From NCBI RefSeq assembly GCF_000311825.1, contig NZ_HE978570.1, positions 26,853 through 90,852 on the forward strand: 64,000 bases of DNA. The letters run 5' to 3'. The stretch comes from Peptoniphilus grossensis ph5 (GTDB lineage Bacteria; Bacillota; Clostridia; Tissierellales; Peptoniphilaceae). Made by a program: the position numbers and the translations under genes. The notes under the pieces were generated by a model. It did not search any database. It was not told the DNA's origin and worked only from the letters and a program-made list of their open reading frames with translations. Shown piece after piece: positions 1 through 64,000 of the stretch. The first letter of the stretch is position 1, and every line of letters begins with the position of its first letter.

Positions 1-1340
1 CTTTCTTAACTGTTTGTGCTGGTGTTAATGTGCCAATTTCTTTGCCATCTTTATCTGTTACAGTTACTGATCCGTCATTTCCTACAGTTACTTTTGCATC
101 TGCTGGTAATTTTGGATTTGCATCTTTTACAGCTTTCTTAACAGCTTCTTTTTCATCATCTGTTAAGTGAGATGGGTCAGCTACTTCAACTGGTGTTGTT
201 GGAGCTTTAATCTTTTCAATAACTGTATCATTTTGTGAAAGTTGTCCAACTTTTTTGTTTTCTCCTTCGCCTTGTGTTACTGTTACTGATCCATCGTTTG
301 CTACAGTTATTGTTGCTCCTGCTGGTAGTGTGCTATTGCCACTGCCGTCTTTGTTAGCATCTTCTACTGCTTTTTTTACTGCTGCTTTTTCATCGTCTGT
401 TAAGTTTGTCTTATCTACTACTTCTGTTTTTTCTGGTGCTTTTAAGGCAATAATTTTATCTTCAGCTGTTGCTTGTCTAACTGTTTTAGCTGGTTCGATA
501 GTTTTATTTTCATCTTTTCCCATTGGTACTGTTACTGTACCATCATCAGCGACTTTGATTTCTTCGTATGTGAAACCTAGGTCTTTGTTAGCTGCCATAA
601 CTGCATCTTTAACAGCTCGTTTTTCTGCATCTGTAAGTTTTGCAGGATTTGATACTGTTGTTATTGCAGGGTCATTTAATGTTTTGCCAGCTCTATCAAA
701 TGGTTTTACGGTGTCTTTGCCTTCTAATTTACCAGTCTTAGTACCATCTGTAACTTTTACATTACCATTATTATCAACTACAATTGTTGCTGTGTCTGGT
801 AATGAGTTTTTTGCTTTAACTGCTGCAGCAACTTTATCTCTTTCTTCTTGTGTTAAATTAGTAGTATCTTTTACTTCAGTCTTTTCAGGAGCTGTTAAAT
901 CAAGAATTGTATCTTTTTGTACAACTGTTTGATCAGGTGTAAATGAACCTACCTTACCACCTTGGTTAATTTTTACAGATCCGTCATCATTTACTGTAAT
1001 ATCTTCATCTGTAAAGTTTCTGTCTGGGTTGGCTTCCTTAATAGCCTCTTTAACAGCTTGTTTTTCTGTATCAGTTAACGCTTTTGCATTTTCAACTTTT
1101 ACAGGTTCTTTTGGTGGGTTGAAGTTGTTTTGAACTTCTTTTTGTTTAACAGTCTTTTCTGGTGATAATGTTGCTGTCTTACCATCTTTAGTTTTTACTG
1201 TAACTGTACCGTCGTCTGCAACTGTAATGTCAGCTTTTGTTAGAGTTGAGTTAGCTGCAATAACAGCATCTGCTACTTTGTCTTTTTCATCTGAAGTTAA
1301 ATTCTTAGTGTCTTTTACTTCAACAGGTGTTGGATCATTT
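1..1340 (-). repeat. Six or more tandem ~75-residue units in the surface protein
   Basis: Successive units each contain a helical segment like LTDDEKEAVKKAVKDAN, then a strand-rich segment like AKVTVGNDGSVTVTDKDGK, then a TVKK-type linker. Landmarks for LT(D/S)(D/E)EK fall near 165, 400, 640, 850, 1070 and 1290, giving about 210-240 bases per unit. The units are diverged rather than identical, so the array is old. The last visible unit runs off the window. Confidence 0.85.
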
Positions 1341-4300
1341 AATTGTAATTCTTCAGCAGTCTTTTCCCAAACTGCATAAACAGTTTTTGCTGCTGTTACA
1401 TTATTTAAGATGTTAGCATCAGCTTCTGTAGCGTCTTTTGTTGCTGCCCACCCTTTAAATGTATAACCTTCTCTAGTTGGATTTTCTGTTGGTGCTGTAG
1501 CATTTCCACCTTCTACTTTAACTGTTACTTGATCCTTATCACCAAACTTACCTTGATTAGCATCAAAGGTAACCGCTACATCTTCTGAATAGATAGCATA
1601 GACAACCAAATGTTTTGTTACAGGTGTTTCATTAGTAAAGATTTGATCTTTGCTTAATTTGGCAAAAGCATCAGCTGTAACTACTGCCTTATCTCCTAAA
1701 GCTGTCTTACCTGCTTCAGTAACCCAACCTAAGAAGTTCTTTCCTGCTAGTGTTGGTGCTTCTGGGAATTTGTCGCCAGTATTTGCTTCAACATTTGCAC
1801 CTTCGAAACCATTAGCTGCGTAGCCTTCTTCTCCGTAGAACTCAGTGTTATCTGGAACGATTTTTACTTCTTTATCTTTACCATCAGCAAGTTTACCAGT
1901 ATTTGCATCAAACAATACCCTTGCTCTAACTCTTGTTTCTAATAGGTCAGATGGAAGTGATGATCCGTCAGATGCAGTTGAAACAAACTTCATATCTTTT
2001 AATAAAGTTAGTGGTGTTTCTGTCTTATCTTCTGAATGATAAGGAAGCATCTTTGTAAGGTCTACCTTGTATTCGTAAGCTCTGTATTCTTTGTTATCTC
2101 CTGCAAAGTGAGGGTCAAAGATATTTGCCTTAGGAATAGTGATTTTCTTGCTTACATCTTCGCCGACTAAGTTACCCTTGTCATCGTATTCATTTTCGGC
2201 AGCTTGAACCTTAGCAAATAATTTTCCTATCTTGCCTTCTTCGTAAAGAGTTCTTACCTTACCACCGTCGTATTTTGTATAACCAACAAATTCCTTTGTA
2301 TCCTTTTTGAAGTCATCGTTATTAGCCGGTAGTGCTTTTGGATCCTTATAGAAGTCATCAGTTCCTTCTGCATAATCATTTGTGAATAACAATTGATATG
2401 GTGTGTAAAGTGATTTATTTACTGAAAGTATTGAAGATGTATCAGAGGAATCAGTCCAAGTAAGCTCTTTAACTCTTTCAGTAGACTTTTCTATTGTTCT
2501 ATATTTAAACCAAGATGTTTGATCTTCAAGTTTATTGTCATTTTCATCGTAAGATTCCACGATTATATCTGCACCTGGTGTTAATTTCTTTGTATTGATA
2601 TAGAAGTTACCGCCAGATGATAATATTGATCCATTTGTACCAGGGTCCATTACCCTATCTTTGTTGTCAAATTTCCATAATCCTTTAGGTTCAAACTTCT
2701 TTTCAGCTTTTGTTCCGTCTGCAAGAGTGTATTTTAGAATGTAGTAACCCTTTTTTCCTTCCTTATAAAGGTGCATATTGATATTTCTATCTTTTTGCAA
2801 TTTAAGAGTCGCTCCACCTTCATTTAATTTAGTTCCGTTGTGGATTTCAAGGAAGTTTACAGGGTCTTTGTGATCCTTAGTATAAGGCATGAAAATTTTT
2901 AGCTTGTCGCCGGACTTGACAGTTGCACCTTCTCTAAGGTCAAACTTAAAGATACCGTCAGCAAATTTTTCAATCTTTTCTATACCCTTGTCGCTTGTTA
3001 TATAGTAAGAATAATAACCCTGTTGCTTTCTAATGATTGCGTCTTCGTTACCGATTTGAAGCATTATTTGGCCACCCGTAGGGTCACTAGTGGTATCAAT
3101 TATATAGGATTCGCCCTCTTGAGCTGTATATCCACTGTCATATTCTTTTTCATAGACAACCCATCCATCTGTGTTTGGATTAGTCCAGCCAGATATCATA
3201 GAGTAATCAAGCTTTCTAGTCTTATTTCCTCCGCTTAAATCATCTCTACCTGCAAATGTATCCTCAAACTTTGATTTGTCTACAACATAGTCTATACCAG
3301 TGATGTAGTATCCTTGAATCATTGTGTATTGGTCGTGGTCAGTTACTTCAACTTTCTTTACATCATCTTTTTGGAAGTCATGAGTTCCAATAACAAGGTA
3401 AGCAAGATTTCCATCAGCTGTTTTGTTAAAGTCTTTTAGCTTAATGCCCACATTGTGTGACCATTTTGATTTTAATCTTGTATTTTTAAAGACATTAACA
3501 TAAGCTACATTGCCGTCTTTATCAGGCTTTAGATAGTTAAGCAGATTAGCATCAAAGGCTTGTGTAAAGGCAATTTGTTCCCCACCAACTGTTGGTATCT
3601 TATCGTTGCCTGCTCTTTGACCTGTATATTGTGTTCTAATTATACCTAAATTAGACTTGTCTTCGTATTGGTCTGGATTGGCAATAAATTCTGACATAAA
3701 TGACTCTTGAGCAGTTGCATTTTTACCGTCTTTTTGGTAACCACCCTTGATGAATAATCTATTTACCTTATCTTCAAGAGAAACTGATGTTGTCTTTGTA
3801 TAGGTAGAATAGTCCATAGACGTTCCCTTAGGTGCATAGGAGTAAACTCTAACACCCTTGGTGTCGGTAAGTCTCATTTGAACGATGTAGTTCCTTTGAC
3901 CTAAATCTTCAATTGTAACGCCTTCTTTTAAAACTAGGTTAATAGGAAGGTTCTTTCTTTGGTTGGTTAAGTCACCTCTTGCTTCGCCTAAATCAACCTC
4001 TCTTTCCTTTCGGTCATTCACAGGTGTTAGCGGATATATTCCACTTTCATTACCTGCTACAGTCAAACCAACCATGTAGGATTTGTCATAGTCGATGTAT
4101 TTGTCGAGTTCGCCGAAATTAAAGCGAGCCCTATACCAAACAGCAGTTGCTGCTGAACCCTTTTCCTTGTAAACAAGTCTAAGTACAGTTCTGCCATTGG
4201 CATCGACAAAGTTACCGTCGTAATCAATGTCGGTCATTTCGACTGGGTCGGATGTTGTAACCCTCACTAGTCTTTGATTGTCGCCTACGGGCCAACGGGA

Positions 4301-4558
4301 CTTGTCTTTAATTTTGTTTTCCCAGTTAGCTTTTTTGTAATATGTTGCACTAGATAAGGCATCAGGTGTTGATTCTCTTAAAGGTGCTTTTTGTGCAGCA
4401 GGTGTTTTTTCTCCTTCAATTTCTATAGCATTATTAAGTCCTGCTGGACTAGCAAATACATTGTAAGGTATCATGCTTGCTAGCATTACGCCCGACAAGG
4501 CATAAGCGGCAACGCGATTGGCATTTGCCTTTGCTTTTATTTTTTTCTTATTATCCAT
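1..4558 (-). CDS. Giant secreted repeat-rich surface protein, C-terminus outside window
   Basis: An open frame of at least 1,519 codons runs from ATG at 4556-4558 to the window edge. AAAGGAG at 4564-4570 is well placed as its ribosome binding site. Residues 1-37 form an export signal: lysine-rich start, hydrophobic core, likely signal peptidase I site after VFA. About 870 non-repetitive residues follow. At about 1340-1840 there are two modules like the InlB B-repeat/Listeria-Bacteroides family (GYTFKGW ... TVYAVW). At least six tandem units of about 75 residues come next. A sortase motif would lie beyond the window, so wall anchoring is only inferred. The general class is sure, but I do not recognise a named adhesin. 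A role in host or cell contact is inference. Confidence 0.9.
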   Translation of the reverse strand, partial: MDNKKKIKAKANANRVAAYALSGVMLASMIPYNVFASPAGLNNAIEIEGEKTPAAQKAPLRESTPDALSSATYYKKANWENKIKDKSRWPVGDNQRLVRVTTSDPVEMTDIDYDGNFVDANGRTVLRLVYKEKGSAATAVWYRARFNFGELDKYIDYDKSYMVGLTVAGNESGIYPLTPVNDRKEREVDLGEARGDLTNQRKNLPINLVLKEGVTIEDLGQRNYIVQMRLTDTKGVRVYSYAPKGTSMDYSTYTKTTSVSLEDKVNRLFIKGGYQKDGKNATAQESFMSEFIANPDQYEDKSNLGIIRTQYTGQRAGNDKIPTVGGEQIAFTQAFDANLLNYLKPDKDGNVAYVNVFKNTRLKSKWSHNVGIKLKDFNKTADGNLAYLVIGTHDFQKDDVKKVEVTDHDQYTMIQGYYITGIDYVVDKSKFEDTFAGRDDLSGGNKTRKLDYSMISGWTNPNTDGWVVYEKEYDSGYTAQEGESYIIDTTSDPTGGQIMLQIGNEDAIIRKQQGYYSYYITSDKGIEKIEKFADGIFKFDLREGATVKSGDKLKIFMPYTKDHKDPVNFLEIHNGTKLNEGGATLKLQKDRNINMHLYKEGKKGYYILKYTLADGTKAEKKFEPKGLWKFDNKDRVMDPGTNGSILSSGGNFYINTKKLTPGADIIVESYDENDNKLEDQTSWFKYRTIEKSTERVKELTWTDSSDTSSILSVNKSLYTPYQLLFTNDYAEGTDDFYKDPKALPANNDDFKKDTKEFVGYTKYDGGKVRTLYEEGKIGKLFAKVQAAENEYDDKGNLVGEDVSKKITIPKANIFDPHFAGDNKEYRAYEYKVDLTKMLPYHSEDKTETPLTLLKDMKFVSTASDGSSLPSDLLETRVRARVLFDANTGKLADGKDKEVKIVPDNTEFYGEEGYAANGFEGANVEANTGDKFPEAPTLAGKNFLGWVTEAGKTALGDKAVVTADAFAKLSKDQIFTNETPVTKHLVVYAIYSEDVAVTFDANQGKFGDKDQVTVKVEGGNATAPTENPTREGYTFKGWAATKDATEADANILNNVTAAKTVYAVWEKTAEELQLNDPTPVEVKDTKNLTSDEKDKVADAVIAANSTLTKADITVADDGTVTVKTKDGKTATLSPEKTVKQKEVQNNFNPPKEPVKVENAKALTDTEKQAVKEAIKEANPDRNFTDEDITVNDDGSVKINQGGKVGSFTPDQTVVQKDTILDLTAPEKTEVKDTTNLTQEERDKVAAAVKAKNSLPDTATIVVDNNGNVKVTDGTKTGKLEGKDTVKPFDRAGKTLNDPAITTVSNPAKLTDAEKRAVKDAVMAANKDLGFTYEEIKVADDGTVTVPMGKDENKTIEPAKTVRQATAEDKIIALKAPEKTEVVDKTNLTDDEKAAVKKAVEDANKDGSGNSTLPAGATITVANDGSVTVTQGEGENKKVGQLSQNDTVIEKIKAPTTPVEVADPSHLTDDEKEAVKKAVKDANPKLPADAKVTVGNDGSVTVTDKDGKEIGTLTPAQTVKK

Positions 4559-4575
4559 TATTTCTCCTTTCAATT

Positions 4576-4650
4576 TTAAGTTATTAGCTTCTTAATTTTT
4601 AAGTTATTAAACTCTTTATTAAGTTATTGACTAATTATTTTTTAAGTTAT
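4576..4650 (-). repeat. Four direct copies of a 9-base motif in the surface-gene leader
   Basis: ATAACTTAA (coding strand) occurs at 4576-4584, 4599-4607, 4619-4627 and 4642-4650, spaced 23, 20 and 23 bases. The copies lie between the predicted promoter and the start codon, so they would sit in the untranslated leader. They could be regulator sites or simple drift in AT-rich DNA. Confidence 0.6.
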
Positions 4651-4798
4651 AAACTTCTTACTTTATTAATAAATAATCCTTTAATACACCCCAGAATATC
4701 ATCTCCCTTTATCTGAAAGCGTAAACCTATTTTTTAAAATTTTTTGTAAGATATATTGCTTTTGCTTTATGCTCCAGAATTTTTATTTATACGGGTTT

Positions 4799-4827
4799 AT
4801 TATACTAAATAAAAAGGATTTTTTCAA
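4799..4827 (-). promoter_or_regulatory. Sigma-A-type promoter of the surface-protein gene
   Basis: TTGAAA (4822-4827), a 17-base spacer and TATAAT (4799-4804) on the minus strand. Transcription would start near 4792 and give a leader of about 230 bases before the ATG at 4558. Confidence 0.7.
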
Positions 4828-5170
4828 TTTTTGAAAATTAAAAATTCCCGAAATTTCAAGGAATTTAGATGTTTTTATACCCCCCCCCCAGTAAAAATTG
4901 TGTAAATTTTATACAAACTTTTAGTATAATTTCAGTGTGACTATAGATTTATAGTCTATACTTTGGCTTTAAGTCTAATTTCAAATTTTTTTATTTTTTT
5001 ACAGGAAAAAGTTTTATTTTTCATACTTTTTTCTTCAAATACGCAATTTCATATAAATTTTTTAAGTTTATATAAAATTTCAGAAAATTTTTAGACACAA
5101 CTATTTTTTTCTTGCAATATTTTTGAATTTTTAATTTTTATAGCAATAATAATTTTTTAATAGGCAAGCT
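4828..5170. other. AT-rich non-coding gap with one homopolymer tract
   Basis: This stretch between the surface-gene promoter and the terminator of the rhodanese gene has no convincing open frame. Apart from the C10 run at 4880-4889 it is almost pure A/T. No RNA gene was recognised. Confidence 0.6.
4880..4889. repeat. Ten-base poly-C/poly-G tract upstream of the surface-gene promoter
   Basis: Ten consecutive C on the plus strand (G10 on the coding strand of the surface gene), starting 53 bases upstream of its -35 box. Such a run stands out in DNA this AT-rich, and mononucleotide G/C runs of this length are prone to slippage. Confidence 0.9.
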
Positions 5171-5203
5171 AAAAAATCCCACAAGTTTTTCTCTTGTGGG
5201 ATT
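5171..5203 (-). terminator. Terminator after the rhodanese gene
   Basis: Eleven-base-pair stem (5175-5185 with 5193-5203), loop of seven. On the minus strand it is followed by a T run. It ends the minus-strand unit before the surface-gene region. Confidence 0.85.
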
Positions 5204-5228
5204 CTTTTCTAATTTTTTATAATATTTT

Positions 5229-5519
5229 TTATTTTACTAATTTTCCTTTATACTTTATAATTCCACCCTTAAGGTTTATTACATCATAGCCAAGCTCACT
5301 TAGGTAAGATGCCACTTCATAGGATCTTCTTCCACTTCTGCAGAGGATATAAATTTCTCTGTCTTTTGGGATCTTGTTTAAGTTATTTGGCACCATCATC
5401 ATGGGAATGTGAACTGCCCCTTTTATTGTTCCCGTCTCAAATACTTCTTCATCTTCACGCACATCTATGACAAAGGCATCACTAATCTTATCAATATCAT
5501 TTACATTTATCTCTTTCAT
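5229..5519 (-). CDS. Single-domain rhodanese-like sulfurtransferase
   Basis: A 96-residue stand-alone rhodanese domain without a signal peptide, so cytoplasmic. The family marks are DVREDEE at residues 19-25 and the active-site loop CRSGRRS at 60-66, whose cysteine would carry the persulfide. Length is normal for one domain. The gene follows ridA but an intrinsic terminator lies between them, and the ribosome binding site (GTGGTG) is weak, so it may be expressed by readthrough or from an unseen promoter. The sulfur acceptor cannot be deduced. The family call is firm. Confidence 0.88.
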   Translation of the reverse strand: MKEINVNDIDKISDAFVIDVREDEEVFETGTIKGAVHIPMMMVPNNLNKIPKDREIYILCRSGRRSYEVASYLSELGYDVINLKGGIIKYKGKLVK

Positions 5520-5550
5520 TTTTCACCACTTATATTTTAATATTTTTTAT

Positions 5551-5572
5551 AAAAAAAGACCCCGAAGGGTCT
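5551..5572 (-). terminator. Terminator after ridA
   Basis: Stem AGACCC/GGGTCT (5557-5562 with 5567-5572) with a four-base loop, followed on the minus strand by seven T. It closes the obgE-to-ridA operon. Confidence 0.85.
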
Positions 5573-5585
5573 ATTATTGAAATAA

Positions 5586-5963
5586 TTATTTTACTGCTAT
5601 TGCTTCGATTTCGATTAAAGCTTTCTTTGGAAGGTTAGCTACTTCAACACATGATCTTGCTGGTTTGTGTTCTGTAAAATATTCTGCATAAACTTCATTT
5701 ACTGCTGCAAAATCATTTACATCGTCTAAGAAAATATTTACTTTAAGAACCTTGTCCAAGCTTGATCCTGCTTCTTCTAAGATTGCCTTGATGTTGTCAA
5801 GACTTCTTGCAGTTGCCTTTTTGATGTCGTCAGATACAAGTTCTCCAGTTTCAGGTACTAGTGGAATTTGTCCTGATGTGAAAATAAATCCGTTAACTTC
5901 TGTTGCTTGTGAATAAGGACCTACTGCTGCAGGTGCTTTATCAGTGTGTAGTGTTTTAACCAT
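5586..5963 (-). CDS. ridA: RidA family enamine/imine deaminase
   Basis: A 125-residue YjgF/YER057c/UK114 protein. RidA hydrolyses reactive enamine/imine intermediates made by PLP enzymes to 2-oxo acids and ammonia, protecting PLP enzymes from damage. The family segments VGPYSQA (14-20) and SGQIPL (30-35) are present, as is the catalytic arginine in PARSCVEV (R103). It starts two bases after rsfS, with a GAGGAGG ribosome binding site inside the end of that gene, so it is the last gene of the obgE operon. Family assignment is firm; the physiological substrate is inferred from the family. Confidence 0.95.
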   Translation of the reverse strand: MVKTLHTDKAPAAVGPYSQATEVNGFIFTSGQIPLVPETGELVSDDIKKATARSLDNIKAILEEAGSSLDKVLKVNIFLDDVNDFAAVNEVYAEYFTEHKPARSCVEVANLPKKALIEIEAIAVK

Positions 5964-5965
5964 TA

Positions 5966-6325
5966 TTATTCCTCCTCATTTTCATGATCATGGTTTTTGT
6001 TGTCGCTATCTTCCCACAATCTTTCGAGATTATAATATTCTCTCTCATCCTTGTGGAATACATGTACTATTATATCACCAAAATCTAAAATTATCCATCT
6101 GCTTGAATTTTTGCCTTCAGTGTTCATAGGCTCTTCGCCTTGTTCTGAAAGTTTTTCGTCGATTTCCCTAGCAAGGGCATATACTTGTGCTGAGGAGTTT
6201 CCACTTACGATCACAAAATAATCTGCGATAGAAGTCATGCCCCCTATGTCCAAAACTTTTGTATCGATTCCTTTTTTTGATTCACAAGATTTTAAAATAA
6301 TATCTAATTTTTCTTCTACTGTCAT
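5966..6325 (-). CDS. rsfS: Ribosomal silencing factor RsfS
   Basis: A 119-residue Iojap/RsfS protein. The family binds ribosomal protein L14 (uL14) on the 50S subunit and blocks 30S joining when nutrients are low. Family segments include SIADYFVIVSGNS (about 31-43) and RWIILDFGDIIVHVF (about 76-90). The C-terminus is acidic and histidine-rich. It lies directly after the LCP gene and before ridA in the obgE operon. The order nadD-yqeK-rsfS, here with an LCP gene inserted, is common in Firmicutes. Confidence 0.95.
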   Translation of the reverse strand: MTVEEKLDIILKSCESKKGIDTKVLDIGGMTSIADYFVIVSGNSSAQVYALAREIDEKLSEQGEEPMNTEGKNSSRWIILDFGDIIVHVFHKDEREYYNLERLWEDSDNKNHDHENEEE

Positions 6326-6333
6326 TTTGCCTC

Positions 6334-7212
6334 CTATTTAAAATTATATTCTAAAAGCATTACATTTATTTTTTTCTCGTCTGGAATGAAATAAGAAATT
6401 CCACCTATATATTTTGGGCTGCCTGGAAGTGTATTTGTTGTTATGTCCTCTGTGCCTATGCTGCGCATATTGGCTGCCACCTTAATAAGTTTTTTTACTG
6501 GAATATTATTTTCAGAGTAGTTTACATAAGAGCCTATGAGGAAGGGTGCCTTTAATAAAGTCTTTGGTTCCTTCATCTTAGATAAAAGTGACGCCATAAA
6601 TTGTTGCTGTGCCTTTACTCTGCCAAGGTCTGCGTCCTTGTAACCCTTTCTAAATCTTAAAAATCCAATGGCATCGTAGCCATTAAGTGTTTGTGTCCCC
6701 TCTCTTATGTCAATTGTTAGAGGTGGATCTGCTGTTGGATCTTCATACTTCATGTCTAGTGGCACATCAACTGTGACTCCGCCAATTTTATCTACTACAT
6801 CTTCTACAAATCTGTAGTCAACTGTGACATAATATTTTATATCTGTGCCAAGAAGGTTATTTACAGTGTCAAGGGTTAGCTCACTTCCTCCATACTTAAA
6901 GGAGTGGTTGATTTTTGTCTTTTTGTAACCTTTGATCTTTGTGTAAGTGTCCCTTGGGATTGAAATTATATTTACCTTTTTGCTCTTGCCATCTACATTT
7001 ACTACCATAATTGTATCTGACCTGGCATTATCTGCTTTTTTTGAGTCAAGAGAGTCCACTCCAAGCATTAAAAATTGAAGATTTTCTCCATCTTGGTCTA
7101 GCTTGCCCTCGTCTTCATTTCCTAGGAAATAAAAGTATCCTGCGACTCCTGCTAGTGCCAAGACCAGTACGACTATTATTGTCGTTATAAAAGCTTTAAA
7201 AAAAGTTTTCAA
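6334..7212 (-). CDS. LytR-CpsA-Psr family cell-wall polymer ligase
   Basis: A 292-residue membrane-anchored LCP protein. The family transfers undecaprenyl-linked glycopolymers (teichoic acids, capsule) to peptidoglycan outside the cell. Residues about 8-28 form one membrane segment. The LCP domain follows, with the conserved aspartate/arginine segments LMLGVDS, RSDTIMVV and SIPRDTY, then FLRFRKGYKDADLGRV with the arginines that bind the lipid diphosphate. The start is TTG at 7210-7212, seven bases after AAGGAG, and its last bases overlap the TGA of yqeK. It is slightly short for the family. Confidence 0.92.
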   Translation of the reverse strand: MKTFFKAFITTIIVVLVLALAGVAGYFYFLGNEDEGKLDQDGENLQFLMLGVDSLDSKKADNARSDTIMVVNVDGKSKKVNIISIPRDTYTKIKGYKKTKINHSFKYGGSELTLDTVNNLLGTDIKYYVTVDYRFVEDVVDKIGGVTVDVPLDMKYEDPTADPPLTIDIREGTQTLNGYDAIGFLRFRKGYKDADLGRVKAQQQFMASLLSKMKEPKTLLKAPFLIGSYVNYSENNIPVKKLIKVAANMRSIGTEDITTNTLPGSPKYIGGISYFIPDEKKINVMLLEYNFK

Positions 7213-7781
7213 ATATTCATCTCCTTATAGTAATTCCTAGCAAGGACTGTTTCAACTACTATGTAATTGTCTCGTTCTACTAAAAATTTTAGGGTGTTAT
7301 TTAGTGCGAAATACATGGCAGCGTCTAAGTCTTTATTGGCAAGTTCCCTTGCCCTTTCTACGCCGTCAAAATTTCTCAAGGGCTCAATATAATCTGCCAA
7401 AAAAATTATTTTTTCTAGGTCAGACATATTGGCTCTGCCAGTTGTGTGATAAGTAATGGCATTTAAAATATCCTCATCATCTATGCCATAAAATTCCCTT
7501 GCAAATAGGGCGCCAAGATAAGAGTGAATGATTTGGGGAGCCTTCATCATCTCCTTAGTTAGGAGGAGATTACTTTCCTTGGCTGCTTTAATTAGGTTTT
7601 TCTTATCTCTTATTTTTGCACAATCGTGTAAGAATCCAGCAATTTCTGCCTTTTCCAGGTCTACATCGTGAATATTTGCAAGCTTTACGGCTGTGTCTTT
7701 TACCCTTATTGTGTGAAGAAATCTCTTTTCGCCAATTCTCTCGCGAATTTCATTCTCATACTTTTTTAAATCATAGGTCAT
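7209..7781 (-). CDS. yqeK: HD-domain YqeK, symmetrical Ap4A hydrolase
   Basis: A 190-residue HD-domain protein. YqeK proteins hydrolyse diadenosine tetraphosphate to two ADP with a metal centre. The metal ligands are in HTIRVKD (about 23-29), FLHDCAKI (HD at about 51-52), and the later HSYLGA and YHTTGR segments. It overlaps the end of nadD by eleven bases and is followed by a TTG-started LCP gene, so translation is coupled. The NadD-YqeK pair is standard in Firmicutes. Confidence 0.93.
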   Translation of the reverse strand: MTYDLKKYENEIRERIGEKRFLHTIRVKDTAVKLANIHDVDLEKAEIAGFLHDCAKIRDKKNLIKAAKESNLLLTKEMMKAPQIIHSYLGALFAREFYGIDDEDILNAITYHTTGRANMSDLEKIIFLADYIEPLRNFDGVERARELANKDLDAAMYFALNNTLKFLVERDNYIVVETVLARNYYKEMNI

Positions 7782-8379
7782 TTTTATAAAACCCGCTTTC
7801 CTTAATATAATTCACAACTTCTTCAGGAATTAAATATCTAACAGATTTTTTATCTCTAATTCTATCTCTAAGTTCAGTTGAAGAAATTTCGTAGAGTGGG
7901 GTGTGAATAATTTCCACACTAGTCCCATAATTTTCTCGCAAAAATTTTAATTCTCTATTTATCTCTTCGATGTCTATATATTTTGGTCTCAGTGCCACAA
8001 CAAATTCAATTTCCTTTGAAAGTTCTTCTATTTTTTTCCAAGTTTTAAGTTGAAAAAGTGTGTCTAGACCTATTAAGAAAAATAATTTTTCTTCTTTATA
8101 AATTTTTTTTAGTTCTCTAACTGTATCAACAGTGTAGGATAATTTTACCCTCTTAGTTTCTATGTCAGAGATTTCAAAATTTGGATTGGACTCTATGGCG
8201 AGCCTTACCATGTCATACCTGTCCTCTGCCGAAACATCAAGGTCCTTGTGAGGAGGATTGCCCGTTGGTATAAAAATAATTTTGTCGAGACCAAGCTCTT
8301 CCTTTAAATATTCACAAATCATGAGATGACCGTAGTGAATGGGGTTAAAAGTTCCTCCAAAAATTCCATATTTTTTCAT
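7771..8379 (-). CDS. nadD: Nicotinate-nucleotide adenylyltransferase
   Basis: A 202-residue NadD. It adenylates nicotinate mononucleotide with ATP to deaminated NAD, the step before NadE (a nadE gene lies at 52.9-53.6 kb). The nucleotidyltransferase signature GGTFNPIHYGH is at residues 8-18, and ISSTELRDRI near the C-terminus is the second nucleotide-binding motif. Length is typical. Its ATG overlaps the TGA of yhbY by four bases, indicating translational coupling. Confidence 0.96.
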   Translation of the reverse strand: MKKYGIFGGTFNPIHYGHLMICEYLKEELGLDKIIFIPTGNPPHKDLDVSAEDRYDMVRLAIESNPNFEISDIETKRVKLSYTVDTVRELKKIYKEEKLFFLIGLDTLFQLKTWKKIEELSKEIEFVVALRPKYIDIEEINRELKFLRENYGTSVEIIHTPLYEISSTELRDRIRDKKSVRYLIPEEVVNYIKESGFYKNDL

Positions 8380-8666
8380 GGCAATTCTATTTTTTTATTT
8401 TCCTTAGATTCTCTATAAATTGTAAGTTTCTTGCCAATTTTTTGCACAAATTCTGCTCCAGTTTTTTCTAATATTTCGTCAACAATTTCATCAACTTCTA
8501 CTGGTGCATTTTGCAAAACTTTTATCTTTACAAGCTCATGATCCTCTAAAAGTTTATCTATTTGATTTAAAAAGCCTTCATTGATGCCATCTTTTCCCAG
8601 TTGGATAAGTGGATCCATGTTGTGAGCAAGGCTCTTTAAATATGATCTTTCTTTTCCTCTTAACAT
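8376..8666 (-). CDS. yhbY: YhbY/CRM-domain ribosome assembly RNA-binding protein
   Basis: A 96-residue CRM (CRS1-YhbY) domain protein that binds pre-50S particles. The domain signature is the N-terminal RSYLKSLAHNMDPLIQLGK and the following GINEGFL, then AEFVQKIGKKLTIYR at the C-terminus. It sits 19 bases after obgE and overlaps nadD, a conserved Firmicute order linking ribosome assembly with NAD synthesis. Confidence 0.94.
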   Translation of the reverse strand: MLRGKERSYLKSLAHNMDPLIQLGKDGINEGFLNQIDKLLEDHELVKIKVLQNAPVEVDEIVDEILEKTGAEFVQKIGKKLTIYRESKENKKIELP

Positions 8667-8685
8667 TCTTTCTCCTATCTATTAT

Positions 8686-9954
8686 TTATTCAAAAAATTC
8701 AAATTCGTAGCCGCCGATAAACACAGAGCATCCATCTTCTGCCCCAAGTTCTTCCAATTTTTCAACAACTTTATTTTTTCTAAGATTTTCTTGGAAATAT
8801 TTAAGTGAGTCGTAATCGTCAAAATTTGTGGAGCGAAGAAGTTTGTCGATATAAGGTCCTTCAACAAAGTATTCGCCATTATCTTTAAATACTCTTATGC
8901 CTTCTTCTCTTGTAACTTCTTCCACATGCTCTTCATCGTAGGTCTTGTAGTCACTATAATCTACTTCTTTTAGCTTATTATATGTTAGCTTCATTAATTT
9001 GTCCAAATTTTTTGTAGTTGCACAAGAACCTGCTATAATGTCGTATTTGTCGCCAAGTTCTTCTTCCAATTTTTTTAGATTTTCTTGGGCACCTGGCATA
9101 TCCATTTTGTTGGCAAAAATAATTTGCTTCTTTTCGCCTAACTTTTCATTGTATCTCACAAGTTCTTCGTTGATCTTATAAAAATCCTCAAGAGGGTCCC
9201 TGTATTCAGAGCCAGAAATGTCAAGGACATGGATTAAAATTCCAGTTCTCTCAACATGTTTTAAAAACTCGTCGCCAAGTCCAATTCCTTCAGATGCCCC
9301 TTCAATAAGACCAGGTATGTCTGCAATTACAAAGGATTCACCTTCATCAATCCTTACAACTCCAAGGTTTGGAGAAAGAGTAGTGAAGTGATAGTTTGCA
9401 ATCTTTGGAGTGGCAGATGTCACTATGGAAAGTAGGGTTGACTTGCCTACATTTGGAAAACCAACAAGTCCAACATCGGCGAGAAGTTTTAATTCTAAAA
9501 TTACTTCCCTTTCTTCCCCAACATTTCCTGCTTGGGCAAAGGCTGGGGCTTGTCTCGTTGATGTCTTAAATCTTGCATTGCCAAGACCGCCCTTGCCGCC
9601 CTTACATACAGTGACAGCCATATTATTTTCCTTTAAGTCGTAGATGACGCCCTTAGTATTTGCATCTCTAATTAAAGTTCCAACGGGAACTTTTAAGATT
9701 ATGTCCTCGCCATCTCTTCCAAATTTTAATTTGCTCATGCCGTTTTGTCCATTTTCGGCCTTGTATTCTCTTTTGTATCTAAAATCCATCAAGGTGTGAA
9801 GTCCAGAGTCCGTCATTACAATTACGCTTCCGCCTCTTCCACCGTCGCCTCCAGCAGGTCCACCAGCTGGTTCAAACTTTTCTCGTCTCCAAGCGACAGC
9901 GCCATCTCCACCTTTTCCGGCTTTTAATTTTATTTTTGCTATATCTATAAACAT
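8686..9954 (-). CDS. obgE: Obg family GTPase
   Basis: A 422-residue Obg/CgtA, an essential GTPase for 50S assembly and stress signalling. Three domains are seen: the glycine-rich Obg fold (about 1-157, with AGKGGDGAVAWRREKF), the GTPase domain (P-loop GFPNVGKST near 165, DIPGLIEGA, NKMD), and the C-terminal OCT domain (about 345-422). It is the first gene of a seven-gene operon. A TTGACA-18-TACAAT promoter lies just upstream, and the preceding rpmA terminator isolates it. Length is normal. Confidence 0.97.
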   Translation of the reverse strand: MFIDIAKIKLKAGKGGDGAVAWRREKFEPAGGPAGGDGGRGGSVIVMTDSGLHTLMDFRYKREYKAENGQNGMSKLKFGRDGEDIILKVPVGTLIRDANTKGVIYDLKENNMAVTVCKGGKGGLGNARFKTSTRQAPAFAQAGNVGEEREVILELKLLADVGLVGFPNVGKSTLLSIVTSATPKIANYHFTTLSPNLGVVRIDEGESFVIADIPGLIEGASEGIGLGDEFLKHVERTGILIHVLDISGSEYRDPLEDFYKINEELVRYNEKLGEKKQIIFANKMDMPGAQENLKKLEEELGDKYDIIAGSCATTKNLDKLMKLTYNKLKEVDYSDYKTYDEEHVEEVTREEGIRVFKDNGEYFVEGPYIDKLLRSTNFDDYDSLKYFQENLRKNKVVEKLEELGAEDGCSVFIGGYEFEFFE

Positions 9955-9999
9955 TTTAACCTCGCATTTTCTAAAATTATATCATAGAATTAACACTGA

Positions 10000-10029
10000 A
10001 TTGTAGTGAAAACTTGAACCTTGTGTCAA
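10000..10029 (-). promoter_or_regulatory. Promoter of the obgE operon
   Basis: TTGACA at 10024-10029, 18-base spacer, TACAAT at 10000-10005, minus strand. It lies between the rpmA terminator and obgE. A second, extended -10-like TATGATATAAT is nearer the gene. Confidence 0.65.
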
Positions 10030-10069
10030 ATATGTAAAATCTTGGTGAAATTTTAGATTTTACAAAGAA

Positions 10070-10097
10070 AAAAATAAAAGCAAGGTTTCCCTTGCTT
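10070..10097 (-). terminator. Terminator after rpmA
   Basis: Stem AAGCAAGG/CCTTGCTT (10078-10085 with 10090-10097), four-base loop, followed by a T-rich run on the minus strand. It ends the rplU-prp-rpmA operon. Confidence 0.85.
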
Positions 10098-10102
10098 CAT
10101 CT

Positions 10103-10402
10103 TTATGCTAATTCAACTTTTTCTTCTTCGTAAACATTGGCGAATTTCTTTCCGCCCTTGCCCTTAGTTGTGAATCTCACAATTCCATCAGCTGTAGCAA
10201 ATAAAGTGTCATCAGAACCCTTCATAACATTTTCGCCTGGATGGATTTTTGTTCCTCTTTGTCTAACTAAGATGTTGCCTGCTAGAACAAATTGACCGTC
10301 GCCTCTTTTAACTCCAAGTCTCTTTGAGTTTGAATCACGACCGTTCTTAGAAGAACCTGCTCCCTTTTTTGAAGAAAAAAGCAATAAATCAAATTTAATC
10401 AT
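10103..10402 (-). CDS. rpmA: Ribosomal protein L27 with cleavable N-terminal extension
   Basis: A 99-residue bL27. After nine residues (MIKFDLLLF) comes [15 protein letters not shown], the true mature start. Firmicute L27 is made with such an extension and must be cut after the phenylalanine by Prp before its N-terminus can reach the peptidyl-transferase centre. The prp gene is one base upstream. The [12 protein letters not shown] and [11 protein letters not shown]-like segments are standard (here [12 protein letters not shown]). Identification is certain; cleavage is inferred from the motif. Confidence 0.98.
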
Positions 10403-10403
10403 T

Positions 10404-10733
10404 TTACACCTCCACGATCTTTAGTGTCAAATATTCTGGGTAAGCTTCATCGATAAGCTCAATTCCCATTATCATAAATTCAAAACAAGTTTGAATATCT
10501 TTTCTTTTAAAAATATCACTATTTAAAATTTCTATTTTCAATAATCCGTCGCCCTGCCTGTCTTTAATTTCACTTTCACAAACTCCAAATTTATTTATCA
10601 GTGTAAAATAAAGAGTTTGAGTGAGAGTAGAAATGCTGGAGCAGACAATTTTATCAAATTCGCCCTCTGCATGACCACAAGACTTAAATCCACAGTAATA
10701 ATCGCCCTTTTTGTAAAGGTCAATACTAGTCAT
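10404..10733 (-). CDS. prp: Prp cysteine protease for L27
   Basis: A 109-residue Prp (YsxB) family protease that removes the N-terminal extension of ribosomal protein L27. The catalytic histidine is in CGHAEGE (about 19-25) and the catalytic cysteine is in DKIVCSSIS (about 27-35). Placement between rplU and rpmA is the conserved arrangement. Its start overlaps the stop of rplU. The L27 in this operon carries the matching cleavage motif. Confidence 0.95.
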
Positions 10734-11038
10734 TAGTTAATACCTGAAATTTCAACTAAAGTGTATGGTTGACGGTGTCCGTTTTTCTTTCTTTCGTTTT
10801 TCTTAGATTTGTATTTGTAAACAACAACTTTTTTGTTCTTACCTTGTGCCAATACCTTAGCTTCTACTTTTGCACCATCAACAAATGGAGCACCAACTTT
10901 AGGTTCATCACCTGAAACAAAAAGAACTTTGTCAAAAGTTACCTTGTCGCCTTCTTTAACATCTAATTTTTCAACTTTAATTTTGTCACCAGCTTCAACA
11001 ACATATTGTTTTCCGCCTGTTTCAATAATTGCGTACAT
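10733..11038 (-). CDS. rplU: Ribosomal protein L21
   Basis: A 101-residue bL21, first gene of rplU-prp-rpmA. The start [19 protein letters not shown] and the C-terminal [14 protein letters not shown] are characteristic. A strong GGAGGTG ribosome binding site precedes the ATG. A structured leader with its own promoter lies upstream. Length is normal. Confidence 0.98.
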
Positions 11039-11040
11039 TG

Positions 11041-11118
11041 TAGCACCTCCTCATTACAAGACTCGCCATTATAGGCACCTAAGTTTAAAACCTATTCTGT
11101 GCGGTTACATCAATGTAT
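11041..11118 (-). promoter_or_regulatory. L21 leader-type 5' untranslated region
   Basis: About 75 bases between the predicted transcription start (near 11110) and the rplU ribosome binding site. It begins with an ACCGCA-containing segment and can fold. Position and size fit the L21 leader family of Firmicutes (autogenous control). I could not compute a covariance match, so the call is positional. Confidence 0.5.
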
Positions 11119-11145
11119 TTTATCACAAGGACTTGGCTTTGTAAA
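11117..11145 (-). promoter_or_regulatory. Promoter of rplU-prp-rpmA
   Basis: TTTACA at 11140-11145, 17-base spacer, TAAAAT at 11117-11122 on the minus strand. Confidence 0.65.
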
Positions 11146-11177
11146 GAAATTATTTGCTATTTTTAGACAAATCCTCA

Positions 11178-11206
11178 TAAAAAAATAAGCAGGCTTTCAC
11201 CTGCTT
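11178..11206 (-). terminator. Terminator after thrS
   Basis: Stem TAAGCAGG/CCTGCTTA (11185-11192 with 11199-11206), six-base loop, followed by six T on the minus strand. Confidence 0.85.
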
Positions 11207-11252
11207 AGATTTTATCTTTATTTAATAAGATTTTCAACTGAAATTTTTAAAA

Positions 11253-13166
11253 TTAGTCAGTTATTGTCTTGTTTTTGATTTCTTCTTTTAGTGATGCGAT
11301 AAATTCATCTACATCAACGCCATCAATTTCTTCGCCATTTCTCTTTCTAACAGAAAGTTTGCCAGAAGTTTCTTCTTTTTCACCAATTACTAGCATGTAG
11401 TTAATCTTCTTAACTTGTGCTTCTCTAATCTTGTAGCCAACTTTTTCTGTACGACCATCAAGGTGAACTCTAAGTCCTTCAGCGTGAAGTTTATCTGCAA
11501 TTTTTTCTGCAAAGTCTTTGAATTTGTCAGATACAGGGATAACTTCAACTTGTACTGGAGATAACCATAGTGGGAATTTTCCTGCAAAGTGTTCGATTAG
11601 GATACCCATAAATCTTTCAACTGAACCAAGTAGGGCTCTGTGAAGCATAACTGGTCTCTTTCTTTCTCCATCTTCATCAACATAAGTTAAGTCAAAGTTT
11701 TCTGGAAGTTGGAAGTCAAGTTGGATTGTACCACATTGCCAAGTTCTTCCAATGGCATCTTCTAGGTGGAAGTCAATCTTAGGACCATAGAAAGCTCCGT
11801 CGCCTTCGTTAATTGTGTATGGAAGTTTCTTTTCTTCTAGGGCTTCCTTAAGTGATTTTTCAGCCAAGTTCCATGATTCAATGTCGCCCATGAAGTCATC
11901 TGGTCTTGTTGAAAGTTCAATTGTATATTTAAAGCCGAAAGTGCTGTATAGGTAATCAGCAAGGTCAATCATCTTAAATACTTCGTCTTTAACTTGTGAG
12001 AATAAGCAGTAAACGTGGGCATCATCTTGAGTAAATGTTCTTACTCTAAATAGTCCGTGTAGGGCTCCAGAAAGTTCGTGTCTGTGAACAATTCCGTATT
12101 CAGCAAGTCTAATTGGAAGGTCTCTGTAAGAGTGATTGTTTGAATTGTAAACTAAAATTGAGCCTGGGCAGTTCATTGGTTTTACTGCATAATCTCCGTC
12201 ATCAATTTTTGTAAAATACATATTGTCCTTGTAGTGATCCCAGTGTCCTGATCTGTGCCACAAAGCTTCGTTTAAGATAATTGGAGTTAGGATTTCTCCG
12301 TAACCATTTTCGTTTAGAACTCCTCTCCACCATTCAAGTAGAGTGTTTCTCAAAATCATTCCATTTGGATGGAAGAATGGGAAGCCAGGTCCTTCTTCGT
12401 GCATGCTAAAGAGGTCAAGTTCTTTTCCAAGTTTTCTGTGGTCTCTCTTTTCAGCTTCTTCGCGTCTTTCAATATATTCATCTAATTGTTTTTGTTTTTC
12501 AAAGGCAATACCATAGATTCTTTGTAGCATTTTGTTATTAGAATCGCCTCTCCAATAAGCACCAGCTATGGAAAGAAGTTTTATTGCCTTAACTTTTTTA
12601 GTTGATAGAAGATGAGGTCCCTTGCAAAGGTCAGTGAAGTCACCAATCTTATACATAGTGATTTTTTCATCTTCTGGAAGGTCTTCAATTAGTTCAACCT
12701 TATATTCTTGATTTTGTTCCTTGAAGTATTTAAGTGCTTCTTCTCTTGAAACTTCAATTTTTTCTACTGGAAGATCTTTTTTAGCAAGTTCCTTCATCTT
12801 GTCTTCAATTGCCTTTAGGTCTTCATCTACAAATCTGTGTTCAAGGTCTAGGTCATAGTAGAAGCCTGTTTCAGTTGCAGGTCCAATGGCAAATTTTGCT
12901 TCTGGATAAAGTTCCTTAATTGCATAAGCCATTAAGTGAGATGCAGTGTGCCATAAAATTTTCTTTCCTTCAATGTCATCGAATTTTACAACTTTGAAGT
13001 GAGCATCTTCATAAACTTCATCGTCAAGTCCTAAAATTTCTCCATTGACAACAGCTCCAAGGGAATCTCTAAGAAGTCCTTGGGAGATGTCTCCAGTAAT
13101 TTTACTTACCTTTACGCCACTTTCATATTCCTTTTGTGATCCGTCTGGGTATTTAATTATCATCAT
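11253..13166 (-). CDS. thrS: Threonyl-tRNA synthetase
   Basis: A 637-residue class II synthetase that charges tRNA-Thr. Domains in order: TGS (about 1-62), editing domain with HTASHLMAYA and a later CKGPH zinc/editing motif, class II catalytic core (RNTLLEWWRG, MNCPGS, RTFTQDDAH, LHRALLGSVERF) and anticodon-binding domain (about 535-637). Full length. The start follows AGGAGG. A T-box riboswitch precedes the gene, so expression should rise when uncharged tRNA-Thr builds up. Confidence 0.98.
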   Translation of the reverse strand: MMIIKYPDGSQKEYESGVKVSKITGDISQGLLRDSLGAVVNGEILGLDDEVYEDAHFKVVKFDDIEGKKILWHTASHLMAYAIKELYPEAKFAIGPATETGFYYDLDLEHRFVDEDLKAIEDKMKELAKKDLPVEKIEVSREEALKYFKEQNQEYKVELIEDLPEDEKITMYKIGDFTDLCKGPHLLSTKKVKAIKLLSIAGAYWRGDSNNKMLQRIYGIAFEKQKQLDEYIERREEAEKRDHRKLGKELDLFSMHEEGPGFPFFHPNGMILRNTLLEWWRGVLNENGYGEILTPIILNEALWHRSGHWDHYKDNMYFTKIDDGDYAVKPMNCPGSILVYNSNNHSYRDLPIRLAEYGIVHRHELSGALHGLFRVRTFTQDDAHVYCLFSQVKDEVFKMIDLADYLYSTFGFKYTIELSTRPDDFMGDIESWNLAEKSLKEALEEKKLPYTINEGDGAFYGPKIDFHLEDAIGRTWQCGTIQLDFQLPENFDLTYVDEDGERKRPVMLHRALLGSVERFMGILIEHFAGKFPLWLSPVQVEVIPVSDKFKDFAEKIADKLHAEGLRVHLDGRTEKVGYKIREAQVKKINYMLVIGEKEETSGKLSVRKRNGEEIDGVDVDEFIASLKEEIKNKTITD

Positions 13167-13192
13167 ATCCTCCTAAAATTAAAAAATAAAAT

Positions 13193-13392
13193 AAAAAAAG
13201 TCATCATCCCAAAGGACGATGACCGTGGTTCCACCTTAATTAAACTCAAGGGATTTAACGCATCCATACGCCATAGTTTGCTATGGGGCTCCAAGTTAGT
13301 TTTCAAAAATATAAAATTGGAAACTTGCACCAGCCGTTTCCTCTCTAAGAATTTTATATAATTTACTCTTCTTATCAAAGCCATTTTTAAAA
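13193..13392 (-). promoter_or_regulatory. T-box riboswitch of thrS (threonine)
   Basis: The minus-strand T-box sequence AAGGTGGAACCACG is at 13225-13238. It is followed by a terminator stem (13200-13210 with 13214-13223) and a T run. Stem I carries the usual GGTGCAAG distal loop, and an ACT (Thr) triplet at 13298-13300 lies in the probable specifier loop. The variable T-box base is A, which pairs with a U discriminator as in Gram-positive tRNA-Thr. A TATAAT at 13398-13403 gives a start near 13391. Confidence 0.92.
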
Positions 13393-13532
13393 TTGCTATT
13401 ATAATATCACTTTTTTTTTATTTTTCAAGTATCATTTTTTTATCATTGATATTAAATATATCTACTGATATAATTTTATTATAATGATCTATTAATAAAT
13501 TATTAGGATATTGAATGAGAAAGGAGAACTTT

Positions 13533-14090
13533 ATGAAAAGGAAAATTTTTAATTGTTTGATGATCTTTATTCTTGTGATTTCTATTTTTATACCAGTATC
13601 TGCAAGTACAGAAATTTTAGAAAAAAATGATGCTTTTGAAGAAATTATAATTATTCCTATTGAAAATTACTCAAATGATGAGAATTTCGAAGTCGAATTA
13701 GGAAGTATATCAGATTCTAATAACAATGAACTTTATAGAAGCAAAGTTGGAGCAACAAAATTAAGTGCATCAGTTTATCGAAGTGGAAAAACTAATGAAT
13801 GCGAAATATACTTACGTTGGAGTGGCATAGATTCTTATAATGCTTGGAGGTTTTCACGTATTGATGTTGAAAATGGCAGTTTTATGAATTATAAAAATTT
13901 TGGACCAATTTCTGGTCGTACTGTTCACCCAGATGTTACAAATATGGGTTTTGTAAAATTAGCAGATGTGAATATACCATATAGCCAAAAAAATGTGATT
14001 TTAAGGTTTTCAAATTTAATGGGTTATAATATGACTAAAGGCTATTGGTTGTCCGCAGATCTTCACCCTGGTCTTGTTGGCATAAAATAA
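13533..14090 (+). CDS. Small secreted protein of unknown function
   Basis: 185 residues from the ATG at 13533, chosen because AAGGAGAA ends five bases before it. An earlier in-frame ATG at 13515 has no such site. Residues 1-24 are a classic signal peptide (KRK, hydrophobic core, VSA-S cleavage). The mature part is acidic, then strand-rich and aromatic (EIYLRWSG, NAWRFSRIDV, KGYWLSADLHPG), suggesting a small beta-sandwich. It is first of two plus-strand genes within an otherwise minus-strand housekeeping region, ended by a shared terminator. No family recognised. Confidence 0.8.
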   Translation: MKRKIFNCLMIFILVISIFIPVSASTEILEKNDAFEEIIIIPIENYSNDENFEVELGSISDSNNNELYRSKVGATKLSASVYRSGKTNECEIYLRWSGIDSYNAWRFSRIDVENGSFMNYKNFGPISGRTVHPDVTNMGFVKLADVNIPYSQKNVILRFSNLMGYNMTKGYWLSADLHPGLVGIK

Positions 14091-14115
14091 TCATTTGAGG
14101 AGATTTAAAAGTAAA

Positions 14116-14619
14116 ATGAACTATGAAACCCAAATTAAAATGTTCAAGCACTTAATTCCTATTGGCGAGAGAGATTCAAAAGAGCTTATAAGTTATCTCA
14201 AAAATAAATTTGACCTTGTTGAACTTAATTTTTCAGAATTACCTCCTTACAAGAAGTATATGCTTAGTGAAAATGCAAAGTATTTCGTTGGAAATATTAA
14301 GTTAAATGTTGAGATAAAAGATATGTCCTTTCGTCTCTTTAAAATTATAGAAAATGAAAAAAGTGTAGAATATGTAGATCCACATGAAGCTGAACATGGT
14401 AATTTTCTTTTTTTTATAATTGAAGAAAAGACTAAATATATGTGTTCAAACAGTGGTAAACTTCTAATAGAGATGAAATATGTTTCTGGTGTTTCTAAGG
14501 AATCTTACTTTGAAGAAGATGATGTATTTAAAGATTTGCTTTCTAAGTTAATGTTTGATTATATCGATTTCAATAAGTTTTTATATAAAAAAATTCTTCA
14601 CAAAAAAATAAATAGATAG
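14116..14619 (+). CDS. Unknown cytoplasmic protein downstream of a secreted protein
   Basis: 167 residues from ATG 14116, with GAGGAG at 14097-14102 as a somewhat distant ribosome binding site. A TTG at 14095 is in frame but overlaps that site. There is no signal peptide or membrane segment. The protein is mixed alpha/beta, lysine- and glutamate-rich, with a central VEYVDPHEAEHGNFLFFI segment and a basic C-terminus. It follows the secreted-protein gene by 25 bases and shares its terminator, so the two are probably one transcript. I recognise no family. An immunity, chaperone or regulatory role is possible but unsupported. Confidence 0.7.
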   Translation: MNYETQIKMFKHLIPIGERDSKELISYLKNKFDLVELNFSELPPYKKYMLSENAKYFVGNIKLNVEIKDMSFRLFKIIENEKSVEYVDPHEAEHGNFLFFIIEEKTKYMCSNSGKLLIEMKYVSGVSKESYFEEDDVFKDLLSKLMFDYIDFNKFLYKKILHKKINR

Positions 14620-14660
14620 TATATGTTTATAAATATCCTAATAATTATATTATAAATAAA

Positions 14661-14702
14661 AGATGGTATGTAGAAGGGAATTAACACTTCTACATACCAT
14701 CT
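14661..14702 (+). terminator. Strong bidirectional terminator
   Basis: Perfect 16-base-pair stem (14661-14676 with 14687-14702), ten-base loop, with T-rich sequence on both sides. It serves the plus-strand pair at 13.5-14.6 kb and the minus-strand gene ending at 14730. Confidence 0.9.
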
Positions 14703-14729
14703 TTTATATTTTCCATTTTTACAAAAGTT

Positions 14730-15416
14730 TTAAATAAAATAAATAGAACCAAAATCTTCTATTGTTTCATCTGATAAAATTTCAATTTCATAATTATATT
14801 TTTTTATTATTTTTAAAATTTCTTCATAGGATGAGTGATGAGAAAAATCTCCTGTGAAGAATATTTTTTTGTCCAAGACTCCACTTGCCCCACCGATGAA
14901 ACCATAGTTAAAGTTTTGAAGCCTAATCTCCCCATGCTTTATTTTATAAATTGGTATAAAATCCCTTAGGCTTTCATAAATTCCTCCGTCACTTGTAATG
15001 ATAAAGTCCTCTGTCACAAGCGAGGAGCACTTGCCATAGCCCTGCTTAATGTCTATCAATTCATAGGCAGAATTTTTATAATAATCCAAGAGAACTTGAT
15101 CTGTGAATTTTAAGTTGTGGATGAAATAATTTTTAAAAGTGAAGGCATTTAGGGGCACATCTTTTGGATACTTTTTTGACAAACTTGAATGTGATGGAAG
15201 AATCTTTTTGTCTGGTAAAATTTTTTTGTAGTATTCTAAATTTTCCCTATCGACAACAAGTTCTCCACTTGGAAGTGGGTGGACTAATATATCTGTGTGA
15301 GTGTCAAGCCCCCTTAAAAGGTTTTTGTTGGCACGAGTCCTCACTACTTCTCCATAAGCTTTTAATTTTTCGGCAGAGTCTTCTGGAAAGTTTTCTGCCA
15401 CAATTATATATTTCAT
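14730..15416 (-). CDS. GME-fold (arginine deiminase-like) protein, DUF6873-like
   Basis: 228 residues, cytoplasmic. The sequence resembles clostridial proteins called DUF6873, with a guanidino-group-modifying-enzyme fold. The C-terminal half has the repeating pattern of that fold: CSSLVTEDFIITSDGGI (about 130-146) and FIGGASGVLDKKIFFTGD (about 173-190). No catalytic Cys-His-Glu set can be assigned with confidence, so enzymatic activity is unknown. Its ATG overlaps the end of the SpoU-type methyltransferase gene upstream, so the two are co-translated. The family call is from memory of sequence pattern only. Confidence 0.6.
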   Translation of the reverse strand: MKYIIVAENFPEDSAEKLKAYGEVVRTRANKNLLRGLDTHTDILVHPLPSGELVVDRENLEYYKKILPDKKILPSHSSLSKKYPKDVPLNAFTFKNYFIHNLKFTDQVLLDYYKNSAYELIDIKQGYGKCSSLVTEDFIITSDGGIYESLRDFIPIYKIKHGEIRLQNFNYGFIGGASGVLDKKIFFTGDFSHHSSYEEILKIIKKYNYEIEILSDETIEDFGSIYFI

Positions 15417-16159
15417 TTCATCATCTCGTAAATTATTATTGATGCCGCAACATTTGCATTTAAGGAGTCAACATTCTCTGAGATTGGAATGTTTAAAAAA
15501 CCCTTGGCATGGGACATTAAAAAGTCGGATACTCCCTTTGCCTCGTTGCCAATTACAACAATGTCCTTGTCCTTAAATTTATAGTCCCTTGTGGATCTTG
15601 AGTTGTTAAGTGAAGTTGCAATAATATTAAAATCTAAATTCACCAAATCTTCCCGGCTCATAAAATAAATTGGGACCCTAAAAATCGATGACATGGAGGA
15701 CCTAACTGTCTTTGGATTGTATAAATCGCAGGAGTTTGGCGAAATAATTAGTCCATCAAGGCCAAAGGCATCAGCAGATCTTATCATTCCTCCAAGATTT
15801 CCCGGCTCTCTTATGTCATCTAAGTACAAAAATTTTCCAGACTCTTCATGAAACTCTCTGTGGACCTCACTGTAATAGGCGATTATGCCAGGTGAAGTCA
15901 CTGCATCGCAAAGATTTTTGAAAATATTGTCTGAAAAAATAAATAAGTCTTCTTCCTTCACTCTTTTTCTTATGTCAGGAAATTTATTTTCCTTAAAGGA
16001 AGACTCGTTAATGGCAATATATTTGGGTCTAAAGTCCCTTGCCTCTTCCATTACCACAGGCTTTTCCACCATAAAAAGTCCATGCTCTTGCCTGTATTTT
16101 TTTTCCTTTAAACTCTTTAAAAATTTATAGGTCTCATTGTTTTTACTTGTGATTATCAT
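15413..16159 (-). CDS. TrmH/SpoU family RNA 2'-O-methyltransferase
   Basis: 248 residues. An N-terminal substrate-binding domain (about 1-95) precedes the SPOUT knot domain. SPOUT motif 1 is the DIREPGNLGGMIRSADAFG segment (about 114-132). Motif 2 is IVVIGNEAKGVSDF (about 195-208). Motif 3 is LNIPISENVDSLNANVAASI (about 222-241). The enzyme methylates a ribose 2'-OH of rRNA or tRNA with S-adenosylmethionine; the target base cannot be told. It lies in a two-gene unit with the GME-fold gene. Confidence 0.93.
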   Translation of the reverse strand: MIITSKNNETYKFLKSLKEKKYRQEHGLFMVEKPVVMEEARDFRPKYIAINESSFKENKFPDIRKRVKEEDLFIFSDNIFKNLCDAVTSPGIIAYYSEVHREFHEESGKFLYLDDIREPGNLGGMIRSADAFGLDGLIISPNSCDLYNPKTVRSSMSSIFRVPIYFMSREDLVNLDFNIIATSLNNSRSTRDYKFKDKDIVVIGNEAKGVSDFLMSHAKGFLNIPISENVDSLNANVAASIIIYEMMK

Positions 16160-16175
16160 TTTGCTCCTCGCCTTA

Positions 16176-16197
16176 AAGAAAAAAGCCCCGCAGGGCT
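16176..16197 (-). terminator. Terminator after the DUF4342 gene
   Basis: Stem AGCCC/GGGCT (16184-16188 with 16193-16197) with a four-base loop, followed by TTTTCTTT on the minus strand. Confidence 0.75.
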
Positions 16198-16205
16198 CTT
16201 CAATT

Positions 16206-16706
16206 TTATTTGAATTTACTTTTATCTTTTAAATATTCTTTGACATCAATGACTTCGCCATTTTCCATAATTATTTTAAAGGAGTAGTCATAAACATAGG
16301 CTGCAGAAAGTCCAATAAGTGATGCAGGAAGCGCCAAAATCATTCCAATAGCAGATGTAGTTAGGGAAAGAGATAAAACTGTTTCATTGTCTTTTTCAAC
16401 AAGTAGTCTGCTTGCGTTGCCCTTTCTCCAAATTTCCTTTATTGCATCAACAATTTCGTCAAGATAATTTATAACTTCGTCAACATATTCTCTGCCAGTT
16501 TTTCCTTGGCGACTTTCGTAGGATTCTTTTTCCTCTTCGCTTTCGAAAACCTTTGAAGCCTCAGCTGCCTCTTCGTATCTTCCTTCATTGATAAATTTTA
16601 TAGCGTCATCAACATCGCCATCGCTATCAAGTAGTGCCTTTCTGACAATTTCATAGGATGCTCCAGTAGTATTAATAACATAGTCAATTTTTGTCATATT
16701 AATCAT
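16206..16706 (-). CDS. UBA-like and DUF4342 domain protein
   Basis: 166 residues. The N-terminus (about 4-42) is a UBA/TS-N-like three-helix segment: IDYVINTTGASYEIVRKAL then DGDVDDAIKFI. The C-terminal half matches the DUF4342 pattern: RLLVEKDNETVLSLSLTTSA, then a hydrophobic hairpin (about 120-145), then a short basic/acidic tail. The hydrophobic stretch could insert into a membrane. Function unknown. Two nearby ATGs are possible; the first (16706) is used because AGGTGA is four bases upstream. It precedes a terminator, and the upstream lipoprotein gene is 49 bases away. Confidence 0.82.
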   Translation of the reverse strand: MINMTKIDYVINTTGASYEIVRKALLDSDGDVDDAIKFINEGRYEEAAEASKVFESEEEKESYESRQGKTGREYVDEVINYLDEIVDAIKEIWRKGNASRLLVEKDNETVLSLSLTTSAIGMILALPASLIGLSAAYVYDYSFKIIMENGEVIDVKEYLKDKSKFK

Positions 16707-16755
16707 AATATCACCTCTTGTTAATATTTACCCAAGAAAAATATTTTAAAAATTA

Positions 16756-17850
16756 TTATTTCTCAGCTTGGTCTTCTGCCTTTGAATTAGCATTTGCAGA
16801 AGAATCTTGGCCTTCAGCTTGTGGAACTTGGTAAACTGCGTCCTTTTCTTCATCAACTATGGAGAAGAAAGTTCTGCCTGGGTAGAATTTAACTTCAGTA
16901 CCATCAGGATACTTTAAGATAGTCCTTGCATCTTCATTTTCCTTTTCCCAAGTTATAGGAGCAAGCTTTCCCTTTTGAAGAAGAAGTCCTGAGCCGCTTC
17001 CTATATTTGCCATTTTTAAAGTTCCCTTAGGCCCAGCTACAACTCCCTTTTGGAATAAAACAACTAGGTTATCTGTAGAAAATTCTTCGCCACTTGCTTC
17101 ATCAATAACAGGCTCTCCTTGGCGAATGTATTTATATTTTCCACTTGCCTCATCGTAGATAAAATTAGTCTTATAATTTTGGTTAAAGTTTAGTGTGATT
17201 TCTCCCACATCAAGTCCTTCGATATTTGCTTCCTTGTCATAAAAATTTAGTGATACAGTGTTGTCATTTACATCGACGCCCTTTTTCTCAACTAAATAAT
17301 TTTCAAGTTCAGGAAGGGAAATATATCCATTGTGGGGTGCGCGCTTGCCAACATCTTTATTTCTGTGGAAGACTATTCCTTCAAGGGCAATTCCATCAAG
17401 ATCAACAACTTGTCTATTTCTAACTTCAGCAAGTCCTGCTTCAGAGCCGCCCCAGTGAGCATAAATTGCATTGTATTCCTTGGCAGTTTGCACAAAGTAA
17501 GGTCTTGCAGAACGAACTGGTCCAACATTTTCTGGGAAATTACTTTGGAAGAGTGCCATATATCTTGTGAATTCGCCTTCAACTCTGTACTCATAAATTA
17601 TGTCAGCCTTAGAAATTTGTGCTTGAGGTCTTGCATCGTCGTGGTTGTCGAGCATTACTGCAAAAATCTTTTTCTTGGCTTGTTCTTCATTATCTCTTTC
17701 TTCATGAGTAAGTGGTGTGTAGTAAACTATTTTTTCTGGTTCTTTTTTCTCTTCTTCCTTAGGTGCATTGGCAGTCTCTGTGTTTTTGTTGCATGCAATT
17801 AGTGAAGTCGCCACTAAAGTCATAAGTAAAAGTTTTTTTAATTTTTTCAT
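16756..17850 (-). CDS. DUF3048 (YerB-like) lipoprotein
   Basis: 364 residues. A lipoprotein signal ends in SLIAC (cysteine at about 20), so the protein is lipid-anchored outside the membrane. After an acidic linker comes the DUF3048 pair of domains: FAVMLDNHDDARPQAQ (about 65-80), GPVRSARPYFV, IYAHWGGSEAG, and the C-terminal VVLFQKG-KF-YPGRTFFSIV. B. subtilis YerB is the reference; its function is poorly defined and possibly cell-wall related. The C-terminal 25 residues are a low-complexity tail. Family firm, role unknown. Confidence 0.93.
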   Translation of the reverse strand: MKKLKKLLLMTLVATSLIACNKNTETANAPKEEEKKEPEKIVYYTPLTHEERDNEEQAKKKIFAVMLDNHDDARPQAQISKADIIYEYRVEGEFTRYMALFQSNFPENVGPVRSARPYFVQTAKEYNAIYAHWGGSEAGLAEVRNRQVVDLDGIALEGIVFHRNKDVGKRAPHNGYISLPELENYLVEKKGVDVNDNTVSLNFYDKEANIEGLDVGEITLNFNQNYKTNFIYDEASGKYKYIRQGEPVIDEASGEEFSTDNLVVLFQKGVVAGPKGTLKMANIGSGSGLLLQKGKLAPITWEKENEDARTILKYPDGTEVKFYPGRTFFSIVDEEKDAVYQVPQAEGQDSSANANSKAEDQAEK

Positions 17851-17973
17851 TGTCTCTCCTCTTTCTGATTTCTTTTATGTATTAACTTAATTGTAGTTTA
17901 TAAAGGTCAATATGTAAACAAAGTATTACTTAAAAATTTTTTCTGTGATAAAATAAAAAGAGGTGATGGTTTG

Positions 17974-18171
17974 ATGAATAAATATCTTGAAATAATTGTC
18001 TATTTTACTGCTTTGTTTGGATACTTTTTGACTAAATACACAAAAATAATTAAAGACGAAAAACTAAGAGGCAAAGTCTCCTATGTCTTTAACCTTATAG
18101 CTTGGCTTCTGCTTGTATATGAATTCATTCTAAAAAAAATTTTTATAAATTTTGCAAAAAAAAAAAAATAA
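17974..18171 (+). CDS. Small two-helix membrane protein
   Basis: 65 residues from ATG 17974, eight bases after GAGGTG; a TTG just upstream is also in frame. Two hydrophobic segments (about 5-19 and 37-54) are separated by a charged loop, and the C-terminus is FAKKKK. It is convergent with ktrA, and its stop codon lies inside the shared terminator stem. Its last four lysine codons form a run of 13 A (18156-18168). Unknown function; being next to the potassium transporter may be chance. Confidence 0.7.
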   Translation: MNKYLEIIVYFTALFGYFLTKYTKIIKDEKLRGKVSYVFNLIAWLLLVYEFILKKIFINFAKKKK

Positions 18172-18188
18172 GGGCAACTGCCCTTATT
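18155..18188. terminator. Bidirectional terminator containing both convergent stop codons
   Basis: Nine-base-pair stem (18167-18175 with 18180-18188), four-base loop. A 13-base A run gives a strong T run for minus-strand transcripts of ktrBA. The stop codons of the small plus-strand gene and of ktrA lie in the two arms. Confidence 0.85.
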
Positions 18189-18837
18189 AATTTACTTCTG
18201 TAAATCTTTTAATATCCTTATCGGAACCTAAAACTGTTAAGATGTCCTCTTCTTTTATCTTAAAAGAAGCAAGAGGGTTTACAAAATTTTCTCCAGCTCT
18301 CTTAACCATTAAAACATTAAAATTATAATCCTCTCTAAGTTTTAAGTCACGGATTTCTTTACCATTCATCTTTGGGCTTGCCTTTAAATCATAAATAGTA
18401 TAGCCCTTAGAAATTTCATTGGCATCTAGTAAATAATCATTGGATAAATTATTTGCAAGTCTAAATCCCATGTCTCTTTCAGGGAAAATAATTTTATCTG
18501 CCCCACACTTTAACAAAATTTTTCCAAATCTATAATTAGGTGCCTTGGCAATAACTTTTTCGATTCCCGCTTCCTTTGATGCAAGGACTGCCATGACGGC
18601 AGCTTCAAGATTTTCTCCAATGGCAATTACTGCAACATCATAATTTTTTAGTGCAAGCTCTGTCATTGCCTTTTCATCTTCAAGGTCACATATAACTGCT
18701 TCAGTAACATTTTCTGAAATTGCGTCAATTTTTTCTTCGTCATAATCTACAATTACAACATCATTTTTTAAATCATATAATCTTGTGGCAACAGTAGAAC
18801 CAAATCTACCACAGCCAAATACAATAAATGTCTTCAT
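18187..18837 (-). CDS. ktrA: Potassium uptake regulatory subunit KtrA/TrkA
   Basis: 216 residues, cytoplasmic RCK protein that gates the KtrB membrane channel on binding nucleotide. The Rossmann GCGRFGSTVATRL motif is at residues 8-20, with an acidic end of strand 2 (VIVDYD). An RCK_C (TrkA_C) domain covers about 135-216. It starts three bases after ktrB, so the two make a single K+ uptake unit. Confidence 0.95.
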   Translation of the reverse strand: MKTFIVFGCGRFGSTVATRLYDLKNDVVIVDYDEEKIDAISENVTEAVICDLEDEKAMTELALKNYDVAVIAIGENLEAAVMAVLASKEAGIEKVIAKAPNYRFGKILLKCGADKIIFPERDMGFRLANNLSNDYLLDANEISKGYTIYDLKASPKMNGKEIRDLKLREDYNFNVLMVKRAGENFVNPLASFKIKEEDILTVLGSDKDIKRFTEVN

Positions 18838-18840
18838 AAA

Positions 18841-20169
18841 TTACCCCACTATTATTTTTCCTTCTGAATATTTCGTGTGTTTCTTTCTGTGATTATCTAA
18901 AATTCCCACACCTAAAGTTGCCGCTCCCACTCTTCCAAGATACATTAAGACAATTAAAATTATCTTTGAAAGAGAACTTAAATCTGCAGTGATTCCTCTA
19001 CTAATACCAACTGTTCCAAAGGCTGAAACAATTTCGTACAAAATATCTAAATATAAAAATTTCCCCTGCTCAATAAGTGTAATCCAAAGAGAAGAAAATA
19101 TTACTAAGAAAGATCCCAAGGTGAAAATACAAAGAGATTTAATAAGTGTATTATAGGGAATTGTCTTGTGAAATATTTCTGTCTCTTTATTTCCCCTTAA
19201 AACAGAAATTGTTGATGATAATAAAACTCCAAAAGTTGTAGTCTTAATTCCTCCACCAGTTGATGCTGGAGAGGCACCAATAAACATTAACATTATAGTT
19301 ACAATTACAGAACCTTCTTGCATCTTTCCTATGTCAATTGTATTAAAGCCAGCTGTTCTCGATGTGACAGACATAAAGAAGGAAGATAAAATTTTCCCCT
19401 TTAGAGACAAACCTGCCATAGCTGGACTCCTGTATTCAATTAAGAAAAAAGCAAGAGTGCCCACTAAAAGTAGCATTGCCGTAAAGGAAATTACAACCTT
19501 TGAGTGAAGACTTAAATTTTTAAATCTTTTCTTTCTATATATGTCAATAAAAACTGTGAAACCTAAACCACCAAAAATTATTAAAATAGAAATTGTCATG
19601 TTGACAGTAAAATCAGACACATAATCCGTTAGAGAATTGCCTATGATGTCAAAGCCTGCGTTACAAAAGGCAGAAATTGAATGAAAGATAGAAAATAAAA
19701 TTCCTCTTTCAAGTCCAAAGTCTGGGATAAATTTTGTGGCAAGTAAAATTGCCCCAATAAGTTCTACAGTCAAAGAAAATTTAATAATATAAATTACAAG
19801 TCTAATGATGCCCTTGCTGGTATCTGCACTTGTCTGTTCCTTTATAATTCTTCTCTCAGTAATTCCAATTCTCTTGTTAAGTGCCATGGCAACAAGGGAC
19901 AAAAACACCATTGTGCCCAGACCCCCAATTTGAATTAAAATAATTATAACGACTTTGCCAAAGGCAGTCCACTGAGTGGCAGTGTTGGCGACAATAAGTC
20001 CCGTTACACAGGATGCCGATGTAGATGTGAAGAATGCATTTAAAAATCCAATTCTCTCGCCATTTGCACTTGCTATGGGAAGGTCTAATAGACAGGCGCC
20101 CAAGAAAATCAGTGCAAAAAAAGAAAGGCATACTATAAGAGGTGGATTCTTTTTTAATTTTCTAATCAT
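18841..20169 (-). CDS. ktrB: Potassium uptake channel subunit KtrB
   Basis: 442 residues with about ten hydrophobic segments, the TrkH/KtrB architecture of four membrane-pore-membrane repeats. The pore glycines of the selectivity filter are in SASCVTGL, AFCNAGFD, SRTAGFN and GTVGISRG. Paired with KtrA it imports K+, driven by membrane potential and often Na+. A GAGGG ribosome binding site precedes the ATG. A TATAAT just after the rplT terminator may be its promoter. Confidence 0.95.
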   Translation of the reverse strand: MIRKLKKNPPLIVCLSFFALIFLGACLLDLPIASANGERIGFLNAFFTSTSASCVTGLIVANTATQWTAFGKVVIIILIQIGGLGTMVFLSLVAMALNKRIGITERRIIKEQTSADTSKGIIRLVIYIIKFSLTVELIGAILLATKFIPDFGLERGILFSIFHSISAFCNAGFDIIGNSLTDYVSDFTVNMTISILIIFGGLGFTVFIDIYRKKRFKNLSLHSKVVISFTAMLLLVGTLAFFLIEYRSPAMAGLSLKGKILSSFFMSVTSRTAGFNTIDIGKMQEGSVIVTIMLMFIGASPASTGGGIKTTTFGVLLSSTISVLRGNKETEIFHKTIPYNTLIKSLCIFTLGSFLVIFSSLWITLIEQGKFLYLDILYEIVSAFGTVGISRGITADLSSLSKIILIVLMYLGRVGAATLGVGILDNHRKKHTKYSEGKIIVG

Positions 20170-20205
20170 AATACCCTCAAAAAATTTTTTATATATTCAT
20201 TATAC

Positions 20206-20229
20206 AAAAAAAAGCTCCCTAAAGGGAGC
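20206..20229 (-). terminator. Terminator after rplT
   Basis: Stem GCTCCCT/AGGGAGC (20214-20220 with 20223-20229) with a very short loop, then eight or nine T on the minus strand. Confidence 0.85.
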
Positions 20230-20235
20230 ATAAAA

Positions 20236-20586
20236 TTATTGTTCCTTTGCAATTTGAACTAGTTTAGCAAAACCTTCTGGATCATTAATAGCCATTTCAG
20301 AAAGCATCTTTCTGTTAATGTTAATGTTAGCTTTCTTAAGACCATTAATAAACTTAGAATAGCTCATGCCATTAATTCTTGCAGCAGCATTAATTCTTGT
20401 AATCCAAAGTTTTCTAAAATCTCTTTTTCTTTGTTTTCTACCAATGTATGAGTAGTTTAGAGATTTCATAACAGCTTGGTTTGCAGTTCTATATAATTTT
20501 GATTTGGCACCAAAATATCCCTTAGCTTGTTTTAGGATATTATTATGTCTTTTTTTAGCGTTAACGCCTCTTTTTACTCTAGCCAT
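20236..20586 (-). CDS. rplT: Ribosomal protein L20
   Basis: A 116-residue bL20, third gene of infC-rpmI-rplT. The basic N-terminus ([20 protein letters not shown]) and [18 protein letters not shown] are diagnostic. L20 is also the usual repressor of this operon through the leader RNA upstream of infC. Length normal; the start follows AGGAGGT-like sequence. Confidence 0.98.
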
Positions 20587-20598
20587 CTTTACCTCCTA

Positions 20599-20790
20599 TT
20601 AAGGGATCATGTGATCAATTCTCTTTTGATCACCTTTAGAAACTAAACTGCCCTTTCTAAGTTTTCTTAGTCTTTTAGCAGTTTTCTTACCAGTTAAATG
20701 TCCTTTATAAGCATAAAATCTTCTAAGCTTTCCAGAACCAGTTCTCTTAAATCTCTTGGCGGAAGCTCTGTGAGTTTTCATTTTTGCCAT
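20599..20790 (-). CDS. rpmI: Ribosomal protein L35
   Basis: A 63-residue bL35, very basic ([19 protein letters not shown] at the start, KRIDHMIP at the end). It lies between infC and rplT, the conserved order. Confidence 0.98.
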
Positions 20791-20801
20791 AAAAATCCTC
20801 C

Positions 20802-21329
20802 TTAATTATCAGACTTATCTTTGTCTTTTCTCTCTGAAAGGAACATCACAAGACTTCTTCCTTCCATTTTAGGTTTTTTGTCCACAACTCCATACTCAGA
20901 AATTAAATCATAAAACTTGTCGAGAACATCTCGTCCAAGATCAGTGTGACCCATCTCTCTACCTCTAAATCTAACTGAAACCTTAACTCTATCACCATTT
21001 TTTAAGAAATCAATAGCTCTATTGGCTTTAGTATTTAAGTCATGATCTTCAATATTAGGAGTTAATCTAAGTTCCTTAATATTGATAACCTTTTGTTTTT
21101 TCTTAGCTTCTTTTTCTTTCTTCTCTTGTTCGTATCTGTATTTACCATAGTCCATTATACGACATACTGGTGGTTTTGCGTTTGGCGCAACATTGACTAA
21201 GTCCAGTTTTTTAGATATAGCCAAATCGATGGCTTGCATCTTAGGCACAACGCCTAATTGATTGCCTTCATCATCTACTAATCTGACTTCCTTTTCCCTT
21301 ATCTCTTCATTGATTTGAAGTTCTTTAAT
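20802..21329 (-). CDS. infC: Translation initiation factor IF-3, predicted AUU start
   Basis: 175 residues counted from an ATT codon at 21327-21329. IF-3 binds the 30S subunit and checks the start codon. No ATG fits: GGAGGTG at 21337-21343 is spaced for this ATT, and the sequence then gives [21 protein letters not shown], the normal IF-3 beginning. An ATG further up (21389) would place twenty residues inside the leader terminator. AUU starts on infC are a known autoregulatory device, since IF-3 discriminates against them. Both IF-3 domains are complete. Confidence 0.95.
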
Positions 21330-21453
21330 TTCTAAGCACCTCCGTAAATTAAAAAAGCAGGCACCCAAAGATGCCCGCAAATTCATCATAATTTTTAAAC
21401 AACCTAAATGACCCTGCCATTAGGTGAGAAGCGGACTTCTTCTTTAATAACAG
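21330..21453 (-). promoter_or_regulatory. L20-type leader (attenuator) of infC-rpmI-rplT
   Basis: The roughly 120-base leader ends in a terminator hairpin just before the infC ribosome binding site (GCGGGCATC ... GGTGCCTGC then TTTTTT, about 21351-21380). Upstream helices include CCTAATGG/CATTTAGG-like pairs. Location and layout match the Firmicute L20 leader, in which L20 stops its own operon. The structure was judged by eye. Confidence 0.8.
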
Positions 21454-21458
21454 ATGAT

Positions 21459-21487
21459 ATGATAACACATAGTTTTTGTCTTGTCAA
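21459..21487 (-). promoter_or_regulatory. Promoter of infC-rpmI-rplT
   Basis: Consensus TTGACA at 21482-21487, 17-base spacer, TATCAT at 21459-21464, minus strand. Confidence 0.8.
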
Positions 21488-21494
21488 ATGTTTT

Positions 21495-22112
21495 TTATAC
21501 TAAAGATTTAATTTTTTGGTATAAAAGATCAATTGCCACTTCATTTTCGCCGCCTTCTGGAATAATTATATCGGCATACCTCTTTGAAGGCTCAACAAAT
21601 TGAAGGTGAGATGGTCTAACTGTTGCCATGTATTGGTCAATAACTGAGTCAAGAGACCTTCCCCTCTCATGCATATCCCTTTTAATTCTTCTAATAATTC
21701 TCACATCGGCATCTGTGTCCACAAAGACTTTTATGTCCATAATGTCGATTAAATTTACCTCATTAAAAATTAAGATGCCTTCCAAAATTATAATTGGCTT
21801 TGGATAAACTATCTCCTTTTCCTTTTTTCTGTTGTGAAGGGAAAAGTCATAAATTGGCTTTTCAATTTCCTTGCCTTCCTTTAACATCTCTAAGTTCTCA
21901 AATAAGAGGTCGTTATCAAAGGCAAGGGGATGATCGTAGTTAGTCTTTACTCTCTCCTCAAAGGCGAGATTTGACTGGTCCTTGTAATAAGAATCTTGCT
22001 CAATTACAGACACATTTTCTTTTCCAATAAGCTCAATTAATTTTTTTGTGACAGTGCTCTTTCCACTACCACTTCCACCACATATGCCAATAATGCAGGC
22101 TTTAGTCTTCAT
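21495..22112 (-). CDS. udk: Uridine kinase
   Basis: A 205-residue uridine/cytidine kinase that salvages nucleosides by phosphorylation with ATP or GTP. The P-loop GGSGSGKST is at about 13-21, followed by [17 protein letters not shown] and the lid-region arginines [12 protein letters not shown]. It overlaps the U32 gene by eleven bases. The trmR-U32-udk order mirrors yrrM-yrrN-yrrO-udk of Bacillus. Confidence 0.96.
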
Positions 22113-23331
22113 TTTCTCTCCTCAAAATAAATCCTTTTTCAATAGACTTATCTATTTTTATCTTAAAAATTTGCTTTGCCTTGTTTGCAACTTCAATTTC
22201 CCTGTCCTTGTCATCTAACATCCTTTCGATTTTGTAGTCGAAGTGTTTGATGCCAGGGCCAAAAATTTCGATTTCGTCGCCAACAAAGACCCTATTTCTT
22301 TGCTCAATAGTTGCTATCTTTGAGTCCTTGTCATAATCAAGGACAATTCCCACAAAGTCATAGCCCCTGATGTAGGAGTTGTCTTCATAGACTTGTGAAT
22401 TTTCATTGGCCTTGCCATAAAAGAATCCCGTAGTAAAATCTCTGTGGCTAACTTTTTTTATCTCTTCCAAAAGATAGGGATCGTACTTATAATTTTCCCT
22501 GTCGGCATAGTAAGCGTCAATTGCCATTCTGTAAGACCTAATAACAGTTGCAAGATAGTATTCACTTTTTACTCTGCCTTCGATTTTTAAGCTGGCTATG
22601 CCTGCCTCGATTAAGTCGTCAATGTGCTCAATCATGCATAGGTCCTTGGAGTTCATGATAAAAGTGCCCTCATCATGTTCTTCAATTGGAAAATATTCTC
22701 CAGGTCTCTTTTCTTCAACTAAGTGGTACTTATACCTGCAAGGTTGTGCGCAGTCGCCCATGTTGGCATCTCTTCCCGTCATGTAATTTGACAAAAGGCA
22801 TCTCCCTGAGTAGGACATGCACATGGCACCGTGAGCAAAGGTTTCAATCTCAATGGAATCTCCAACTTCCTTTATTATATCAGAAACTTCCTTTAAACTT
22901 AATTCCCTTGCCATTACAACTCTTTCTGCCCCAAGTTTTTGCCAGAATTTTACTGTTTCGGCATTTGTAACTGAGCCTTGAGTTGAAATGTGAATTGGAA
23001 AATCTGGTGCCACTTCCTTTACCTTCATAAACATACCTGGGTCTGCAACTATTAGGGCATCCACTCCAATATCATAAAGTTTTTTGATGTAATCTTCTAC
23101 TCCCATCATGTCCTTGTCGTGAGGGATAATATTTAAAGTTACATGAAGGGTTTTTCCCCTCTCGTGCAAATAGTCTGCTGCCCACTTTATATCTTCAAGG
23201 GAAAAATTCTTTGATGCCTTTCTAAGTCCAAAGCTTTCTCCTCCAAGGTAAACTGCATCGGCACCATAGTCTACTGCAGTCTTTAATTTATTAATATCAC
23301 CAGCTGGTGCTAAAAGTTCAATCTTCTTCAT
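22102..23331 (-). CDS. U32 family protein, predicted prephenate-dependent tRNA hydroxylase (TrhP-like)
   Basis: 409 residues of the U32 'peptidase' family. Relatives TrhP/YrrO (Bacillus) and TrhP/YegQ (E. coli) are needed to hydroxylate U34 of tRNA to ho5U. The family signature is [21 protein letters not shown] (residues about 160-180), followed by [11 protein letters not shown], which holds the cysteines thought to bind an Fe-S cluster. The N-terminus [23 protein letters not shown] starts a TIM barrel. The next upstream gene is a TrmR-like methyltransferase that would finish the mo5U modification, and the two overlap by 14 bases. Bacillus has two such subunits (P1, P2); only one is seen here. 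Confidence 0.85.
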
Positions 23332-23974
23332 CTTTTCTCCTAACTAAAAGGACTCCATCTCCAATGGGAACTACAGAAGAGATAAATCTCTCGTCTTCTG
23401 AAATGTCCTTTAAAAATTTTCTAAGTCTTTTTACAATAGTTATCTTTCTTCTCTTTACTAGGGAGTCCTCTGCAATCATGCCTTTAAATAGGACATTGTC
23501 GCAAATTATAAGTCCCTTTTCCTTTAAATTTTTTAGTGCGGAGTCAAAATACTTTTCGTATTGACCCTTGGCAGCGTCAATAAAAATTAAGTCGTAGGAC
23601 TCTTCTAAGTCCTCCAAAAAATCATAGGCGTCACTTTCGTGGACAGAAATAATATTTTCAAGGCCTACATCGGAAATATTTTTCCTGGCAATTTCTGCCA
23701 TTTCAGATTTTAATTCAACGCTGTCAATTTTTTCTATGCACTTATTTCTCTTGGCAAAGGAAATAGATGAGTAACCAATGGCTGTGCCCAGTTCCAGAAC
23801 TTTTTTTGGCTTTTGCATTGAAATCAAAAAATTTATAAATTCTTCGCTTTCCCTTTCGATTATGGGCACATGATTTTCCTCTGCAAAATCATTCATCTCT
23901 CTTAGTTTCTCATCGTCAATTTCTTTTAAATTTCTCAAATAATTTTCTATATAATCGTAATTTATATTTGGCAT
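23318..23974 (-). CDS. trmR: TrmR-like tRNA ho5U methyltransferase (O-methyltransferase family 3)
   Basis: A 218-residue class I SAM-dependent O-methyltransferase (YrrM/TrmR type). SAM motif I is VLELGTAIGYSSI (about 57-69). DLIFIDAAKGQY (about 128-139) gives the metal-binding aspartate, followed by CDNVLFKG. In Bacillus TrmR methylates 5-hydroxyuridine at tRNA position 34 to 5-methoxyuridine. Overlap with the U32 gene and nearby udk support that role rather than a catechol substrate. Confidence is high for family, moderate for the tRNA role. Confidence 0.85.
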   Translation of the reverse strand: MPNINYDYIENYLRNLKEIDDEKLREMNDFAEENHVPIIERESEEFINFLISMQKPKKVLELGTAIGYSSISFAKRNKCIEKIDSVELKSEMAEIARKNISDVGLENIISVHESDAYDFLEDLEESYDLIFIDAAKGQYEKYFDSALKNLKEKGLIICDNVLFKGMIAEDSLVKRRKITIVKRLRKFLKDISEDERFISSVVPIGDGVLLVRRKDEED

Positions 23975-23983
23975 AATTCCTCT

Positions 23984-24009
23984 AAAAAAGGGAACCTAAT
24001 AGATTCCCT
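23984..24009 (-). terminator. Terminator after the RNase J gene
   Basis: Nine-pair stem (23989-23997 with 24001-24009, one G-U pair), three-base loop, followed by six T on the minus strand. It sits just before the trmR ribosome binding site. Confidence 0.75.
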
Positions 24010-24016
24010 AAATGTC

Positions 24017-25678
24017 CTAAACTTCCATAATAATTGGCAAAATCATAGGATTTCTCTTTGTGTTTTTGAAAATATAGGATCTCAAATTGTCTCTAATGTC
24101 AGACTTGAGTCCATTCCAGTCCTTTAAATTGTCTCTTGAGTCATCATTTAAGATTTTTCTAACAACATTTTTTGCGTCTTCGATTAAATCTTCAGACTCT
24201 CTTACATAGACAAATCCTCTTGAAATTATATCAGGTCCTGATACAACTTTTCCTTCTTTTGTAATAGTTATTACAACTATAATGAGTCCATCTTCAGAAA
24301 GATGTCTTCTATCTCTTAATACAATGTTTCCTACATCGCCAACGCCAAGTCCATCAACTAAAATATTTCCTGAAGGAACATCGCCAACGAGCTTTGCCTC
24401 TTTTTGTGAAATTTCAAGGCAGTTTCCATTTTCCATAATGAAAATATTCTCTTCTGGCATTCCCATTTGAGTGGCAATCTTAGCGTGTTTCATCAAGTGT
24501 CTAACTTCGCCGTGAGCAGGAATAAAATATTTTGGCTTAACTAAGCTTAAAATTAGTTTTAACTCTTCTTGGCAAGCGTGACCTGAAACGTGAATTTCTG
24601 AAAGAGTTTCATAAATTACCTTTGCCCCTCTCTCAAGAAGTCTGTTTATAACCTTTGTAACGGCATTTTCATTGCCAGGAATTGGAGTTGCTGAAAGAAT
24701 TATAGCATCATTTGGTGTAAGCTGAATCTTTCTGTGTTCTCCATAGGCAATTCTTGTAAGGGCAGACATTGGTTCACCTTGTGAACCTGTTGTGATTAAC
24801 ACAATTTCGCTGTCGTCATACTTATCCATATCTCTTATGTCTACAAAGGTGTCTTTTTTAACCCTAAATTGTCCCAGCCTTCTTGCAGTTTCAGTAACAT
24901 TTACCATAGACCTGCCAGATAAGACAACTTTTCTGCCGTATTTTTCTGCAGAGTTTATAATTTGTTGGACTCTATGCACATTTGATGCAAAAGTTGCAAT
25001 GATAATTCTGTTGTCTTGCAAGTTTTGGAAGAGTCTATTAAAGGTTTCCCCAACTTTAGATTCACTCATTGTATAGCCTGGTCTAAGGACGTTTGTAGAT
25101 TCACCAATCATGGCAATAACGCCCTTTTCGCCTATTTCTGCAATTCTGGTTAGGTTAATTGGCTTGCCACTAATTGGCGTAAAGTCCACCTTAAAATCTC
25201 CTGAATGATAAACATATCCAAGAGGTGTCTTTATGGCAAGGGCACAGGCATCTGGTATAGAGTGGTTTACATTTATCCACTCAACTTCCATCTTGCCAAG
25301 CTTCACTACATCTCCAGCATTAACTACATGGAGCTTGTCCTTAGAAAGTCTGTGTTCCTTTAATTTATTTTCCAAAAGTCCAATAGTAAGTCCCGTTCCA
25401 TAGATGTCTAAGTCTAGCTTTCTTAAAACATAAGGAATTGCCCCTATATGGTCTTCGTGACCATGAGTTAATACAAGTCCTCTAATCTTATGCTTATTGT
25501 TTTCCAAATAAGTCACATCTGGTATTACAACATCAATACCAAGCATTTCGTCTTCTGGGAAAGTCATACCACAGTCGATAATAATAATATCATCTCTGTA
25601 TTCTACAACTGTAAGATTTTTTCCAATCTCGTGAAGTCCTCCCAGTGGAATTATCTTCACTTTATTAGTATTTTTCAT
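24017..25678 (-). CDS. rnj: Ribonuclease J
   Basis: A 553-residue metallo-beta-lactamase/beta-CASP nuclease with 5'-to-3' exo- and endonuclease activity in mRNA turnover and rRNA maturation. The zinc motif THGHEDHIGA is at about 72-81, with further ligands in NHSIPD and HSGDFKVD. The beta-CASP region contains FASNVHRVQQ, TTGSQGEPMSAL and VSGHACQEEL, then PAHGEVRHL. A C-terminal domain of about 110 residues completes it. Its ATG shares one base with the stop of the Fur gene. Only one RNase J is seen in the window. Confidence 0.97.
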   Translation of the reverse strand: MKNTNKVKIIPLGGLHEIGKNLTVVEYRDDIIIIDCGMTFPEDEMLGIDVVIPDVTYLENNKHKIRGLVLTHGHEDHIGAIPYVLRKLDLDIYGTGLTIGLLENKLKEHRLSKDKLHVVNAGDVVKLGKMEVEWINVNHSIPDACALAIKTPLGYVYHSGDFKVDFTPISGKPINLTRIAEIGEKGVIAMIGESTNVLRPGYTMSESKVGETFNRLFQNLQDNRIIIATFASNVHRVQQIINSAEKYGRKVVLSGRSMVNVTETARRLGQFRVKKDTFVDIRDMDKYDDSEIVLITTGSQGEPMSALTRIAYGEHRKIQLTPNDAIILSATPIPGNENAVTKVINRLLERGAKVIYETLSEIHVSGHACQEELKLILSLVKPKYFIPAHGEVRHLMKHAKIATQMGMPEENIFIMENGNCLEISQKEAKLVGDVPSGNILVDGLGVGDVGNIVLRDRRHLSEDGLIIVVITITKEGKVVSGPDIISRGFVYVRESEDLIEDAKNVVRKILNDDSRDNLKDWNGLKSDIRDNLRSYIFKNTKRNPMILPIIMEV

Positions 25679-26136
25679 TAATTTGCCTTCTCCTCAAATT
25701 TGTGGCGGCAGTCTTCGCAATAACCCATAAATTTTAGAGTGTGGTCAACTATCTTAAAATTCTTTTCTTTTTCAACTTTAGCTTCTAGTTCATTTAAATT
25801 GTCGATATCAACTTCTTCGACTTTTCCGCAATTTATACAGACAAGATGATGGTGTCTATGACCTTCACTTGGGACTCTAAGTTCATATCTAACAATGTTG
25901 TCGTCAAATACAATTTGATCTAATACGCCAAGCTTGTGAAATAATTGGACAGTCCTATAAATAGTTGCAATACCCATTTCAGGGTCTTTCTTTGCAACTA
26001 AATTATAAACTTCTTCAGTAGTCATGTGTTTATCCTTATTGTCCAAAAAGATTTCGTAAACCTTAGCTCTTTGTTTTGTGTATTTGTAACCCTTGTCTTT
26101 TAAGATTTTCTTAACAGGATCAATATTTATATCCAT
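25678..26136 (-). CDS. Fur family metalloregulator
   Basis: 152 residues. The N-terminal winged helix includes KYTKQRAKVYEIF and IATIYRTVQLFHKLG. The dimer domain carries the metal-site segment EGHRHHHLVCINCGKVEEVD (about 96-115) and a second structural-zinc pair in GYCEDCRHKF. Two CxxC pairs indicate a structural Zn site as in PerR/Fur/Zur. The sequence alone does not decide whether it senses Fe2+, Zn2+ or peroxide. It overlaps RNase J by one base and follows the DUF1292 gene, a common Firmicute order. Confidence 0.92.
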   Translation of the reverse strand: MDINIDPVKKILKDKGYKYTKQRAKVYEIFLDNKDKHMTTEEVYNLVAKKDPEMGIATIYRTVQLFHKLGVLDQIVFDDNIVRYELRVPSEGHRHHHLVCINCGKVEEVDIDNLNELEAKVEKEKNFKIVDHTLKFMGYCEDCRHKFEEKAN

Positions 26137-26144
26137 AATATCAC

Positions 26145-26384
26145 CTAGTCTAATTCGTCCAAAAGTTCTTCATAGGCTTTTTTTGCTTCTTCAAGTTCAT
26201 CGTCATCGATGCCAGCAAGAAGCTCGTCACCATCTTCATCTTCTATCACTTTTAATATATAGATTTCTGGCTCTTCTTCATCTGTATAGAGTGCAACATA
26301 GTCTGTGTCATCAATTGAAAATTTTGCGTCAACAAAAAATTCAACTTCAACGCCATCTTCATCATATAATTTTATTTTATCCAT
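26145..26384 (-). CDS. DUF1292 (YrzB-like) acidic protein
   Basis: 79 residues, very acidic (about a third Asp/Glu). The DUF1292 pattern is KIKLYDEDGVEVEFFVDAKF, then DYVALYTD and EIYILKVIEDEDGDELL. It belongs to the conserved alaS-ireB-ruvX-yrzB string. Function is unknown. It starts eight bases after ruvX and ends eight bases before the Fur gene. Confidence 0.92.
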   Translation of the reverse strand: MDKIKLYDEDGVEVEFFVDAKFSIDDTDYVALYTDEEEPEIYILKVIEDEDGDELLAGIDDDELEEAKKAYEELLDELD

Positions 26385-26392
26385 TTTATCAC

Positions 26393-26809
26393 CTATAAAT
26401 TAAATCTATCCAGATAGGATTGCAGAATGTATGTGGCTGCAATTTTATCTATATATTTTTTTCTATTTTCTCTGCGAACAGAACCCTCTATTAAAACTTG
26501 TTCTGCCATTAAAGTTGTCATTCTCTCGTCAACATACTCAATTTCAACATTAAATTTATTCTTCAATTTTTCTGCGAACTTCATGACCTTTTCACTTTGT
26601 GGCCCAATAGTATTGTTCATGTTCTTTGGAAGACCTACCACTATTTTTTCTACATTATATTCTTTTATTATGTCATGAATTTTATCATAGGCTATTTTAT
26701 TTGACTCTCTCTTAATTGTCACAAGAGGTTGGGCTGTAAGCATTAAAGCATCTGAAATAGCTACTCCAATCCACACATCTCCAACATCAAGGCCTAGAAC
26801 TCTATTCAT
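26393..26809 (-). CDS. ruvX: RuvX/YqgF RNase H-fold protein
   Basis: A 138-residue YqgF family protein with the RNase H/resolvase fold, implicated in 16S rRNA 5'-end processing (and called a putative Holliday-junction resolvase). Conserved acidic residues are in LGLDVGDVWIGVAISD (about 5-20) and YVDERMTT (about 97-104); VVGLPKNMN is the middle motif. Length is normal. It lies between ireB and the DUF1292 gene. Confidence 0.94.
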   Translation of the reverse strand: MNRVLGLDVGDVWIGVAISDALMLTAQPLVTIKRESNKIAYDKIHDIIKEYNVEKIVVGLPKNMNNTIGPQSEKVMKFAEKLKNKFNVEIEYVDERMTTLMAEQVLIEGSVRRENRKKYIDKIAATYILQSYLDRFNL

Positions 26810-26847
26810 ATAACCACAACCTTTACAGGTACATATATAATATGTAA

Positions 26848-26868
26848 AAGAGATGGTCTAGCCATCTC
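26848..26868 (-). terminator. Terminator overlapping the end of ireB
   Basis: Stem GAGATGG/CCATCTC (26850-26856 with 26862-26868), five-base loop, followed by TTTTACAT on the minus strand. The ireB stop codon is inside the stem. The T run is short, so readthrough to ruvX is likely. Confidence 0.6.
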
Positions 26869-27121
26869 AAATCTTTTCTAAATAAACTTTTAACATCTCT
26901 TGTAAAAGCTCATCACGCTCTACTTCTTGTATCATGGATCTTGCATTATCATGGCTTGTAATATATGTGGGATCGCCTGATAATATATATCCAATAATTT
27001 GGTCAGAAGGATTATAACCCTTTTCTTCTAGAGCATTATAAACAACCTTTAAAACACTCTTAATTCTCTCTTGTTCCAAACTGCTTTTTTCAAAAATTTG
27101 TGTATTATTGTTTTGATCCAT
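26867..27121 (-). CDS. ireB: IreB family regulatory protein
   Basis: 84 residues from the ATG at 27121, five bases after GGAGGT; a longer TTG start would overlap that site. IreB (YrzL, DUF965) is a small helical dimer that in Enterococcus is phosphorylated by the PASTA kinase IreK and affects cephalosporin resistance. The family segment [19 protein letters not shown] is followed by [18 protein letters not shown], with the threonine that is phosphorylated elsewhere near the N-terminus. It follows alaS, the conserved neighbour. Confidence 0.92.
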
Positions 27122-27168
27122 AATTACCTCCAAATAGATTATATCATAAAATATCTATTTTGATAATA

Positions 27169-29784
27169 TTATAAAAGCTCGCTTAGCTTGTTTAGAGCTT
27201 CCTCTACTTTATCTATGTCCTTGGCACCAGCAGTTGCCATATCAGGTCTTCCGCCGCCACCACCGCCAGCAACTTTTGCGATTTCTTTTATAATTTTGCC
27301 TGCGGCAATTTTCTTTTCAACTAAGTCCTTTGAAACTGCACATACAAAGTTAAGTTTGCCATCATTTACTGTTGCAAATAAAACTACAACTGAGCCAACT
27401 TTATTTCTAACTTCATCAGCCAAGTCACGAAGAGTATTTACATCTACTCCCTCAAATTTTTTGATGACATAATTTATGCCATTTTTATTTTTAACTGCAT
27501 CCAAAATACCAGAAATTTGATCCTTAGCCATGTCGTGTTCAAGTTTTTCAATTTCTTTATTTGCTTCCTTAAGGCTCTTAATATTTAATTTTATCTTTTG
27601 TAAAATTTCTTCCTTATTAGACTTTAGTTCCCTGGCTATTTCTTCTTGTTCATCCTTAAGTTCATTTAAATATTTCAAAACAGCAGGACCAGTAATAGCT
27701 TCAATTCTTCTAATACCGTTACTTATACCACTTTCAGATAGGATTTTAAACATGGAAATTTCAGAAGTATTGGAAACATGAGTACCGCCGCAAAGCTCGC
27801 GAGAATAATCTCCCATGGAAAGAACCCTAACTTCCTCATGATATTTGTCTTCAAATAAACCAATAGCTCCCATTTCCTTTGCTTCATTTAAGTTTGTAAG
27901 CTTAGTTTCAACTGGAAGACCTTCAAAAATCTTTTCATTTACAATTTTTTCAACTTCTTCAATTTCTTCTTTAGACATTGCTTCAAAGTGTGAGAAGTCA
28001 AATCTCATTCTGTCTGGCATAACTAGTGAGCCAGCTTGGTTTACATGATTACCTAAAACATCTTTAAGGGCTCTGTGAAGTAGGTGAGTTACAGAGTGGT
28101 TTCGTCTTATATTATTTCTTCTTCCTACATCTATAATAGCCTTGACAGGAGCTTTTTCTAGCTTTCCTTCTTCAACTTCTACAAGGTGAAGGTGAAGTCC
28201 ATCCTTAGTCTTTTTAGTATCTGTAACTTTTAACTTAAATTTATCAGAAATAATTTCTCCAGTATCGCCTACTTGTCCACCACTTTCGCCGTAAAAAGTA
28301 GTCTTGTCTAAGATGGCAATGCCTCTTTCACCTTCATTTATGGAGTCCACAATTTCGTCCTCATCAGAAATTATTCTTATAATATTTCCCTGACATTCAT
28401 TTTTTTCATAGCCCAAGAAGTCGTTAGAAAGACCTTCAAATAGGTGCTTGTTGTCTTGGTTGGCCCAACCAATATTCTTGTCCTCTCTTGCTTCTCTAGC
28501 TCTTCTCTTTTGATCTTCCATTTCAGCTTCAAAGCCTGCCATGTCAACATCGAAACCTTCTTCTTTTAAGATTTCTTCTGTCAAGTCAATTGGAAAGCCG
28601 TAAGTGTCGTAAAGTTTGAAAGCTTTTTTGCCGTCAAGTAGCTTTTCACCACTTGCCTTCATTTCTTCGATGTTGGCATTAAGTCTTACAAGACCATCGT
28701 CAATAGTTTCTAAGAATTTTTCTTCTTCTCTTCTGATTATTTCCTTAATGGACTTTCTATTTTCCTTTAGTTCCTTGTATTGGTCTCCCCAAGAGTCCAT
28801 TACCATGTCTGCAATTTCATAAAGGAAGGCTCTCTCTATGCCAAGTTTTCTTCCGTGTCTTGCTGCTCTTCTTATAAGTCTTCTTAGGACATAGCCTCTA
28901 CCTTCATTTGAAGGCACGATTGTGTCAGAAATCATAAAAGTCATAGCCCTAATGTGGTCTGTTATAACTCTAAAGGAGATGTCTGCCTTTTTGTCTTCCC
29001 CATATTTTTTGCCTGAAACTTTTGCAATTTCGCCGATAATGTCCTTGATTGCGTCAATTTCAAAAATATTGTCAGTCCTTTGTAGAACTGTGGCAATTCT
29101 TTCAAGTCCCATTCCTGTATCAATATTTGGATGTGAAAGTGGATTGTAGTTTCCTTCTTCGTCCTTATCAAATTGAGTGAAAACTAAGTTCCAAACTTCG
29201 ATAAATCTGTCGCCTTCGCCACCAGGTCTTTCGTCAGCTGATCCGTATTCAAGACCTCTATCTACATAAATTTCTGAACAAGGACCAGATGGACCAACTT
29301 CAAGCTCCCAGAAGTTATCATCTTTACCAAGTCTAATTATTTTTTCTTCAGGTATTCCTATTACATCTTTCCAAATGTTGTAGGCTTCGTCGTCATCTTT
29401 ATAAACTGTAACCCAAAGATCTTCCTTTGGAATTTCAAGATTAACTGTCAAAAATTCCCAAGCCCAAGGTATTACTTCGTGCTTGAAATAATCTCCAAAG
29501 GAAAAGTTGCCAAGCATTTCAAAAAATGTTGCGTGCCTATCTGTTAAACCTACATTGTCTATGTCGCCAGTTCTAATACATTTTTGGCAAGTAGTAACTC
29601 TCTTTGCAGGTGGAATTTCTTCTCCAGTGAAGAATTTTTTCATTGGCGCCATACCTGCTCCAATTAAAAGTAATGATTTGTCATTTTTTGGAATTAGTGA
29701 AAAACTTGGTAGTATTAAATGATCCTTTGATTCAAAAAATTTTAAAAATTCAGTTCTTATATCGTGTAAACCTAAATATTTCAT
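27169..29784 (-). CDS. alaS: Alanyl-tRNA synthetase
   Basis: 871 residues from ATG 29784 (AGGAG six bases upstream). Class II catalytic core at the N-terminus (KFFTGEEIPPAKRVTTCQKC, RHATFFEMLGNFSFGDYF), an editing domain with the zinc ligands HSVTHLLHRAL and LCGGTHVSNT, and a C-Ala domain ending in a GGGGGGRPDMATAG stretch. It charges tRNA-Ala and hydrolyses mischarged Ser/Gly. Full length. A consensus promoter and a terminator-like hairpin lie just upstream. Confidence 0.98.
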   Translation of the reverse strand: MKYLGLHDIRTEFLKFFESKDHLILPSFSLIPKNDKSLLLIGAGMAPMKKFFTGEEIPPAKRVTTCQKCIRTGDIDNVGLTDRHATFFEMLGNFSFGDYFKHEVIPWAWEFLTVNLEIPKEDLWVTVYKDDDEAYNIWKDVIGIPEEKIIRLGKDDNFWELEVGPSGPCSEIYVDRGLEYGSADERPGGEGDRFIEVWNLVFTQFDKDEEGNYNPLSHPNIDTGMGLERIATVLQRTDNIFEIDAIKDIIGEIAKVSGKKYGEDKKADISFRVITDHIRAMTFMISDTIVPSNEGRGYVLRRLIRRAARHGRKLGIERAFLYEIADMVMDSWGDQYKELKENRKSIKEIIRREEEKFLETIDDGLVRLNANIEEMKASGEKLLDGKKAFKLYDTYGFPIDLTEEILKEEGFDVDMAGFEAEMEDQKRRAREAREDKNIGWANQDNKHLFEGLSNDFLGYEKNECQGNIIRIISDEDEIVDSINEGERGIAILDKTTFYGESGGQVGDTGEIISDKFKLKVTDTKKTKDGLHLHLVEVEEGKLEKAPVKAIIDVGRRNNIRRNHSVTHLLHRALKDVLGNHVNQAGSLVMPDRMRFDFSHFEAMSKEEIEEVEKIVNEKIFEGLPVETKLTNLNEAKEMGAIGLFEDKYHEEVRVLSMGDYSRELCGGTHVSNTSEISMFKILSESGISNGIRRIEAITGPAVLKYLNELKDEQEEIARELKSNKEEILQKIKLNIKSLKEANKEIEKLEHDMAKDQISGILDAVKNKNGINYVIKKFEGVDVNTLRDLADEVRNKVGSVVVLFATVNDGKLNFVCAVSKDLVEKKIAAGKIIKEIAKVAGGGGGGRPDMATAGAKDIDKVEEALNKLSELL

Positions 29785-29798
29785 ATACAACTCCTATT

Positions 29799-29865
29799 AA
29801 AAATCCTCCCATACCCTGGGAGGATGTGCTATAAATATTATAATTATAAAGAATATGATTGTCAA
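29799..29865 (-). promoter_or_regulatory. alaS promoter followed by a terminator-like leader hairpin
   Basis: Consensus TTGACA (29860-29865, overlapping the stop of the upstream gene), 17-base spacer and TATAAT (29837-29842). The start would be near 29830. Immediately downstream is a nine-pair stem (29803-29811 with 29817-29825) with a five-base loop and a four to five T run, ending just before the alaS ribosome binding site. Either it is the upstream gene's terminator, placed after the new promoter, or it attenuates alaS. Confidence 0.6.
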
Positions 29866-31145
29866 TTAGAGCTATATCTGTCATTGTATTTTAATTTTGC
29901 AAAATCAATTAGAATACAGATAATTGATGTTATCGGAACGGAGATTACCATTCCCCATACACCAAAGATCCCCCCACCTATGATTATTGAAATTAAAATT
30001 AGTAGTGGGTTAAGCCCTGTGCTGTCTCCAATAAGTTTTGGAGCAAGTATATTATTTTCTACCCATTGAACTACTAAGAAGAGAACTAGTACCCAGAAGG
30101 CCTTAGCTGGAGAATCCACTAGGGCAAATAATACTGCAGGAACACATCCGAGCAGTGGTCCAACATAAGGAATAATATCTGCAACGCAGGTTATGAGTCC
30201 AATGATTATGGCGAAGTCTACTCTTAGAATCAATAGATAAATCATAGTTAGGATTCCAACGAAGATTGCCATGAGCATTCTTCCCCTAATAAATTGTTGG
30301 AGGGCTACATCAATTCTATTAGCCAAAAATGCAAGGTCGTCTCTGTATTTATTTGGAATTGACTTTTTTACTTTGAGAGTGAATTTTTCCTTGTCCACTG
30401 AAAAGTAGAAGGAGAAAATAATTATTAGGACAAGCCTAAAGGCAGATGTCAAAGCTCCATAGACCTTAGAGAAAAGTCCAGAGAGTGAACCCATTAGTGA
30501 ACCCTGTGCCTTTGCAACTAGGTCATTAATAGTTTTTGTCATGGAGTTTAAAATATTTGAGACGATTTGTGGTGTCTCAACATCTCCCTCTACCTTTGGA
30601 TTTGACTCCTTGTATACATCTATAAAGTTTTCAGGAAGCTCGATGTTAAACTTAGCAAAAATTTCTGTCAAGAAATTATTTACATTTTTAGTCAAGGTAT
30701 CAACCATTCCTGGCAAGCTAGTGAGCAAATTTGAAATTTCGTTAATAGTTTTTGGAATAACAGAAATTATTAAAATTGCAAAGATTAAAAATACTGAAAT
30801 ATAAACTATTATTACTCCAAATTGTCTCTTTACGCCCTTCCTCTCCAAAAAATTTACTATGGGATCAATTATGTAGGCAAAAATAATTGCTATAATAATT
30901 GAGGAAAGAGTGTAACCCAAAATTGAAAATTTATTAAAAATTATGGTTATTAAATAGAGAATTAAAATCCCTATAAATATTTTTGTAATTAATTGCAGAT
31001 CTATGCTTATTCTCTTTTTGCCTTCAATATATCTATTTCCTATATTTACTAGGTAGTAAATCGCCAAAAATATTAGGAGAATAGATAATATTGCCAGGGC
31101 ATAAATCATAAATCTCGCAGCATTACCGGAAATTTGTTCCAACAT
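29862..31145 (-). CDS. AI-2E family transporter (PerM/YrrI type)
   Basis: 427 residues, about eight hydrophobic segments, with the long extracytoplasmic loop typical of the family after the fourth. Conserved features near the C-terminus are PYVGPLLGCVPAVLFAL, WVENNILAPKLIGDSTGLNPLLILIS and GGIFGVWGMVISVP. Family members are multi-pass exporters with proposed substrates including AI-2 and Na+/H+. The location upstream of alaS matches yrrI of Bacillus, whose substrate is unclear. An N-terminal extension of about 50 residues adds two more helices. Confidence 0.9.
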   Translation of the reverse strand: MLEQISGNAARFMIYALAILSILLIFLAIYYLVNIGNRYIEGKKRISIDLQLITKIFIGILILYLITIIFNKFSILGYTLSSIIIAIIFAYIIDPIVNFLERKGVKRQFGVIIVYISVFLIFAILIISVIPKTINEISNLLTSLPGMVDTLTKNVNNFLTEIFAKFNIELPENFIDVYKESNPKVEGDVETPQIVSNILNSMTKTINDLVAKAQGSLMGSLSGLFSKVYGALTSAFRLVLIIIFSFYFSVDKEKFTLKVKKSIPNKYRDDLAFLANRIDVALQQFIRGRMLMAIFVGILTMIYLLILRVDFAIIIGLITCVADIIPYVGPLLGCVPAVLFALVDSPAKAFWVLVLFLVVQWVENNILAPKLIGDSTGLNPLLILISIIIGGGIFGVWGMVISVPITSIICILIDFAKLKYNDRYSSN

Positions 31146-31149
31146 ATTA

Positions 31150-32277
31150 TCACCTGTTCTTGAACTTTTTCATCCCTTGGCTTATCTTTTCCACTACATA
31201 ATCACATTCTTCCCTTGTGTTGTTGTGATTAAGGGAAAGCCTAAGCATGGAAAGAGAATCTTCTTCGCTTCTTCCAATTGCCCTAAGGACATGGGATGGA
31301 TTTATACTTCCTGCTGCACAAGCAGATCCAGAGGAAACACATATATCATACATATCTAGGTACTGCACCATAGTTTGTGGCTTAGTATCCTTTAAAGTGA
31401 TATTAATATTTCCAGGAAGTCTCTTTTCTCTTGGACCATTTAAAATAATTCCATCAATGTTTAAAAGTTTTTCAATAGTATAATCTCTTAAATCTCTTGT
31501 GTAACTTATATTTTCATCAATATCTTTATAAGCATCTTCTAGAGCCCTTCCTATGCCAACAATAGATGCCACATTTTCTGTGGAGGCTCTCATGCCTCTT
31601 TCTTGTTCTCCACCATTTATGAAGGGAGAAATTTCTGTACCCTCTTTGATATATAAAATTCCTATTCCCTTGGGAGCTCCAAGTTTGTGACCTGACATAG
31701 AAAGCATATCTACATTTAAATCCTTTAGGTTAAATTTAATATTGCCCATGGCTTGCACTGCATCTGTGTGCAGTAAAATATTTTTCTCGCCAGCAATTTT
31801 TGAAATTTCTTCTATGGGCTCTATAGTTCCTATTTCATTGTTGGCAAACATAATGGAAATTAATTTTGTATTGTCCCTAATTTTTTCACTTAATTCATCT
31901 AAATTGACAAAGCCTTCTTGGTCAACAGAAATCAGAGAGTAATCACTACCCAATCTCTTTACTGCCTTAAGTGAATTTAAAATAGCTGGATGTTCTATCC
32001 TTGATGATATTATATGATGTTTTTCCCTTGGATTCAATGATTCTTTTATAACCCAGTTGTCTGACTCAGTACCTGATGAGGTAAAATAAATTTCACTGGG
32101 CTTAGTTTTTAAAATTTCTGCAATTTTTATTCTTGAATTTTCAATTGCTGCCCTAGATTTTTGTCCCAGAGAATAAATTGCCGATGCATTCCCATAATTT
32201 TCTCTCAAATAGGGAAGCATGGCATTAAGAACACTTTCTGTTACTTTTGTAGTGGCAGCATTGTCCATGTAAATCAT
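31150..32277 (-). CDS. iscS: Cysteine desulfurase, IscS/NifS type
   Basis: 375 residues, class V aminotransferase fold. The PLP lysine is in MSGHKLGAPKGIGILY (K about 199), and the persulfide cysteine is in the flexible loop SSGSACAAGS, which marks group I (IscS/NifS) rather than SufS. It moves sulfur from cysteine to Fe-S assembly or tRNA thiolation partners. It is the last gene of the suf operon, after an Rrf2 regulator, so the window has two desulfurases. The usual partner mnmA is not adjacent here. Confidence 0.94.
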   Translation of the reverse strand: MIYMDNAATTKVTESVLNAMLPYLRENYGNASAIYSLGQKSRAAIENSRIKIAEILKTKPSEIYFTSSGTESDNWVIKESLNPREKHHIISSRIEHPAILNSLKAVKRLGSDYSLISVDQEGFVNLDELSEKIRDNTKLISIMFANNEIGTIEPIEEISKIAGEKNILLHTDAVQAMGNIKFNLKDLNVDMLSMSGHKLGAPKGIGILYIKEGTEISPFINGGEQERGMRASTENVASIVGIGRALEDAYKDIDENISYTRDLRDYTIEKLLNIDGIILNGPREKRLPGNINITLKDTKPQTMVQYLDMYDICVSSGSACAAGSINPSHVLRAIGRSEEDSLSMLRLSLNHNNTREECDYVVEKISQGMKKFKNR

Positions 32278-32284
32278 AATAACC

Positions 32285-32680
32285 TCACATGTCTGCTAGA
32301 GTCATGGACTCCATTACATCTTCAATTTGTCCTTGAAGTTTTGATAAAATATCTCTTGTTGCACAATCCTTAAGCTTGCCGCAATTAGAATTTTTGCCAA
32401 GGTCGCAACATGAAAGGGACATGTCTCCTTCAAGGGCATTTATTATTTCTCCAATGGCAATTTCCTTTGGGTCTCTTGAAAGTACATAGCCGCCGCCTGC
32501 TCCTCTTATAGATTTCACAAGGTCAGCCTTCCTAAGAAGTGTGAAGAGTTGCTCCAAATAAGATTCAGATAAGTTTTCTTCCTTTGCAATATCCTTTAGT
32601 GCAATGGGACCCTTGCCCATATTTTCCTTTAAATTATACATTGCCATTAAACCGTAACGGCCTTTTGTAGAAAGTTTCAT
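32285..32680 (-). CDS. Rrf2 family Fe-S responsive regulator (IscR-like)
   Basis: 131 residues. The N-terminal winged helix is KLSTKGRYGLMAMYNL, then SESYLEQLFTLLRKADLVKS and RGAGGGYVL. A cysteine cluster at about 92-108 (LSCCDLGKNSNCGKLKDC) has the spacing expected to bind an Fe-S cluster as in IscR. Position between sufU and iscS suggests autoregulation of Fe-S assembly. CymR-type proteins lack such a cluster, so IscR-like sensing is preferred. Confidence 0.92.
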   Translation of the reverse strand: MKLSTKGRYGLMAMYNLKENMGKGPIALKDIAKEENLSESYLEQLFTLLRKADLVKSIRGAGGGYVLSRDPKEIAIGEIINALEGDMSLSCCDLGKNSNCGKLKDCATRDILSKLQGQIEDVMESMTLADM

Positions 32681-32691
32681 TTAATCACCTC

Positions 32692-33147
32692 TTATGATGG
32701 AATAAAAGATCCTTCTTCTTTATTATTTTCTAACATGTCCTTTAAGGTGTACCAGGAAAGGACTGCGCACTTAACCCTGGCAGGAAGTGTGCTAATGGAT
32801 TCAAAGGCAATGGCATCGTCAAGATCTTCTAGTTCATCAGGGTCTGTAACTTCTCCCTTTACCATTCCTATAAATTTTTTTGCCCTTTCAATGGCTTTTT
32901 CCACCTTTAAGCCCTTTACATTGTCGCACATTATTGATGTAGAAGCTTGTGAAATTGCACAGCCATGACCTGTATAAGAAATGTCTTCTATTATTCCATC
33001 TTTTACTTTTAATTCAAGAGTAATTTCATCGCCACAACTTGGATTGTGTCCAAGTTCCTTGTGAGTGTAACCTTCTAATTCATGTCTATTGTGTTTATTT
33101 CTTGAATGTTCCAAAATTAATTCAGTGTAAATATTATCAAGATTCAA
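32692..33147 (-). CDS. sufU: SufU zinc-dependent sulfur acceptor
   Basis: 151 residues of the NifU N-terminal-like/SufU family. Three cysteines are in NPSCGDE (about 38), GHGCAISQAS (about 63) and RVKCAVLSW (about 125). In SufU these bind zinc and accept sulfur from SufS. The 18-residue insertion between the second and third cysteines that marks SufU against IscU appears present. It overlaps sufS by eleven bases. Confidence 0.94.
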   Translation of the reverse strand: MNLDNIYTELILEHSRNKHNRHELEGYTHKELGHNPSCGDEITLELKVKDGIIEDISYTGHGCAISQASTSIMCDNVKGLKVEKAIERAKKFIGMVKGEVTDPDELEDLDDAIAFESISTLPARVKCAVLSWYTLKDMLENNKEEGSFIPS

Positions 33148-34378
33148 TTCCCAAAATCCTCCTTACATCTTCAAGATGTTCTACGAAATAATCAATTTCT
33201 TCCACTGTGTTGTAAATCGCAAAACTTGCTCTACAAGAAAAGTTTGAACCCAAAAATCTATGAAGTGGTTGGGCACAGTGGTGACCTGACCTTATGGCAA
33301 TTCCAAAAGTATCAAGAATTGATGCAACATCGTGAGGGTGAGCTTCTTTAAAGTTAAAAGATATAACTGGCGCCCTGTTCTTGTCACTTGTTGTATAAAC
33401 TTCAAGGTAATCTAATTTTTTTAGTTTGTCGTAAGCATAGTCAGTTAAATATCTTTCATATTCGTCAATTTTATCCATGCCATACTTATTTATAAAGTCA
33501 ATGGCTGCTGCAAGGTTTACTGCCCCTTCAACATTGGCAGTTCCCGCTTCAAATCTTTGTGGTGCATCTAAGAAAGTTGTCTTGTCTTCGTAAACATATT
33601 CGATCATGTCGCCACCTGATAGGAATGGCTCCATTTCATTTAAGAGCTTTTCTTTTCCATAAAGGACGCCAATTCCTAGAGCAGAATACATTTTGTGTCC
33701 AGAAAAAGCTAAAAAGTCAACATCAAGCTGGCTGACATTTACTTTTCTGTGAGGCACAAGTTGTGCACCGTCTAAAATAATTTTTGCAGGAGACTTTTCT
33801 CTTGCGTATTTAACAATTTTTTCAATGTCAGGATTTGTTCCAACTACATTGGATGCACCTGTTATTGACAAAATTTTTGTCTTTTCAGTGACTTTTTCTT
33901 CAATTTCAGAAAAAGGAATTTGTTTGTCCTCGTCAATGTATAAATATTTTAATTTTGCCCCAGTTTTTTTGGCAACTTCTTGCCAAGGAACTAGGTTTGA
34001 GTGGTGCTCCATTATTGAAATTAAAATTTCGTCGCCCTCACTTAAATTGTTAAGTCCATAGGAGTAGGCAATTAAATTTAGTGCTTCTGTTGCATTTCTT
34101 AAAAATACAATTTCACTTGCCTTTTTTGCTCCCACAAAGTCGGCAACCTTTTGTCTTGCATCTTCATAAACTTCTGTGGACTTCATGGCAAGATAGTGAG
34201 CTCCCCTGTGGGGGTTTCCATTTTCATTTTCATAAAAATTCTTTATATTTTCTATAATCTCACGAGGCTTTTGTGTAGTTGCCCCATTGTCAAAGTAGAC
34301 AATGTCTTTGCCATTTGGCTTTAATTTTAAAAAGGGAAACTCTTTTCTAATATCTTCAATTTCATTTTTTGTAAACAT
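33137..34378 (-). CDS. sufS: Cysteine desulfurase SufS
   Basis: A 413-residue group II desulfurase. The PLP lysine is in FSGHKMYSALGIG (K about 229), and the catalytic cysteine is in IRSGHHCAQPLH (C about 367) in the rigid, short loop typical of SufS. It gives persulfide to SufU for assembly on SufBCD. It is one base from sufD and overlaps sufU. Confidence 0.96.
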   Translation of the reverse strand: MFTKNEIEDIRKEFPFLKLKPNGKDIVYFDNGATTQKPREIIENIKNFYENENGNPHRGAHYLAMKSTEVYEDARQKVADFVGAKKASEIVFLRNATEALNLIAYSYGLNNLSEGDEILISIMEHHSNLVPWQEVAKKTGAKLKYLYIDEDKQIPFSEIEEKVTEKTKILSITGASNVVGTNPDIEKIVKYAREKSPAKIILDGAQLVPHRKVNVSQLDVDFLAFSGHKMYSALGIGVLYGKEKLLNEMEPFLSGGDMIEYVYEDKTTFLDAPQRFEAGTANVEGAVNLAAAIDFINKYGMDKIDEYERYLTDYAYDKLKKLDYLEVYTTSDKNRAPVISFNFKEAHPHDVASILDTFGIAIRSGHHCAQPLHRFLGSNFSCRASFAIYNTVEEIDYFVEHLEDVRRILGIES

Positions 34379-34379
34379 A

Positions 34380-35426
34380 TTAATTTCCTCTCTTTATAAT
34401 TTTTCTAACTGAATCCCAAACTTCTTCTCTCAACTTTTCATCAGAAAGAGCGTCAATGGCACGAGAAAATTTAGATTCAACTATTAAGGCTTCAGCTTCT
34501 TCGTGGCTAATGCCCCTAGACATTAAATAAAATATTTGGTCCATGTCAAGCTTACCTGCACTTGATGCGTGATTGCCAACTACATCGTCTTCGTGGGCAA
34601 GCATTAGTGGGACTGATACTGAATGAACTGTGTCGTCAAGTAAAATTGAATACTCTTCTTCTGAGCCAACAGCACCCCTCGCCCCTTCAATAAATTGTAG
34701 GTTTGACTTAAAGTTTTTAAAGGCTCTGTCCTTTAAGGCTCCATTTACCAAAATATCTGACTCAGTTTTTTTGCCCCTGTGGATCATGTCGTAATTCATG
34801 TTTAGATACTCGTCCTTTTGACCAAAGTAAATTGAATCTACTATTGACTGAGACTTTTCTCCAATTAACTCACACTTATAATTTGTGTAAAGTTTTCCTG
34901 CCCCAAGTTCATATTGGTGAAGAGTTACCTTTGCTCCATCTTCTGTATAAATGCCAATGGATTCAAGGACAAGGGACTTGTCATCGTCTCTTGCAATGAC
35001 AAAAACTTCTACTTCAGAATTTTCCTTGGCAAGAACTTTTATTACAGAATTTCTAAATTTTTCACCTTGACCAGAAGATGTGTAGTCTAAAACTACTTTT
35101 AATTTTGAATTTTTTTCTGCAATAATGTGATGGAGATCAAAGAGTTCAGAATAATCGTCATCTAATTCAAATAATTTAAAGTCTTCTCTCTCTTCACCTT
35201 CTTTTGCCTCGTAAGAATTATAATAATTTAAATATTTTCTATTTAATTCTAGTGCATCTTCTGAAATTCCATATTTTATTTTTTCAAATTCAGAAATTTC
35301 TCCTGGATTTTTTTCTCCAACTTCTCTATATAAGATCCCCTTAATTTCAGGAATTTTTATTTTAGTTTCATTTACCCTTAAAAAGCTAAAAGTCTTAAAG
35401 GCAATTTCATTTCCAATTATATTCAT
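34380..35426 (-). CDS. sufD: Fe-S assembly scaffold subunit SufD
   Basis: 348 residues, with a SufBD beta-helix core in the C-terminal two thirds. The end has the shared SufB/D pattern AHEDDVVGNHASSAGKLDMD and YLMSRGISHEEAEALIVE. It pairs with SufB on the SufC ATPase. The N-terminal third is weakly conserved, as is usual. Seven bases from sufB. Confidence 0.94.
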   Translation of the reverse strand: MNIIGNEIAFKTFSFLRVNETKIKIPEIKGILYREVGEKNPGEISEFEKIKYGISEDALELNRKYLNYYNSYEAKEGEEREDFKLFELDDDYSELFDLHHIIAEKNSKLKVVLDYTSSGQGEKFRNSVIKVLAKENSEVEVFVIARDDDKSLVLESIGIYTEDGAKVTLHQYELGAGKLYTNYKCELIGEKSQSIVDSIYFGQKDEYLNMNYDMIHRGKKTESDILVNGALKDRAFKNFKSNLQFIEGARGAVGSEEEYSILLDDTVHSVSVPLMLAHEDDVVGNHASSAGKLDMDQIFYLMSRGISHEEAEALIVESKFSRAIDALSDEKLREEVWDSVRKIIKRGN

Positions 35427-35433
35427 CTTTCAC

Positions 35434-36846
35434 CTACCCAATAGCTCCAACAAGTTCAAGGTTAATGAGGTTGTTCATCTCAACTGCATACTCCATAGGA
35501 AGTTCCTTGGCAATTGGCTCTGCAAATCCTCTTACAACCATTTCCTTTGCCTCTTGTTCTGAAATTCCCCTTGACATCAAATAAAAAATTACAGAGTCAG
35601 AAATTCTTCCGATTTTTGCTTCATGTCCAATGTCGATGTCGTTGTTTTCAATATTTATTGTAGGAATTGTATCAGAGCGAGACATTGAGTCAAGCATAAG
35701 TGACTCACAGGATGTTGAGTTCTTTGAGCCCACAGCATTTTCCTTTATTTCAACGAGACCCCTATAAATTGCAATTCCGCCAGATTTTGAAATTGACTTA
35801 GTGTTTATAGTTGACTTAGTGTGTGGTGCTGCGTGAACAACTTGTGCTCCAGTGTCAAGATTTTGTCCTTCACCTGCAAAGGAAATGCCCGTAAATTCAC
35901 TAGATGCATTTTCTCCAACTAAAATTGATGCAGGATAAAGCATTGAAACCTTTGAACCAAAGGAACCTGAAACCCATTCGATTTTTCCATTTTTTTCAAC
36001 AATGGCTCTCTTTGTGTTTAAGTTGTACATATTTCTTGACCAGTTTTCAATTGTCGAATATCTAAGAGTTGCTCCTTCGCCAACGAAAAGTTCAACTGCA
36101 CCTGCGTGCAAGTTTATTACATTGTACTTTGGAGCAGAGCAGCCTTCTATGAAGTGACAGTAGGCTCCGTCTTCTACGATTATAAGTGTGTGTTCAAATT
36201 GACCTGCACCTGGAGCGTTAAGTCTAAAATAAGATTGTAGAGGTATATCTACATTTACTCCCTTTGGCACATAGACAAAAGAGCCACCAGACCAAACTGC
36301 ATAGTGAAGGGCAGCATACTTGTGAAGCTTTGGAGTGATGCACTTGCTAAAATATTTTTTTACGATTTCTGGATATTTTTTAAGTCCACTTTCAAAGTCA
36401 GTGTAAATAACTCCCTGGTCAGACAAATATTTTTGAATGTTGTGGTAGACTACTTCAGAGTCGTATTGTGCTCCAACACCAGAAAGCATAGCTTCCTTTT
36501 CAGCTTCAGGTATGCCAAGCTTGTCAAAAGTATCTCTTATTTCGTCGGGAACATTTTTCCAGTCGTCAGACATGTCAGCATCAGGTCTGATATAAGTTGT
36601 GATTTTATCCATGTCAACTTCTGAAAGGTCTGGACCCCAGTCAGGATTTTTCTTTTCATTAAAAATCTTTAATGCCTTTAGTCTACTTTCAAGCATCCAT
36701 TCTGGTTCATCTTTTTCAGCAGAAATTTGTCTTACAATTTCTTCTGTAAGTCCCTTTTCAGTCTTGGACCTAAAAGTGAATTTATTTTTAATATCATAGA
36801 CGCCGCGGTCCATGTCTTCTACATAAGTTTTTTCTGTCTTAGCCAA
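35434..36846 (-). CDS. sufB: Fe-S assembly scaffold subunit SufB
   Basis: 470 residues, the scaffold that builds Fe-S clusters with SufC and SufD. Conserved parts include VWSGGSFVYVPKGVNVDIPLQ, HFIEGCSAPKY (C for persulfide), and NSTSCESLMLDSMSRSDT with the proposed cluster cysteine. The C-terminus is IGHEAKIGRISDSVIFYLMSRG. Full length. It starts immediately after sufC. Confidence 0.97.
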   Translation of the reverse strand: MAKTEKTYVEDMDRGVYDIKNKFTFRSKTEKGLTEEIVRQISAEKDEPEWMLESRLKALKIFNEKKNPDWGPDLSEVDMDKITTYIRPDADMSDDWKNVPDEIRDTFDKLGIPEAEKEAMLSGVGAQYDSEVVYHNIQKYLSDQGVIYTDFESGLKKYPEIVKKYFSKCITPKLHKYAALHYAVWSGGSFVYVPKGVNVDIPLQSYFRLNAPGAGQFEHTLIIVEDGAYCHFIEGCSAPKYNVINLHAGAVELFVGEGATLRYSTIENWSRNMYNLNTKRAIVEKNGKIEWVSGSFGSKVSMLYPASILVGENASSEFTGISFAGEGQNLDTGAQVVHAAPHTKSTINTKSISKSGGIAIYRGLVEIKENAVGSKNSTSCESLMLDSMSRSDTIPTINIENNDIDIGHEAKIGRISDSVIFYLMSRGISEQEAKEMVVRGFAEPIAKELPMEYAVEMNNLINLELVGAIG

Positions 36847-37593
36847 TTATTTCACCTCTTCTCTTATCCAATTGAATCCTTCTTTTTCGATTTTATCAAT
36901 TAGAGAAGCGTCTCCTTCTTTTACAATTTGTCCGTCTAAAATTACGTGAACAAAATCAGGTTTTATATTATCTATAAGTTCCTTGTGGTGAGTGATAATT
37001 AAAACTGCATTGTCCTTATTTAAAAACTTTTCAATTCCGCTAGAAACTATTCTTGTTGCATCAACATCAAGTCCTGAATCTGTTTCATCAAGAATGGCAA
37101 GCTTTGGATTTAGCATAAGCATTTGAAGAATTTCATTTTTCTTCTTTTCTCCACCAGAGAAGCCAACATTTAAGTATCTCTCTGCATAAGAAGAATCCAT
37201 TTTTAATTCTTCCATTTCCTTTTTGATTTCCTTTTTAAATTTTAAAATAGAAATTGTCTTGTCTTCCTTTAAAGACTTAGCTGTTCTAATAAAATTTTCT
37301 ACAGAAATCCCTGGCACTTCTTCTGGACTTTGGAAGGACATAAAAAGTCCCTTGTTAGCTCTCTTGTCTGTTGTAAGGTCGCTTATGTCTTCGCCATCTA
37401 AAAATATTTTTCCGCTTGTCACATTGTAAACTGGGTTATCCATAATTACATTGGCAAGTGTGGACTTACCTGAACCATTTGGTCCCATAATTACGTGAAC
37501 TTCGCCGTAATTAATTTTTAAATTTATATTTTTTAAGATCTCCTTATCTTCCACGCCTGCACTTAAATTTTCTACTCTTAATAACTCTGTCAT
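36847..37593 (-). CDS. sufC: Suf ATPase SufC
   Basis: 248 residues from the ATG at 37593, directly after GGAGG; a longer in-frame start would add eleven residues with no ribosome site. ABC ATPase motifs: Walker A GPNGSGKST, signature SGGEKKKNEIL, Walker B LAILDETDSGLD. SufC drives SufB/SufD rearrangement and is soluble despite its ABC fold. First gene of sufCBDSU-rrf2-iscS. Confidence 0.97.
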   Translation of the reverse strand: MTELLRVENLSAGVEDKEILKNINLKINYGEVHVIMGPNGSGKSTLANVIMDNPVYNVTSGKIFLDGEDISDLTTDKRANKGLFMSFQSPEEVPGISVENFIRTAKSLKEDKTISILKFKKEIKKEMEELKMDSSYAERYLNVGFSGGEKKKNEILQMLMLNPKLAILDETDSGLDVDATRIVSSGIEKFLNKDNAVLIITHHKELIDNIKPDFVHVILDGQIVKEGDASLIDKIEKEGFNWIREEVK

Positions 37594-37652
37594 ACTTCCT
37601 CCATTTATAAAAAATAATTCATACAAAATTACTGTGTTTTTTTCTATTAACT

Positions 37653-37680
37653 ATAATAACACAAGTTTTTTAATAATCAA
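37653..37680 (-). promoter_or_regulatory. Promoter of the suf operon
   Basis: TTGATT at 37675-37680, 16-base spacer, TATTAT at 37653-37658, minus strand. An AT-rich partial dyad covers the region and could be an Rrf2 site, but I see no clear consensus. Confidence 0.55.
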
Positions 37681-37691
37681 ATATTTATTGC

Positions 37692-37718
37692 AAATAAAAA
37701 ACTAGGCTTAACCTAGTT
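37692..37718 (-). terminator. Terminator after yraN
   Basis: Stem AACTAGG/CCTAGTT (37700-37706 with 37712-37718), five-base loop, followed by TTTTTATTTG on the minus strand. The stem abuts the yraN stop codon. Confidence 0.8.
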
Positions 37719-38077
37719 TATGAAAGCATAAATGCCGACTCTATGTGATTGATTTCCTTTTCCCTAAAATAAATTTCAATTATGTCAAAACGCACCATTA
37801 TGTCAAAAAGATTTTTCTCCATAATATATGCTGTTGCTGTCTGTATTATGTTTTGCATTTTGAATTCAGTGACAGCTTCGTAGGCGTCGCCATATTTTCT
37901 TGAGTTACGAGACTTTACTTCTACAAAAACTATTTCATCCTTGTCCCTTGCTATAATGTCAATCTCTGTCCCAAGAGCCCTGTAATTTCTTTCTAATATT
38001 ACATAGCCCTTTTGCTCCAAAAATTTTGTGGCAATGTCCTCTCCACGATTTCCAAAAAATAAATTGTGTCCTACCAT
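37718..38077 (-). CDS. YraN family (UPF0102) endonuclease-like protein
   Basis: 119 residues, UPF0102. The PD-(D/E)xK nuclease-like core is visible as GTEIDIIARDKDEIVFVEVKSR (about 31-52), with D, E and K in the expected places. Function is not established; it resembles Holliday-junction resolvase-like folds. It overlaps rnhB by seven bases, the usual genomic partner. Confidence 0.93.
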   Translation of the reverse strand: MVGHNLFFGNRGEDIATKFLEQKGYVILERNYRALGTEIDIIARDKDEIVFVEVKSRNSRKYGDAYEAVTEFKMQNIIQTATAYIMEKNLFDIMVRFDIIEIYFREKEINHIESAFMLS

Positions 38078-38688
38078 GATTTTATATTCTTCAAAAAAGA
38101 TTTTCTGTGCATTACTGTTGGACCATAAGCCTTAAGTGCCTCTCTGTGATACTTTGTGGCATAGCCCTTGTGCTTTTCAATGCCGTAGTGAGGATATTCT
38201 TCTGCCCACTTGTCACAAAGATTATCCCTATAGACCTTTGCAATTATAGAGGCGCAGGCAATGGAGTAGCAGGACTCGTCGCCCTTAATGATTGCTTTCT
38301 GAAAAATTCCTGTTTCAATTGTCTCTGCATCTATTAGAACGCAATCTGCACTAACTTTTTTGCCTTCCTTGTCACGCAAATTTTCAAGAGCATTTATCAT
38401 GGAAATGTGTGTCGCCATTTTTATATTTACCTTGTCAATTATATCTGGGTTTGCTCTTCCTATGCCAACAGCAAGGCAAGACTCCAAAATTTTTGGGTAA
38501 AGTTCTTCTCTCTTTTTGGGACTAAGTTTTTTTGAATCATTTACTCCCTCGATGAAGTCATCCTTGGGCATAATAATTGCACAGGAAACTACATCGCCAA
38601 AGAGGCAACCCCTGCCAACTTCGTCAATGCCGCAGATATTTTTGTATCCCTTTTCGTAATATTCATTTTCAAAATTATAAAAATTCAT
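38071..38688 (-). CDS. rnhB: Ribonuclease HII
   Basis: 205 residues. RNase HII cuts RNA in RNA/DNA hybrids and at single ribonucleotides in DNA. The catalytic DEDD set includes GIDEVGRG (D, E at about 20-21) and the aspartates in VLIDAE and KGDESCYSIACASIIAKVYRD. It overlaps rbgA by fourteen bases. The rbgA-rnhB order is conserved in Firmicutes. Confidence 0.96.
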   Translation of the reverse strand: MNFYNFENEYYEKGYKNICGIDEVGRGCLFGDVVSCAIIMPKDDFIEGVNDSKKLSPKKREELYPKILESCLAVGIGRANPDIIDKVNIKMATHISMINALENLRDKEGKKVSADCVLIDAETIETGIFQKAIIKGDESCYSIACASIIAKVYRDNLCDKWAEEYPHYGIEKHKGYATKYHREALKAYGPTVMHRKSFLKNIKSW

Positions 38689-39526
38689 TGGGCTCCTCCA
38701 AAGTTATTCTTCCAAGAGTTCCCTTTCTAAATTCGTCTAAGATAATTCCAGAAACTTTTTCATAATCTATGAGACCCCCACGCATAAGGGCACCCCTGTT
38801 TTTTCCAATTTCATCCATAATTTCAAGGGGCGACATTTCTTTTATGTCAGAAATTTTATATCTCTCTTCAAGAAAAGCTGGTGCAATATTTTTTAATTTT
38901 TCAATTAATTTTAAAGCTAGAGTTTCCCTATCCATAATTTCATCTTTTATGGCACCAGTAAAGGCAAGGTTAAGTCCAACCTTTTCTTCGAACTTTGGCC
39001 ACAAAACTCCTGGCGTGTCTAGGAGATGAAGCTTTGAGTGAATCTTTATCCACTGATTTGTCTTTGTAACTCCAGGTCTATTGCCAGTCCTTGCAGATTT
39101 CGTGCCAGAAATTGAATTTATAAAAGTTGACTTGCCAGAATTTGGTATGCCCACAATCATTGCACGAAGTGGACCCTTTTTTAGACCCTTGTCCTGGAAT
39201 TTTTTTATCTCCTCTGCCATGAGTTCTTCAGATTTTTTTACAACTAAATTTACATTGGGCTTCATGGCATTGTAAGAAATTGCAAAATTATTTTCGTCAG
39301 TGATTTTTTCCATCCACTCTTCATTTAATTTTGGATCTGATAAATCAGACTTGTTAAATATTAAAAGTCTCTTTTTATTTTTTAAAAGGTCCTTAAAGAG
39401 AGGGTTCCTACTTGAATAGGGAATGCGAGAGTCAATTATCTCGATTACAAAATCCACGAGTTTTAATTTTTCCTCAATGTCTTCTATGGTCTTTTTCATG
39501 TGACCTGGATACCAGTTAATATTCAT
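38675..39526 (-). CDS. rbgA: Ribosome biogenesis GTPase RbgA
   Basis: A 283-residue circularly permuted GTPase (YlqF/RbgA) acting late in 50S assembly. Permuted order: G4 NKSDLSD (about 58-64), G1 GIPNSGKST (about 123-131), G3 DTPGVLWP (about 171-178). The N-terminal NINWYPGHMKKT is the family start. Its ATG follows the stop of the HAD reading frame directly. Confidence 0.96.
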   Translation of the reverse strand: MNINWYPGHMKKTIEDIEEKLKLVDFVIEIIDSRIPYSSRNPLFKDLLKNKKRLLIFNKSDLSDPKLNEEWMEKITDENNFAISYNAMKPNVNLVVKKSEELMAEEIKKFQDKGLKKGPLRAMIVGIPNSGKSTFINSISGTKSARTGNRPGVTKTNQWIKIHSKLHLLDTPGVLWPKFEEKVGLNLAFTGAIKDEIMDRETLALKLIEKLKNIAPAFLEERYKISDIKEMSPLEIMDEIGKNRGALMRGGLIDYEKVSGIILDEFRKGTLGRITLEEPNEFL

Positions 39527-40352
39527 TTAATCACCAAATAAAACCTTGTCTAAAATTTTTACTGCTCCATCGTTGTTGTTGTCGTAGTCAGACACAACAT
39601 CGGCCGCCTCTCTTAGTCTTTCAACTCCATTTTTCATGGCAATGCCAAGGCCAACAGACTTTATAAGCATTACATCGTTGGAGTCGTCGCCAATTGCTGC
39701 AACATCTTTTAAGTCAATGTTCCTAATTTCTGCGTATTTTTTTACGCCGTAAAATTTGTCGCCAGATTTTTGCAAGACTTCAAGCATCCACTTTGGCTCT
39801 CTTCTAATTTTCATGATGTGAAAATTAAATCTATCAGAAATTTCGTCTCTCATCCTATTTCTAAGGCCTACTAAATCGTCATGGCTGCCTGCAAAGACAA
39901 TGGAAAGAGGATTGCCCACTAAGTTGTCAAAATCATCTAATCCTAGATTTCTTCCCCTAAAGGCGTCCACATAAGTGCCCTCAAAATTTGTAAAATTCTT
40001 TTTCTTGTAGACAAGATCAATCCCGTCATCTCTCTATGTGAAGTGATGTAAAAACTTTGTCATTGTCATCAAAGGCCATGACCCTCTTTAAATCCTCGTC
40101 ACTAATTGGATTTACATAATGAACCTTGCCAGATAAATTATCTCTAATTACATTTCCATTGTTGCAAATTAAATCTATGTCAACCTTGTTTCCCACAAAT
40201 TTATGGGCAGAATAGTATTCTCTTCCCGTGGCTACCACTGGAATAATATTATTTGATTTTAGTTTTTTTACAAAGGATTCAAAACTCTCTGTAATGACCT
40301 TATCTGTAGTCAAAAGAGTTTCGTCTAAATCCATAGAAACCATTTTAATCAT
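39527..40352 (-). pseudogene. Cof-type HAD phosphatase, frameshifted at a dinucleotide run
   Basis: The N-terminal part (40026-40352) begins MIKMVSMDLDETLL, the HAD motif I, and stops after IER. The rest continues in another frame (DDGIDLVYKKK ... DAFRGRN) to 39527. It ends with the cap domain and motif IV GDDSNDVMLI. One GA repeat more at 40029-40035 (TCTCTCT on the plus strand) would restore a 275-residue protein, the normal Cof/HAD-IIB length. The frames join without loss. It is either a recent pseudogene, a sequencing error or a phase-variable gene. The gene lies between ychF and rbgA. Confidence 0.85.
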
Positions 40353-40359
40353 AAATCAC

Positions 40360-41448
40360 CTATACATTAAATTTAAAAACAATTACATCGCCATCTTCTA
40401 CGACATAATCTTTGCCTTCACTTCTTATTAGTCCCTTTTCTCTTGCCACAGCAACAGAACCTGACTCAACTAAGTCCTTGTAGCTAACAGTGTCAGCTTT
40501 TATAAAGCCTCTTTCCATATCTGTGTGGATTTTTCCTGCAGCTGTTGGAGCCTTTGAGCCCTTCTTAATAGTCCAAGCCCTAGTTTCCATTTCGCCCGTA
40601 GTTAAAAATGAAATTAAGCCTAAAAGTTTGTAGGAAGACTTAATTAATTTGTCGAGTCCTGAAGAATCGAGACCAAGTTCTTCCAAGAAGAGTTCCTTTT
40701 CATCTTGGTCTAGAGCAGCAATTTCTGCTTCGATTTCTGCAGAGATGACAACAACTTCGTCGCCAGATTTTTCTGCATAAGCTCTAACTTTTTTTACATA
40801 TTCATTGTCTTCCTTGTTTATGTCTTCTTCAGCCACATTGCAGACATAGATGACTGGCTTTGCACTTAGAAGAGAATAATTTTTTATAATTTTTTCTTCT
40901 TCCTCGTCAAGTTCAACTTCTCTTGCAGGTCTTCCTTCTTCCAAGGCTAATTTTATTTTTTCCAATAGATCTCTTTCCTTGGCAAGAGATTTTTCTGCTC
41001 TAGCTTTCTTTACCACCTTGCCATATCTGTTATCCACTTGTTCAAGGTCTGAAAAAATTAATTCCAAATTTATATTTTCAATATCACGAAGAGGGTCGAT
41101 AGAGCCGTCAACGTGAATAATATTTTCATCGTCAAAGCATCTTACTACATGGACAATGGCATCAACTTCACGAATGTTTGATAAAAATTGATTTCCAAGT
41201 CCTTCGCCCTTGCTGGCACCCTTAACAAGACCAGCTATGTCATAAAATTCTATATTAGTGTGAACAATTTTTTCTGACTTGCTCAACTTTGCAAGCACAT
41301 CTAATCGCTCATCAGGTACATTTACAACCCCAACATTTGGCTCAATAGTTGCAAAGGGATAGTTTGCAGCTTCAGCACCGGCGCTTGTTAGGGCATTAAA
41401 TAAAGTTGACTTACCAACATTAGGTAGTCCTACGATTCCAAGTTTCAT
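40360..41448 (-). CDS. ychF: Redox-regulated ATPase YchF
   Basis: 362 residues from ATG 41448 after GGAGG; an upstream in-frame start lacks spacing. YchF/OLA1 is an Obg-family P-loop protein that prefers ATP and binds ribosomes. P-loop GLPNVGKST at about 8-16, NYPFATIEPNVG, switch DIAGLVKGASKGEG, a long coiled-coil insert (about 130-200), and a C-terminal TGS domain (AWTIKKGSKAPTAAGKIHTD). Full length. Confidence 0.96.
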   Translation of the reverse strand: MKLGIVGLPNVGKSTLFNALTSAGAEAANYPFATIEPNVGVVNVPDERLDVLAKLSKSEKIVHTNIEFYDIAGLVKGASKGEGLGNQFLSNIREVDAIVHVVRCFDDENIIHVDGSIDPLRDIENINLELIFSDLEQVDNRYGKVVKKARAEKSLAKERDLLEKIKLALEEGRPAREVELDEEEEKIIKNYSLLSAKPVIYVCNVAEEDINKEDNEYVKKVRAYAEKSGDEVVVISAEIEAEIAALDQDEKELFLEELGLDSSGLDKLIKSSYKLLGLISFLTTGEMETRAWTIKKGSKAPTAAGKIHTDMERGFIKADTVSYKDLVESGSVAVAREKGLIRSEGKDYVVEDGDVIVFKFNV

Positions 41449-41509
41449 TAGAAAACCTCCATTCAAAGTAAAATTATATCACAATTAGAAAGCTTAGGTA
41501 TGTAAATTA

Positions 41510-41544
41510 AAAAAATAGTGCTAATCTTTATGACTAACACTATT
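41510..41544 (-). terminator. Terminator after the 41.6 kb secreted-protein gene
   Basis: Stem with AATAGTG (41514-41520) pairing CACTATT (41538-41544), further weak pairs inside, and a T6 run on the minus strand. Confidence 0.7.
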
Positions 41545-41592
41545 ATTTACCGCTTAAATTAAATTTTCAAATTAAACTATAGAATATTTATT

Positions 41593-42090
41593 TTATATCC
41601 TATCCCCAAAATTGGATATTTTTCCATATCCATGTATCGGAGAATCGACTCCCCTCGTTAAATCTGTGTCCATTCTAAAAAAATACTTTCCATCTATATA
41701 ATGTAAATTATTAAATTGAGCACGATCTGACCCATTTAAAGACATATTTTTTTCTCCAACATAGTGGTATGACCAATTTCTATACGCTTTCTCATATAAA
41801 GAAATAACAAATGCTGGTGTAAAAGTAGTTCCTTCATAAGTAGAATTACAATAAATTGTCGTATAACTATTAGTTAATGTGAATTTATCAGAAGCTAGTC
41901 CTTGATAAAAGGAATAATCAAATGAACCGTCAGAGCTCATTCTATCTTCTCTACTCGCCCAATTAAAGATACAATCATCACTCTCCTTTTTTCCATCAAC
42001 GATTTCATTGCTTGTAGCAAATACACTAGAAGAGCAAATCAATATCATAATTGATACTAAAACAAATTTCTTACAAAACCTTTTTATCAT
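41593..42090 (-). CDS. Small secreted protein of unknown function
   Basis: 165 residues. Signal peptide 1-26 (KRFCKKF start, hydrophobic core, VFA-T cleavage). The mature protein is rich in aromatic residues, Ser, Asn and Asp and has two cysteines (in DDCIFNW and IYCNSTY), which could pair outside the cell. A strand-rich fold is suggested by YTTIYCNSTYEGTTFTPAFV and KYFFRMDTD. Its start overlaps the end of the VanZ-like gene upstream by twenty bases, so they are translated together. No family recognised. Confidence 0.75.
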   Translation of the reverse strand: MIKRFCKKFVLVSIMILICSSSVFATSNEIVDGKKESDDCIFNWASREDRMSSDGSFDYSFYQGLASDKFTLTNSYTTIYCNSTYEGTTFTPAFVISLYEKAYRNWSYHYVGEKNMSLNGSDRAQFNNLHYIDGKYFFRMDTDLTRGVDSPIHGYGKISNFGDRI

Positions 42091-42721
42091 TAAAACCTAC
42101 TAAATTTAACTTGAACGGAATTTTACAAATAACTTCAGCTGTAATAATAGCAGATAATAAACCTAATAAGATATTGTCTAAATTAAAGCTTTTGTATATA
42201 AAGAATTTCACCACTTCTAACGAAATAATAATAATTGAAATAAATATATAGTAATTTCTATGGTATTTAGTTTTGATAAAAATAAAAACTGGAATTAGAT
42301 AAATAATTGGAAATATAATAAATTTAAAAAAAGAAAAATAATTTAGTTTACTTGTTAAAGTCAAAAAATCATAAAAATAATTTATAACTGATTTAAATGG
42401 AATCACATTAACTGTTGGATAATTATAATTAATATTTCTGATAAAAATGAAAAATATAAAGAATATATATACGAAAATCGAAATATATTCTGTTATTTTT
42501 AATAATATTTTTCTTTCATTTCCATTTATCGATAAAACAACTAGATATGCCAGAACCAATAAAAATAATAATATTATAGAGAAGCGCATTAAAGTATCAT
42601 TATCAATAAATAATTTTCCTCTTATCATACCAGGTAAAACACTTATTAACATTACAAGTAATGACAATATACCCAAATAAAAACTTGTTAGATAGATTAA
42701 AGATAAAATTTTCTTTTTCAT
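42071..42721 (-). CDS. VanZ-like membrane protein (divergent)
   Basis: 216 residues with about six hydrophobic helices. The NVIPFKSVINYFYDF segment (about 106-120) and the FNLDNILLGLLSAIITAEVI segment (about 180-199) resemble the VanZ family NLIPF and D-D-N-G motifs. VanZ of the Enterococcus van cluster gives low teicoplanin resistance, but most VanZ-like proteins have no known role. AGGGGG precedes the ATG. It forms a two-gene unit with the secreted protein downstream. The family call is tentative because motif residues are diverged. Confidence 0.6.
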   Translation of the reverse strand: MKKKILSLIYLTSFYLGILSLLVMLISVLPGMIRGKLFIDNDTLMRFSIILLFLLVLAYLVVLSINGNERKILLKITEYISIFVYIFFIFFIFIRNINYNYPTVNVIPFKSVINYFYDFLTLTSKLNYFSFFKFIIFPIIYLIPVFIFIKTKYHRNYYIFISIIIISLEVVKFFIYKSFNLDNILLGLLSAIITAEVICKIPFKLNLVGFNDKKVL

Positions 42722-42890
42722 AATGCCCCCTAAATAATCAAGAAATTATTTTTAGCTTGCTTTATTCATTTACTATGATATTACTTTTCCCTCAAAAAAA
42801 CAAGCTCCTTTTTCAATAATTTTTCTATCCTTTTATTTAGCTATTTTTTATTGTATAATGAGTTTATCAATTATTAAAGAGGTGAATAGT

Positions 42891-44258
42891 ATGAGTGCCA
42901 TCGTCATAAATGACCTGACAAAACGCAAGGGCAAGGAAAAAGTCTTATCAAATTTAAATTTAGAAATTTTAGATGGCGAATTTTTCTCTCTTCTTGGAAC
43001 AGAAAACTCCGGAAAGACAACTCTTGCTAGAATTATAATGGGATACTTAAAACCTGGTAGTGGATCTATTAGGGTTTATGATATGGATTCATTTAAGGAA
43101 TCAAAAGAAATAAAAGAAACTGTGTCCTTCGTATCTGAAGATATGATTTTCGATTCAAAGATAAAATCTTATACTTTATTAAAGAAGACACTTAGCGCAC
43201 ATGGTTTGTCTAACACAGAAGACATTGATGTCCTTTGTGATTATTTTGAATTTAATTCAAACCTTCGCATTTGCGACTTGAGAGATAGAGAAAGAAAACT
43301 CTTTGCAATTATTAATGCCTTAGTTATAAAACCAAGACTTTTAATTTTAGACTCTCCAGCAAAATTTTTAGAAGAAAAGGATATAGATAGACTCTTCTCT
43401 CATGTAAAGAGATTAAATGAAAGTGAAGGCTTAACAGTTTTACTACTCTCTGATTCTCTCAGAGAGGCAAAAAAATATTCTTCAAGAATTGCCTACTTGT
43501 CTGATGGAAAAATCCAAGACACTGAATACAATAATGTCAAGGCAGCTGGAGACAAGGTTTTAAAAATTGACTCTTACAGAGGAAATTTAAATTACTTTAC
43601 ATCTATTGGCGCAAGAATTATTAAGGATGAGGAAGATGAAACAATCCTCTACTATGATGGAGCCCTTCCTGAACTTTCAAAGGTGATCTATGAAGAAGCC
43701 CTTGAAAATTATGTACTTGAAGATGCAAAATTATCTGACAAGGTAAATGCTTACTACAAGGGAGAAAATGCAAAGCTTCCTAGAAGAAAAGCTCCTGCTC
43801 CAGTAAAAGATGTAGAAGAGACTCCTACAGAAAAAATTTCTAAAAGTGGTCTTGAAACTTCCGAAGTTAATGGAGTGACAGAAAGCACAATAAAAATTAG
43901 CGATGCAGAAAATAATTTTTCCGAAGTAGAAGGCGTCAATTTAGAAAATTCTGAAAAAGATGTAATTCACAACACAAAGACAAATCTTTTTGTCGATGAA
44001 GATAAAGTTGTTCTCGGAGAAGAAAATTCTCCTGAAATAAAAGAAGAAGTTTCTCCTGAATTAGAAATTGAAAAACCAGAAACAATTAATGAAGTTGAGC
44101 CTAAGCTAGAGGAAAACTTTGTTGATAATAAAGAAATTTTCCACGACCGTTCAGAAGAAAATAGAAAAGACGATACAATTATTTTTAAAACCTCTGATGA
44201 AGGCGTCTTTAATGCAACAGAAGAGACAAGGCTAAAGGAGGATAAAGATGATATTTAA
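42891..44258 (+). CDS. Degenerate ABC transporter ATPase with long acidic tail
   Basis: 455 residues from ATG 42891 (GAGGTGA at 42879-42885). The fold is that of an ABC ATPase, and Walker A is intact (GTENSGKTT, 36-44). Other catalytic elements are altered: Q-loop position reads VSED, the LSGGQ signature reads DLRDRERK (129-136), Walker B is LLILDSP with Ser for the catalytic Glu (155), and the switch histidine position is Asp (188). From about 310 to 455 runs a Glu/Asp/Ser/Asn-rich, probably disordered tail. The next gene, overlapping by eleven bases, is an ABC-2 permease, so this should be its cytoplasmic partner. Confidence 0.85.
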   Translation: MSAIVINDLTKRKGKEKVLSNLNLEILDGEFFSLLGTENSGKTTLARIIMGYLKPGSGSIRVYDMDSFKESKEIKETVSFVSEDMIFDSKIKSYTLLKKTLSAHGLSNTEDIDVLCDYFEFNSNLRICDLRDRERKLFAIINALVIKPRLLILDSPAKFLEEKDIDRLFSHVKRLNESEGLTVLLLSDSLREAKKYSSRIAYLSDGKIQDTEYNNVKAAGDKVLKIDSYRGNLNYFTSIGARIIKDEEDETILYYDGALPELSKVIYEEALENYVLEDAKLSDKVNAYYKGENAKLPRRKAPAPVKDVEETPTEKISKSGLETSEVNGVTESTIKISDAENNFSEVEGVNLENSEKDVIHNTKTNLFVDEDKVVLGEENSPEIKEEVSPELEIEKPETINEVEPKLEENFVDNKEIFHDRSEENRKDDTIIFKTSDEGVFNATEETRLKEDKDDI

Positions 44259-45087
44259 TATGGAATTTAAATCAAATTTTGCAAAGATGATATCTTGGGC
44301 AATCGTCCTAATAATTTTACTTGGACTTATGCTTGCTTTCTATCCTTTCCTTGCAGAGTCACAAATGAACTCACTATTTAATTCAGTTATGGAAAGCTTT
44401 AACGAGCCAACTAGAAATATTTTGGGAGTTTATGAAGGCATGGATATAGTAAATATTGGCGATTACCTTGCCCTTGTTTACCATTACCTTGCAGTTTTAA
44501 TATTTGTATTTGCAATGCAACTTGGAGCAAGTTCCCTTGCTAAGGAACAAAGCTCTGGCAACATTGAATACATTTATTCAAATCCAATTTCAAAATCAGA
44601 AATCGTAACAGGAAAAATTGCTGCCAACTTGTTGACTTACATCTTATTTTTAATAATTATGGGACTTGCAACAGTTGGACTTGTTCTTGGAATTTCTTCC
44701 ATAGGAATTGGAGCAAGTGATGCTGCTGAAATAACAAGCTTTGAAATTTTTGAAGCAGTAGTAAAAGTTTTCGTTGGACTACTTGGCTCAGGTCTAGTAT
44801 TTATGTCCATTGGCTACTTCTTCTCTTCAATGTCAAAATCTTCACTACACCAAGATGCAGTAGCTGCCCTATTTGTATTCTTAATTGTACTACTTACAAT
44901 TGTTGGAAAAGTTATGGGCGATGTATTTGGCATGGTTGTATCTTACTTCCCTAACGAAGCCTTTAGACCTTGTAGCTTTGTCAGTGCAGACCTAAACCTA
45001 TTTGGCATAATAGCAAATGCAGTAATCTTTATCCTCATGATAGTATTGACTTACACAATATATTCAAGTAAAGAACTTAAATATTAA
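44248..45087 (+). CDS. ABC-2 type permease
   Basis: 279 residues with six membrane segments in the ABC-2 exporter layout: helix at about 13-32, large first loop, then helices near 75-95, 120-145, 170-195, 210-235 and 250-270. The conserved LAKEQSSGNIEYIYSNPISKSEIVTGK segment between helices 2 and 3 contacts the ATPase. AAGGAGG sits in the ATPase tail coding sequence just upstream. Substrate unknown. A terminator ends the two-gene unit. Confidence 0.88.
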   Translation: MIFNMEFKSNFAKMISWAIVLIILLGLMLAFYPFLAESQMNSLFNSVMESFNEPTRNILGVYEGMDIVNIGDYLALVYHYLAVLIFVFAMQLGASSLAKEQSSGNIEYIYSNPISKSEIVTGKIAANLLTYILFLIIMGLATVGLVLGISSIGIGASDAAEITSFEIFEAVVKVFVGLLGSGLVFMSIGYFFSSMSKSSLHQDAVAALFVFLIVLLTIVGKVMGDVFGMVVSYFPNEAFRPCSFVSADLNLFGIIANAVIFILMIVLTYTIYSSKELKY

Positions 45088-45093
45088 TTTTAG

Positions 45094-45125
45094 AAACTAC
45101 CTTGTAAAACGAGGTAGTTTTTTTG
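45094..45125 (+). terminator. Terminator after the ABC-2 permease
   Basis: Stem AAACTACCT/AGGTAGTTT (45094-45102 with 45112-45120), nine-base loop, then T run. Confidence 0.9.
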
Positions 45126-45213
45126 TGCTCAAAATTATTTTTCATAAATTCTAATTTTAAAAATTTGTCAGAATTATTATCTCTATCACGAATATATTAG
45201 TGAAGGAGGAAAT

Positions 45214-45735
45214 ATGGATAATAAAGACTTGATAGAAAGGCTAAAAAATAAAGATGAAGATGCCCTTTATATATTTATTGAAGAGTACGGAAAAATATTA
45301 AAGGGTGTTATTTCAAAAACGCTTTGGAAATATCCAAACCTTTGGGAAGAAGCCATGAATGACGCACTTTTAAGTATATGGCAAAATATTAAATACTTTG
45401 ACCCAAGTAGGTCTACTTTTAAAAATTGGTGTGCCCTTGTTGCTAAGTATAGAGCCATAGATATCCTTAGAAAAGAAATTAAATTTGAAAGCCTTAGACT
45501 AGATGAAGATTCAAAAATCGTCGATTCAGATTTATCTTCAAATCTAGAAATAGAAGAAATTCTTTCACTTTTAAATGACGAAGACAAAAAACTTTTTGAA
45601 AATATTTTTATCCATGGGCTCTCCTATAAAGAGGCAGCATCTAAACAAAATATTTCCACAGCAAATGCCTATAAAAAAGTTAGCAGAGGAAGAAATTTTT
45701 TAAAAAAATGGAGGGAAAGTTTTTATGAAAAATAA
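45214..45735 (+). CDS. ECF-type RNA polymerase sigma factor
   Basis: A 173-residue sigma-70 family protein with regions 2 and 4 only. Region 2 includes FIEEYGKILKGVISKTLW and FDPSRSTFKNWCALVAKYRAIDILRK. Region 4 includes LSYKEAASKQNISTANAYKKVSRGRNFLKKW, a helix-turn-helix. GGAGGA lies before the ATG. It overlaps the downstream anti-sigma gene by eleven bases. This class usually transcribes its own operon in response to envelope stress. Targets cannot be read here. Confidence 0.93.
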   Translation: MDNKDLIERLKNKDEDALYIFIEEYGKILKGVISKTLWKYPNLWEEAMNDALLSIWQNIKYFDPSRSTFKNWCALVAKYRAIDILRKEIKFESLRLDEDSKIVDSDLSSNLEIEEILSLLNDEDKKLFENIFIHGLSYKEAASKQNISTANAYKKVSRGRNFLKKWRESFYEK

Positions 45736-46765
45736 TATTTATGATGAGTTAAACGACATGAAAATGGAATATGAAGAAGTTCCTCTTAATGATTTTGAAA
45801 GAGAAAATCTAAAAAGAACTGTGAGATCCTTAAAAATAAAAAACAAGAAAAATAAGTTTAATAAAAAAGTGGCGGCAATAGCAGCATCACTTATTTTAGT
45901 TTTTGGCATATCAAATTACACATCCGGTGGCTATGTCTTTGCTAAGACAAGAGAATTAGCAAGTAACTTTAAAATTACTTTATCTAATGCCATGGGACTA
46001 TCAAGGGAAGTTGATGAGTACAGCGTAAATTTAAACGAAGCTTTTGAAATAAATGGCAAAAAATATATTTTTGATAAATTTATTATTGAAGATAATAATT
46101 TATACACTGTAATTTTGAGCTTAAATGACACAGAAAAAATTCTCTCTGGAGAAGTTTCCTTAAGTGAACTCAAAGTTAATGGCAAGAAAAATCAAATTCT
46201 TAGCTCCAGTGGCTCTGGATATACTTTACCTGAAGATAAAAAAGTAAATGTCTATACTCTTAAATATGATTTAGAAGACTCCTTGCCAAAAGAAGGCAAA
46301 GTTAATTTAGAATTTTTCTTCGATGAATTTTTAGGAAACGAGAAAAAAATTAGTCTCTCAACAAATATAGATATGTCACAAATGCAAATGAATAAAAATC
46401 TTATAGCAAAGGACTTTACTATTCCAAATACAAATAATATTGTCATTGAAAGCTTTACTACAAGCCCAGCTTCACAAAAAATTGTACTAACCTATCCTGA
46501 CACCGAAGATGGATATATTTATTCAATAAAAGCCAGAGATTCCAAAGATAGATTTGTTTATTTTGAAACATGTGAAGCAGAAAAAAACAAATCCAACCTT
46601 TACTTCTCTCCAGTCACTAGCAAAGTTACTGCCGATGAACTTTTAAATGAAATAAAAACACTAAAATGCCAATTATACAGAGTGACAGTCCACAGCTATG
46701 ACGGCAAAGAAATGCTTATTGGAGAACAAGCAATTGGTGATGAGTTCACTCTCACTTTAAAATAA
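45725..46765 (+). CDS. DUF4179 membrane anti-sigma factor
   Basis: 346 residues. A cytoplasmic N-terminus of about 55 residues, one membrane helix at about 56-73 (KVAAIAASLILVFGISNY), then a large external portion with the DUF4179 beginning (VFAKTRELASNFKITLSNAMG). The rest is strand-rich, probably a sensor. The gene overlaps the sigma factor, the standard sigma/anti-sigma order, so it most likely holds the sigma factor at the membrane until a surface signal arrives. A terminator follows. Confidence 0.88.
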   Translation: MKNNIYDELNDMKMEYEEVPLNDFERENLKRTVRSLKIKNKKNKFNKKVAAIAASLILVFGISNYTSGGYVFAKTRELASNFKITLSNAMGLSREVDEYSVNLNEAFEINGKKYIFDKFIIEDNNLYTVILSLNDTEKILSGEVSLSELKVNGKKNQILSSSGSGYTLPEDKKVNVYTLKYDLEDSLPKEGKVNLEFFFDEFLGNEKKISLSTNIDMSQMQMNKNLIAKDFTIPNTNNIVIESFTTSPASQKIVLTYPDTEDGYIYSIKARDSKDRFVYFETCEAEKNKSNLYFSPVTSKVTADELLNEIKTLKCQLYRVTVHSYDGKEMLIGEQAIGDEFTLTLK

Positions 46766-46780
46766 AATTTTACATTAAGG

Positions 46781-46814
46781 AAAAAGTCCTACCCGACAAA
46801 AGGTAGGACTTTTT
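46781..46814. terminator. Bidirectional terminator between the anti-sigma and ABC ATPase genes
   Basis: Thirteen-pair stem (46781-46793 with 46802-46814) with A and T runs built into its ends, usable from both converging sides. Confidence 0.9.
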
Positions 46815-46837
46815 TCCATACAATTATTTTATGAGGT

Positions 46838-47659
46838 TTATGCGATTTTTTCTATTTGTTTCATATTTTCTAAACTTTTTAATTTTTCTGATTCAATGTT
46901 ATTTGATTCTTCAATTTTTTCGTTGTAAATTCTATTTAATTCTTCTTCTGTGACTTCATTTGGAAGGATGTCTAGGACAACTTCACCCTTATTTAGCATT
47001 ATTATTCTGTCAGAATATTCTATGGCGTTCTTAAGGTTGTGAGTAATCATAAGTGTTGTGATCTTTTCTTTTTTTATTAAGTCGTTAGTCTTATCCATGA
47101 TTAACTTTGATGTCTTTGGATCAAGGGCTGCTGTGTGTTCGTCAAGTAAAAGTATCTTTGGTTTTTTTACTGTCGCCATTAATAGAGATAGTGATTGTCT
47201 TTGTCCACCTGATAAAAATTTTACTTGTGTCTTTAATTTGTTTTCAAGTCCAAGGTCAATGGATTTTAGTTTTTCAATTATTTTTTCATTGTTGTTCTTG
47301 TCGATTAATTTTTTGAAGGTAAATTTGTTGCCCTTCTTAAATGCCATAGACATATTTTCCAAAATATTTAAGCTTTGGCAAACTCCCTTTGATGGGTCTT
47401 GGTTTACCTTGCCAATGTCAATTGCCCTCTTGTCTTCAGATAATTTTGCAATGTCCACATCGTCTAAGAGAATTTCTCCCTTGTCTGGGTTAAGTGAACC
47501 ACTTATCATGTTAAATAGTGTGGACTTGCCACAGCCATTTGGTCCTAAAATTGCAACGCACTTATTGTCTTCGATTTCAAGGGAAAAGTTATTAAATACT
47601 TGATTTTCTTCTTCCATTCCCTTGTAAAAAGTTTTTGATATATTATTAATTTTTAGCAT
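46838..47659 (-). CDS. ABC transporter ATPase, aromatic amino acid uptake (predicted)
   Basis: 273 residues. Complete ABC motifs: Walker A GPNGCGKST (about 38-46), Q-loop GKVNQD, signature LSGGQRQSLSL, Walker B ILLLDEH and switch ITHNLKNA. It belongs to the ABC family that accompanies ABC_sub_bind lipoproteins (the TrpXYZ-like group). It overlaps the permease by fourteen bases and shares its T-box transcript. Substrate (probably tyrosine or other aromatic amino acid) is inferred from the T-box upstream. Confidence 0.9.
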   Translation of the reverse strand: MLKINNISKTFYKGMEEENQVFNNFSLEIEDNKCVAILGPNGCGKSTLFNMISGSLNPDKGEILLDDVDIAKLSEDKRAIDIGKVNQDPSKGVCQSLNILENMSMAFKKGNKFTFKKLIDKNNNEKIIEKLKSIDLGLENKLKTQVKFLSGGQRQSLSLLMATVKKPKILLLDEHTAALDPKTSKLIMDKTNDLIKKEKITTLMITHNLKNAIEYSDRIIMLNKGEVVLDILPNEVTEEELNRIYNEKIEESNNIESEKLKSLENMKQIEKIA

Positions 47660-48530
47660 TTTCTTCCCTCTTTCCCTTTAATACAGATAGCCCCTTGGAG
47701 GAGACATTGTTATAAACTATAAAGAATACTACTATTATTGCAGTTATTCCCTTTAAATCACTTGGAGCAAGTCCAATGTAAAGGGCTATGCCGTAAATGA
47801 TTCTATAAATTATTGCTCCGATTATTGCCCTTGTGGTTCTATTTAAAAAGTTTGCGTTCTTTAAAAAGGCATCACCAATGATAACTGATGCAAGAGCTGA
47901 TACGATTATGGCTTGACCCATAGTAATGTCTGCGTAGCCATTTGACTGTGCCATTAAGGCTCCTGCCAAGGCTGCAAGGGCATTTGATATTATAAGACCT
48001 ATGGCTATATACTTGTCTGGATTTTTGCCAAGAGCCTTTACTAGACTTTCATTGTCCCCCGTTGCCAATAAGAGGTAGCCTCTTTCTGTCTTTAAGAACC
48101 AGTCCAAGGCAATTTTTATTATTAGGGTCATAATAATTAGGATTACAATCTTTGGTAGGCTTTCAAAAAGTTGAAAAACAGTTTTGTAATCAAAGAAGGT
48201 AACATTTGGCGTGCCAGTGATTCTCAAGTTAACTGAATATAAAAATGTCATAGTCAAAATCCCTGCAAGGATTGCCTGAATTTTAAATTTTCTAAACAAA
48301 ACATAAGTTATATATCCGCCTAGGCCACCTGCCATAAATGAAAATAGCATTGCAAGTAGTGGGTTCATTCCAAGTGTTAGCATCTTTGCAAAGACAAAGG
48401 CTCCCAGTGGAAAGGTACCTTCCACAGACATATCTGGAAAATCTAAAATTTTAAAGGTTATTACTACTCCTATTGTCAATATGGAAAATATAAGTCCCAT
48501 GACAATGGATTCCATTATTACTGAATTCAA
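47646..48530 (-). CDS. ABC transporter permease, aromatic amino acid uptake (predicted)
   Basis: 294 residues with eight or nine hydrophobic segments, of the branched-chain-type permease family (BPD_transp_2). The EGTFPLGAFVFAK segment (about 36-48) and LMAQSNGYADITMGQAIIVSALASVIIG (about 192-219) are typical. The start is TTG at 48530, seven bases after AGGAGG; the next ATG would lose five residues. It sits between the binding protein and ATPase genes of the Tyr T-box operon. Confidence 0.9.
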   Translation of the reverse strand: MNSVIMESIVMGLIFSILTIGVVITFKILDFPDMSVEGTFPLGAFVFAKMLTLGMNPLLAMLFSFMAGGLGGYITYVLFRKFKIQAILAGILTMTFLYSVNLRITGTPNVTFFDYKTVFQLFESLPKIVILIIMTLIIKIALDWFLKTERGYLLLATGDNESLVKALGKNPDKYIAIGLIISNALAALAGALMAQSNGYADITMGQAIIVSALASVIIGDAFLKNANFLNRTTRAIIGAIIYRIIYGIALYIGLAPSDLKGITAIIVVFFIVYNNVSSKGLSVLKGKREENAKN

Positions 48531-48562
48531 CTTTCTTCCTCCTAAAAATTTTCGTGAATTTA

Positions 48563-49552
48563 TTATTCAACGACCTTTGCATCTTTCATTAAATTATCGT
48601 CTTCACTTAGTCCAAGTGCATCAGCAGTTTTTTTGTTTACAACCTTTCTTGTTTCAGTTGAAAAAGCTACTGGAACTTCAGAAACTTTTTTGCCGCCAAG
48701 TATTTCACTTGCCATGCCAGCTGCCTTCTTTCCAAGATCAACATAGTCAACGCCTGCACTAATTAAGATTCCATTTTCAACAGGTCCTTCTTCTGATGCA
48801 AAGGAAGGAATTTTTGCAGCCTTTAAAGATTCTGCAATAATTGTTGATGCAGATGAAACTGTGTTATCTGTAATTGCCATGAAGATGTCAATCTTTGGTT
48901 CAATTGTCTTTATTGCCGTTGATACATCGTTAATATTATTTACTCCAACTTCAACTACATTTAGTCCAAAGCCTGCTGCTGCTTTCTTTAATTCTTCAAT
49001 TTGGAATTTTGAATTGGCTTCGTTAGTAGAAAACATTACGCCAATATTTTTTATATCTGGAAAAATTCCTATCATTTCTTCAAGTTGTGCTTCTATGGAG
49101 AAGTAATCACTAACTCCTGTAATATTTCCTTCAGGTTCTTCCAAGTTCTTTAATAGGTCTGCACTTTCAGGGTCAGTTACTGCGTTAAAGATAATTGGAA
49201 TTTCCTTTTCGCCATTCTTTGCACCTTGTGCAGCTGGAGTTGCAATTGCGTAAATCAAATCAACTTTTTTATCTTGAAAAGATTTAATAATTGATGGGAC
49301 AACTGTCAAATCTCCATTGGCATTTTTTGAAATAATTTCAACATCTGGGTTAGTCTTTTTTATTTCATCTTCAAAACCTTGTCTCGCTCTTTCAAGGGCA
49401 ATGTGGTCGGCAATTTGAATGACACCAATTTTTTTTGCACTGCTAGTTTCCTTAGCAGTTTCTTCTTTCACATTTTCACTATTTCCACTTTTGCCACAAG
49501 CCACAAGGACAAGGGACATAATAAGTAAAACAAACAACTTTCTAAATTTCAT
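48563..49552 (-). CDS. ABC_sub_bind lipoprotein, predicted tyrosine-binding
   Basis: 329 residues from ATG 49552 (GGAGG upstream). The longer in-frame start lies in the T-box terminator. Lipobox LVLVAC at about 16-21. The ABC_sub_bind domain follows: IGVIQIADHIALERARQGFEDE, YAIATPAAQGA, NAVTDPESADLL, FSTNEANSKFQIEELKKAA, VDYVDLGKKAAGMASEIL. Its paralogue is the gene at 49929-50903. It is the first gene of an operon with permease and ATPase. Specificity for tyrosine rests on the T-box specifier TAC. Confidence 0.9.
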   Translation of the reverse strand: MKFRKLFVLLIMSLVLVACGKSGNSENVKEETAKETSSAKKIGVIQIADHIALERARQGFEDEIKKTNPDVEIISKNANGDLTVVPSIIKSFQDKKVDLIYAIATPAAQGAKNGEKEIPIIFNAVTDPESADLLKNLEEPEGNITGVSDYFSIEAQLEEMIGIFPDIKNIGVMFSTNEANSKFQIEELKKAAAGFGLNVVEVGVNNINDVSTAIKTIEPKIDIFMAITDNTVSSASTIIAESLKAAKIPSFASEEGPVENGILISAGVDYVDLGKKAAGMASEILGGKKVSEVPVAFSTETRKVVNKKTADALGLSEDDNLMKDAKVVE

Positions 49553-49574
49553 AAAAAACCTCCATAAAATAAAA

Positions 49575-49842
49575 AAAAAGCCTTTCATCCACATTGGGAC
49601 GAAAGACTGACTTCGCGGTACCACCCGATTTTATAATCTAATAAGATTACCTCACTTTAAGGTCTAACAACCTCTAGCCTCAGTTAACGGTGGCTTCCGT
49701 ACTTGCCTACTAATTTCAACAAATAAGCTTTAGAGTGTATATTAAACTTTTGTGTATTGCCTTGCACCAGACGGCAACTCTCTTAAATCATCAAAAATTC
49801 TTTTTTCTCTTTCAACGCTTTTATTAAATTAAAATGATTATA
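49575..49842 (-). promoter_or_regulatory. T-box riboswitch with TAC (Tyr) specifier, with promoter upstream
   Basis: T-box sequence GGGTGGTACCGCG at 49614-49626, terminator stem 49580-49590 with 49596-49606 and T run. Stem I has the GGTGCAAG loop. The specifier position (before ACTCTAAAGC, matching the layout of Bacillus tyrS) is TAC at 49737-49739. The variable T-box base is U, fitting A73 of tRNA-Tyr and not G73 of tRNA-Trp. Promoter TTGACT (49860-49865), 17 bases, TATAAT (49837-49842). Confidence 0.88.
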
Positions 49843-49928
49843 ATCTAGTAGCAAAACAAAGTCAAGTCTTTTTTTATTTTTCCCAAAAAATTTTTTTATT
49901 TAGTTTTATTGAATGAAATTTATTCCTT

Positions 49929-50903
49929 TTATTTTAAAATTTCAGCATCCTTTAAATTTTCGTTGTTTAAGTCAAGTCCAAGAGCCTCTGCAGTTTTTCC
50001 ATTTACCTTTTTCTTTGAAGTCTTGTTGTCCTCTGCGTGAATGTTTTTAATGTCTTCGCCCTTTAAAATTTTTATGGCAAGATCAGCTGCTTGTCTTCCA
50101 TGTTCGTAGTAGTCAACGCCTTCGCTCATAAGTAGTCCCTTAGAAACTTGTCCCTCTTCTGCTGAAATAGATGGCACCTTGTCCTTTAACAAGTGCTCAG
50201 CAACGATTGGACCAGCTGAGGCAACTGTATTGTCTGTTAGGGCATAGTAAGCATCGATCTTTCCAGTTAAAGTTGAAAGAGCTTGACCAATGTCGTTAAT
50301 ATTATTTATTCCAACACTTTCAAGTTTAAGTCCAAGCTCGTCACAAGCCTTCTCTAAAGCTTCCACTTGTACCTTTGAATTGGCTTCATTAGTTGAGAAA
50401 ATTGTTCCTATAGTTTTTATGTCAGGATAAATTTTTAAGAAGGATTCGATTTGAGCCTTGGCAGAAACTGCATCATTAACACCAGTGATGTTTGTAATTT
50501 TATCTGGCGCTTCAATTAGTCCTGCTTCCACTGGGTCAGTAACTGCTGAATAGACAATATTTTTATTAGGAAGAGCAGTCTTTGCTCCCTGTGCAGCTGG
50601 AGTAGAAATAGCATAAACTAATTTGTAGTCATCGCCTTCAAATTTTTTTGGTGCAGTAGTAGTTAAAGCTTGGTCGCCTTGCAAATTTTCCACTTCAACT
50701 TCTGCCTCAATGCCTTCTTCCTTTAACCTATCCTCAAAACCCTTTAGGGCATTGTCAAGGGACACGTGTTCAATATATTGAATTGCTCCAATTTTTATTT
50801 TTCCATCTTCTTTTTCTGTTTTTTTGTCTCCACTACAAGCAACAAGGGATGCAGCAAGGGCACCTAATACAAGAACTTTTACCATTTTCTTTAAATTTTT
50901 CAT
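49929..50903 (-). CDS. ABC_sub_bind lipoprotein, predicted phenylalanine-binding
   Basis: 324 residues, ATG after GGAGG. Lipobox SLVAC at about 19-23. Same domain order as the 48.6 kb paralogue: IGAIQYIEHVSLDNALKGFED, YAISTPAAQGAK, SAVTDPVEAGLIE, FSTNEANSKVQVEALEKAC, VDYYEHGRQAADLAIKIL. It stands alone, with no permease or ATPase of its own, and has its own T-box with a TTC (Phe) specifier. It probably delivers its ligand to the permease encoded just downstream. That sharing is inference. Confidence 0.9.
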   Translation of the reverse strand: MKNLKKMVKVLVLGALAASLVACSGDKKTEKEDGKIKIGAIQYIEHVSLDNALKGFEDRLKEEGIEAEVEVENLQGDQALTTTAPKKFEGDDYKLVYAISTPAAQGAKTALPNKNIVYSAVTDPVEAGLIEAPDKITNITGVNDAVSAKAQIESFLKIYPDIKTIGTIFSTNEANSKVQVEALEKACDELGLKLESVGINNINDIGQALSTLTGKIDAYYALTDNTVASAGPIVAEHLLKDKVPSISAEEGQVSKGLLMSEGVDYYEHGRQAADLAIKILKGEDIKNIHAEDNKTSKKKVNGKTAEALGLDLNNENLKDAEILK

Positions 50904-50933
50904 TTTTGTCCTCCAAAAAATTATTTAAAATAA

Positions 50934-51203
50934 TAAAAAAATCCTTCACCCCATATAGGGCGAAGGATTCGCGGTACCACCTAAGTTCGAAATATAAATA
51001 TTTCCTCAATAAAGATCTAACAATCTCTAGTCCATGATAACGGTGACTGCCGTGAAGATCTACTTGTTTTCAATCTTCATGCTTTAGAGTGAATATATGA
51101 TATTAACTTGTCTGTGGGCTCTCACCATCCCCACTCTCTTTGAGACTTATTAAATACCTTTTTCTCTTTCTTCGCATTTATTATTTTATTAGAAAGTATT
51201 ATA
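50934..51203 (-). promoter_or_regulatory. T-box riboswitch with TTC (Phe) specifier, with promoter upstream
   Basis: T-box sequence AGGTGGTACCGCG at about 50970-50982, terminator stem 50941-50950 with 50960-50969 and T run. At the position equivalent to the Tyr T-box specifier (before ACTCTAAAGC) the triplet is TTC at 51091-51093. The variable base U fits A73 of tRNA-Phe. Promoter TTGACA (51221-51226), 17 bases, TATAAT (51198-51203). Confidence 0.88.
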
Positions 51204-51258
51204 GGCACAGGAAAATTATTTGTCAAGAAAAATTTTAATTTTCTTTTTTATTTTTTAC

Positions 51259-51696
51259 TTAATTCCCTTGAACAATTTTAAAATCTATGTCGATTTCTCC
51301 GCCTTCAGTAGGACTAGCTAAAAATTTATAATCAACTTTATCTTTTTTTATTGGAGCAGATGTCTCTCCATCTTTTCCAGCTTCAACAATTACAGGGTAT
51401 TCTCCATTTATTTTAATTTCTACTGGATATTCACCCTTATTTTTTATCCAAAAATTCACTTCACTTCCATTGAACTTTTCTAAAGAGCGCTCTTGTTGGA
51501 AAGCAAAACCTTTTTGACTTCCATTGTCAACAAGGTATAGCTCATTAGATTTTTTGTCATCTTCTTTTTTTTGATTGATATTTTCTGCAGTTTCTTTTTT
51601 ATTTTCTTCTTCTACACCGTTAGTCTTTTTTGCACATGCTGATAAACTTATCAAAGCTAAAGCAACAGCAATAACAGTTAAAAATTTTTTCTTCAT
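51259..51696 (-). CDS. Small lipoprotein, paralogue of the 51.8 kb secreted protein
   Basis: 145 residues. Lipobox SLSAC with cysteine at about 21, then a charged linker (about 25-50). The C-terminal 80 residues are a compact strand-rich domain, with SEVNFWIKNKGEYPVEIKING and GGEIDIDFKIVQ. The same pattern is in the next gene upstream. GGAGG precedes the ATG. A terminator separates the two genes. No known family recognised; the fold looks like an extracellular beta-sandwich. Confidence 0.8.
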   Translation of the reverse strand: MKKKFLTVIAVALALISLSACAKKTNGVEEENKKETAENINQKKEDDKKSNELYLVDNGSQKGFAFQQERSLEKFNGSEVNFWIKNKGEYPVEIKINGEYPVIVEAGKDGETSAPIKKDKVDYKFLASPTEGGEIDIDFKIVQGN

Positions 51697-51721
51697 TTTA
51701 AACCTCCAAATCTTAATTTAC

Positions 51722-51755
51722 AAAAAATGCCACAAAAAAAATACTTCGTGGCATT
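51722..51755 (-). terminator. Terminator after the 51.8 kb secreted-protein gene
   Basis: Stem AATGCCAC/GTGGCATT (51726-51733 with 51748-51755), then a short T run on the minus strand. Confidence 0.75.
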
Positions 51756-51806
51756 AAAAAACAGATATAGCAATTTTAAATTATAAGATTCTTGGAACTA
51801 TTAAAA

Positions 51807-52238
51807 TTAATCTCTTTGAACAATTCTAAAATCTATATTTATGTCTCCACCTTGAGGACAACTAGCTGTAAACTTATAATCTTTACTAAATCTTCCGACT
51901 GAAGTTGATGTATAGCCTTGTCCTCCTGCTTTTACAGTAACAGCATTTCCACCATTAATTTTTATAACAACAGGGTACCTGCCATTATTTCTTATCCAAA
52001 AGTTTACTTTACTTCCATTCCCTTTCGTCAATTGACAATATTTTTCATACTCAATTCCTCTGTAAGAGCCTGTAGTAATAACCATGCCATAAGGAATGAT
52101 TTCTTTATCTTCCTTATCAGTATACTCTATGATTTGTTCTCTATATTGATTATTAACTGTATCAGAATTTTTTGCAAATGCAGGAACTGTAAGTAAAACA
52201 CAACCTAATACAATTGTTGGAACTATAGATTCCTTCAT
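51807..52238 (-). CDS. Small secreted protein, paralogue of the 51.3 kb lipoprotein
   Basis: 143 residues. Signal peptide 1-22 ending AFA-K, with no lipobox, so it is released or wall-associated, unlike its lipid-anchored relative. The C-terminal domain carries SKVNFWIRNNGRYPVVIKING, DYKFTASCPQGGDINIDFRIVQ. Two cysteines (YCQLTKG and ASCPQGG) are not shared with the paralogue and could form a disulfide. AGGAGG before the ATG. Function unknown. Confidence 0.8.
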   Translation of the reverse strand: MKESIVPTIVLGCVLLTVPAFAKNSDTVNNQYREQIIEYTDKEDKEIIPYGMVITTGSYRGIEYEKYCQLTKGNGSKVNFWIRNNGRYPVVIKINGGNAVTVKAGGQGYTSTSVGRFSKDYKFTASCPQGGDINIDFRIVQRD

Positions 52239-52300
52239 TTTATCCTCCTAAAAATATATCTGTTTTTGAACAAATTATATAAATAATTTATTTATTACCT

Positions 52301-52472
52301 GTAAAAATATTGTAATTTTTTTGTAAATTTACAAATCAGTTCTATACGGAATTATTATTTTGTCTTATGAAGATTTTTAACTCTTTCTTTTAACATTTGC
52401 ATCTCTATTAAATAAATTTTAGTAAAAACTTTTTTATTAACAGTAAAAATATTGTGATGTTTTTGTAAATTT
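52301..52472. repeat. Two copies of a ~30-base direct repeat
   Basis: GTAAAAATATTGTAATTTTT at 52301-52320 continues TTGTAAATTT; a near copy starts at 52443 (GTAAAAATATTGTGATGTTT). They flank about 110 non-coding bases upstream of the secreted-protein gene. The second copy touches the end of the next gene. Confidence 0.7.
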
Positions 52473-52654
52473 TAATTTTCTTTTTTATTTTTTATTTTTT
52501 CTATGACAAAGTAAGTTAAGAGGTACAAGGCAAAGGCTATTAGGGCAATTTTTAATTTTTCTCCCTCATAGGTCCCAAACTTGTAAATAAAAAATTTTCT
52601 CACAAGTATTAAGTAAGCAAATAAGACTAGGGCATTTTTGATGTAGTCTTTCAT
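52472..52654 (-). CDS. Small two-helix membrane protein A
   Basis: 60 residues from ATG 52654 (MKDYIKNAL), placed eleven bases after AAGGAG; an ATG overlapping the ribosome site was rejected. Two membrane helices, about 5-20 and 35-52, with a charged tail KIKNKKEN. It begins one base after the similar small gene upstream. Unknown function. Confidence 0.65.
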   Translation of the reverse strand: MKDYIKNALVLFAYLILVRKFFIYKFGTYEGEKLKIALIAFALYLLTYFVIEKIKNKKEN

Positions 52655-52655
52655 C

Positions 52656-52838
52656 TTAACCATTTCTCCTTGAAATGACATAGATAACAAAGCAAGTTAT
52701 TAGATAAACTCCAATGACAAAAATGTATTTGTAGATCAAGTCTGAAATAATTATTTCAGAAGTAAAATATTTATACAAATCAAAAATTGCCATTATGACC
52801 AATAAAATTGATAAATTTCTAAGTTGATGATTTCCCAT
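52656..52838 (-). CDS. Small two-helix membrane protein B
   Basis: 60 residues, AAGGGTGA before the ATG. Two membrane helices (about 8-25 and 35-54) and a basic end SRRNG. It follows nadE by twelve bases, so it is probably in the hflX-yigZ-nadE transcript. It resembles protein A downstream in size and topology. Function unknown. Confidence 0.65.
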   Translation of the reverse strand: MGNHQLRNLSILLVIMAIFDLYKYFTSEIIISDLIYKYIFVIGVYLITCFVIYVISRRNG

Positions 52839-52850
52839 AATTTCACCCTT

Positions 52851-53567
52851 TTAAATTTCAAATTTTGGAGCCATGACTCTCTTGTGAGAAGAGTTTTTGT
52901 GCATCCTGTCGATTTTTTCTTTTATTTCTTTTTCTGGAACTTTTTCTCCCCTAACGTAGGAGTCGAGAACTTCATAAGTAAAGCCCATTTCATCTTCGTC
53001 AGTTTGTCCCACCCAAAGTCCTGCTGATGGTTTTTTATTTATTATAAATTCTGGAAGTCCAAGTTCCTTTGCTATTTCAAAAATATCTGTCTTTAAAATA
53101 TTTGCTATTGGCATTATGTCTGCACCAGAGTCGCCGTATTTTGTTGAGTAGCCAAGATACCATTCGCTGGCATTTGATGGACCAAGGACTAGGTAGCCAA
53201 GGTCTTGGGCATAATAATAAAGTGTTGTCATCCTAAGTCTTGGCTTGATGTTTGACCTTGCCATCTTGTTTTCTGATGTAAAGGATGCCTTCATGAGCTC
53301 TTCAAAGGTGCTTGTCAAGTCAATTGTCTTTGTCTCTAAATTTATTGCCTTTGCAACTTTTAGGGCGTCTTCTCTATCCTTATCTATGCTGTCACAAGGC
53401 ATAATTAGACCAAGAGAATTGTCTGGAAAAACTCTTTTGGCTATGGCAGCAATAACTGCTGAATCAATTCCACCTGATAGGCCAAAAATAAATCCCTTGG
53501 CGCCAACTTTTTTTGCATAATCGCCTACCCATTTTACTAAATCTTCTGTAACTTTTTTATAATCCAT
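52851..53567 (-). CDS. nadE: NAD synthetase (ammonia-dependent)
   Basis: 238 residues. It amidates deamido-NAD using ATP and free ammonia, the last step of NAD synthesis after NadD (7.8-8.4 kb). The PP-loop FGLSGGIDSAV is at about 28-38; later motifs are LGPSNASEWYLGYSTKYGDSGADI and KKPSAGLWVGQTDEDEMG. There is no glutaminase domain, so ammonia is the nitrogen donor or glutamine is used through another protein. Co-transcribed with yigZ and hflX. Confidence 0.96.
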   Translation of the reverse strand: MDYKKVTEDLVKWVGDYAKKVGAKGFIFGLSGGIDSAVIAAIAKRVFPDNSLGLIMPCDSIDKDREDALKVAKAINLETKTIDLTSTFEELMKASFTSENKMARSNIKPRLRMTTLYYYAQDLGYLVLGPSNASEWYLGYSTKYGDSGADIMPIANILKTDIFEIAKELGLPEFIINKKPSAGLWVGQTDEDEMGFTYEVLDSYVRGEKVPEKEIKEKIDRMHKNSSHKRVMAPKFEI

Positions 53568-53582
53568 AATGTCTCCTAATTT

Positions 53583-54215
53583 TTAATAAATAATTTTTCC
53601 CTCAATAGTTGGAAGTTCAATTTCTTCTAAGTCTTCACTTATAAAATTTGCAGAGGTCAAGTCTCTAATTTTGTCTAAAATGCTTTTGTCATCTGCAATA
53701 TCAATTGTGGCCTCAACCTTATCTGTGTAATTTTCTTCAATGATTTTAAAATTTTCATTGGCAAGTAAATTAATTATAGCGCCATGAAAGGTGTAATCAT
53801 AAATTATTTTTGTCCTTGTGAAATTTTTCCTCACAACTCTTTTGCCTTCATCAAGGGCCTTTACAACTGCATCAGTATAAGCGCGGACAAGTCCACCTGC
53901 TCCAAGCTTTGTGCCGCCAAAGTAACGAGTGACAATGACAAGGACATTTCTCATGTCTTCTTTTTTTAGGACTTCAAGCATGGGCACACCAGCCGTGCCA
54001 GAAGGCTCTCCATCATCAGAATACCTCTGAGTAAGTCCATCCTCGCCAATAATGTAAGCATGGCAGTTGTGAGTAGCAGACCTTTCAATTTCCTTTACAT
54101 CTTTTAAAATTTCAAGAGCTTCTTCTTCACTTTTTACGAAAAAAGCTCTTCCAATGAAAATAGATTTTTTTATTTCAATTTCAGCTTTTCCATTTTTTAA
54201 AATAGAATTATACAT
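53583..54215 (-). CDS. YigZ/IMPACT family protein (UPF0029)
   Basis: 210 residues. IMPACT N-terminal domain (about 15-125) with SATHNCHAYIIG, RYSDDGEPSGTAGVPML and VTRYFGGTKLGAGGLVRAY, then a DUF1949 C-terminal domain (about 135-195). Eukaryotic IMPACT blocks the Gcn2 pathway; the bacterial role is not known. It overlaps hflX by eight bases. Confidence 0.93.
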   Translation of the reverse strand: MYNSILKNGKAEIEIKKSIFIGRAFFVKSEEEALEILKDVKEIERSATHNCHAYIIGEDGLTQRYSDDGEPSGTAGVPMLEVLKKEDMRNVLVIVTRYFGGTKLGAGGLVRAYTDAVVKALDEGKRVVRKNFTRTKIIYDYTFHGAIINLLANENFKIIEENYTDKVEATIDIADDKSILDKIRDLTSANFISEDLEEIELPTIEGKIIY

Positions 54216-55497
54216 TTACAACATAATCCTTTACTTTTTCGTATTCCCTTTCCTCTAGCTTTAATTCCAAATAAATTCCGTCATCTTCATAAAGAGGCTT
54301 TGCATCAAATTTTTCCACTAACTTGTAGAGTAAATCTGTGTCGCTGTAGGCAAATTTTAATTTCACATCAAAATATTTTTCCTTGAGATTGTCTTCGATG
54401 ATCTTTAAAAGCCCATCCATGTTCTCGTCATTTTTGGCAGAAATATAAATCTTTTTCTCTGGCAAAACTTTTAGGGGAAGATTTATGTCCTCTGTATTTA
54501 CCTTGTCAACCTTGTTAAAAACTGTGATTATATTTTTATCTAAGACATCAATGGCCTTTAAGATAGACATAGTAGTCTTGTACTGAATTTCTAAGTCCTC
54601 ACTTGATGCGTCGATGACATGGAGAATTAGATCTGAATACTTGATTTCTTCAAGAGTCGACTTAAAAGCCTCAACGATTTTTGTGGGAAGCTTGGAAACA
54701 AAACCAACAGTGTCAGAAATTATAAACTCACGACCAGAAAGGAGCCTTGCCTTTCTTGAAGATGGGTCAAGAGTTTCAAAGAGCATATTTCTCACAGAGA
54801 CCTCTCCTGAGTCTTCATCCTTTAATCTATTTAAGATTGTGGACTTGCCTGCGTTGGTGTAGCCAACAAGGGAGACAATGGGAATATTGGAATCAAGTCT
54901 TCTAGTCCTTGTGGTGTCTCTAGTCTTCTTTGCCTTGTCAAGCTTTTCCTTAATCTTGTCGATTTCTCTCTTTAACCTTCTCCTGTCAGTTTCAATAATT
55001 TGTTCACCAGGTCCTCTGGTACCAATTCCACCGCCAGTCCTTGACCATCCGTCGATGCCAAGAAGTCTAGGCAGTTGATATTCTAGCATGGCAAGCTCAA
55101 CTTGAAGCTTAGCCTCATAAGTTGTGGCACGAAGTCCAAAAATATCTAGGATTAAATTTGTCCTGTCAATTACTTTTTTCTTTATTCTCTTCTCCAAGTT
55201 CCTAACTTGTATGCCAGAAAGCTCGTCATTAAAGACAACGGCATCAACTTCTAAGAGCTCAACCATTTCCTTTATCTCGTCAACCTTACCTGACCCAATT
55301 AAATATTTTGGATTGAACTTTAAAATATTTTGCGTAACTTCACCAACAACCTCTGCCCCATCTGCAAAGACAAGGTCACTAAGCTCCTTCATAGAAGTCT
55401 CAAGGCTGTGAGGGTAGGCGCCAATATTTGTGCCGACAATAATAACTCTCTCTAATTTTTTATTTGAATTTAAATTCTCTAAATAAACATTATCCAT
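54208..55497 (-). CDS. hflX: GTPase HflX
   Basis: 429 residues. HflX splits stalled or heat-damaged 70S ribosomes. N-terminal HflX domain with DELSGIQVRNLEKR and the glycine-rich linker GGGIGTRGPGE (about 158-168), coiled linker RRRLKREIDKIKEKL, then GTPase domain: G1 GYTNAGKST (about 213-221), G3 DTVGF, G4 NKVD. A short C-terminal domain follows. First gene of hflX-yigZ-nadE. Confidence 0.96.
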   Translation of the reverse strand: MDNVYLENLNSNKKLERVIIVGTNIGAYPHSLETSMKELSDLVFADGAEVVGEVTQNILKFNPKYLIGSGKVDEIKEMVELLEVDAVVFNDELSGIQVRNLEKRIKKKVIDRTNLILDIFGLRATTYEAKLQVELAMLEYQLPRLLGIDGWSRTGGGIGTRGPGEQIIETDRRRLKREIDKIKEKLDKAKKTRDTTRTRRLDSNIPIVSLVGYTNAGKSTILNRLKDEDSGEVSVRNMLFETLDPSSRKARLLSGREFIISDTVGFVSKLPTKIVEAFKSTLEEIKYSDLILHVIDASSEDLEIQYKTTMSILKAIDVLDKNIITVFNKVDKVNTEDINLPLKVLPEKKIYISAKNDENMDGLLKIIEDNLKEKYFDVKLKFAYSDTDLLYKLVEKFDAKPLYEDDGIYLELKLEEREYEKVKDYVVNV

Positions 55498-55526
55498 GAC
55501 TACATTATACTACATAATGCTGTCAT

Positions 55527-55557
55527 AAAAAAATAAGCTAATACTATTTAGCTTATT
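55527..55557 (-). promoter_or_regulatory. Terminator-like hairpin between divergent hflX and PBP genes
   Basis: Ten-pair stem (55532-55541 with 55548-55557), six-base loop, with a T7 run on the minus strand just upstream of hflX. No minus-strand gene lies before it, so it could block antisense transcripts or attenuate hflX. Confidence 0.5.
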
Positions 55558-55610
55558 AACATAATAGTAATCATCTTCTTAAAATGTTATAATTGAAAAA
55601 AGGAGTAACT

Positions 55611-58505
55611 ATGAAAAATTTTGCACACTTTAAAAATAATTTTAAAAATTTAAATAAGGGTCAAAAAATTAAAATCGGACTTTTAATTCTGCTTTTAGTT
55701 TTTGTTTTAATTATTTCATTTTTTTCAGCACTTATTGTTTCAATTATTTCAAAAACTCCTGCCACAGACTTAAATAATTTGAGTTCTTCCTTTAATCAGA
55801 GCTCCTATATTTATTCTAAAGATGGAAATTTAATTGAAAAAATTGAATCTCTTGAGTATAGAACACTAATTGACATAGATGACATTCCCGACAATGTGAA
55901 AAATGCCTTCATAGCCATTGAAGACCACAGATTTTATAAGCACAAGGGTCTGGACCCCATTGGCATTGCATCTTCCATTGCTGCAAATATAAAGTCTCGC
56001 TCTCTTTTGCGTGGTGGATCAACTATAACTCAGCAACTGGTGCGTTCAGTTTATCTAACTAACCAAAAAACTCTTGGCAGAAAAATTCAAGAGGCTTACC
56101 TTTCTCTACGCGTGGAAGATGTCCTAGACAAAAATGAAATTTTGGAAGCCTACTTAAATAGAATCAACTTGGGACAAGGCGCCTATGGAATTGAAGCAGC
56201 TGCTCAAACTTATTTTTCTAAGGATGCAGTGGACCTTAACATTGCAGAAGCTGCCCTTCTTGCCGGCATACCAAAGTCCCCAACAAATTATTCGCCCTTT
56301 AAATCTGTTCCCCAAGAATATTTGAAGGAGGATTATAAGGTCATTGGCACTCGTGAAATTGACGGTAAGGACCTTTACATGGTTTTAAATGATGACGCCT
56401 TTAAGAGGCAAAAAACTGTCTTAATGAGAATGCACGAGCTTGGCTACATTGACGACAAGGACTATGAGCGTGCAAAAAATTATGACATAGTAAGCGCCCT
56501 AAACCCTCGCAATTTTAAAAATCACACAATGTCTACCTATTCCACTGACTACATAAAAAAAGAGGCTTCTAGGTACCTTGCTGATTTTTATAAGACATCT
56601 TTGGAAGAAGGCGAGCACAAACTTTTCACTGGTGGCTACAAGGTTTACTCCACAATTGATGAAAATATTCAAAAGGACTTAGAAGACAAGTACGAAAACT
56701 TCAAAAACTTTTTGTTAAATAGGTCATCAAGTGGCGGCAGCAGGATGTTAAACTTAAACTTTGATGAGGGCAACAACATCATCTTTGGCGACGAAATTTT
56801 ATACTTCGCTCGCAACAATATTTTAGATGAAAATTTTAATTTGGTGATTCCAAAATCATCTTACAGCATCTCCTCTCATGGCGATTTGAAAATTAAGAGC
56901 CTTTACTTCAAGGACTCGGGACAAAAAATTGACATCATAGACGCCTACATTATTGACGACAATAAAATTTTAAACACCTATGAAATTGGCGGTCTAAAAA
57001 TTGAAGAAGGTGCAGGAGAACTTAAAAACAATTATTTAATTATAGACGGATCCTACTTAAAGGACTATCTAGACTTTTATAGAGTCGAAAATGACAAGTT
57101 GATTATTTCAAATAAATATTTTGACTTCAACCCAAGCCCTCTTATGCAACCACAATCTGCCATAATTGTTGTCAACAATTACAGTGGCTTTGTTGAGGGA
57201 ATAATTGGCGGCCTTGATGTAAGGACAAAGAATGCAAAAATTTTAAATCGTGCAACAGACTCCTACAGGCAACCTGGCTCTTCTTTAACACCTTTTTCTG
57301 TCTACCTACCTGCCCTTATGGAGGGAAAAACTCTTGGCGATGTTTATGACGATGTGCCAACAACTGTTGACGGAATGTTTTGGCCACACAATTATTATGA
57401 TTCCTTTAAGGGTCTCATGACTCTTCGCCTTGCCATGGAAAATTCTTCCAATGTCATTGCGGCAGAAGTCCTAAAGGAAATAGGAAAGGACAAGGCCATA
57501 GATGTCCTTAAAAAATTTGAAATAATAAGAGAAGATGGCGACGATTATTTTATAGACCACAGGGACAACAAAAAGAAAAATGACGAAAACTTGGAGTCTC
57601 TTGCCCTTGGCAATATGCAAGTTGGCATAAGTCTTTCTCAATTATCAAAGATGTATCAGACAATTTCCAATGACGGAGTCTACAAGGAAGAAACGGCAAT
57701 TTTAAAAATTGAAGACCCAAGTGGAAATATAATTATTGACAACTCCAACAAGAAGAAAAAACTTTTTGACGAAAAGACTTCTCACCTTTTAAAGGATGTA
57801 TTTATTTCCAATAGCGATAGGGGCAACGCAAGGGGCGCCCACATTGGCAAGTCAGAAACTGGCGCTTACTTGGGACAAAACAAGGTCAATTCAGATTATT
57901 TTGTCAATGGTTTTAACAAGAGCCACACAATTTCCCTTTGGCTAGGAGCAGACTCACCAAAAATTTCTCTTGCATCAGACAAGTCAGCGGCAATTGACTT
58001 ATTTAACACAATGTCAAAAAATTTGAGCAAGGCTGAAAATTTTGACGAAGACCCATCCTATATTGTCACGAGAAAAATTTCTTCAAAGAGCGGCAAACTT
58101 GCAACAAAGATGAGCGATTACGCTGGCGCATCTTACAGCGAAAAATATATTTCTGGCACTGAGCCAAGTGAGCAAGATGACTTATTTAAAAAATATTTAA
58201 TTTGCAAGGACTCCAATAAACTTGCAACGCAGTTTTGCCCAAGTGAGTCAGTCCTATACACAGTTCGCTTCGAGAGAAAGGAAAAGTACGACGCCAAGGA
58301 CCACTACGGAATTTATCCTGACGACTATATGACTCTTCCAAAGGAACACTGCGATGTTCACACTAGAGAATGGTATAATGAATTTGGCGAAGAAGAAAAT
58401 AATTCACCAAAAAAAGATAAGGCTAAAAAATCATCAAAGCAAGAAAAGTCAAAAAAATCTTCAGATAAGATAAAGACAAGTAAAACAAGTAAGAAGAAAA
58501 AATAG
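55611..58505 (+). CDS. Class A penicillin-binding protein with degenerate transpeptidase domain
   Basis: 964 residues from ATG 55611 (AGGAG at 55601-55605). One membrane helix at about 23-48. The GT51 glycosyltransferase domain is intact: EDHRFYKHKG with catalytic Glu 104, GGSTITQQLVR, KIQEAYLSLRVE, YLNRINLGQGAYGIEAAA. In the transpeptidase domain the SxxK box reads SSLT (557-560), so the general-base lysine is Thr. SSN (612-614) keeps the second motif. The KTG box reads KSETG (747-751). It should polymerise glycan but probably cannot crosslink. A lysine/serine-rich tail ends the protein. Confidence 0.9.
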   Translation: MKNFAHFKNNFKNLNKGQKIKIGLLILLLVFVLIISFFSALIVSIISKTPATDLNNLSSSFNQSSYIYSKDGNLIEKIESLEYRTLIDIDDIPDNVKNAFIAIEDHRFYKHKGLDPIGIASSIAANIKSRSLLRGGSTITQQLVRSVYLTNQKTLGRKIQEAYLSLRVEDVLDKNEILEAYLNRINLGQGAYGIEAAAQTYFSKDAVDLNIAEAALLAGIPKSPTNYSPFKSVPQEYLKEDYKVIGTREIDGKDLYMVLNDDAFKRQKTVLMRMHELGYIDDKDYERAKNYDIVSALNPRNFKNHTMSTYSTDYIKKEASRYLADFYKTSLEEGEHKLFTGGYKVYSTIDENIQKDLEDKYENFKNFLLNRSSSGGSRMLNLNFDEGNNIIFGDEILYFARNNILDENFNLVIPKSSYSISSHGDLKIKSLYFKDSGQKIDIIDAYIIDDNKILNTYEIGGLKIEEGAGELKNNYLIIDGSYLKDYLDFYRVENDKLIISNKYFDFNPSPLMQPQSAIIVVNNYSGFVEGIIGGLDVRTKNAKILNRATDSYRQPGSSLTPFSVYLPALMEGKTLGDVYDDVPTTVDGMFWPHNYYDSFKGLMTLRLAMENSSNVIAAEVLKEIGKDKAIDVLKKFEIIREDGDDYFIDHRDNKKKNDENLESLALGNMQVGISLSQLSKMYQTISNDGVYKEETAILKIEDPSGNIIIDNSNKKKKLFDEKTSHLLKDVFISNSDRGNARGAHIGKSETGAYLGQNKVNSDYFVNGFNKSHTISLWLGADSPKISLASDKSAAIDLFNTMSKNLSKAENFDEDPSYIVTRKISSKSGKLATKMSDYAGASYSEKYISGTEPSEQDDLFKKYLICKDSNKLATQFCPSESVLYTVRFERKEKYDAKDHYGIYPDDYMTLPKEHCDVHTREWYNEFGEEENNSPKKDKAKKSSKQEKSKKSSDKIKTSKTSKKKK

Positions 58506-58513
58506 GAGGAAAT

Positions 58514-58690
58514 ATGAAAAAATTAAAGAGCCTAATTAAACTAATAGCCTTTATAAAACTTATAAAGCCAAAAAGAAGAAGGAGAAGAATAAAACTTATG
58601 CCCCTCTTAAATCCCAAGAGGGCAGGCAAGGTTTTTTATCACGCTGGCAAAATAAGAATGAGAAACGAAATAAAGAGATTATTATACTAA
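58514..58690 (+). CDS. Very basic 58-residue peptide downstream of the PBP
   Basis: ATG at 58514, five bases after AGGAGG (58503-58508), eight bases past the PBP stop, and ended by a terminator. This points to a real, co-transcribed gene. The peptide has a hydrophobic/basic first third (LIKLIAFIKLIKPK), then RRRRR at 21-25, and a C-terminal NPKRAGKVFYHAGKIRMRNE. About one third is Lys/Arg and there are two acidic residues at most. It could be a membrane-associated or nucleic-acid-binding peptide. No family recognised. Confidence 0.7.
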   Translation: MKKLKSLIKLIAFIKLIKPKRRRRRIKLMPLLNPKRAGKVFYHAGKIRMRNEIKRLLY

Positions 58691-58723
58691 AAAAAGGATC
58701 TGCTCTGCAGGTCCTTTTCTCAT
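58691..58723. terminator. Bidirectional terminator after the PBP unit and the macrodomain gene
   Basis: Twelve-pair stem (58691-58702 with 58706-58717, one G-U), three-base loop, with a T run on the minus strand and a weaker one on the plus. Confidence 0.8.
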
Positions 58724-58751
58724 TTCATTCCTAAAAAATTTTCATGGAATT

Positions 58752-59264
58752 TTATCTTTCAATCCATTCTTTGTTTTTCTTTTTCAAAACTTTTACTACA
58801 TTGTCGTTAAGGGCAGATATTGTCACATCGAGATCCTTGTCCTTTATAAAATCTCTTATGGTGTAGACTGCCACTTCTGCTGCTTCATCAAGGGGATAGC
58901 CATAGATGCCTGATGATAGGAGTGGAAAAACAATGCTCTTTAAATTATTTTCCACTGCTAAGGAAAGGGCAGACCTATAGGCTGCTTCTAAAGTTTCTCT
59001 TTCACCTTGCTTTCCATCAAAATAAATTGGTCCCACTGAATGAATTATGTATTTTGATTTTAAATTATAGCCTCTTGTAATAACAGCTTGGCCTGGTTTT
59101 ATCGGTGCAAGTTTATTACATTCTTCTTCTAAGCCTTTGTCATTTGCTTCTTTAAAAATTTGTCCGCAAACTCCGCCGCCTCTTTTTAATTCAGCGTTTG
59201 CTGCATTCACTATTGCGTCAACTTCGTAATCTAAAATATTTTTCTTTTCAATTTGAAAGCTCAT
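58752..59264 (-). CDS. Macrodomain protein, O-acetyl-ADP-ribose deacetylase-like
   Basis: 170 residues from ATG 59264, four bases after AAGGGGTG; the longer frame lacks a site. The macrodomain signatures are DAIVNAANAELKRGGGVCGQIF (about 15-36), GYNLKSKYIIHSVGP (about 65-79) and FPLLSSGIYGYPLDEAA (about 110-126). Such proteins bind ADP-ribose and remove it from proteins or O-acetyl-ADP-ribose. It stands alone between two terminators, and no ADP-ribosyltransferase is near. Confidence 0.93.
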   Translation of the reverse strand: MSFQIEKKNILDYEVDAIVNAANAELKRGGGVCGQIFKEANDKGLEEECNKLAPIKPGQAVITRGYNLKSKYIIHSVGPIYFDGKQGERETLEAAYRSALSLAVENNLKSIVFPLLSSGIYGYPLDEAAEVAVYTIRDFIKDKDLDVTISALNDNVVKVLKKKNKEWIER

Positions 59265-59365
59265 AATGCACCCCTTACTTTCTCCTTTAAAATATATACC
59301 ACATTGCAAATTTTTTAAATAGTTAAATGCAATTTTTTGACAAAAATTATATCTTTGTAAAATTC

Positions 59366-59395
59366 TATAAAAAAAGACTAACTGGAAAGTTAGCC
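59366..59395 (-). terminator. Terminator after the NhaC gene
   Basis: Eight-pair stem (59376-59383 with 59388-59395, one G-U), loop of four, then seven T on the minus strand. Confidence 0.85.
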
Positions 59396-59402
59396 TTAAA
59401 AA

Positions 59403-60908
59403 TTAATTTTCATTTTTTAAATATTTATTAATGGTCATTCTCTTTAGGACAAAGACAATTGCTGCAAGTATTACTATTCCAATTGGAAGTGTAAGTCCAG
59501 GCTTTCCTATTATGCCTGATATTAAGAAGGCAAGAGCTGAGGCACAGCCTACGCTAATTGCATAGGGAAGCTGACTGGACACATGGGCTATGTGGTCGCA
59601 ACCTGCTCCTGCTGATGACAAAATTGTTGTATCAGAAATTGGTGAGCAGTGGTCTCCAAATACTGAGCCAGAAAAAATTGCTGCAAGGACAACTGTCAAG
59701 AAGTGCATGTGGTCTGTGTGCATTAGGATTGGCACCATTATTGGAATTAAAATCCCAAAAGTTCCCCAAGCTGTTCCTGTTGAGAAGGATAAAAAGGCTC
59801 CAACAACAAAAATTATTGCAGGTAGAAGCCACATTGGCATTGTTGAGTTAGAAATTAGTGATGCAATGTAGGATCCTGTGTTTAAAAATTCGTCACTTGT
59901 GATGCCACCAATAGTCCATGCAAGGGAAAGAATTACTATGGCAGATACCATTGTCTTCATTCCTTCTACGATTCCCTTCATAAATTCTTCGAACTTTAAG
60001 AGTTTTCTCGGAAGATAAAGAAGGGCTGAAACTACTATGGCAAAGAAGGCTCCTATGACTAGGGACAAGTTTACATTTGCATCGCCAAAGGCAGCTGCTG
60101 CTCCCACTCCATCAGAGAAAAATCCTCCAGTCTTTAGCATCATCATTACTGTGACAAAAATTAATACTACAATTGGCACTACAAGGTCATAAACTCTTCC
60201 ATTCTTTGAATATTCATAGCCAACTTCTTCTTTTTCAATTATTCTTGATGTGTCATTTAATTCATACTTTTCCATTACTCCCATTTCTATATCTGTTGTA
60301 CAAAAATATAAAATCATAAGTAATGTTAAAATTGGATAGACATTCATTGGTATTGTTGAAAGAAAGACGCTCATAGGATTTTTTACTCCAGTATCTCCTA
60401 TTACTGCAACTACAGAAGCCGCCCAAGATGAAACTGGTGCAAGAATACATACAGGGGCTGCAGTGGAGTCAATTATGTGGGCAAGTTTTGCCCTTGATAC
60501 TTTATTTTCATCAATAATTGGCTTCATAACTGCACCAACAGTTAAGCAGTTAAAGTAGTCGTCTATAAAAATTAACATTCCAAGAAAAGCTGTGGCAAGC
60601 TTCGCCATTTTTTTGCTCTTGATCTTTTTGCTTGCCCACTTTCCATAGGCAAATGACCCTCCCGCCATGTTCATTACCATTACTAGAGAGCCAAGCATAG
60701 TCAAAAAGACTAACATTAAAGCGTTGTCGCCTAGCTTAGTTCCCATTAAATCAAAAACTGTTTCCAAGGCGGCAATAATATTTCCGCCAGTGTAAATAAG
60801 TCCTCCAGATAAAATGCCAATTAATAGTGAAGTTATTACTTCTTTAGTTATTAGTGCCAAGGCAATGGCAACTATTGGAGGAACTATCGATAAAATTCCA
60901 AATTCCAT
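59403..60908 (-). CDS. NhaC family Na+/H+ antiporter
   Basis: 501 residues with about eleven or twelve hydrophobic helices. The C-terminal half has the family pattern FSTGTAWGTFGILIPI, FSGSVFGDHCSPISDTTILSSAGAGCDH and SSQLPYA. The N-terminal half has FIDDYFNCLTVG and AAPVCILAPVSSWAA. Relatives exchange Na+ and H+ or malate/lactate and amino acids (MleN, Tet(L)-like), so the substrate is not certain. Upstream by sixteen bases is the TIM-barrel gene, suggesting a metabolic link between the two. Confidence 0.88.
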   Translation of the reverse strand: MEFGILSIVPPIVAIALALITKEVITSLLIGILSGGLIYTGGNIIAALETVFDLMGTKLGDNALMLVFLTMLGSLVMVMNMAGGSFAYGKWASKKIKSKKMAKLATAFLGMLIFIDDYFNCLTVGAVMKPIIDENKVSRAKLAHIIDSTAAPVCILAPVSSWAASVVAVIGDTGVKNPMSVFLSTIPMNVYPILTLLMILYFCTTDIEMGVMEKYELNDTSRIIEKEEVGYEYSKNGRVYDLVVPIVVLIFVTVMMMLKTGGFFSDGVGAAAAFGDANVNLSLVIGAFFAIVVSALLYLPRKLLKFEEFMKGIVEGMKTMVSAIVILSLAWTIGGITSDEFLNTGSYIASLISNSTMPMWLLPAIIFVVGAFLSFSTGTAWGTFGILIPIMVPILMHTDHMHFLTVVLAAIFSGSVFGDHCSPISDTTILSSAGAGCDHIAHVSSQLPYAISVGCASALAFLISGIIGKPGLTLPIGIVILAAIVFVLKRMTINKYLKNEN

Positions 60909-60924
60909 TTCTTCTCCTTTGTTT

Positions 60925-61647
60925 TTATTTCTCCTTATCTTTCATATTATGTCTATATTTTTCCATAACTTCAGAAAAAATTTCGGAGCTTGACTGTGGC
61001 GTGTAGGTGATGGCATTTGCACCTGCTTCTATAGTCGCAAGAATATGCTCATCAGTGTGACCACCTGTTGCTATAATTGGAAACTCATCTCCAACTATCT
61101 TTCTTGTATATTTTACTAGTTCTGCAGTATTTTTGCCACCAGCAATATTAAGTATCCTTGCACCTGCCTTCACCTTGCCCTTGATGTCGTCCTCTTTTGT
61201 AATTACAGTAGCTATGACGGCAATGTCTAGGGCCTTTGAAATAATTTTTATATTAGCATTGGACATAGGGGCATTTACTACAACTCCTGCTGCTCCCATA
61301 AGCTCTGCTTGCAGTCCAATATTGACAGCCCTTAGTCCAGATGTTGTTCCCCCACCGATGCCAACAAAGACAGGAACAGATGCAACTTCCATTATAGCAG
61401 AAACAATTTTAAGTTGGGGCGTAAAAGGATAAACTGACATAATTGCCTGTGCATTGTTGTTGACAATAATGGGAATATCGTTGGTAAACATGAGAGATTT
61501 TATTCTCTTGCCCATAAAGTTTATCCCACTTGCCCTATAAGTCACTTCAGGTACAGACACTTGTCTTCTTCTAAGTTCCGTATCTATACTTGGGACAAAT
61601 TTCTTTTTCTTTTCTATATTTTCAAAATTATTTTCAAAATTTTCCAT
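60925..61647 (-). CDS. TIM-barrel protein of unknown function
   Basis: 240 residues. The beta/alpha-barrel pattern is clear: VPVFVGIGGGTTSG (about 90-103), AAGVVVNAPMS, IAVIATVITKEDD, GARILNIAGGKNT, FPIIATGGHTDEHILATIEAGANAITYTP. The last stretch has the phosphate-binding look of FMN or sugar-phosphate barrels. Thus an enzyme is likely, substrate unknown. It resembles proteins loosely annotated as hydrolases in anaerobic cocci. It precedes the NhaC transporter gene by sixteen bases and probably shares its transcript. Confidence 0.75.
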   Translation of the reverse strand: MENFENNFENIEKKKKFVPSIDTELRRRQVSVPEVTYRASGINFMGKRIKSLMFTNDIPIIVNNNAQAIMSVYPFTPQLKIVSAIMEVASVPVFVGIGGGTTSGLRAVNIGLQAELMGAAGVVVNAPMSNANIKIISKALDIAVIATVITKEDDIKGKVKAGARILNIAGGKNTAELVKYTRKIVGDEFPIIATGGHTDEHILATIEAGANAITYTPQSSSEIFSEVMEKYRHNMKDKEK

Positions 61648-61789
61648 AAATCCCCCATAATTTTTTATCTTAATTTTATATTTATTTAATACGATATTTA
61701 TAATAATGTCAATTCTATTTTTTACTTTTATAAAAATAATTAATCTGTGTTATACTTTCTTTAGAATTGTTATAGAGAGAAGGAGAAAA

Positions 61790-62692
61790 ATGCTTCCTAA
61801 TTTAAAAAGATTTGGATTTGAATTTGAAGAGTGCGAAAATAGAGTTTCTTATTCAATTTATCACGAAAATAAACCCATCAAATTAACAGAAGAGATGACA
61901 AAAACTTTGGAGTATCTCCTTTGGTATGTTCCAAATATAAACTCCATCCAGTCACCACAAAATGAACTTACATCTTCTATTAATTTTGAAGATTTTGTCT
62001 TTGGCATATTAAAATCCTATATGAATTTAGAAAATAAAGATGTTGCCTTCTTAGATTACATTGATAGTGACATTGTAAAATTTTATGAAAATAAAATTTG
62101 TCCTCATTCGCAAAAAATAATTCTCACCAAGGGTGTCAATTAATCAAAAACTGACTCCCTCCTTCGCCACATAAGAAATTCCCTTGCTCATGGACACTTT
62201 ACAATAGTCCAGGGCATGTTAATTGGCTTCGACTATAAAACTGCAGCAGAAGGCAGAGAAGTTTGCACAGGGATTTTTAAAATTTTCCCCCAAAATCTCT
62301 TGCGAGGACTTTCAAGTCTCGATAAAGAAATAACAGCAGAAAAACTTGCACAAATTTCCCTTGAAAGGACGGGCTACAGCGTTGAGAGATTTAAAAATTC
62401 AAGAGATGATTCATCCTTTGACTTCTATGTTAAAAAGGGCAAAAAGAGATATGCCCTTGAAATAAAAAAATACAATAATATTGAAGTTTTGCCAGAGTCT
62501 GAAGTAAAATCTTTGGTTAATAAATTTTCTGCTTTGTACCAAGGCATAACTCCAGTCTTATTCATTAATACTTCTTTCTTGGAGAAGGAAACTAAGGAAA
62601 AATTAAAGAGAGAAAATGTTATAATTTTAGACATAAAAAATATTTTAAAAATGTTAGACAATAGAGATATTTTAGCTGAAATTGACCATTAA
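61790..62692 (+). pseudogene. HEPN-like/PD-(D/E)xK nuclease gene broken by one in-frame stop
   Basis: ATG 61790 after AGGAGA. The frame runs 117 codons to TAA at 62141-62143 and then continues open in the same frame to 62692. A CAA (Gln) to TAA change would explain it, giving a 300-residue protein. Just after the stop is LRHIRNSLAHGHF, with the R-N-x3-H pattern of HEPN ribonucleases. The C-terminal part has SSFDFYV ... ALEIKKY, a D...ExK nuclease core. It could be a defence or toxin-type nuclease. Both halves keep coding character, so the loss is recent, suppressed or an error. Confidence 0.75.
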
Positions 62693-62694
62693 AA

Positions 62695-62717
62695 TAGGAT
62701 GCACGTTTTGCATCCTT
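62695..62717. terminator. Bidirectional terminator between the broken nuclease gene and DUF1294
   Basis: Eight-pair stem AGGATGCA/TGCATCCT (62696-62703 with 62709-62716), five-base loop, T run on the plus side, A-rich on the other. Confidence 0.8.
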
Positions 62718-62958
62718 AATTTTTTATTAAATAAATTGTAAGAGCCATGCCAATGAGGTTGGCAAGGTAAAATTTTTTCTCCCGAGTCTTGTGATGAAAA
62801 ATTTCCATTCCAAGAAAACCACCCATGCCTGCCACAAGAGAAAAGGTCAAGAGAGTTTTTTCGCTAATCCTCCACTTATTGTGCTTAGCCTTGTACTTGT
62901 CTATGCCATACAAAATAAAGTTTATGAGGTTTAAAATTATTATATATTTATTTTCCAT
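62716..62958 (-). CDS. DUF1294 membrane protein
   Basis: 80 residues, two or three hydrophobic helices. The DUF1294 pattern is NFILYGIDKYKAKHNKWRISEKTLL (about 13-37), GGFLGMEIFHHKTREKKF (about 46-63) and a last helix. Function is unknown. Single gene flanked by terminators. Confidence 0.92.
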   Translation of the reverse strand: MENKYIIILNLINFILYGIDKYKAKHNKWRISEKTLLTFSLVAGMGGFLGMEIFHHKTREKKFYLANLIGMALTIYLIKN

Positions 62959-63029
62959 GTGATCATCCTTTTACAAAATATCTAAGAATAATATATCATA
63001 AAAGACGTCCTTAAAAAAAAATTAATCAA

Positions 63030-63512
63030 TTATTTCATCATCTCATAGTGGACAGCACCAGTTTCAAATTTTTCATTTTTTAATTTTTTATTCACTTCAT
63101 TAAACGCTTCTTCACTTTTTCTTAAGTCTTCAATCTTTTTGTCATACTTAATAGTCAAAATTTCATTTGCAAAATCTTTATCAATGCCAGAAAAGTCAAG
63201 GTCTTCTCCATTGTAGTTAACTTCATCGACATCAGTTAAAACTAAAAGATTAACTCCATTTATAAAAAGTTCTTTTGTATTCTCATCTCTACTAGAATTT
63301 GGAGTCTTTTCCAGATTGATTTCAACGCTCTTGTCTTTAAGCTCAAAATCGCCCAATTTATTTTCCTTCCACTCAAGTTTATTTATTATTTTCTCCACTC
63401 CCTTTTCATCTGAAGTGTCTGTCTTCATAGAGTAGAGAGATTTATTGCCACAAGCTGATAAAAATAAAAATGTAATTAGAAAAATAATAGATATTTTAAA
63501 TAATTTTTTCAT
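63030..63512 (-). CDS. Small lipoprotein, possibly DUF4825-like
   Basis: 160 residues. Lipobox LFLSAC at about 16-21, so anchored on the outer face of the membrane. The following domain starts KSLYSMKTDTSDEKGVEKIINKLEW and continues with FELKDKSVEINLEK and ELFINGVNLLVLTDVDEVNYN. This order resembles DUF4825 domains of Firmicute stress proteins, but I could not test it. The C-terminus is lysine/glutamate-rich and helical. Single gene; the upstream gene ends with its own terminator. Confidence 0.75.
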   Translation of the reverse strand: MKKLFKISIIFLITFLFLSACGNKSLYSMKTDTSDEKGVEKIINKLEWKENKLGDFELKDKSVEINLEKTPNSSRDENTKELFINGVNLLVLTDVDEVNYNGEDLDFSGIDKDFANEILTIKYDKKIEDLRKSEEAFNEVNKKLKNEKFETGAVHYEMMK

Positions 63513-63577
63513 AAAAAACGCTCCTCATTTATTACTTTATCTAATTATATAGCAAAATAGTTTTTTTTCAAAAAAAT

Positions 63578-63630
63578 ACACAAAAAATCTGCCAAGTTTT
63601 GATGGTACACATCATTTCCTTGACAGATTT
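63578..63630 (-). terminator. Terminator after the DUF1445 gene
   Basis: Long stem AAATCTG.CAAG/CTTG.CAGATTT (63585-63596 with 63619-63630, one mismatch) plus an inner GATG/CATC helix, followed by six T on the minus strand. Confidence 0.8.
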
Positions 63631-63652
63631 TTAAAATTTGTATTAAAAGTTT

Positions 63653-64000
63653 TTAGAATACTGATACATAAGAATCTTTTTTATCTAAGATAAGCATATG
63701 ACCAGGTGCGTGAGTGATCATAATTTCTGGTTTAGATGCCATAGCAACTGCTTGAGGTGTTACGCCACAAGCCCAAAATACTGGCACTTCTCCTTCTTTA
63801 ATTTCACTTCTTTCACCAAAGTCAGGCTTATCAACATCCTTGATTCCTATAACAGCTGGGTCTCCAATGTGAATTGGTGCGCCGTGAGTTGCTGGGAATC
63901 TTGCTGTAACAGTTGTTGCTCTTACAATGTCCTTGTAAGGAATTGGTCTCATTGATACCACTGTGTTGCCGTGGAAGATTCCTGCTGGCTCTGTAGCAAT
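63653..64000 (-). CDS. DUF1445 putative hydro-lyase, N-terminus outside window
   Basis: 116 visible residues, open to the window edge. The C-terminal part of the YcsI/DUF1445 family (D-glutamate cyclase-like): [53 protein letters not shown] and [12 protein letters not shown]. Family members are called putative hydro-lyases; the mitochondrial relative acts on D-glutamate. The internal methionine at 63961 is not the start, since family residues continue upstream of it. Confidence 0.92.

Follow-up and report, generated by a model that had tools for sequence, protein, structure and literature searches.

The locus under study lies on the forward strand of the window, the 64,000-nucleotide stretch of DNA analyzed here, and consists of a gene for a degenerate ABC ATPase with an acidic tail, followed by a gene for an ABC-2 permease (Table 1). 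The two open reading frames overlap by 11 bases, and 3' of the permease gene is a hairpin of 14 pairs with a U-run, which none of 200 shuffled sequences equalled; a simple terminator scan did not have the hairpin at 45092-45122 in its output. The overlap and the terminator given in a preliminary description of the locus were thus borne out. We considered the sigma-factor and DUF4179-like genes (45214-46765) as members of the unit and placed them outside it, because they lie beyond the terminator and occur in only 8 and 9 of the 46 neighbourhoods of orthologous pairs described below. The C-terminal KEDKDDI of the ATPase was likewise set aside as a protein motif; the same codons double as the Shine-Dalgarno sequence and start of the permease gene, so their conservation needs no function at the protein level.

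Table 1. Features of the ATPase-permease locus, in positions of the window.
Feature	Position	Strand	Basis
Degenerate ABC ATPase (pseudo-NBD) with acidic tail, 455 aa	42891..44258	+	Open reading frame; Pfam ABC_tran; orthologues in 46 of 130 family genomes
ABC-2 permease, 279 aa, six long helices	44248..45087	+	Open reading frame; Pfam ABC2_membrane_2; AF2 pLDDT 86; Foldseek
Walker A, GTENSGKTT, intact	42996..43022	+	Sequence; intact in 40 of 46 orthologues
Q-loop region, SFVSED, with Glu at the Gln position (Ser in canonical relatives)	43125..43142	+	Sequence, alignment
Lost signature, CDLRDRERK (LSxGN in canonical relatives)	43272..43298	+	Sequence, alignment
Walker B, RLLILDS, with Ser replacing the catalytic Glu and Asp154 retained	43335..43355	+	Sequence, alignment
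Switch region, LLLSDS, with Asp188 instead of His	43440..43457	+	His in 0 of 46 orthologues and 15 of 15 canonical relatives
Acidic tail, predicted disordered, residues 302-455	43794..44255	+	pLDDT <50; 45 D/E, 18 K/R; dN/dS 0.52
Thr motif DDTIIF (Thr429), candidate phospho-Thr site for PASTA kinase	44169..44186	+	Motif comparison
Final tail codons, also Shine-Dalgarno sequence (aaaggagg) and start of the permease	44234..44258	+	Sequence, alignment
Conserved permease segment KEQSSGNIEYIYSNPISKSEIVTGK, presumed NBD-coupling region	44542..44616	+	Alignment of 30 of 46 permeases; coupling presumed
Terminator hairpin and U-run	45092..45122	+	-15.9 kcal/mol, z -5.0

Residues 19-157 of the window ATPase match the Pfam family ABC_tran with an E-value of 2.1e-13, and the protein is therefore a true ABC ATPase; the permease matches ABC2_membrane_2 (E 1.2e-17). 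The AF2 model of the NBD is confident until about residue 300, with pLDDT <50 over residues 302-455, and the permease model, with six long helices, has a pLDDT of 86. Foldseek returned NosF-sized chains among the first matches to the NBD (best E 2.5e-22), and the top matches to the permease were the permease-sized chains of NosFY/NosDFY, with a weak best E-value of 3.1e-3 and a probability of 1.00. Fold and profile, Walker A and the Walker B Asp (LLILD) all place the ATPase in the ABC superfamily, and a permease of the ABC2_membrane type adjoins the NBD in 46 of 46 orthologous pairs. By fold and gene order, the window pair is an ABC-2 exporter whose nearest solved structure is NosFY, which shares with it the Pfam families, by profile, and a small extra C-terminal domain of the NBD. 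NosDFY was solved with an E154Q mutant, the mutated residue being taken as the catalytic Glu, and the window NBD does not have that Glu. The three elements of a hydrolysing NBD, namely the signature, the catalytic Glu and the switch His, are replaced in the window by CDLRDRERK, Ser and Asp; judged by the sequence features tested, the window ATPase is not a hydrolysing transporter NBD. The reading of these motifs in the preliminary description (an intact Walker A, DLRDRERK as signature, Ser after Walker B and Asp for the switch His) was confirmed.

We searched 130 genomes of the bacterial family at a cut-off of E 1e-40 or better and recovered orthologues from 46 genomes in 15 of 39 genera, with no match at this threshold in the other 84. 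The permease lies directly downstream of the NBD in all 46 pairs, and ychF is in the neighbourhood of 42, with other genes intervening in some genomes, including that of the window. The switch His is missing throughout and is replaced by Asp (32), Asn (5), Glu (4), Gln (2), Ser (2) or Lys (1), so the residue is acidic in 36 of the 46. An intact LSxG signature was likewise found in none; the Gly is kept in one orthologue, the Ser in five and both together in none. The catalytic position holds Glu in 19 orthologues, Asn in 12, Ser in 7, Asp in 6 and Lys or Gln in one each, so the Glu is lost in 27. Most species keep the residues for holding Mg-ATP: the Walker B Asp is retained in 43 of 46, and Walker A is intact in 40 and altered at a key residue in six. 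Among these six, the Gly before the Lys is replaced in G096, G107, G144 and G145, with the Thr also absent in G144, the Thr is lost in G001, and both Lys and Thr are lost in G109, the only one without the Lys; in G144 and G145 the Walker A and the Walker B Asp are both altered. We excluded chance and sequencing error as the source of the motif changes, since altered motifs recur in 46 genomes.

In a permease tree made by a quick method without bootstrap, the 46 sequences form one side of a branch with SH-aLRT support of 99; G127 is a long branch whose placement is unsure. Because the 46 are grouped in this way and the loss of the switch His and the signature is universal among them, these two losses are most simply ancestral to the clade, the other losses having come later and repeatedly. 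Mapping on the same tree gave seven changes for the catalytic Glu and four for Walker A. The preliminary description also counted the Q-loop among the lost motifs. The Gln is indeed absent from the window, with Glu in its place, but we rejected this as a mark of degeneration because 15 of 15 canonical relatives are without the Gln, having Ser at this position, and Gln persists in nine of the 46 orthologues (29 carry Glu).

The canonical set was limited to 15 full-length sequences, the partial NBDs G234 and G096b being left out, and the catalytic Glu, the switch His and LSxGN are present in every one. Canonical single-permease ABC-2 pairs (G205, G039, G237 and G229) have the same NBD-permease gene order as the window pair, with which the G039 pair shares 28% identity for the NBD and 30% for the permease. 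Unlike the window ATPase, the NBDs of these four pairs have the Walker B Glu, the switch His and LSxGN, are 292-305 aa in length and have no tail; no ychF was found within the stretches read around them. A permease-profile search yielded weaker matches in seven further family genomes. Normal NBD motifs were seen in three of these (G095, G118 and G119), another degenerate NBD in two (G099 and G100) and a partial NBD with the Glu in G133, and in G120 there was no NBD directly before the permease; ychF was not seen in the stretch read in any of the seven. The preliminary description had held that normal motifs in homologues at the same locus would speak against it. None of the 46 orthologues has them, and the relatives with normal motifs are located in stretches where no ychF was found.

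The 15 canonical NBDs share 73 invariant positions. The clade has lost 22 of these, keeps 12 (K42 and D154 among them) at 90% or above and is intermediate at the other 39. A separate group of 22 positions reaches 90% conservation or more in the clade without doing so in the canonical NBDs; the commonest residue at 14 of these (e.g. K75, T100, F119, N142, K217 and D221) differs from the canonical one.

We calculated dN/dS within the genus of the window, dropping pairs with a dS outside 0.05-1.5 or not computable (28 of 91 for the NBD, 9 of 91 for the tail, 10 of 91 for the permease and 4 of 78 for ychF). Over pairs that are not independent of each other, the median was 0.083 for the NBD core (range 0.044-0.284; 63 of 91 pairs usable), 0.121 for the permease (81 of 91), 0.070 for ychF (74 of 78) and 0.519 for the tail (range 0.319-1.419; 82 of 91). 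Another eight pairs, of which seven came from other genera, gave rough values, with dS often >1, of 0.021-0.196 for the NBD and 0.043-0.282 for the permease. Three pairs of another genus gave 0.021-0.029 for the NBD; the two highest values among the eight, 0.159 and 0.196, came from pairs with altered P-loops, and three pairs, in which five of the six altered P-loops are represented, ranged from 0.145 to 0.196. The NBD and the permease are thus under strong purifying selection, and the tail is only weakly constrained overall. The presumed coupling segment stands out as conserved in the permease alignment. Together with the dN/dS values and the clade-specific conserved positions, this shows selection for the fold and probably for the interface with the permease, and not for catalysis.

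The tail of the window ATPase comprises 154 residues (302-455), of which 45 are Asp/Glu and 18 are Lys/Arg, and is predicted to be disordered. The acidic and probably disordered character given in the preliminary description was upheld, and the length of 145 residues was not. The alignment of homologues that it proposed showed the motif alterations recurring in 46 genomes and a tail in 37 of the 46, being absent from nine; an orthologue was counted as tailed when the protein exceeded 330 aa, and only these 37 were scanned for motifs. We attempted to relate the presence of the tail to the loss of the catalytic Glu (Glu in 8 of 9 tail-less proteins, compared to 11 of 37 tailed ones, as raw counts), but set the relation aside for want of enough kinship-independent pairs.

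The tails are hard to align across genera and have in common a short Thr motif, which reads DDTIIF in the window and DETIVI, EDTVVV or EETQVF elsewhere. The phospho-Thr sites of IreB, GarA/OdhI and Listeria ReoM prompted the idea of such a motif, which was then tested on the ReoM genes of the genomes studied here. Two patterns were used, both composed after all tails had been read. The first, [DEN]T[IVMQK][IVFKQ][FIVAY], matched 30 of 37 tails and 9 of 10 genus representatives, compared to shuffle means of 1.9 and 0.45, and left seven tails without the motif. It occurred 36 times in 4,879 tail residues and 41 times in 187,833 residues of 686 other ORFs from the same loci, equivalent to densities of 7.4 and 0.22 per 1000 residues. 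The second and narrower pattern, modelled on the genus of the window, matched 7 of 23 tails from other genera against 0.11 expected, and 3 of 9 genus representatives against 0.04 expected. With a matrix built from 22 ReoM sites only, the tails outscored their shuffles over 10 genus representatives (Fisher p 3.4e-7), p being <0.05 individually in only five of the ten.

We found ReoM, an established substrate of the PASTA kinase, in 22 of the 22 genomes searched, with a site of the form [NEQ]TQ[VI]FEK in 16. This site resembles the tail Thr motif of the same genomes; in G014 the tail reads EETQVFEK and ReoM reads FETQIFEK. ReoM is a small separate protein, whereas the Thr motif of the window sits in the tail of an NBD and is a candidate phospho-site only. 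A kinase domain and PASTA domains are joined in one ORF in all 22 genomes (in G096 the kinase domain is partial, being split between contigs), and each genome has exactly one FHA protein. In all eight FHA loci read, the next gene downstream encodes FtsW/RodA (PF01098), and the two FHA proteins read at the protein level have a hydrophobic N-terminal stretch, presumably a membrane anchor. In sequence terms, therefore, the tails have what is expected of a PASTA-kinase substrate, namely a Thr site like that of a known substrate and the kinase in the same cell. In Listeria ReoM, Thr7 is described as the sole site of PrkA, and expression of the T7A variant stops growth (PMC7286690, in excerpt). In the available part of a Clostridioides difficile phosphoproteome, only GXT is enriched around phospho-Thr and the PrkC-dependent sites have no specific signature (PMC9674922), so that a fixed PrkC motif is not established. 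Because 9 of 46 orthologues have no tail and 7 of 37 tails have no Thr motif, a phospho-switch cannot be the shared core function of the family, which must reside in the NBD-permease complex itself.

The pair has probably ceased to function as a normal pump. The best explanation we can offer, in which our confidence falls a little short of our doubt, is a hydrolysis-dead ABC-2 complex that serves as a gate or scaffold and that, in the tailed species, is switched through the PASTA kinase and the FHA protein. An ABC-2 exporter would have lost ATP hydrolysis in the ancestor of the clade and have been retained for another job. Two NBDs and two permeases probably still assemble as in that ancestor, with both composite ATP sites presumably dead; the NBDs would hold or gate the permease, and ATP could be at most a structural or sensing ligand. 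In tailed species, a PASTA kinase of the PrkC type would phosphorylate the tail at the Thr motif, and the phospho-Thr would be read by the single FHA protein of the cell, the binding of which could alter the state or the partners of the complex. The position of the FHA gene before the FtsW/RodA gene suggests that the complex may be tied to cell-wall control. We propose more guardedly, and with doubt clearly the stronger, that the exporter family was converted once to a non-pumping pseudo-transporter with its tail wired to a PASTA-kinase/FHA cell-wall circuit; the lineages with altered P-loops hint that even tight ATP binding may be dispensable.

We evaluated four other explanations. ATP bound without hydrolysis might set the permease open or closed, as in CFTR or SUR, with the tail being secondary. 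Such a nucleotide-sensing regulator would explain why the P-loop and the Walker B Asp persist in 40 and 43 of the 46 orthologues despite the lost catalytic residues, why K42 and D154 are among the few canonical invariants kept, and why only G109 among the six altered P-loops has lost the Lys. The same two counts make the nucleotide binding without cycling suggested in the preliminary description plausible, but it is less supported as a common property, given the six altered P-loops. We consider the sensor unlikely, although worth keeping in view: the six P-loops are altered at the Gly before the Lys, the Lys or the Ser/Thr, through four changes on the tree, the pairs covering five of them keep the low dN/dS given above, and the sandwiching of ATP normally requires the signature Ser/Gly that is lost here. 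The pair might also still be a pump, with slow hydrolysis or binding-driven transport in which the acidic switch and Q-loop residues take part. The acidic residue at the switch in 36 of 46 and the Glu at the Q-loop position in 29 do not look random, and the catalytic Glu present in 19 means that some members could retain residual turnover. However, G144 and G145 are altered in both Walker A and the Walker B Asp, and no single residue has taken the place of the lost Glu, N, S, D, K and Q all occurring, which makes a pump improbable.

The preliminary description raised the possibility that the pair works with a second ATPase, as would be the case if the NBD paired with a catalytically normal ATPase encoded elsewhere to form a heteromeric exporter, similar to those with one degenerate site. 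The genome of the window contains 68 further ABC ATPase matches, and 16 of the 46 neighbourhoods, 12 of them in the genus of the window, contain other ABC ATPase genes within 8 kb (30 genes in all, 24 in that genus). The degenerate site of ABCB11 has like changes, with S474E, a lost Glu, G1178R and Q1180E, that is, with a lost catalytic Glu as in the window and charged substitutions within the signature and next to the Q-loop Gln (PMC7544095, in the part available). On the other hand, 30 of 46 neighbourhoods have no other ABC ATPase within 8 kb, and the ATPase genes neighbouring the pair in the genus of the window are on the opposite strand and in other gene groups. We set aside a local partner, as none recurs across genera beside the pair (within 8 kb, 46 neighbourhoods); one of the neighbouring ATPases in the window, at 46838-47659, has normal motifs and sits with the permease and binding protein of an importer, as read by eye. 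Heterodimeric exporters and ABCB11 keep one working composite site, whereas the pair has a single NBD gene with all three hydrolysis motifs lost, and both sites of any dimer would be damaged. Pairing with a normal ATPase would leave one site without Glu and His and the other without a signature, and on this structural argument the partner should not restore a standard site, since the lost signature would lie opposite the Walker B and switch His of the partner. The suggestion therefore gained no support, and we regard a heteromer as quite improbable. A dispensable exporter caught in passing during slow decay was already disfavoured. It could account for the P-loops altered in six lineages, for the frame breaks in the pair in the draft genomes G137 and G139 (in G139 upstream of Walker A, three frames read) and for the 84 family genomes without a match at the threshold used. 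Decay is nevertheless very improbable: the NBD dN/dS does not exceed 0.284 within the genus and 0.196 in the eight further pairs, and the relatives search recovered the pair from every one of the 14 genomes of the genus. The view of the preliminary description that the changes are not random decay thus holds, with 46 orthologous pairs and a median dN/dS of 0.083 in the ATPase domain.

Discussion of degenerate ABC sites usually concerns a defective site paired with a functional one. Among the matches listed and the open-access literature, as far as its text was available, there was no description of a homomeric ABC exporter dead at both sites, which is weak evidence of absence, and no biochemistry of any family member came to light. 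The 46 pairs form a natural series, from the loss of the signature and switch His to the further loss of the Glu and P-loop residues, with the permease conserved throughout. The series allows one to ask what an ABC complex does without an ATPase cycle, and whether kinase control took over. The kinase-switched gate or scaffold that we favour would, if true, add a candidate PASTA-kinase target in Peptoniphilus and its relatives.

Two known systems can be compared with the proposed complex, which we assign to neither: FtsEX, in which FtsE keeps canonical motifs, and Rv1747-PknF of Mycobacterium tuberculosis, in which the NBD of Rv1747 is normal. FtsEX is described as an ABC complex that recruits proteins and regulates wall hydrolysis (PMC7468199, in excerpt), and the likeness to the window pair is that of an ABC complex that may act on partners; the permease of FtsEX is of type VII, whereas that of the window is ABC-2. 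Rv1747 is an FHA-bearing ABC exporter in an operon with a Ser/Thr kinase, PknF, that modulates the exporter positively (PMC3908365; PMC5549992, both in excerpt), and it thus pairs an ABC exporter with kinase and FHA control as proposed for the window pair. Rv1747 carries its own FHA domains, whereas the window system has a degenerate NBD and an FHA domain borne by another protein.

An FtsW/RodA gene lies directly after the gene for the genome's single FHA protein, the proposed reader of phospho-Thr in the ATPase tail, at each of the eight loci that we read (L258-L265). This gene order suggests phospho-Thr control of wall synthesis in the family.

Related nucleotide-binding domains (NBDs) were also recovered apart from the orthologous degenerate pairs. 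Genomes G099 and G100, from a different genus, each carry a degenerate NBD of another, more diverged kind together with a permease (loci L267 and L268); its motifs read LSRRERAKL and LDSPFTYL, the switch His is absent, and ychF was not found in the stretch read around either locus. The degeneration of the G099/G100 NBD is perhaps an independent loss. G096 harbors, in addition to its degenerate pair, a related locus (L220, contig C22) whose NBD, partial at the contig end, retains both Glu and His.

Two ORFs separate ychF from the ATPase in the window, and the 216-aa one matched nothing in Pfam or NCBIfam at E 0.001; the same interval is devoid of any ORF of at least 70 aa in 10 of 13 sister genomes. 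Sister genomes carry the phosphatase-like gene as a single ORF of 272-278 aa, and in the window it is broken into two. The T-box leaders at 49592-49824 and 50953-51181 precede binding-protein genes of the apparent importer.

Features of the window, with coordinates
Feature	Position	Strand	Remark
T-box leader	13209-13387	-	Rfam RF00230
Phosphatase-like gene	39527-40352	-	two ORFs
ORFs between ychF and ATPase	41593-42721	-	165 and 216 aa
Apparent importer, ATPase	46838-47659		putative
Apparent importer, permease	47646-48530		putative
T-box leader	49592-49824	-	Rfam RF00230
T-box leader	50953-51181	-	Rfam RF00230
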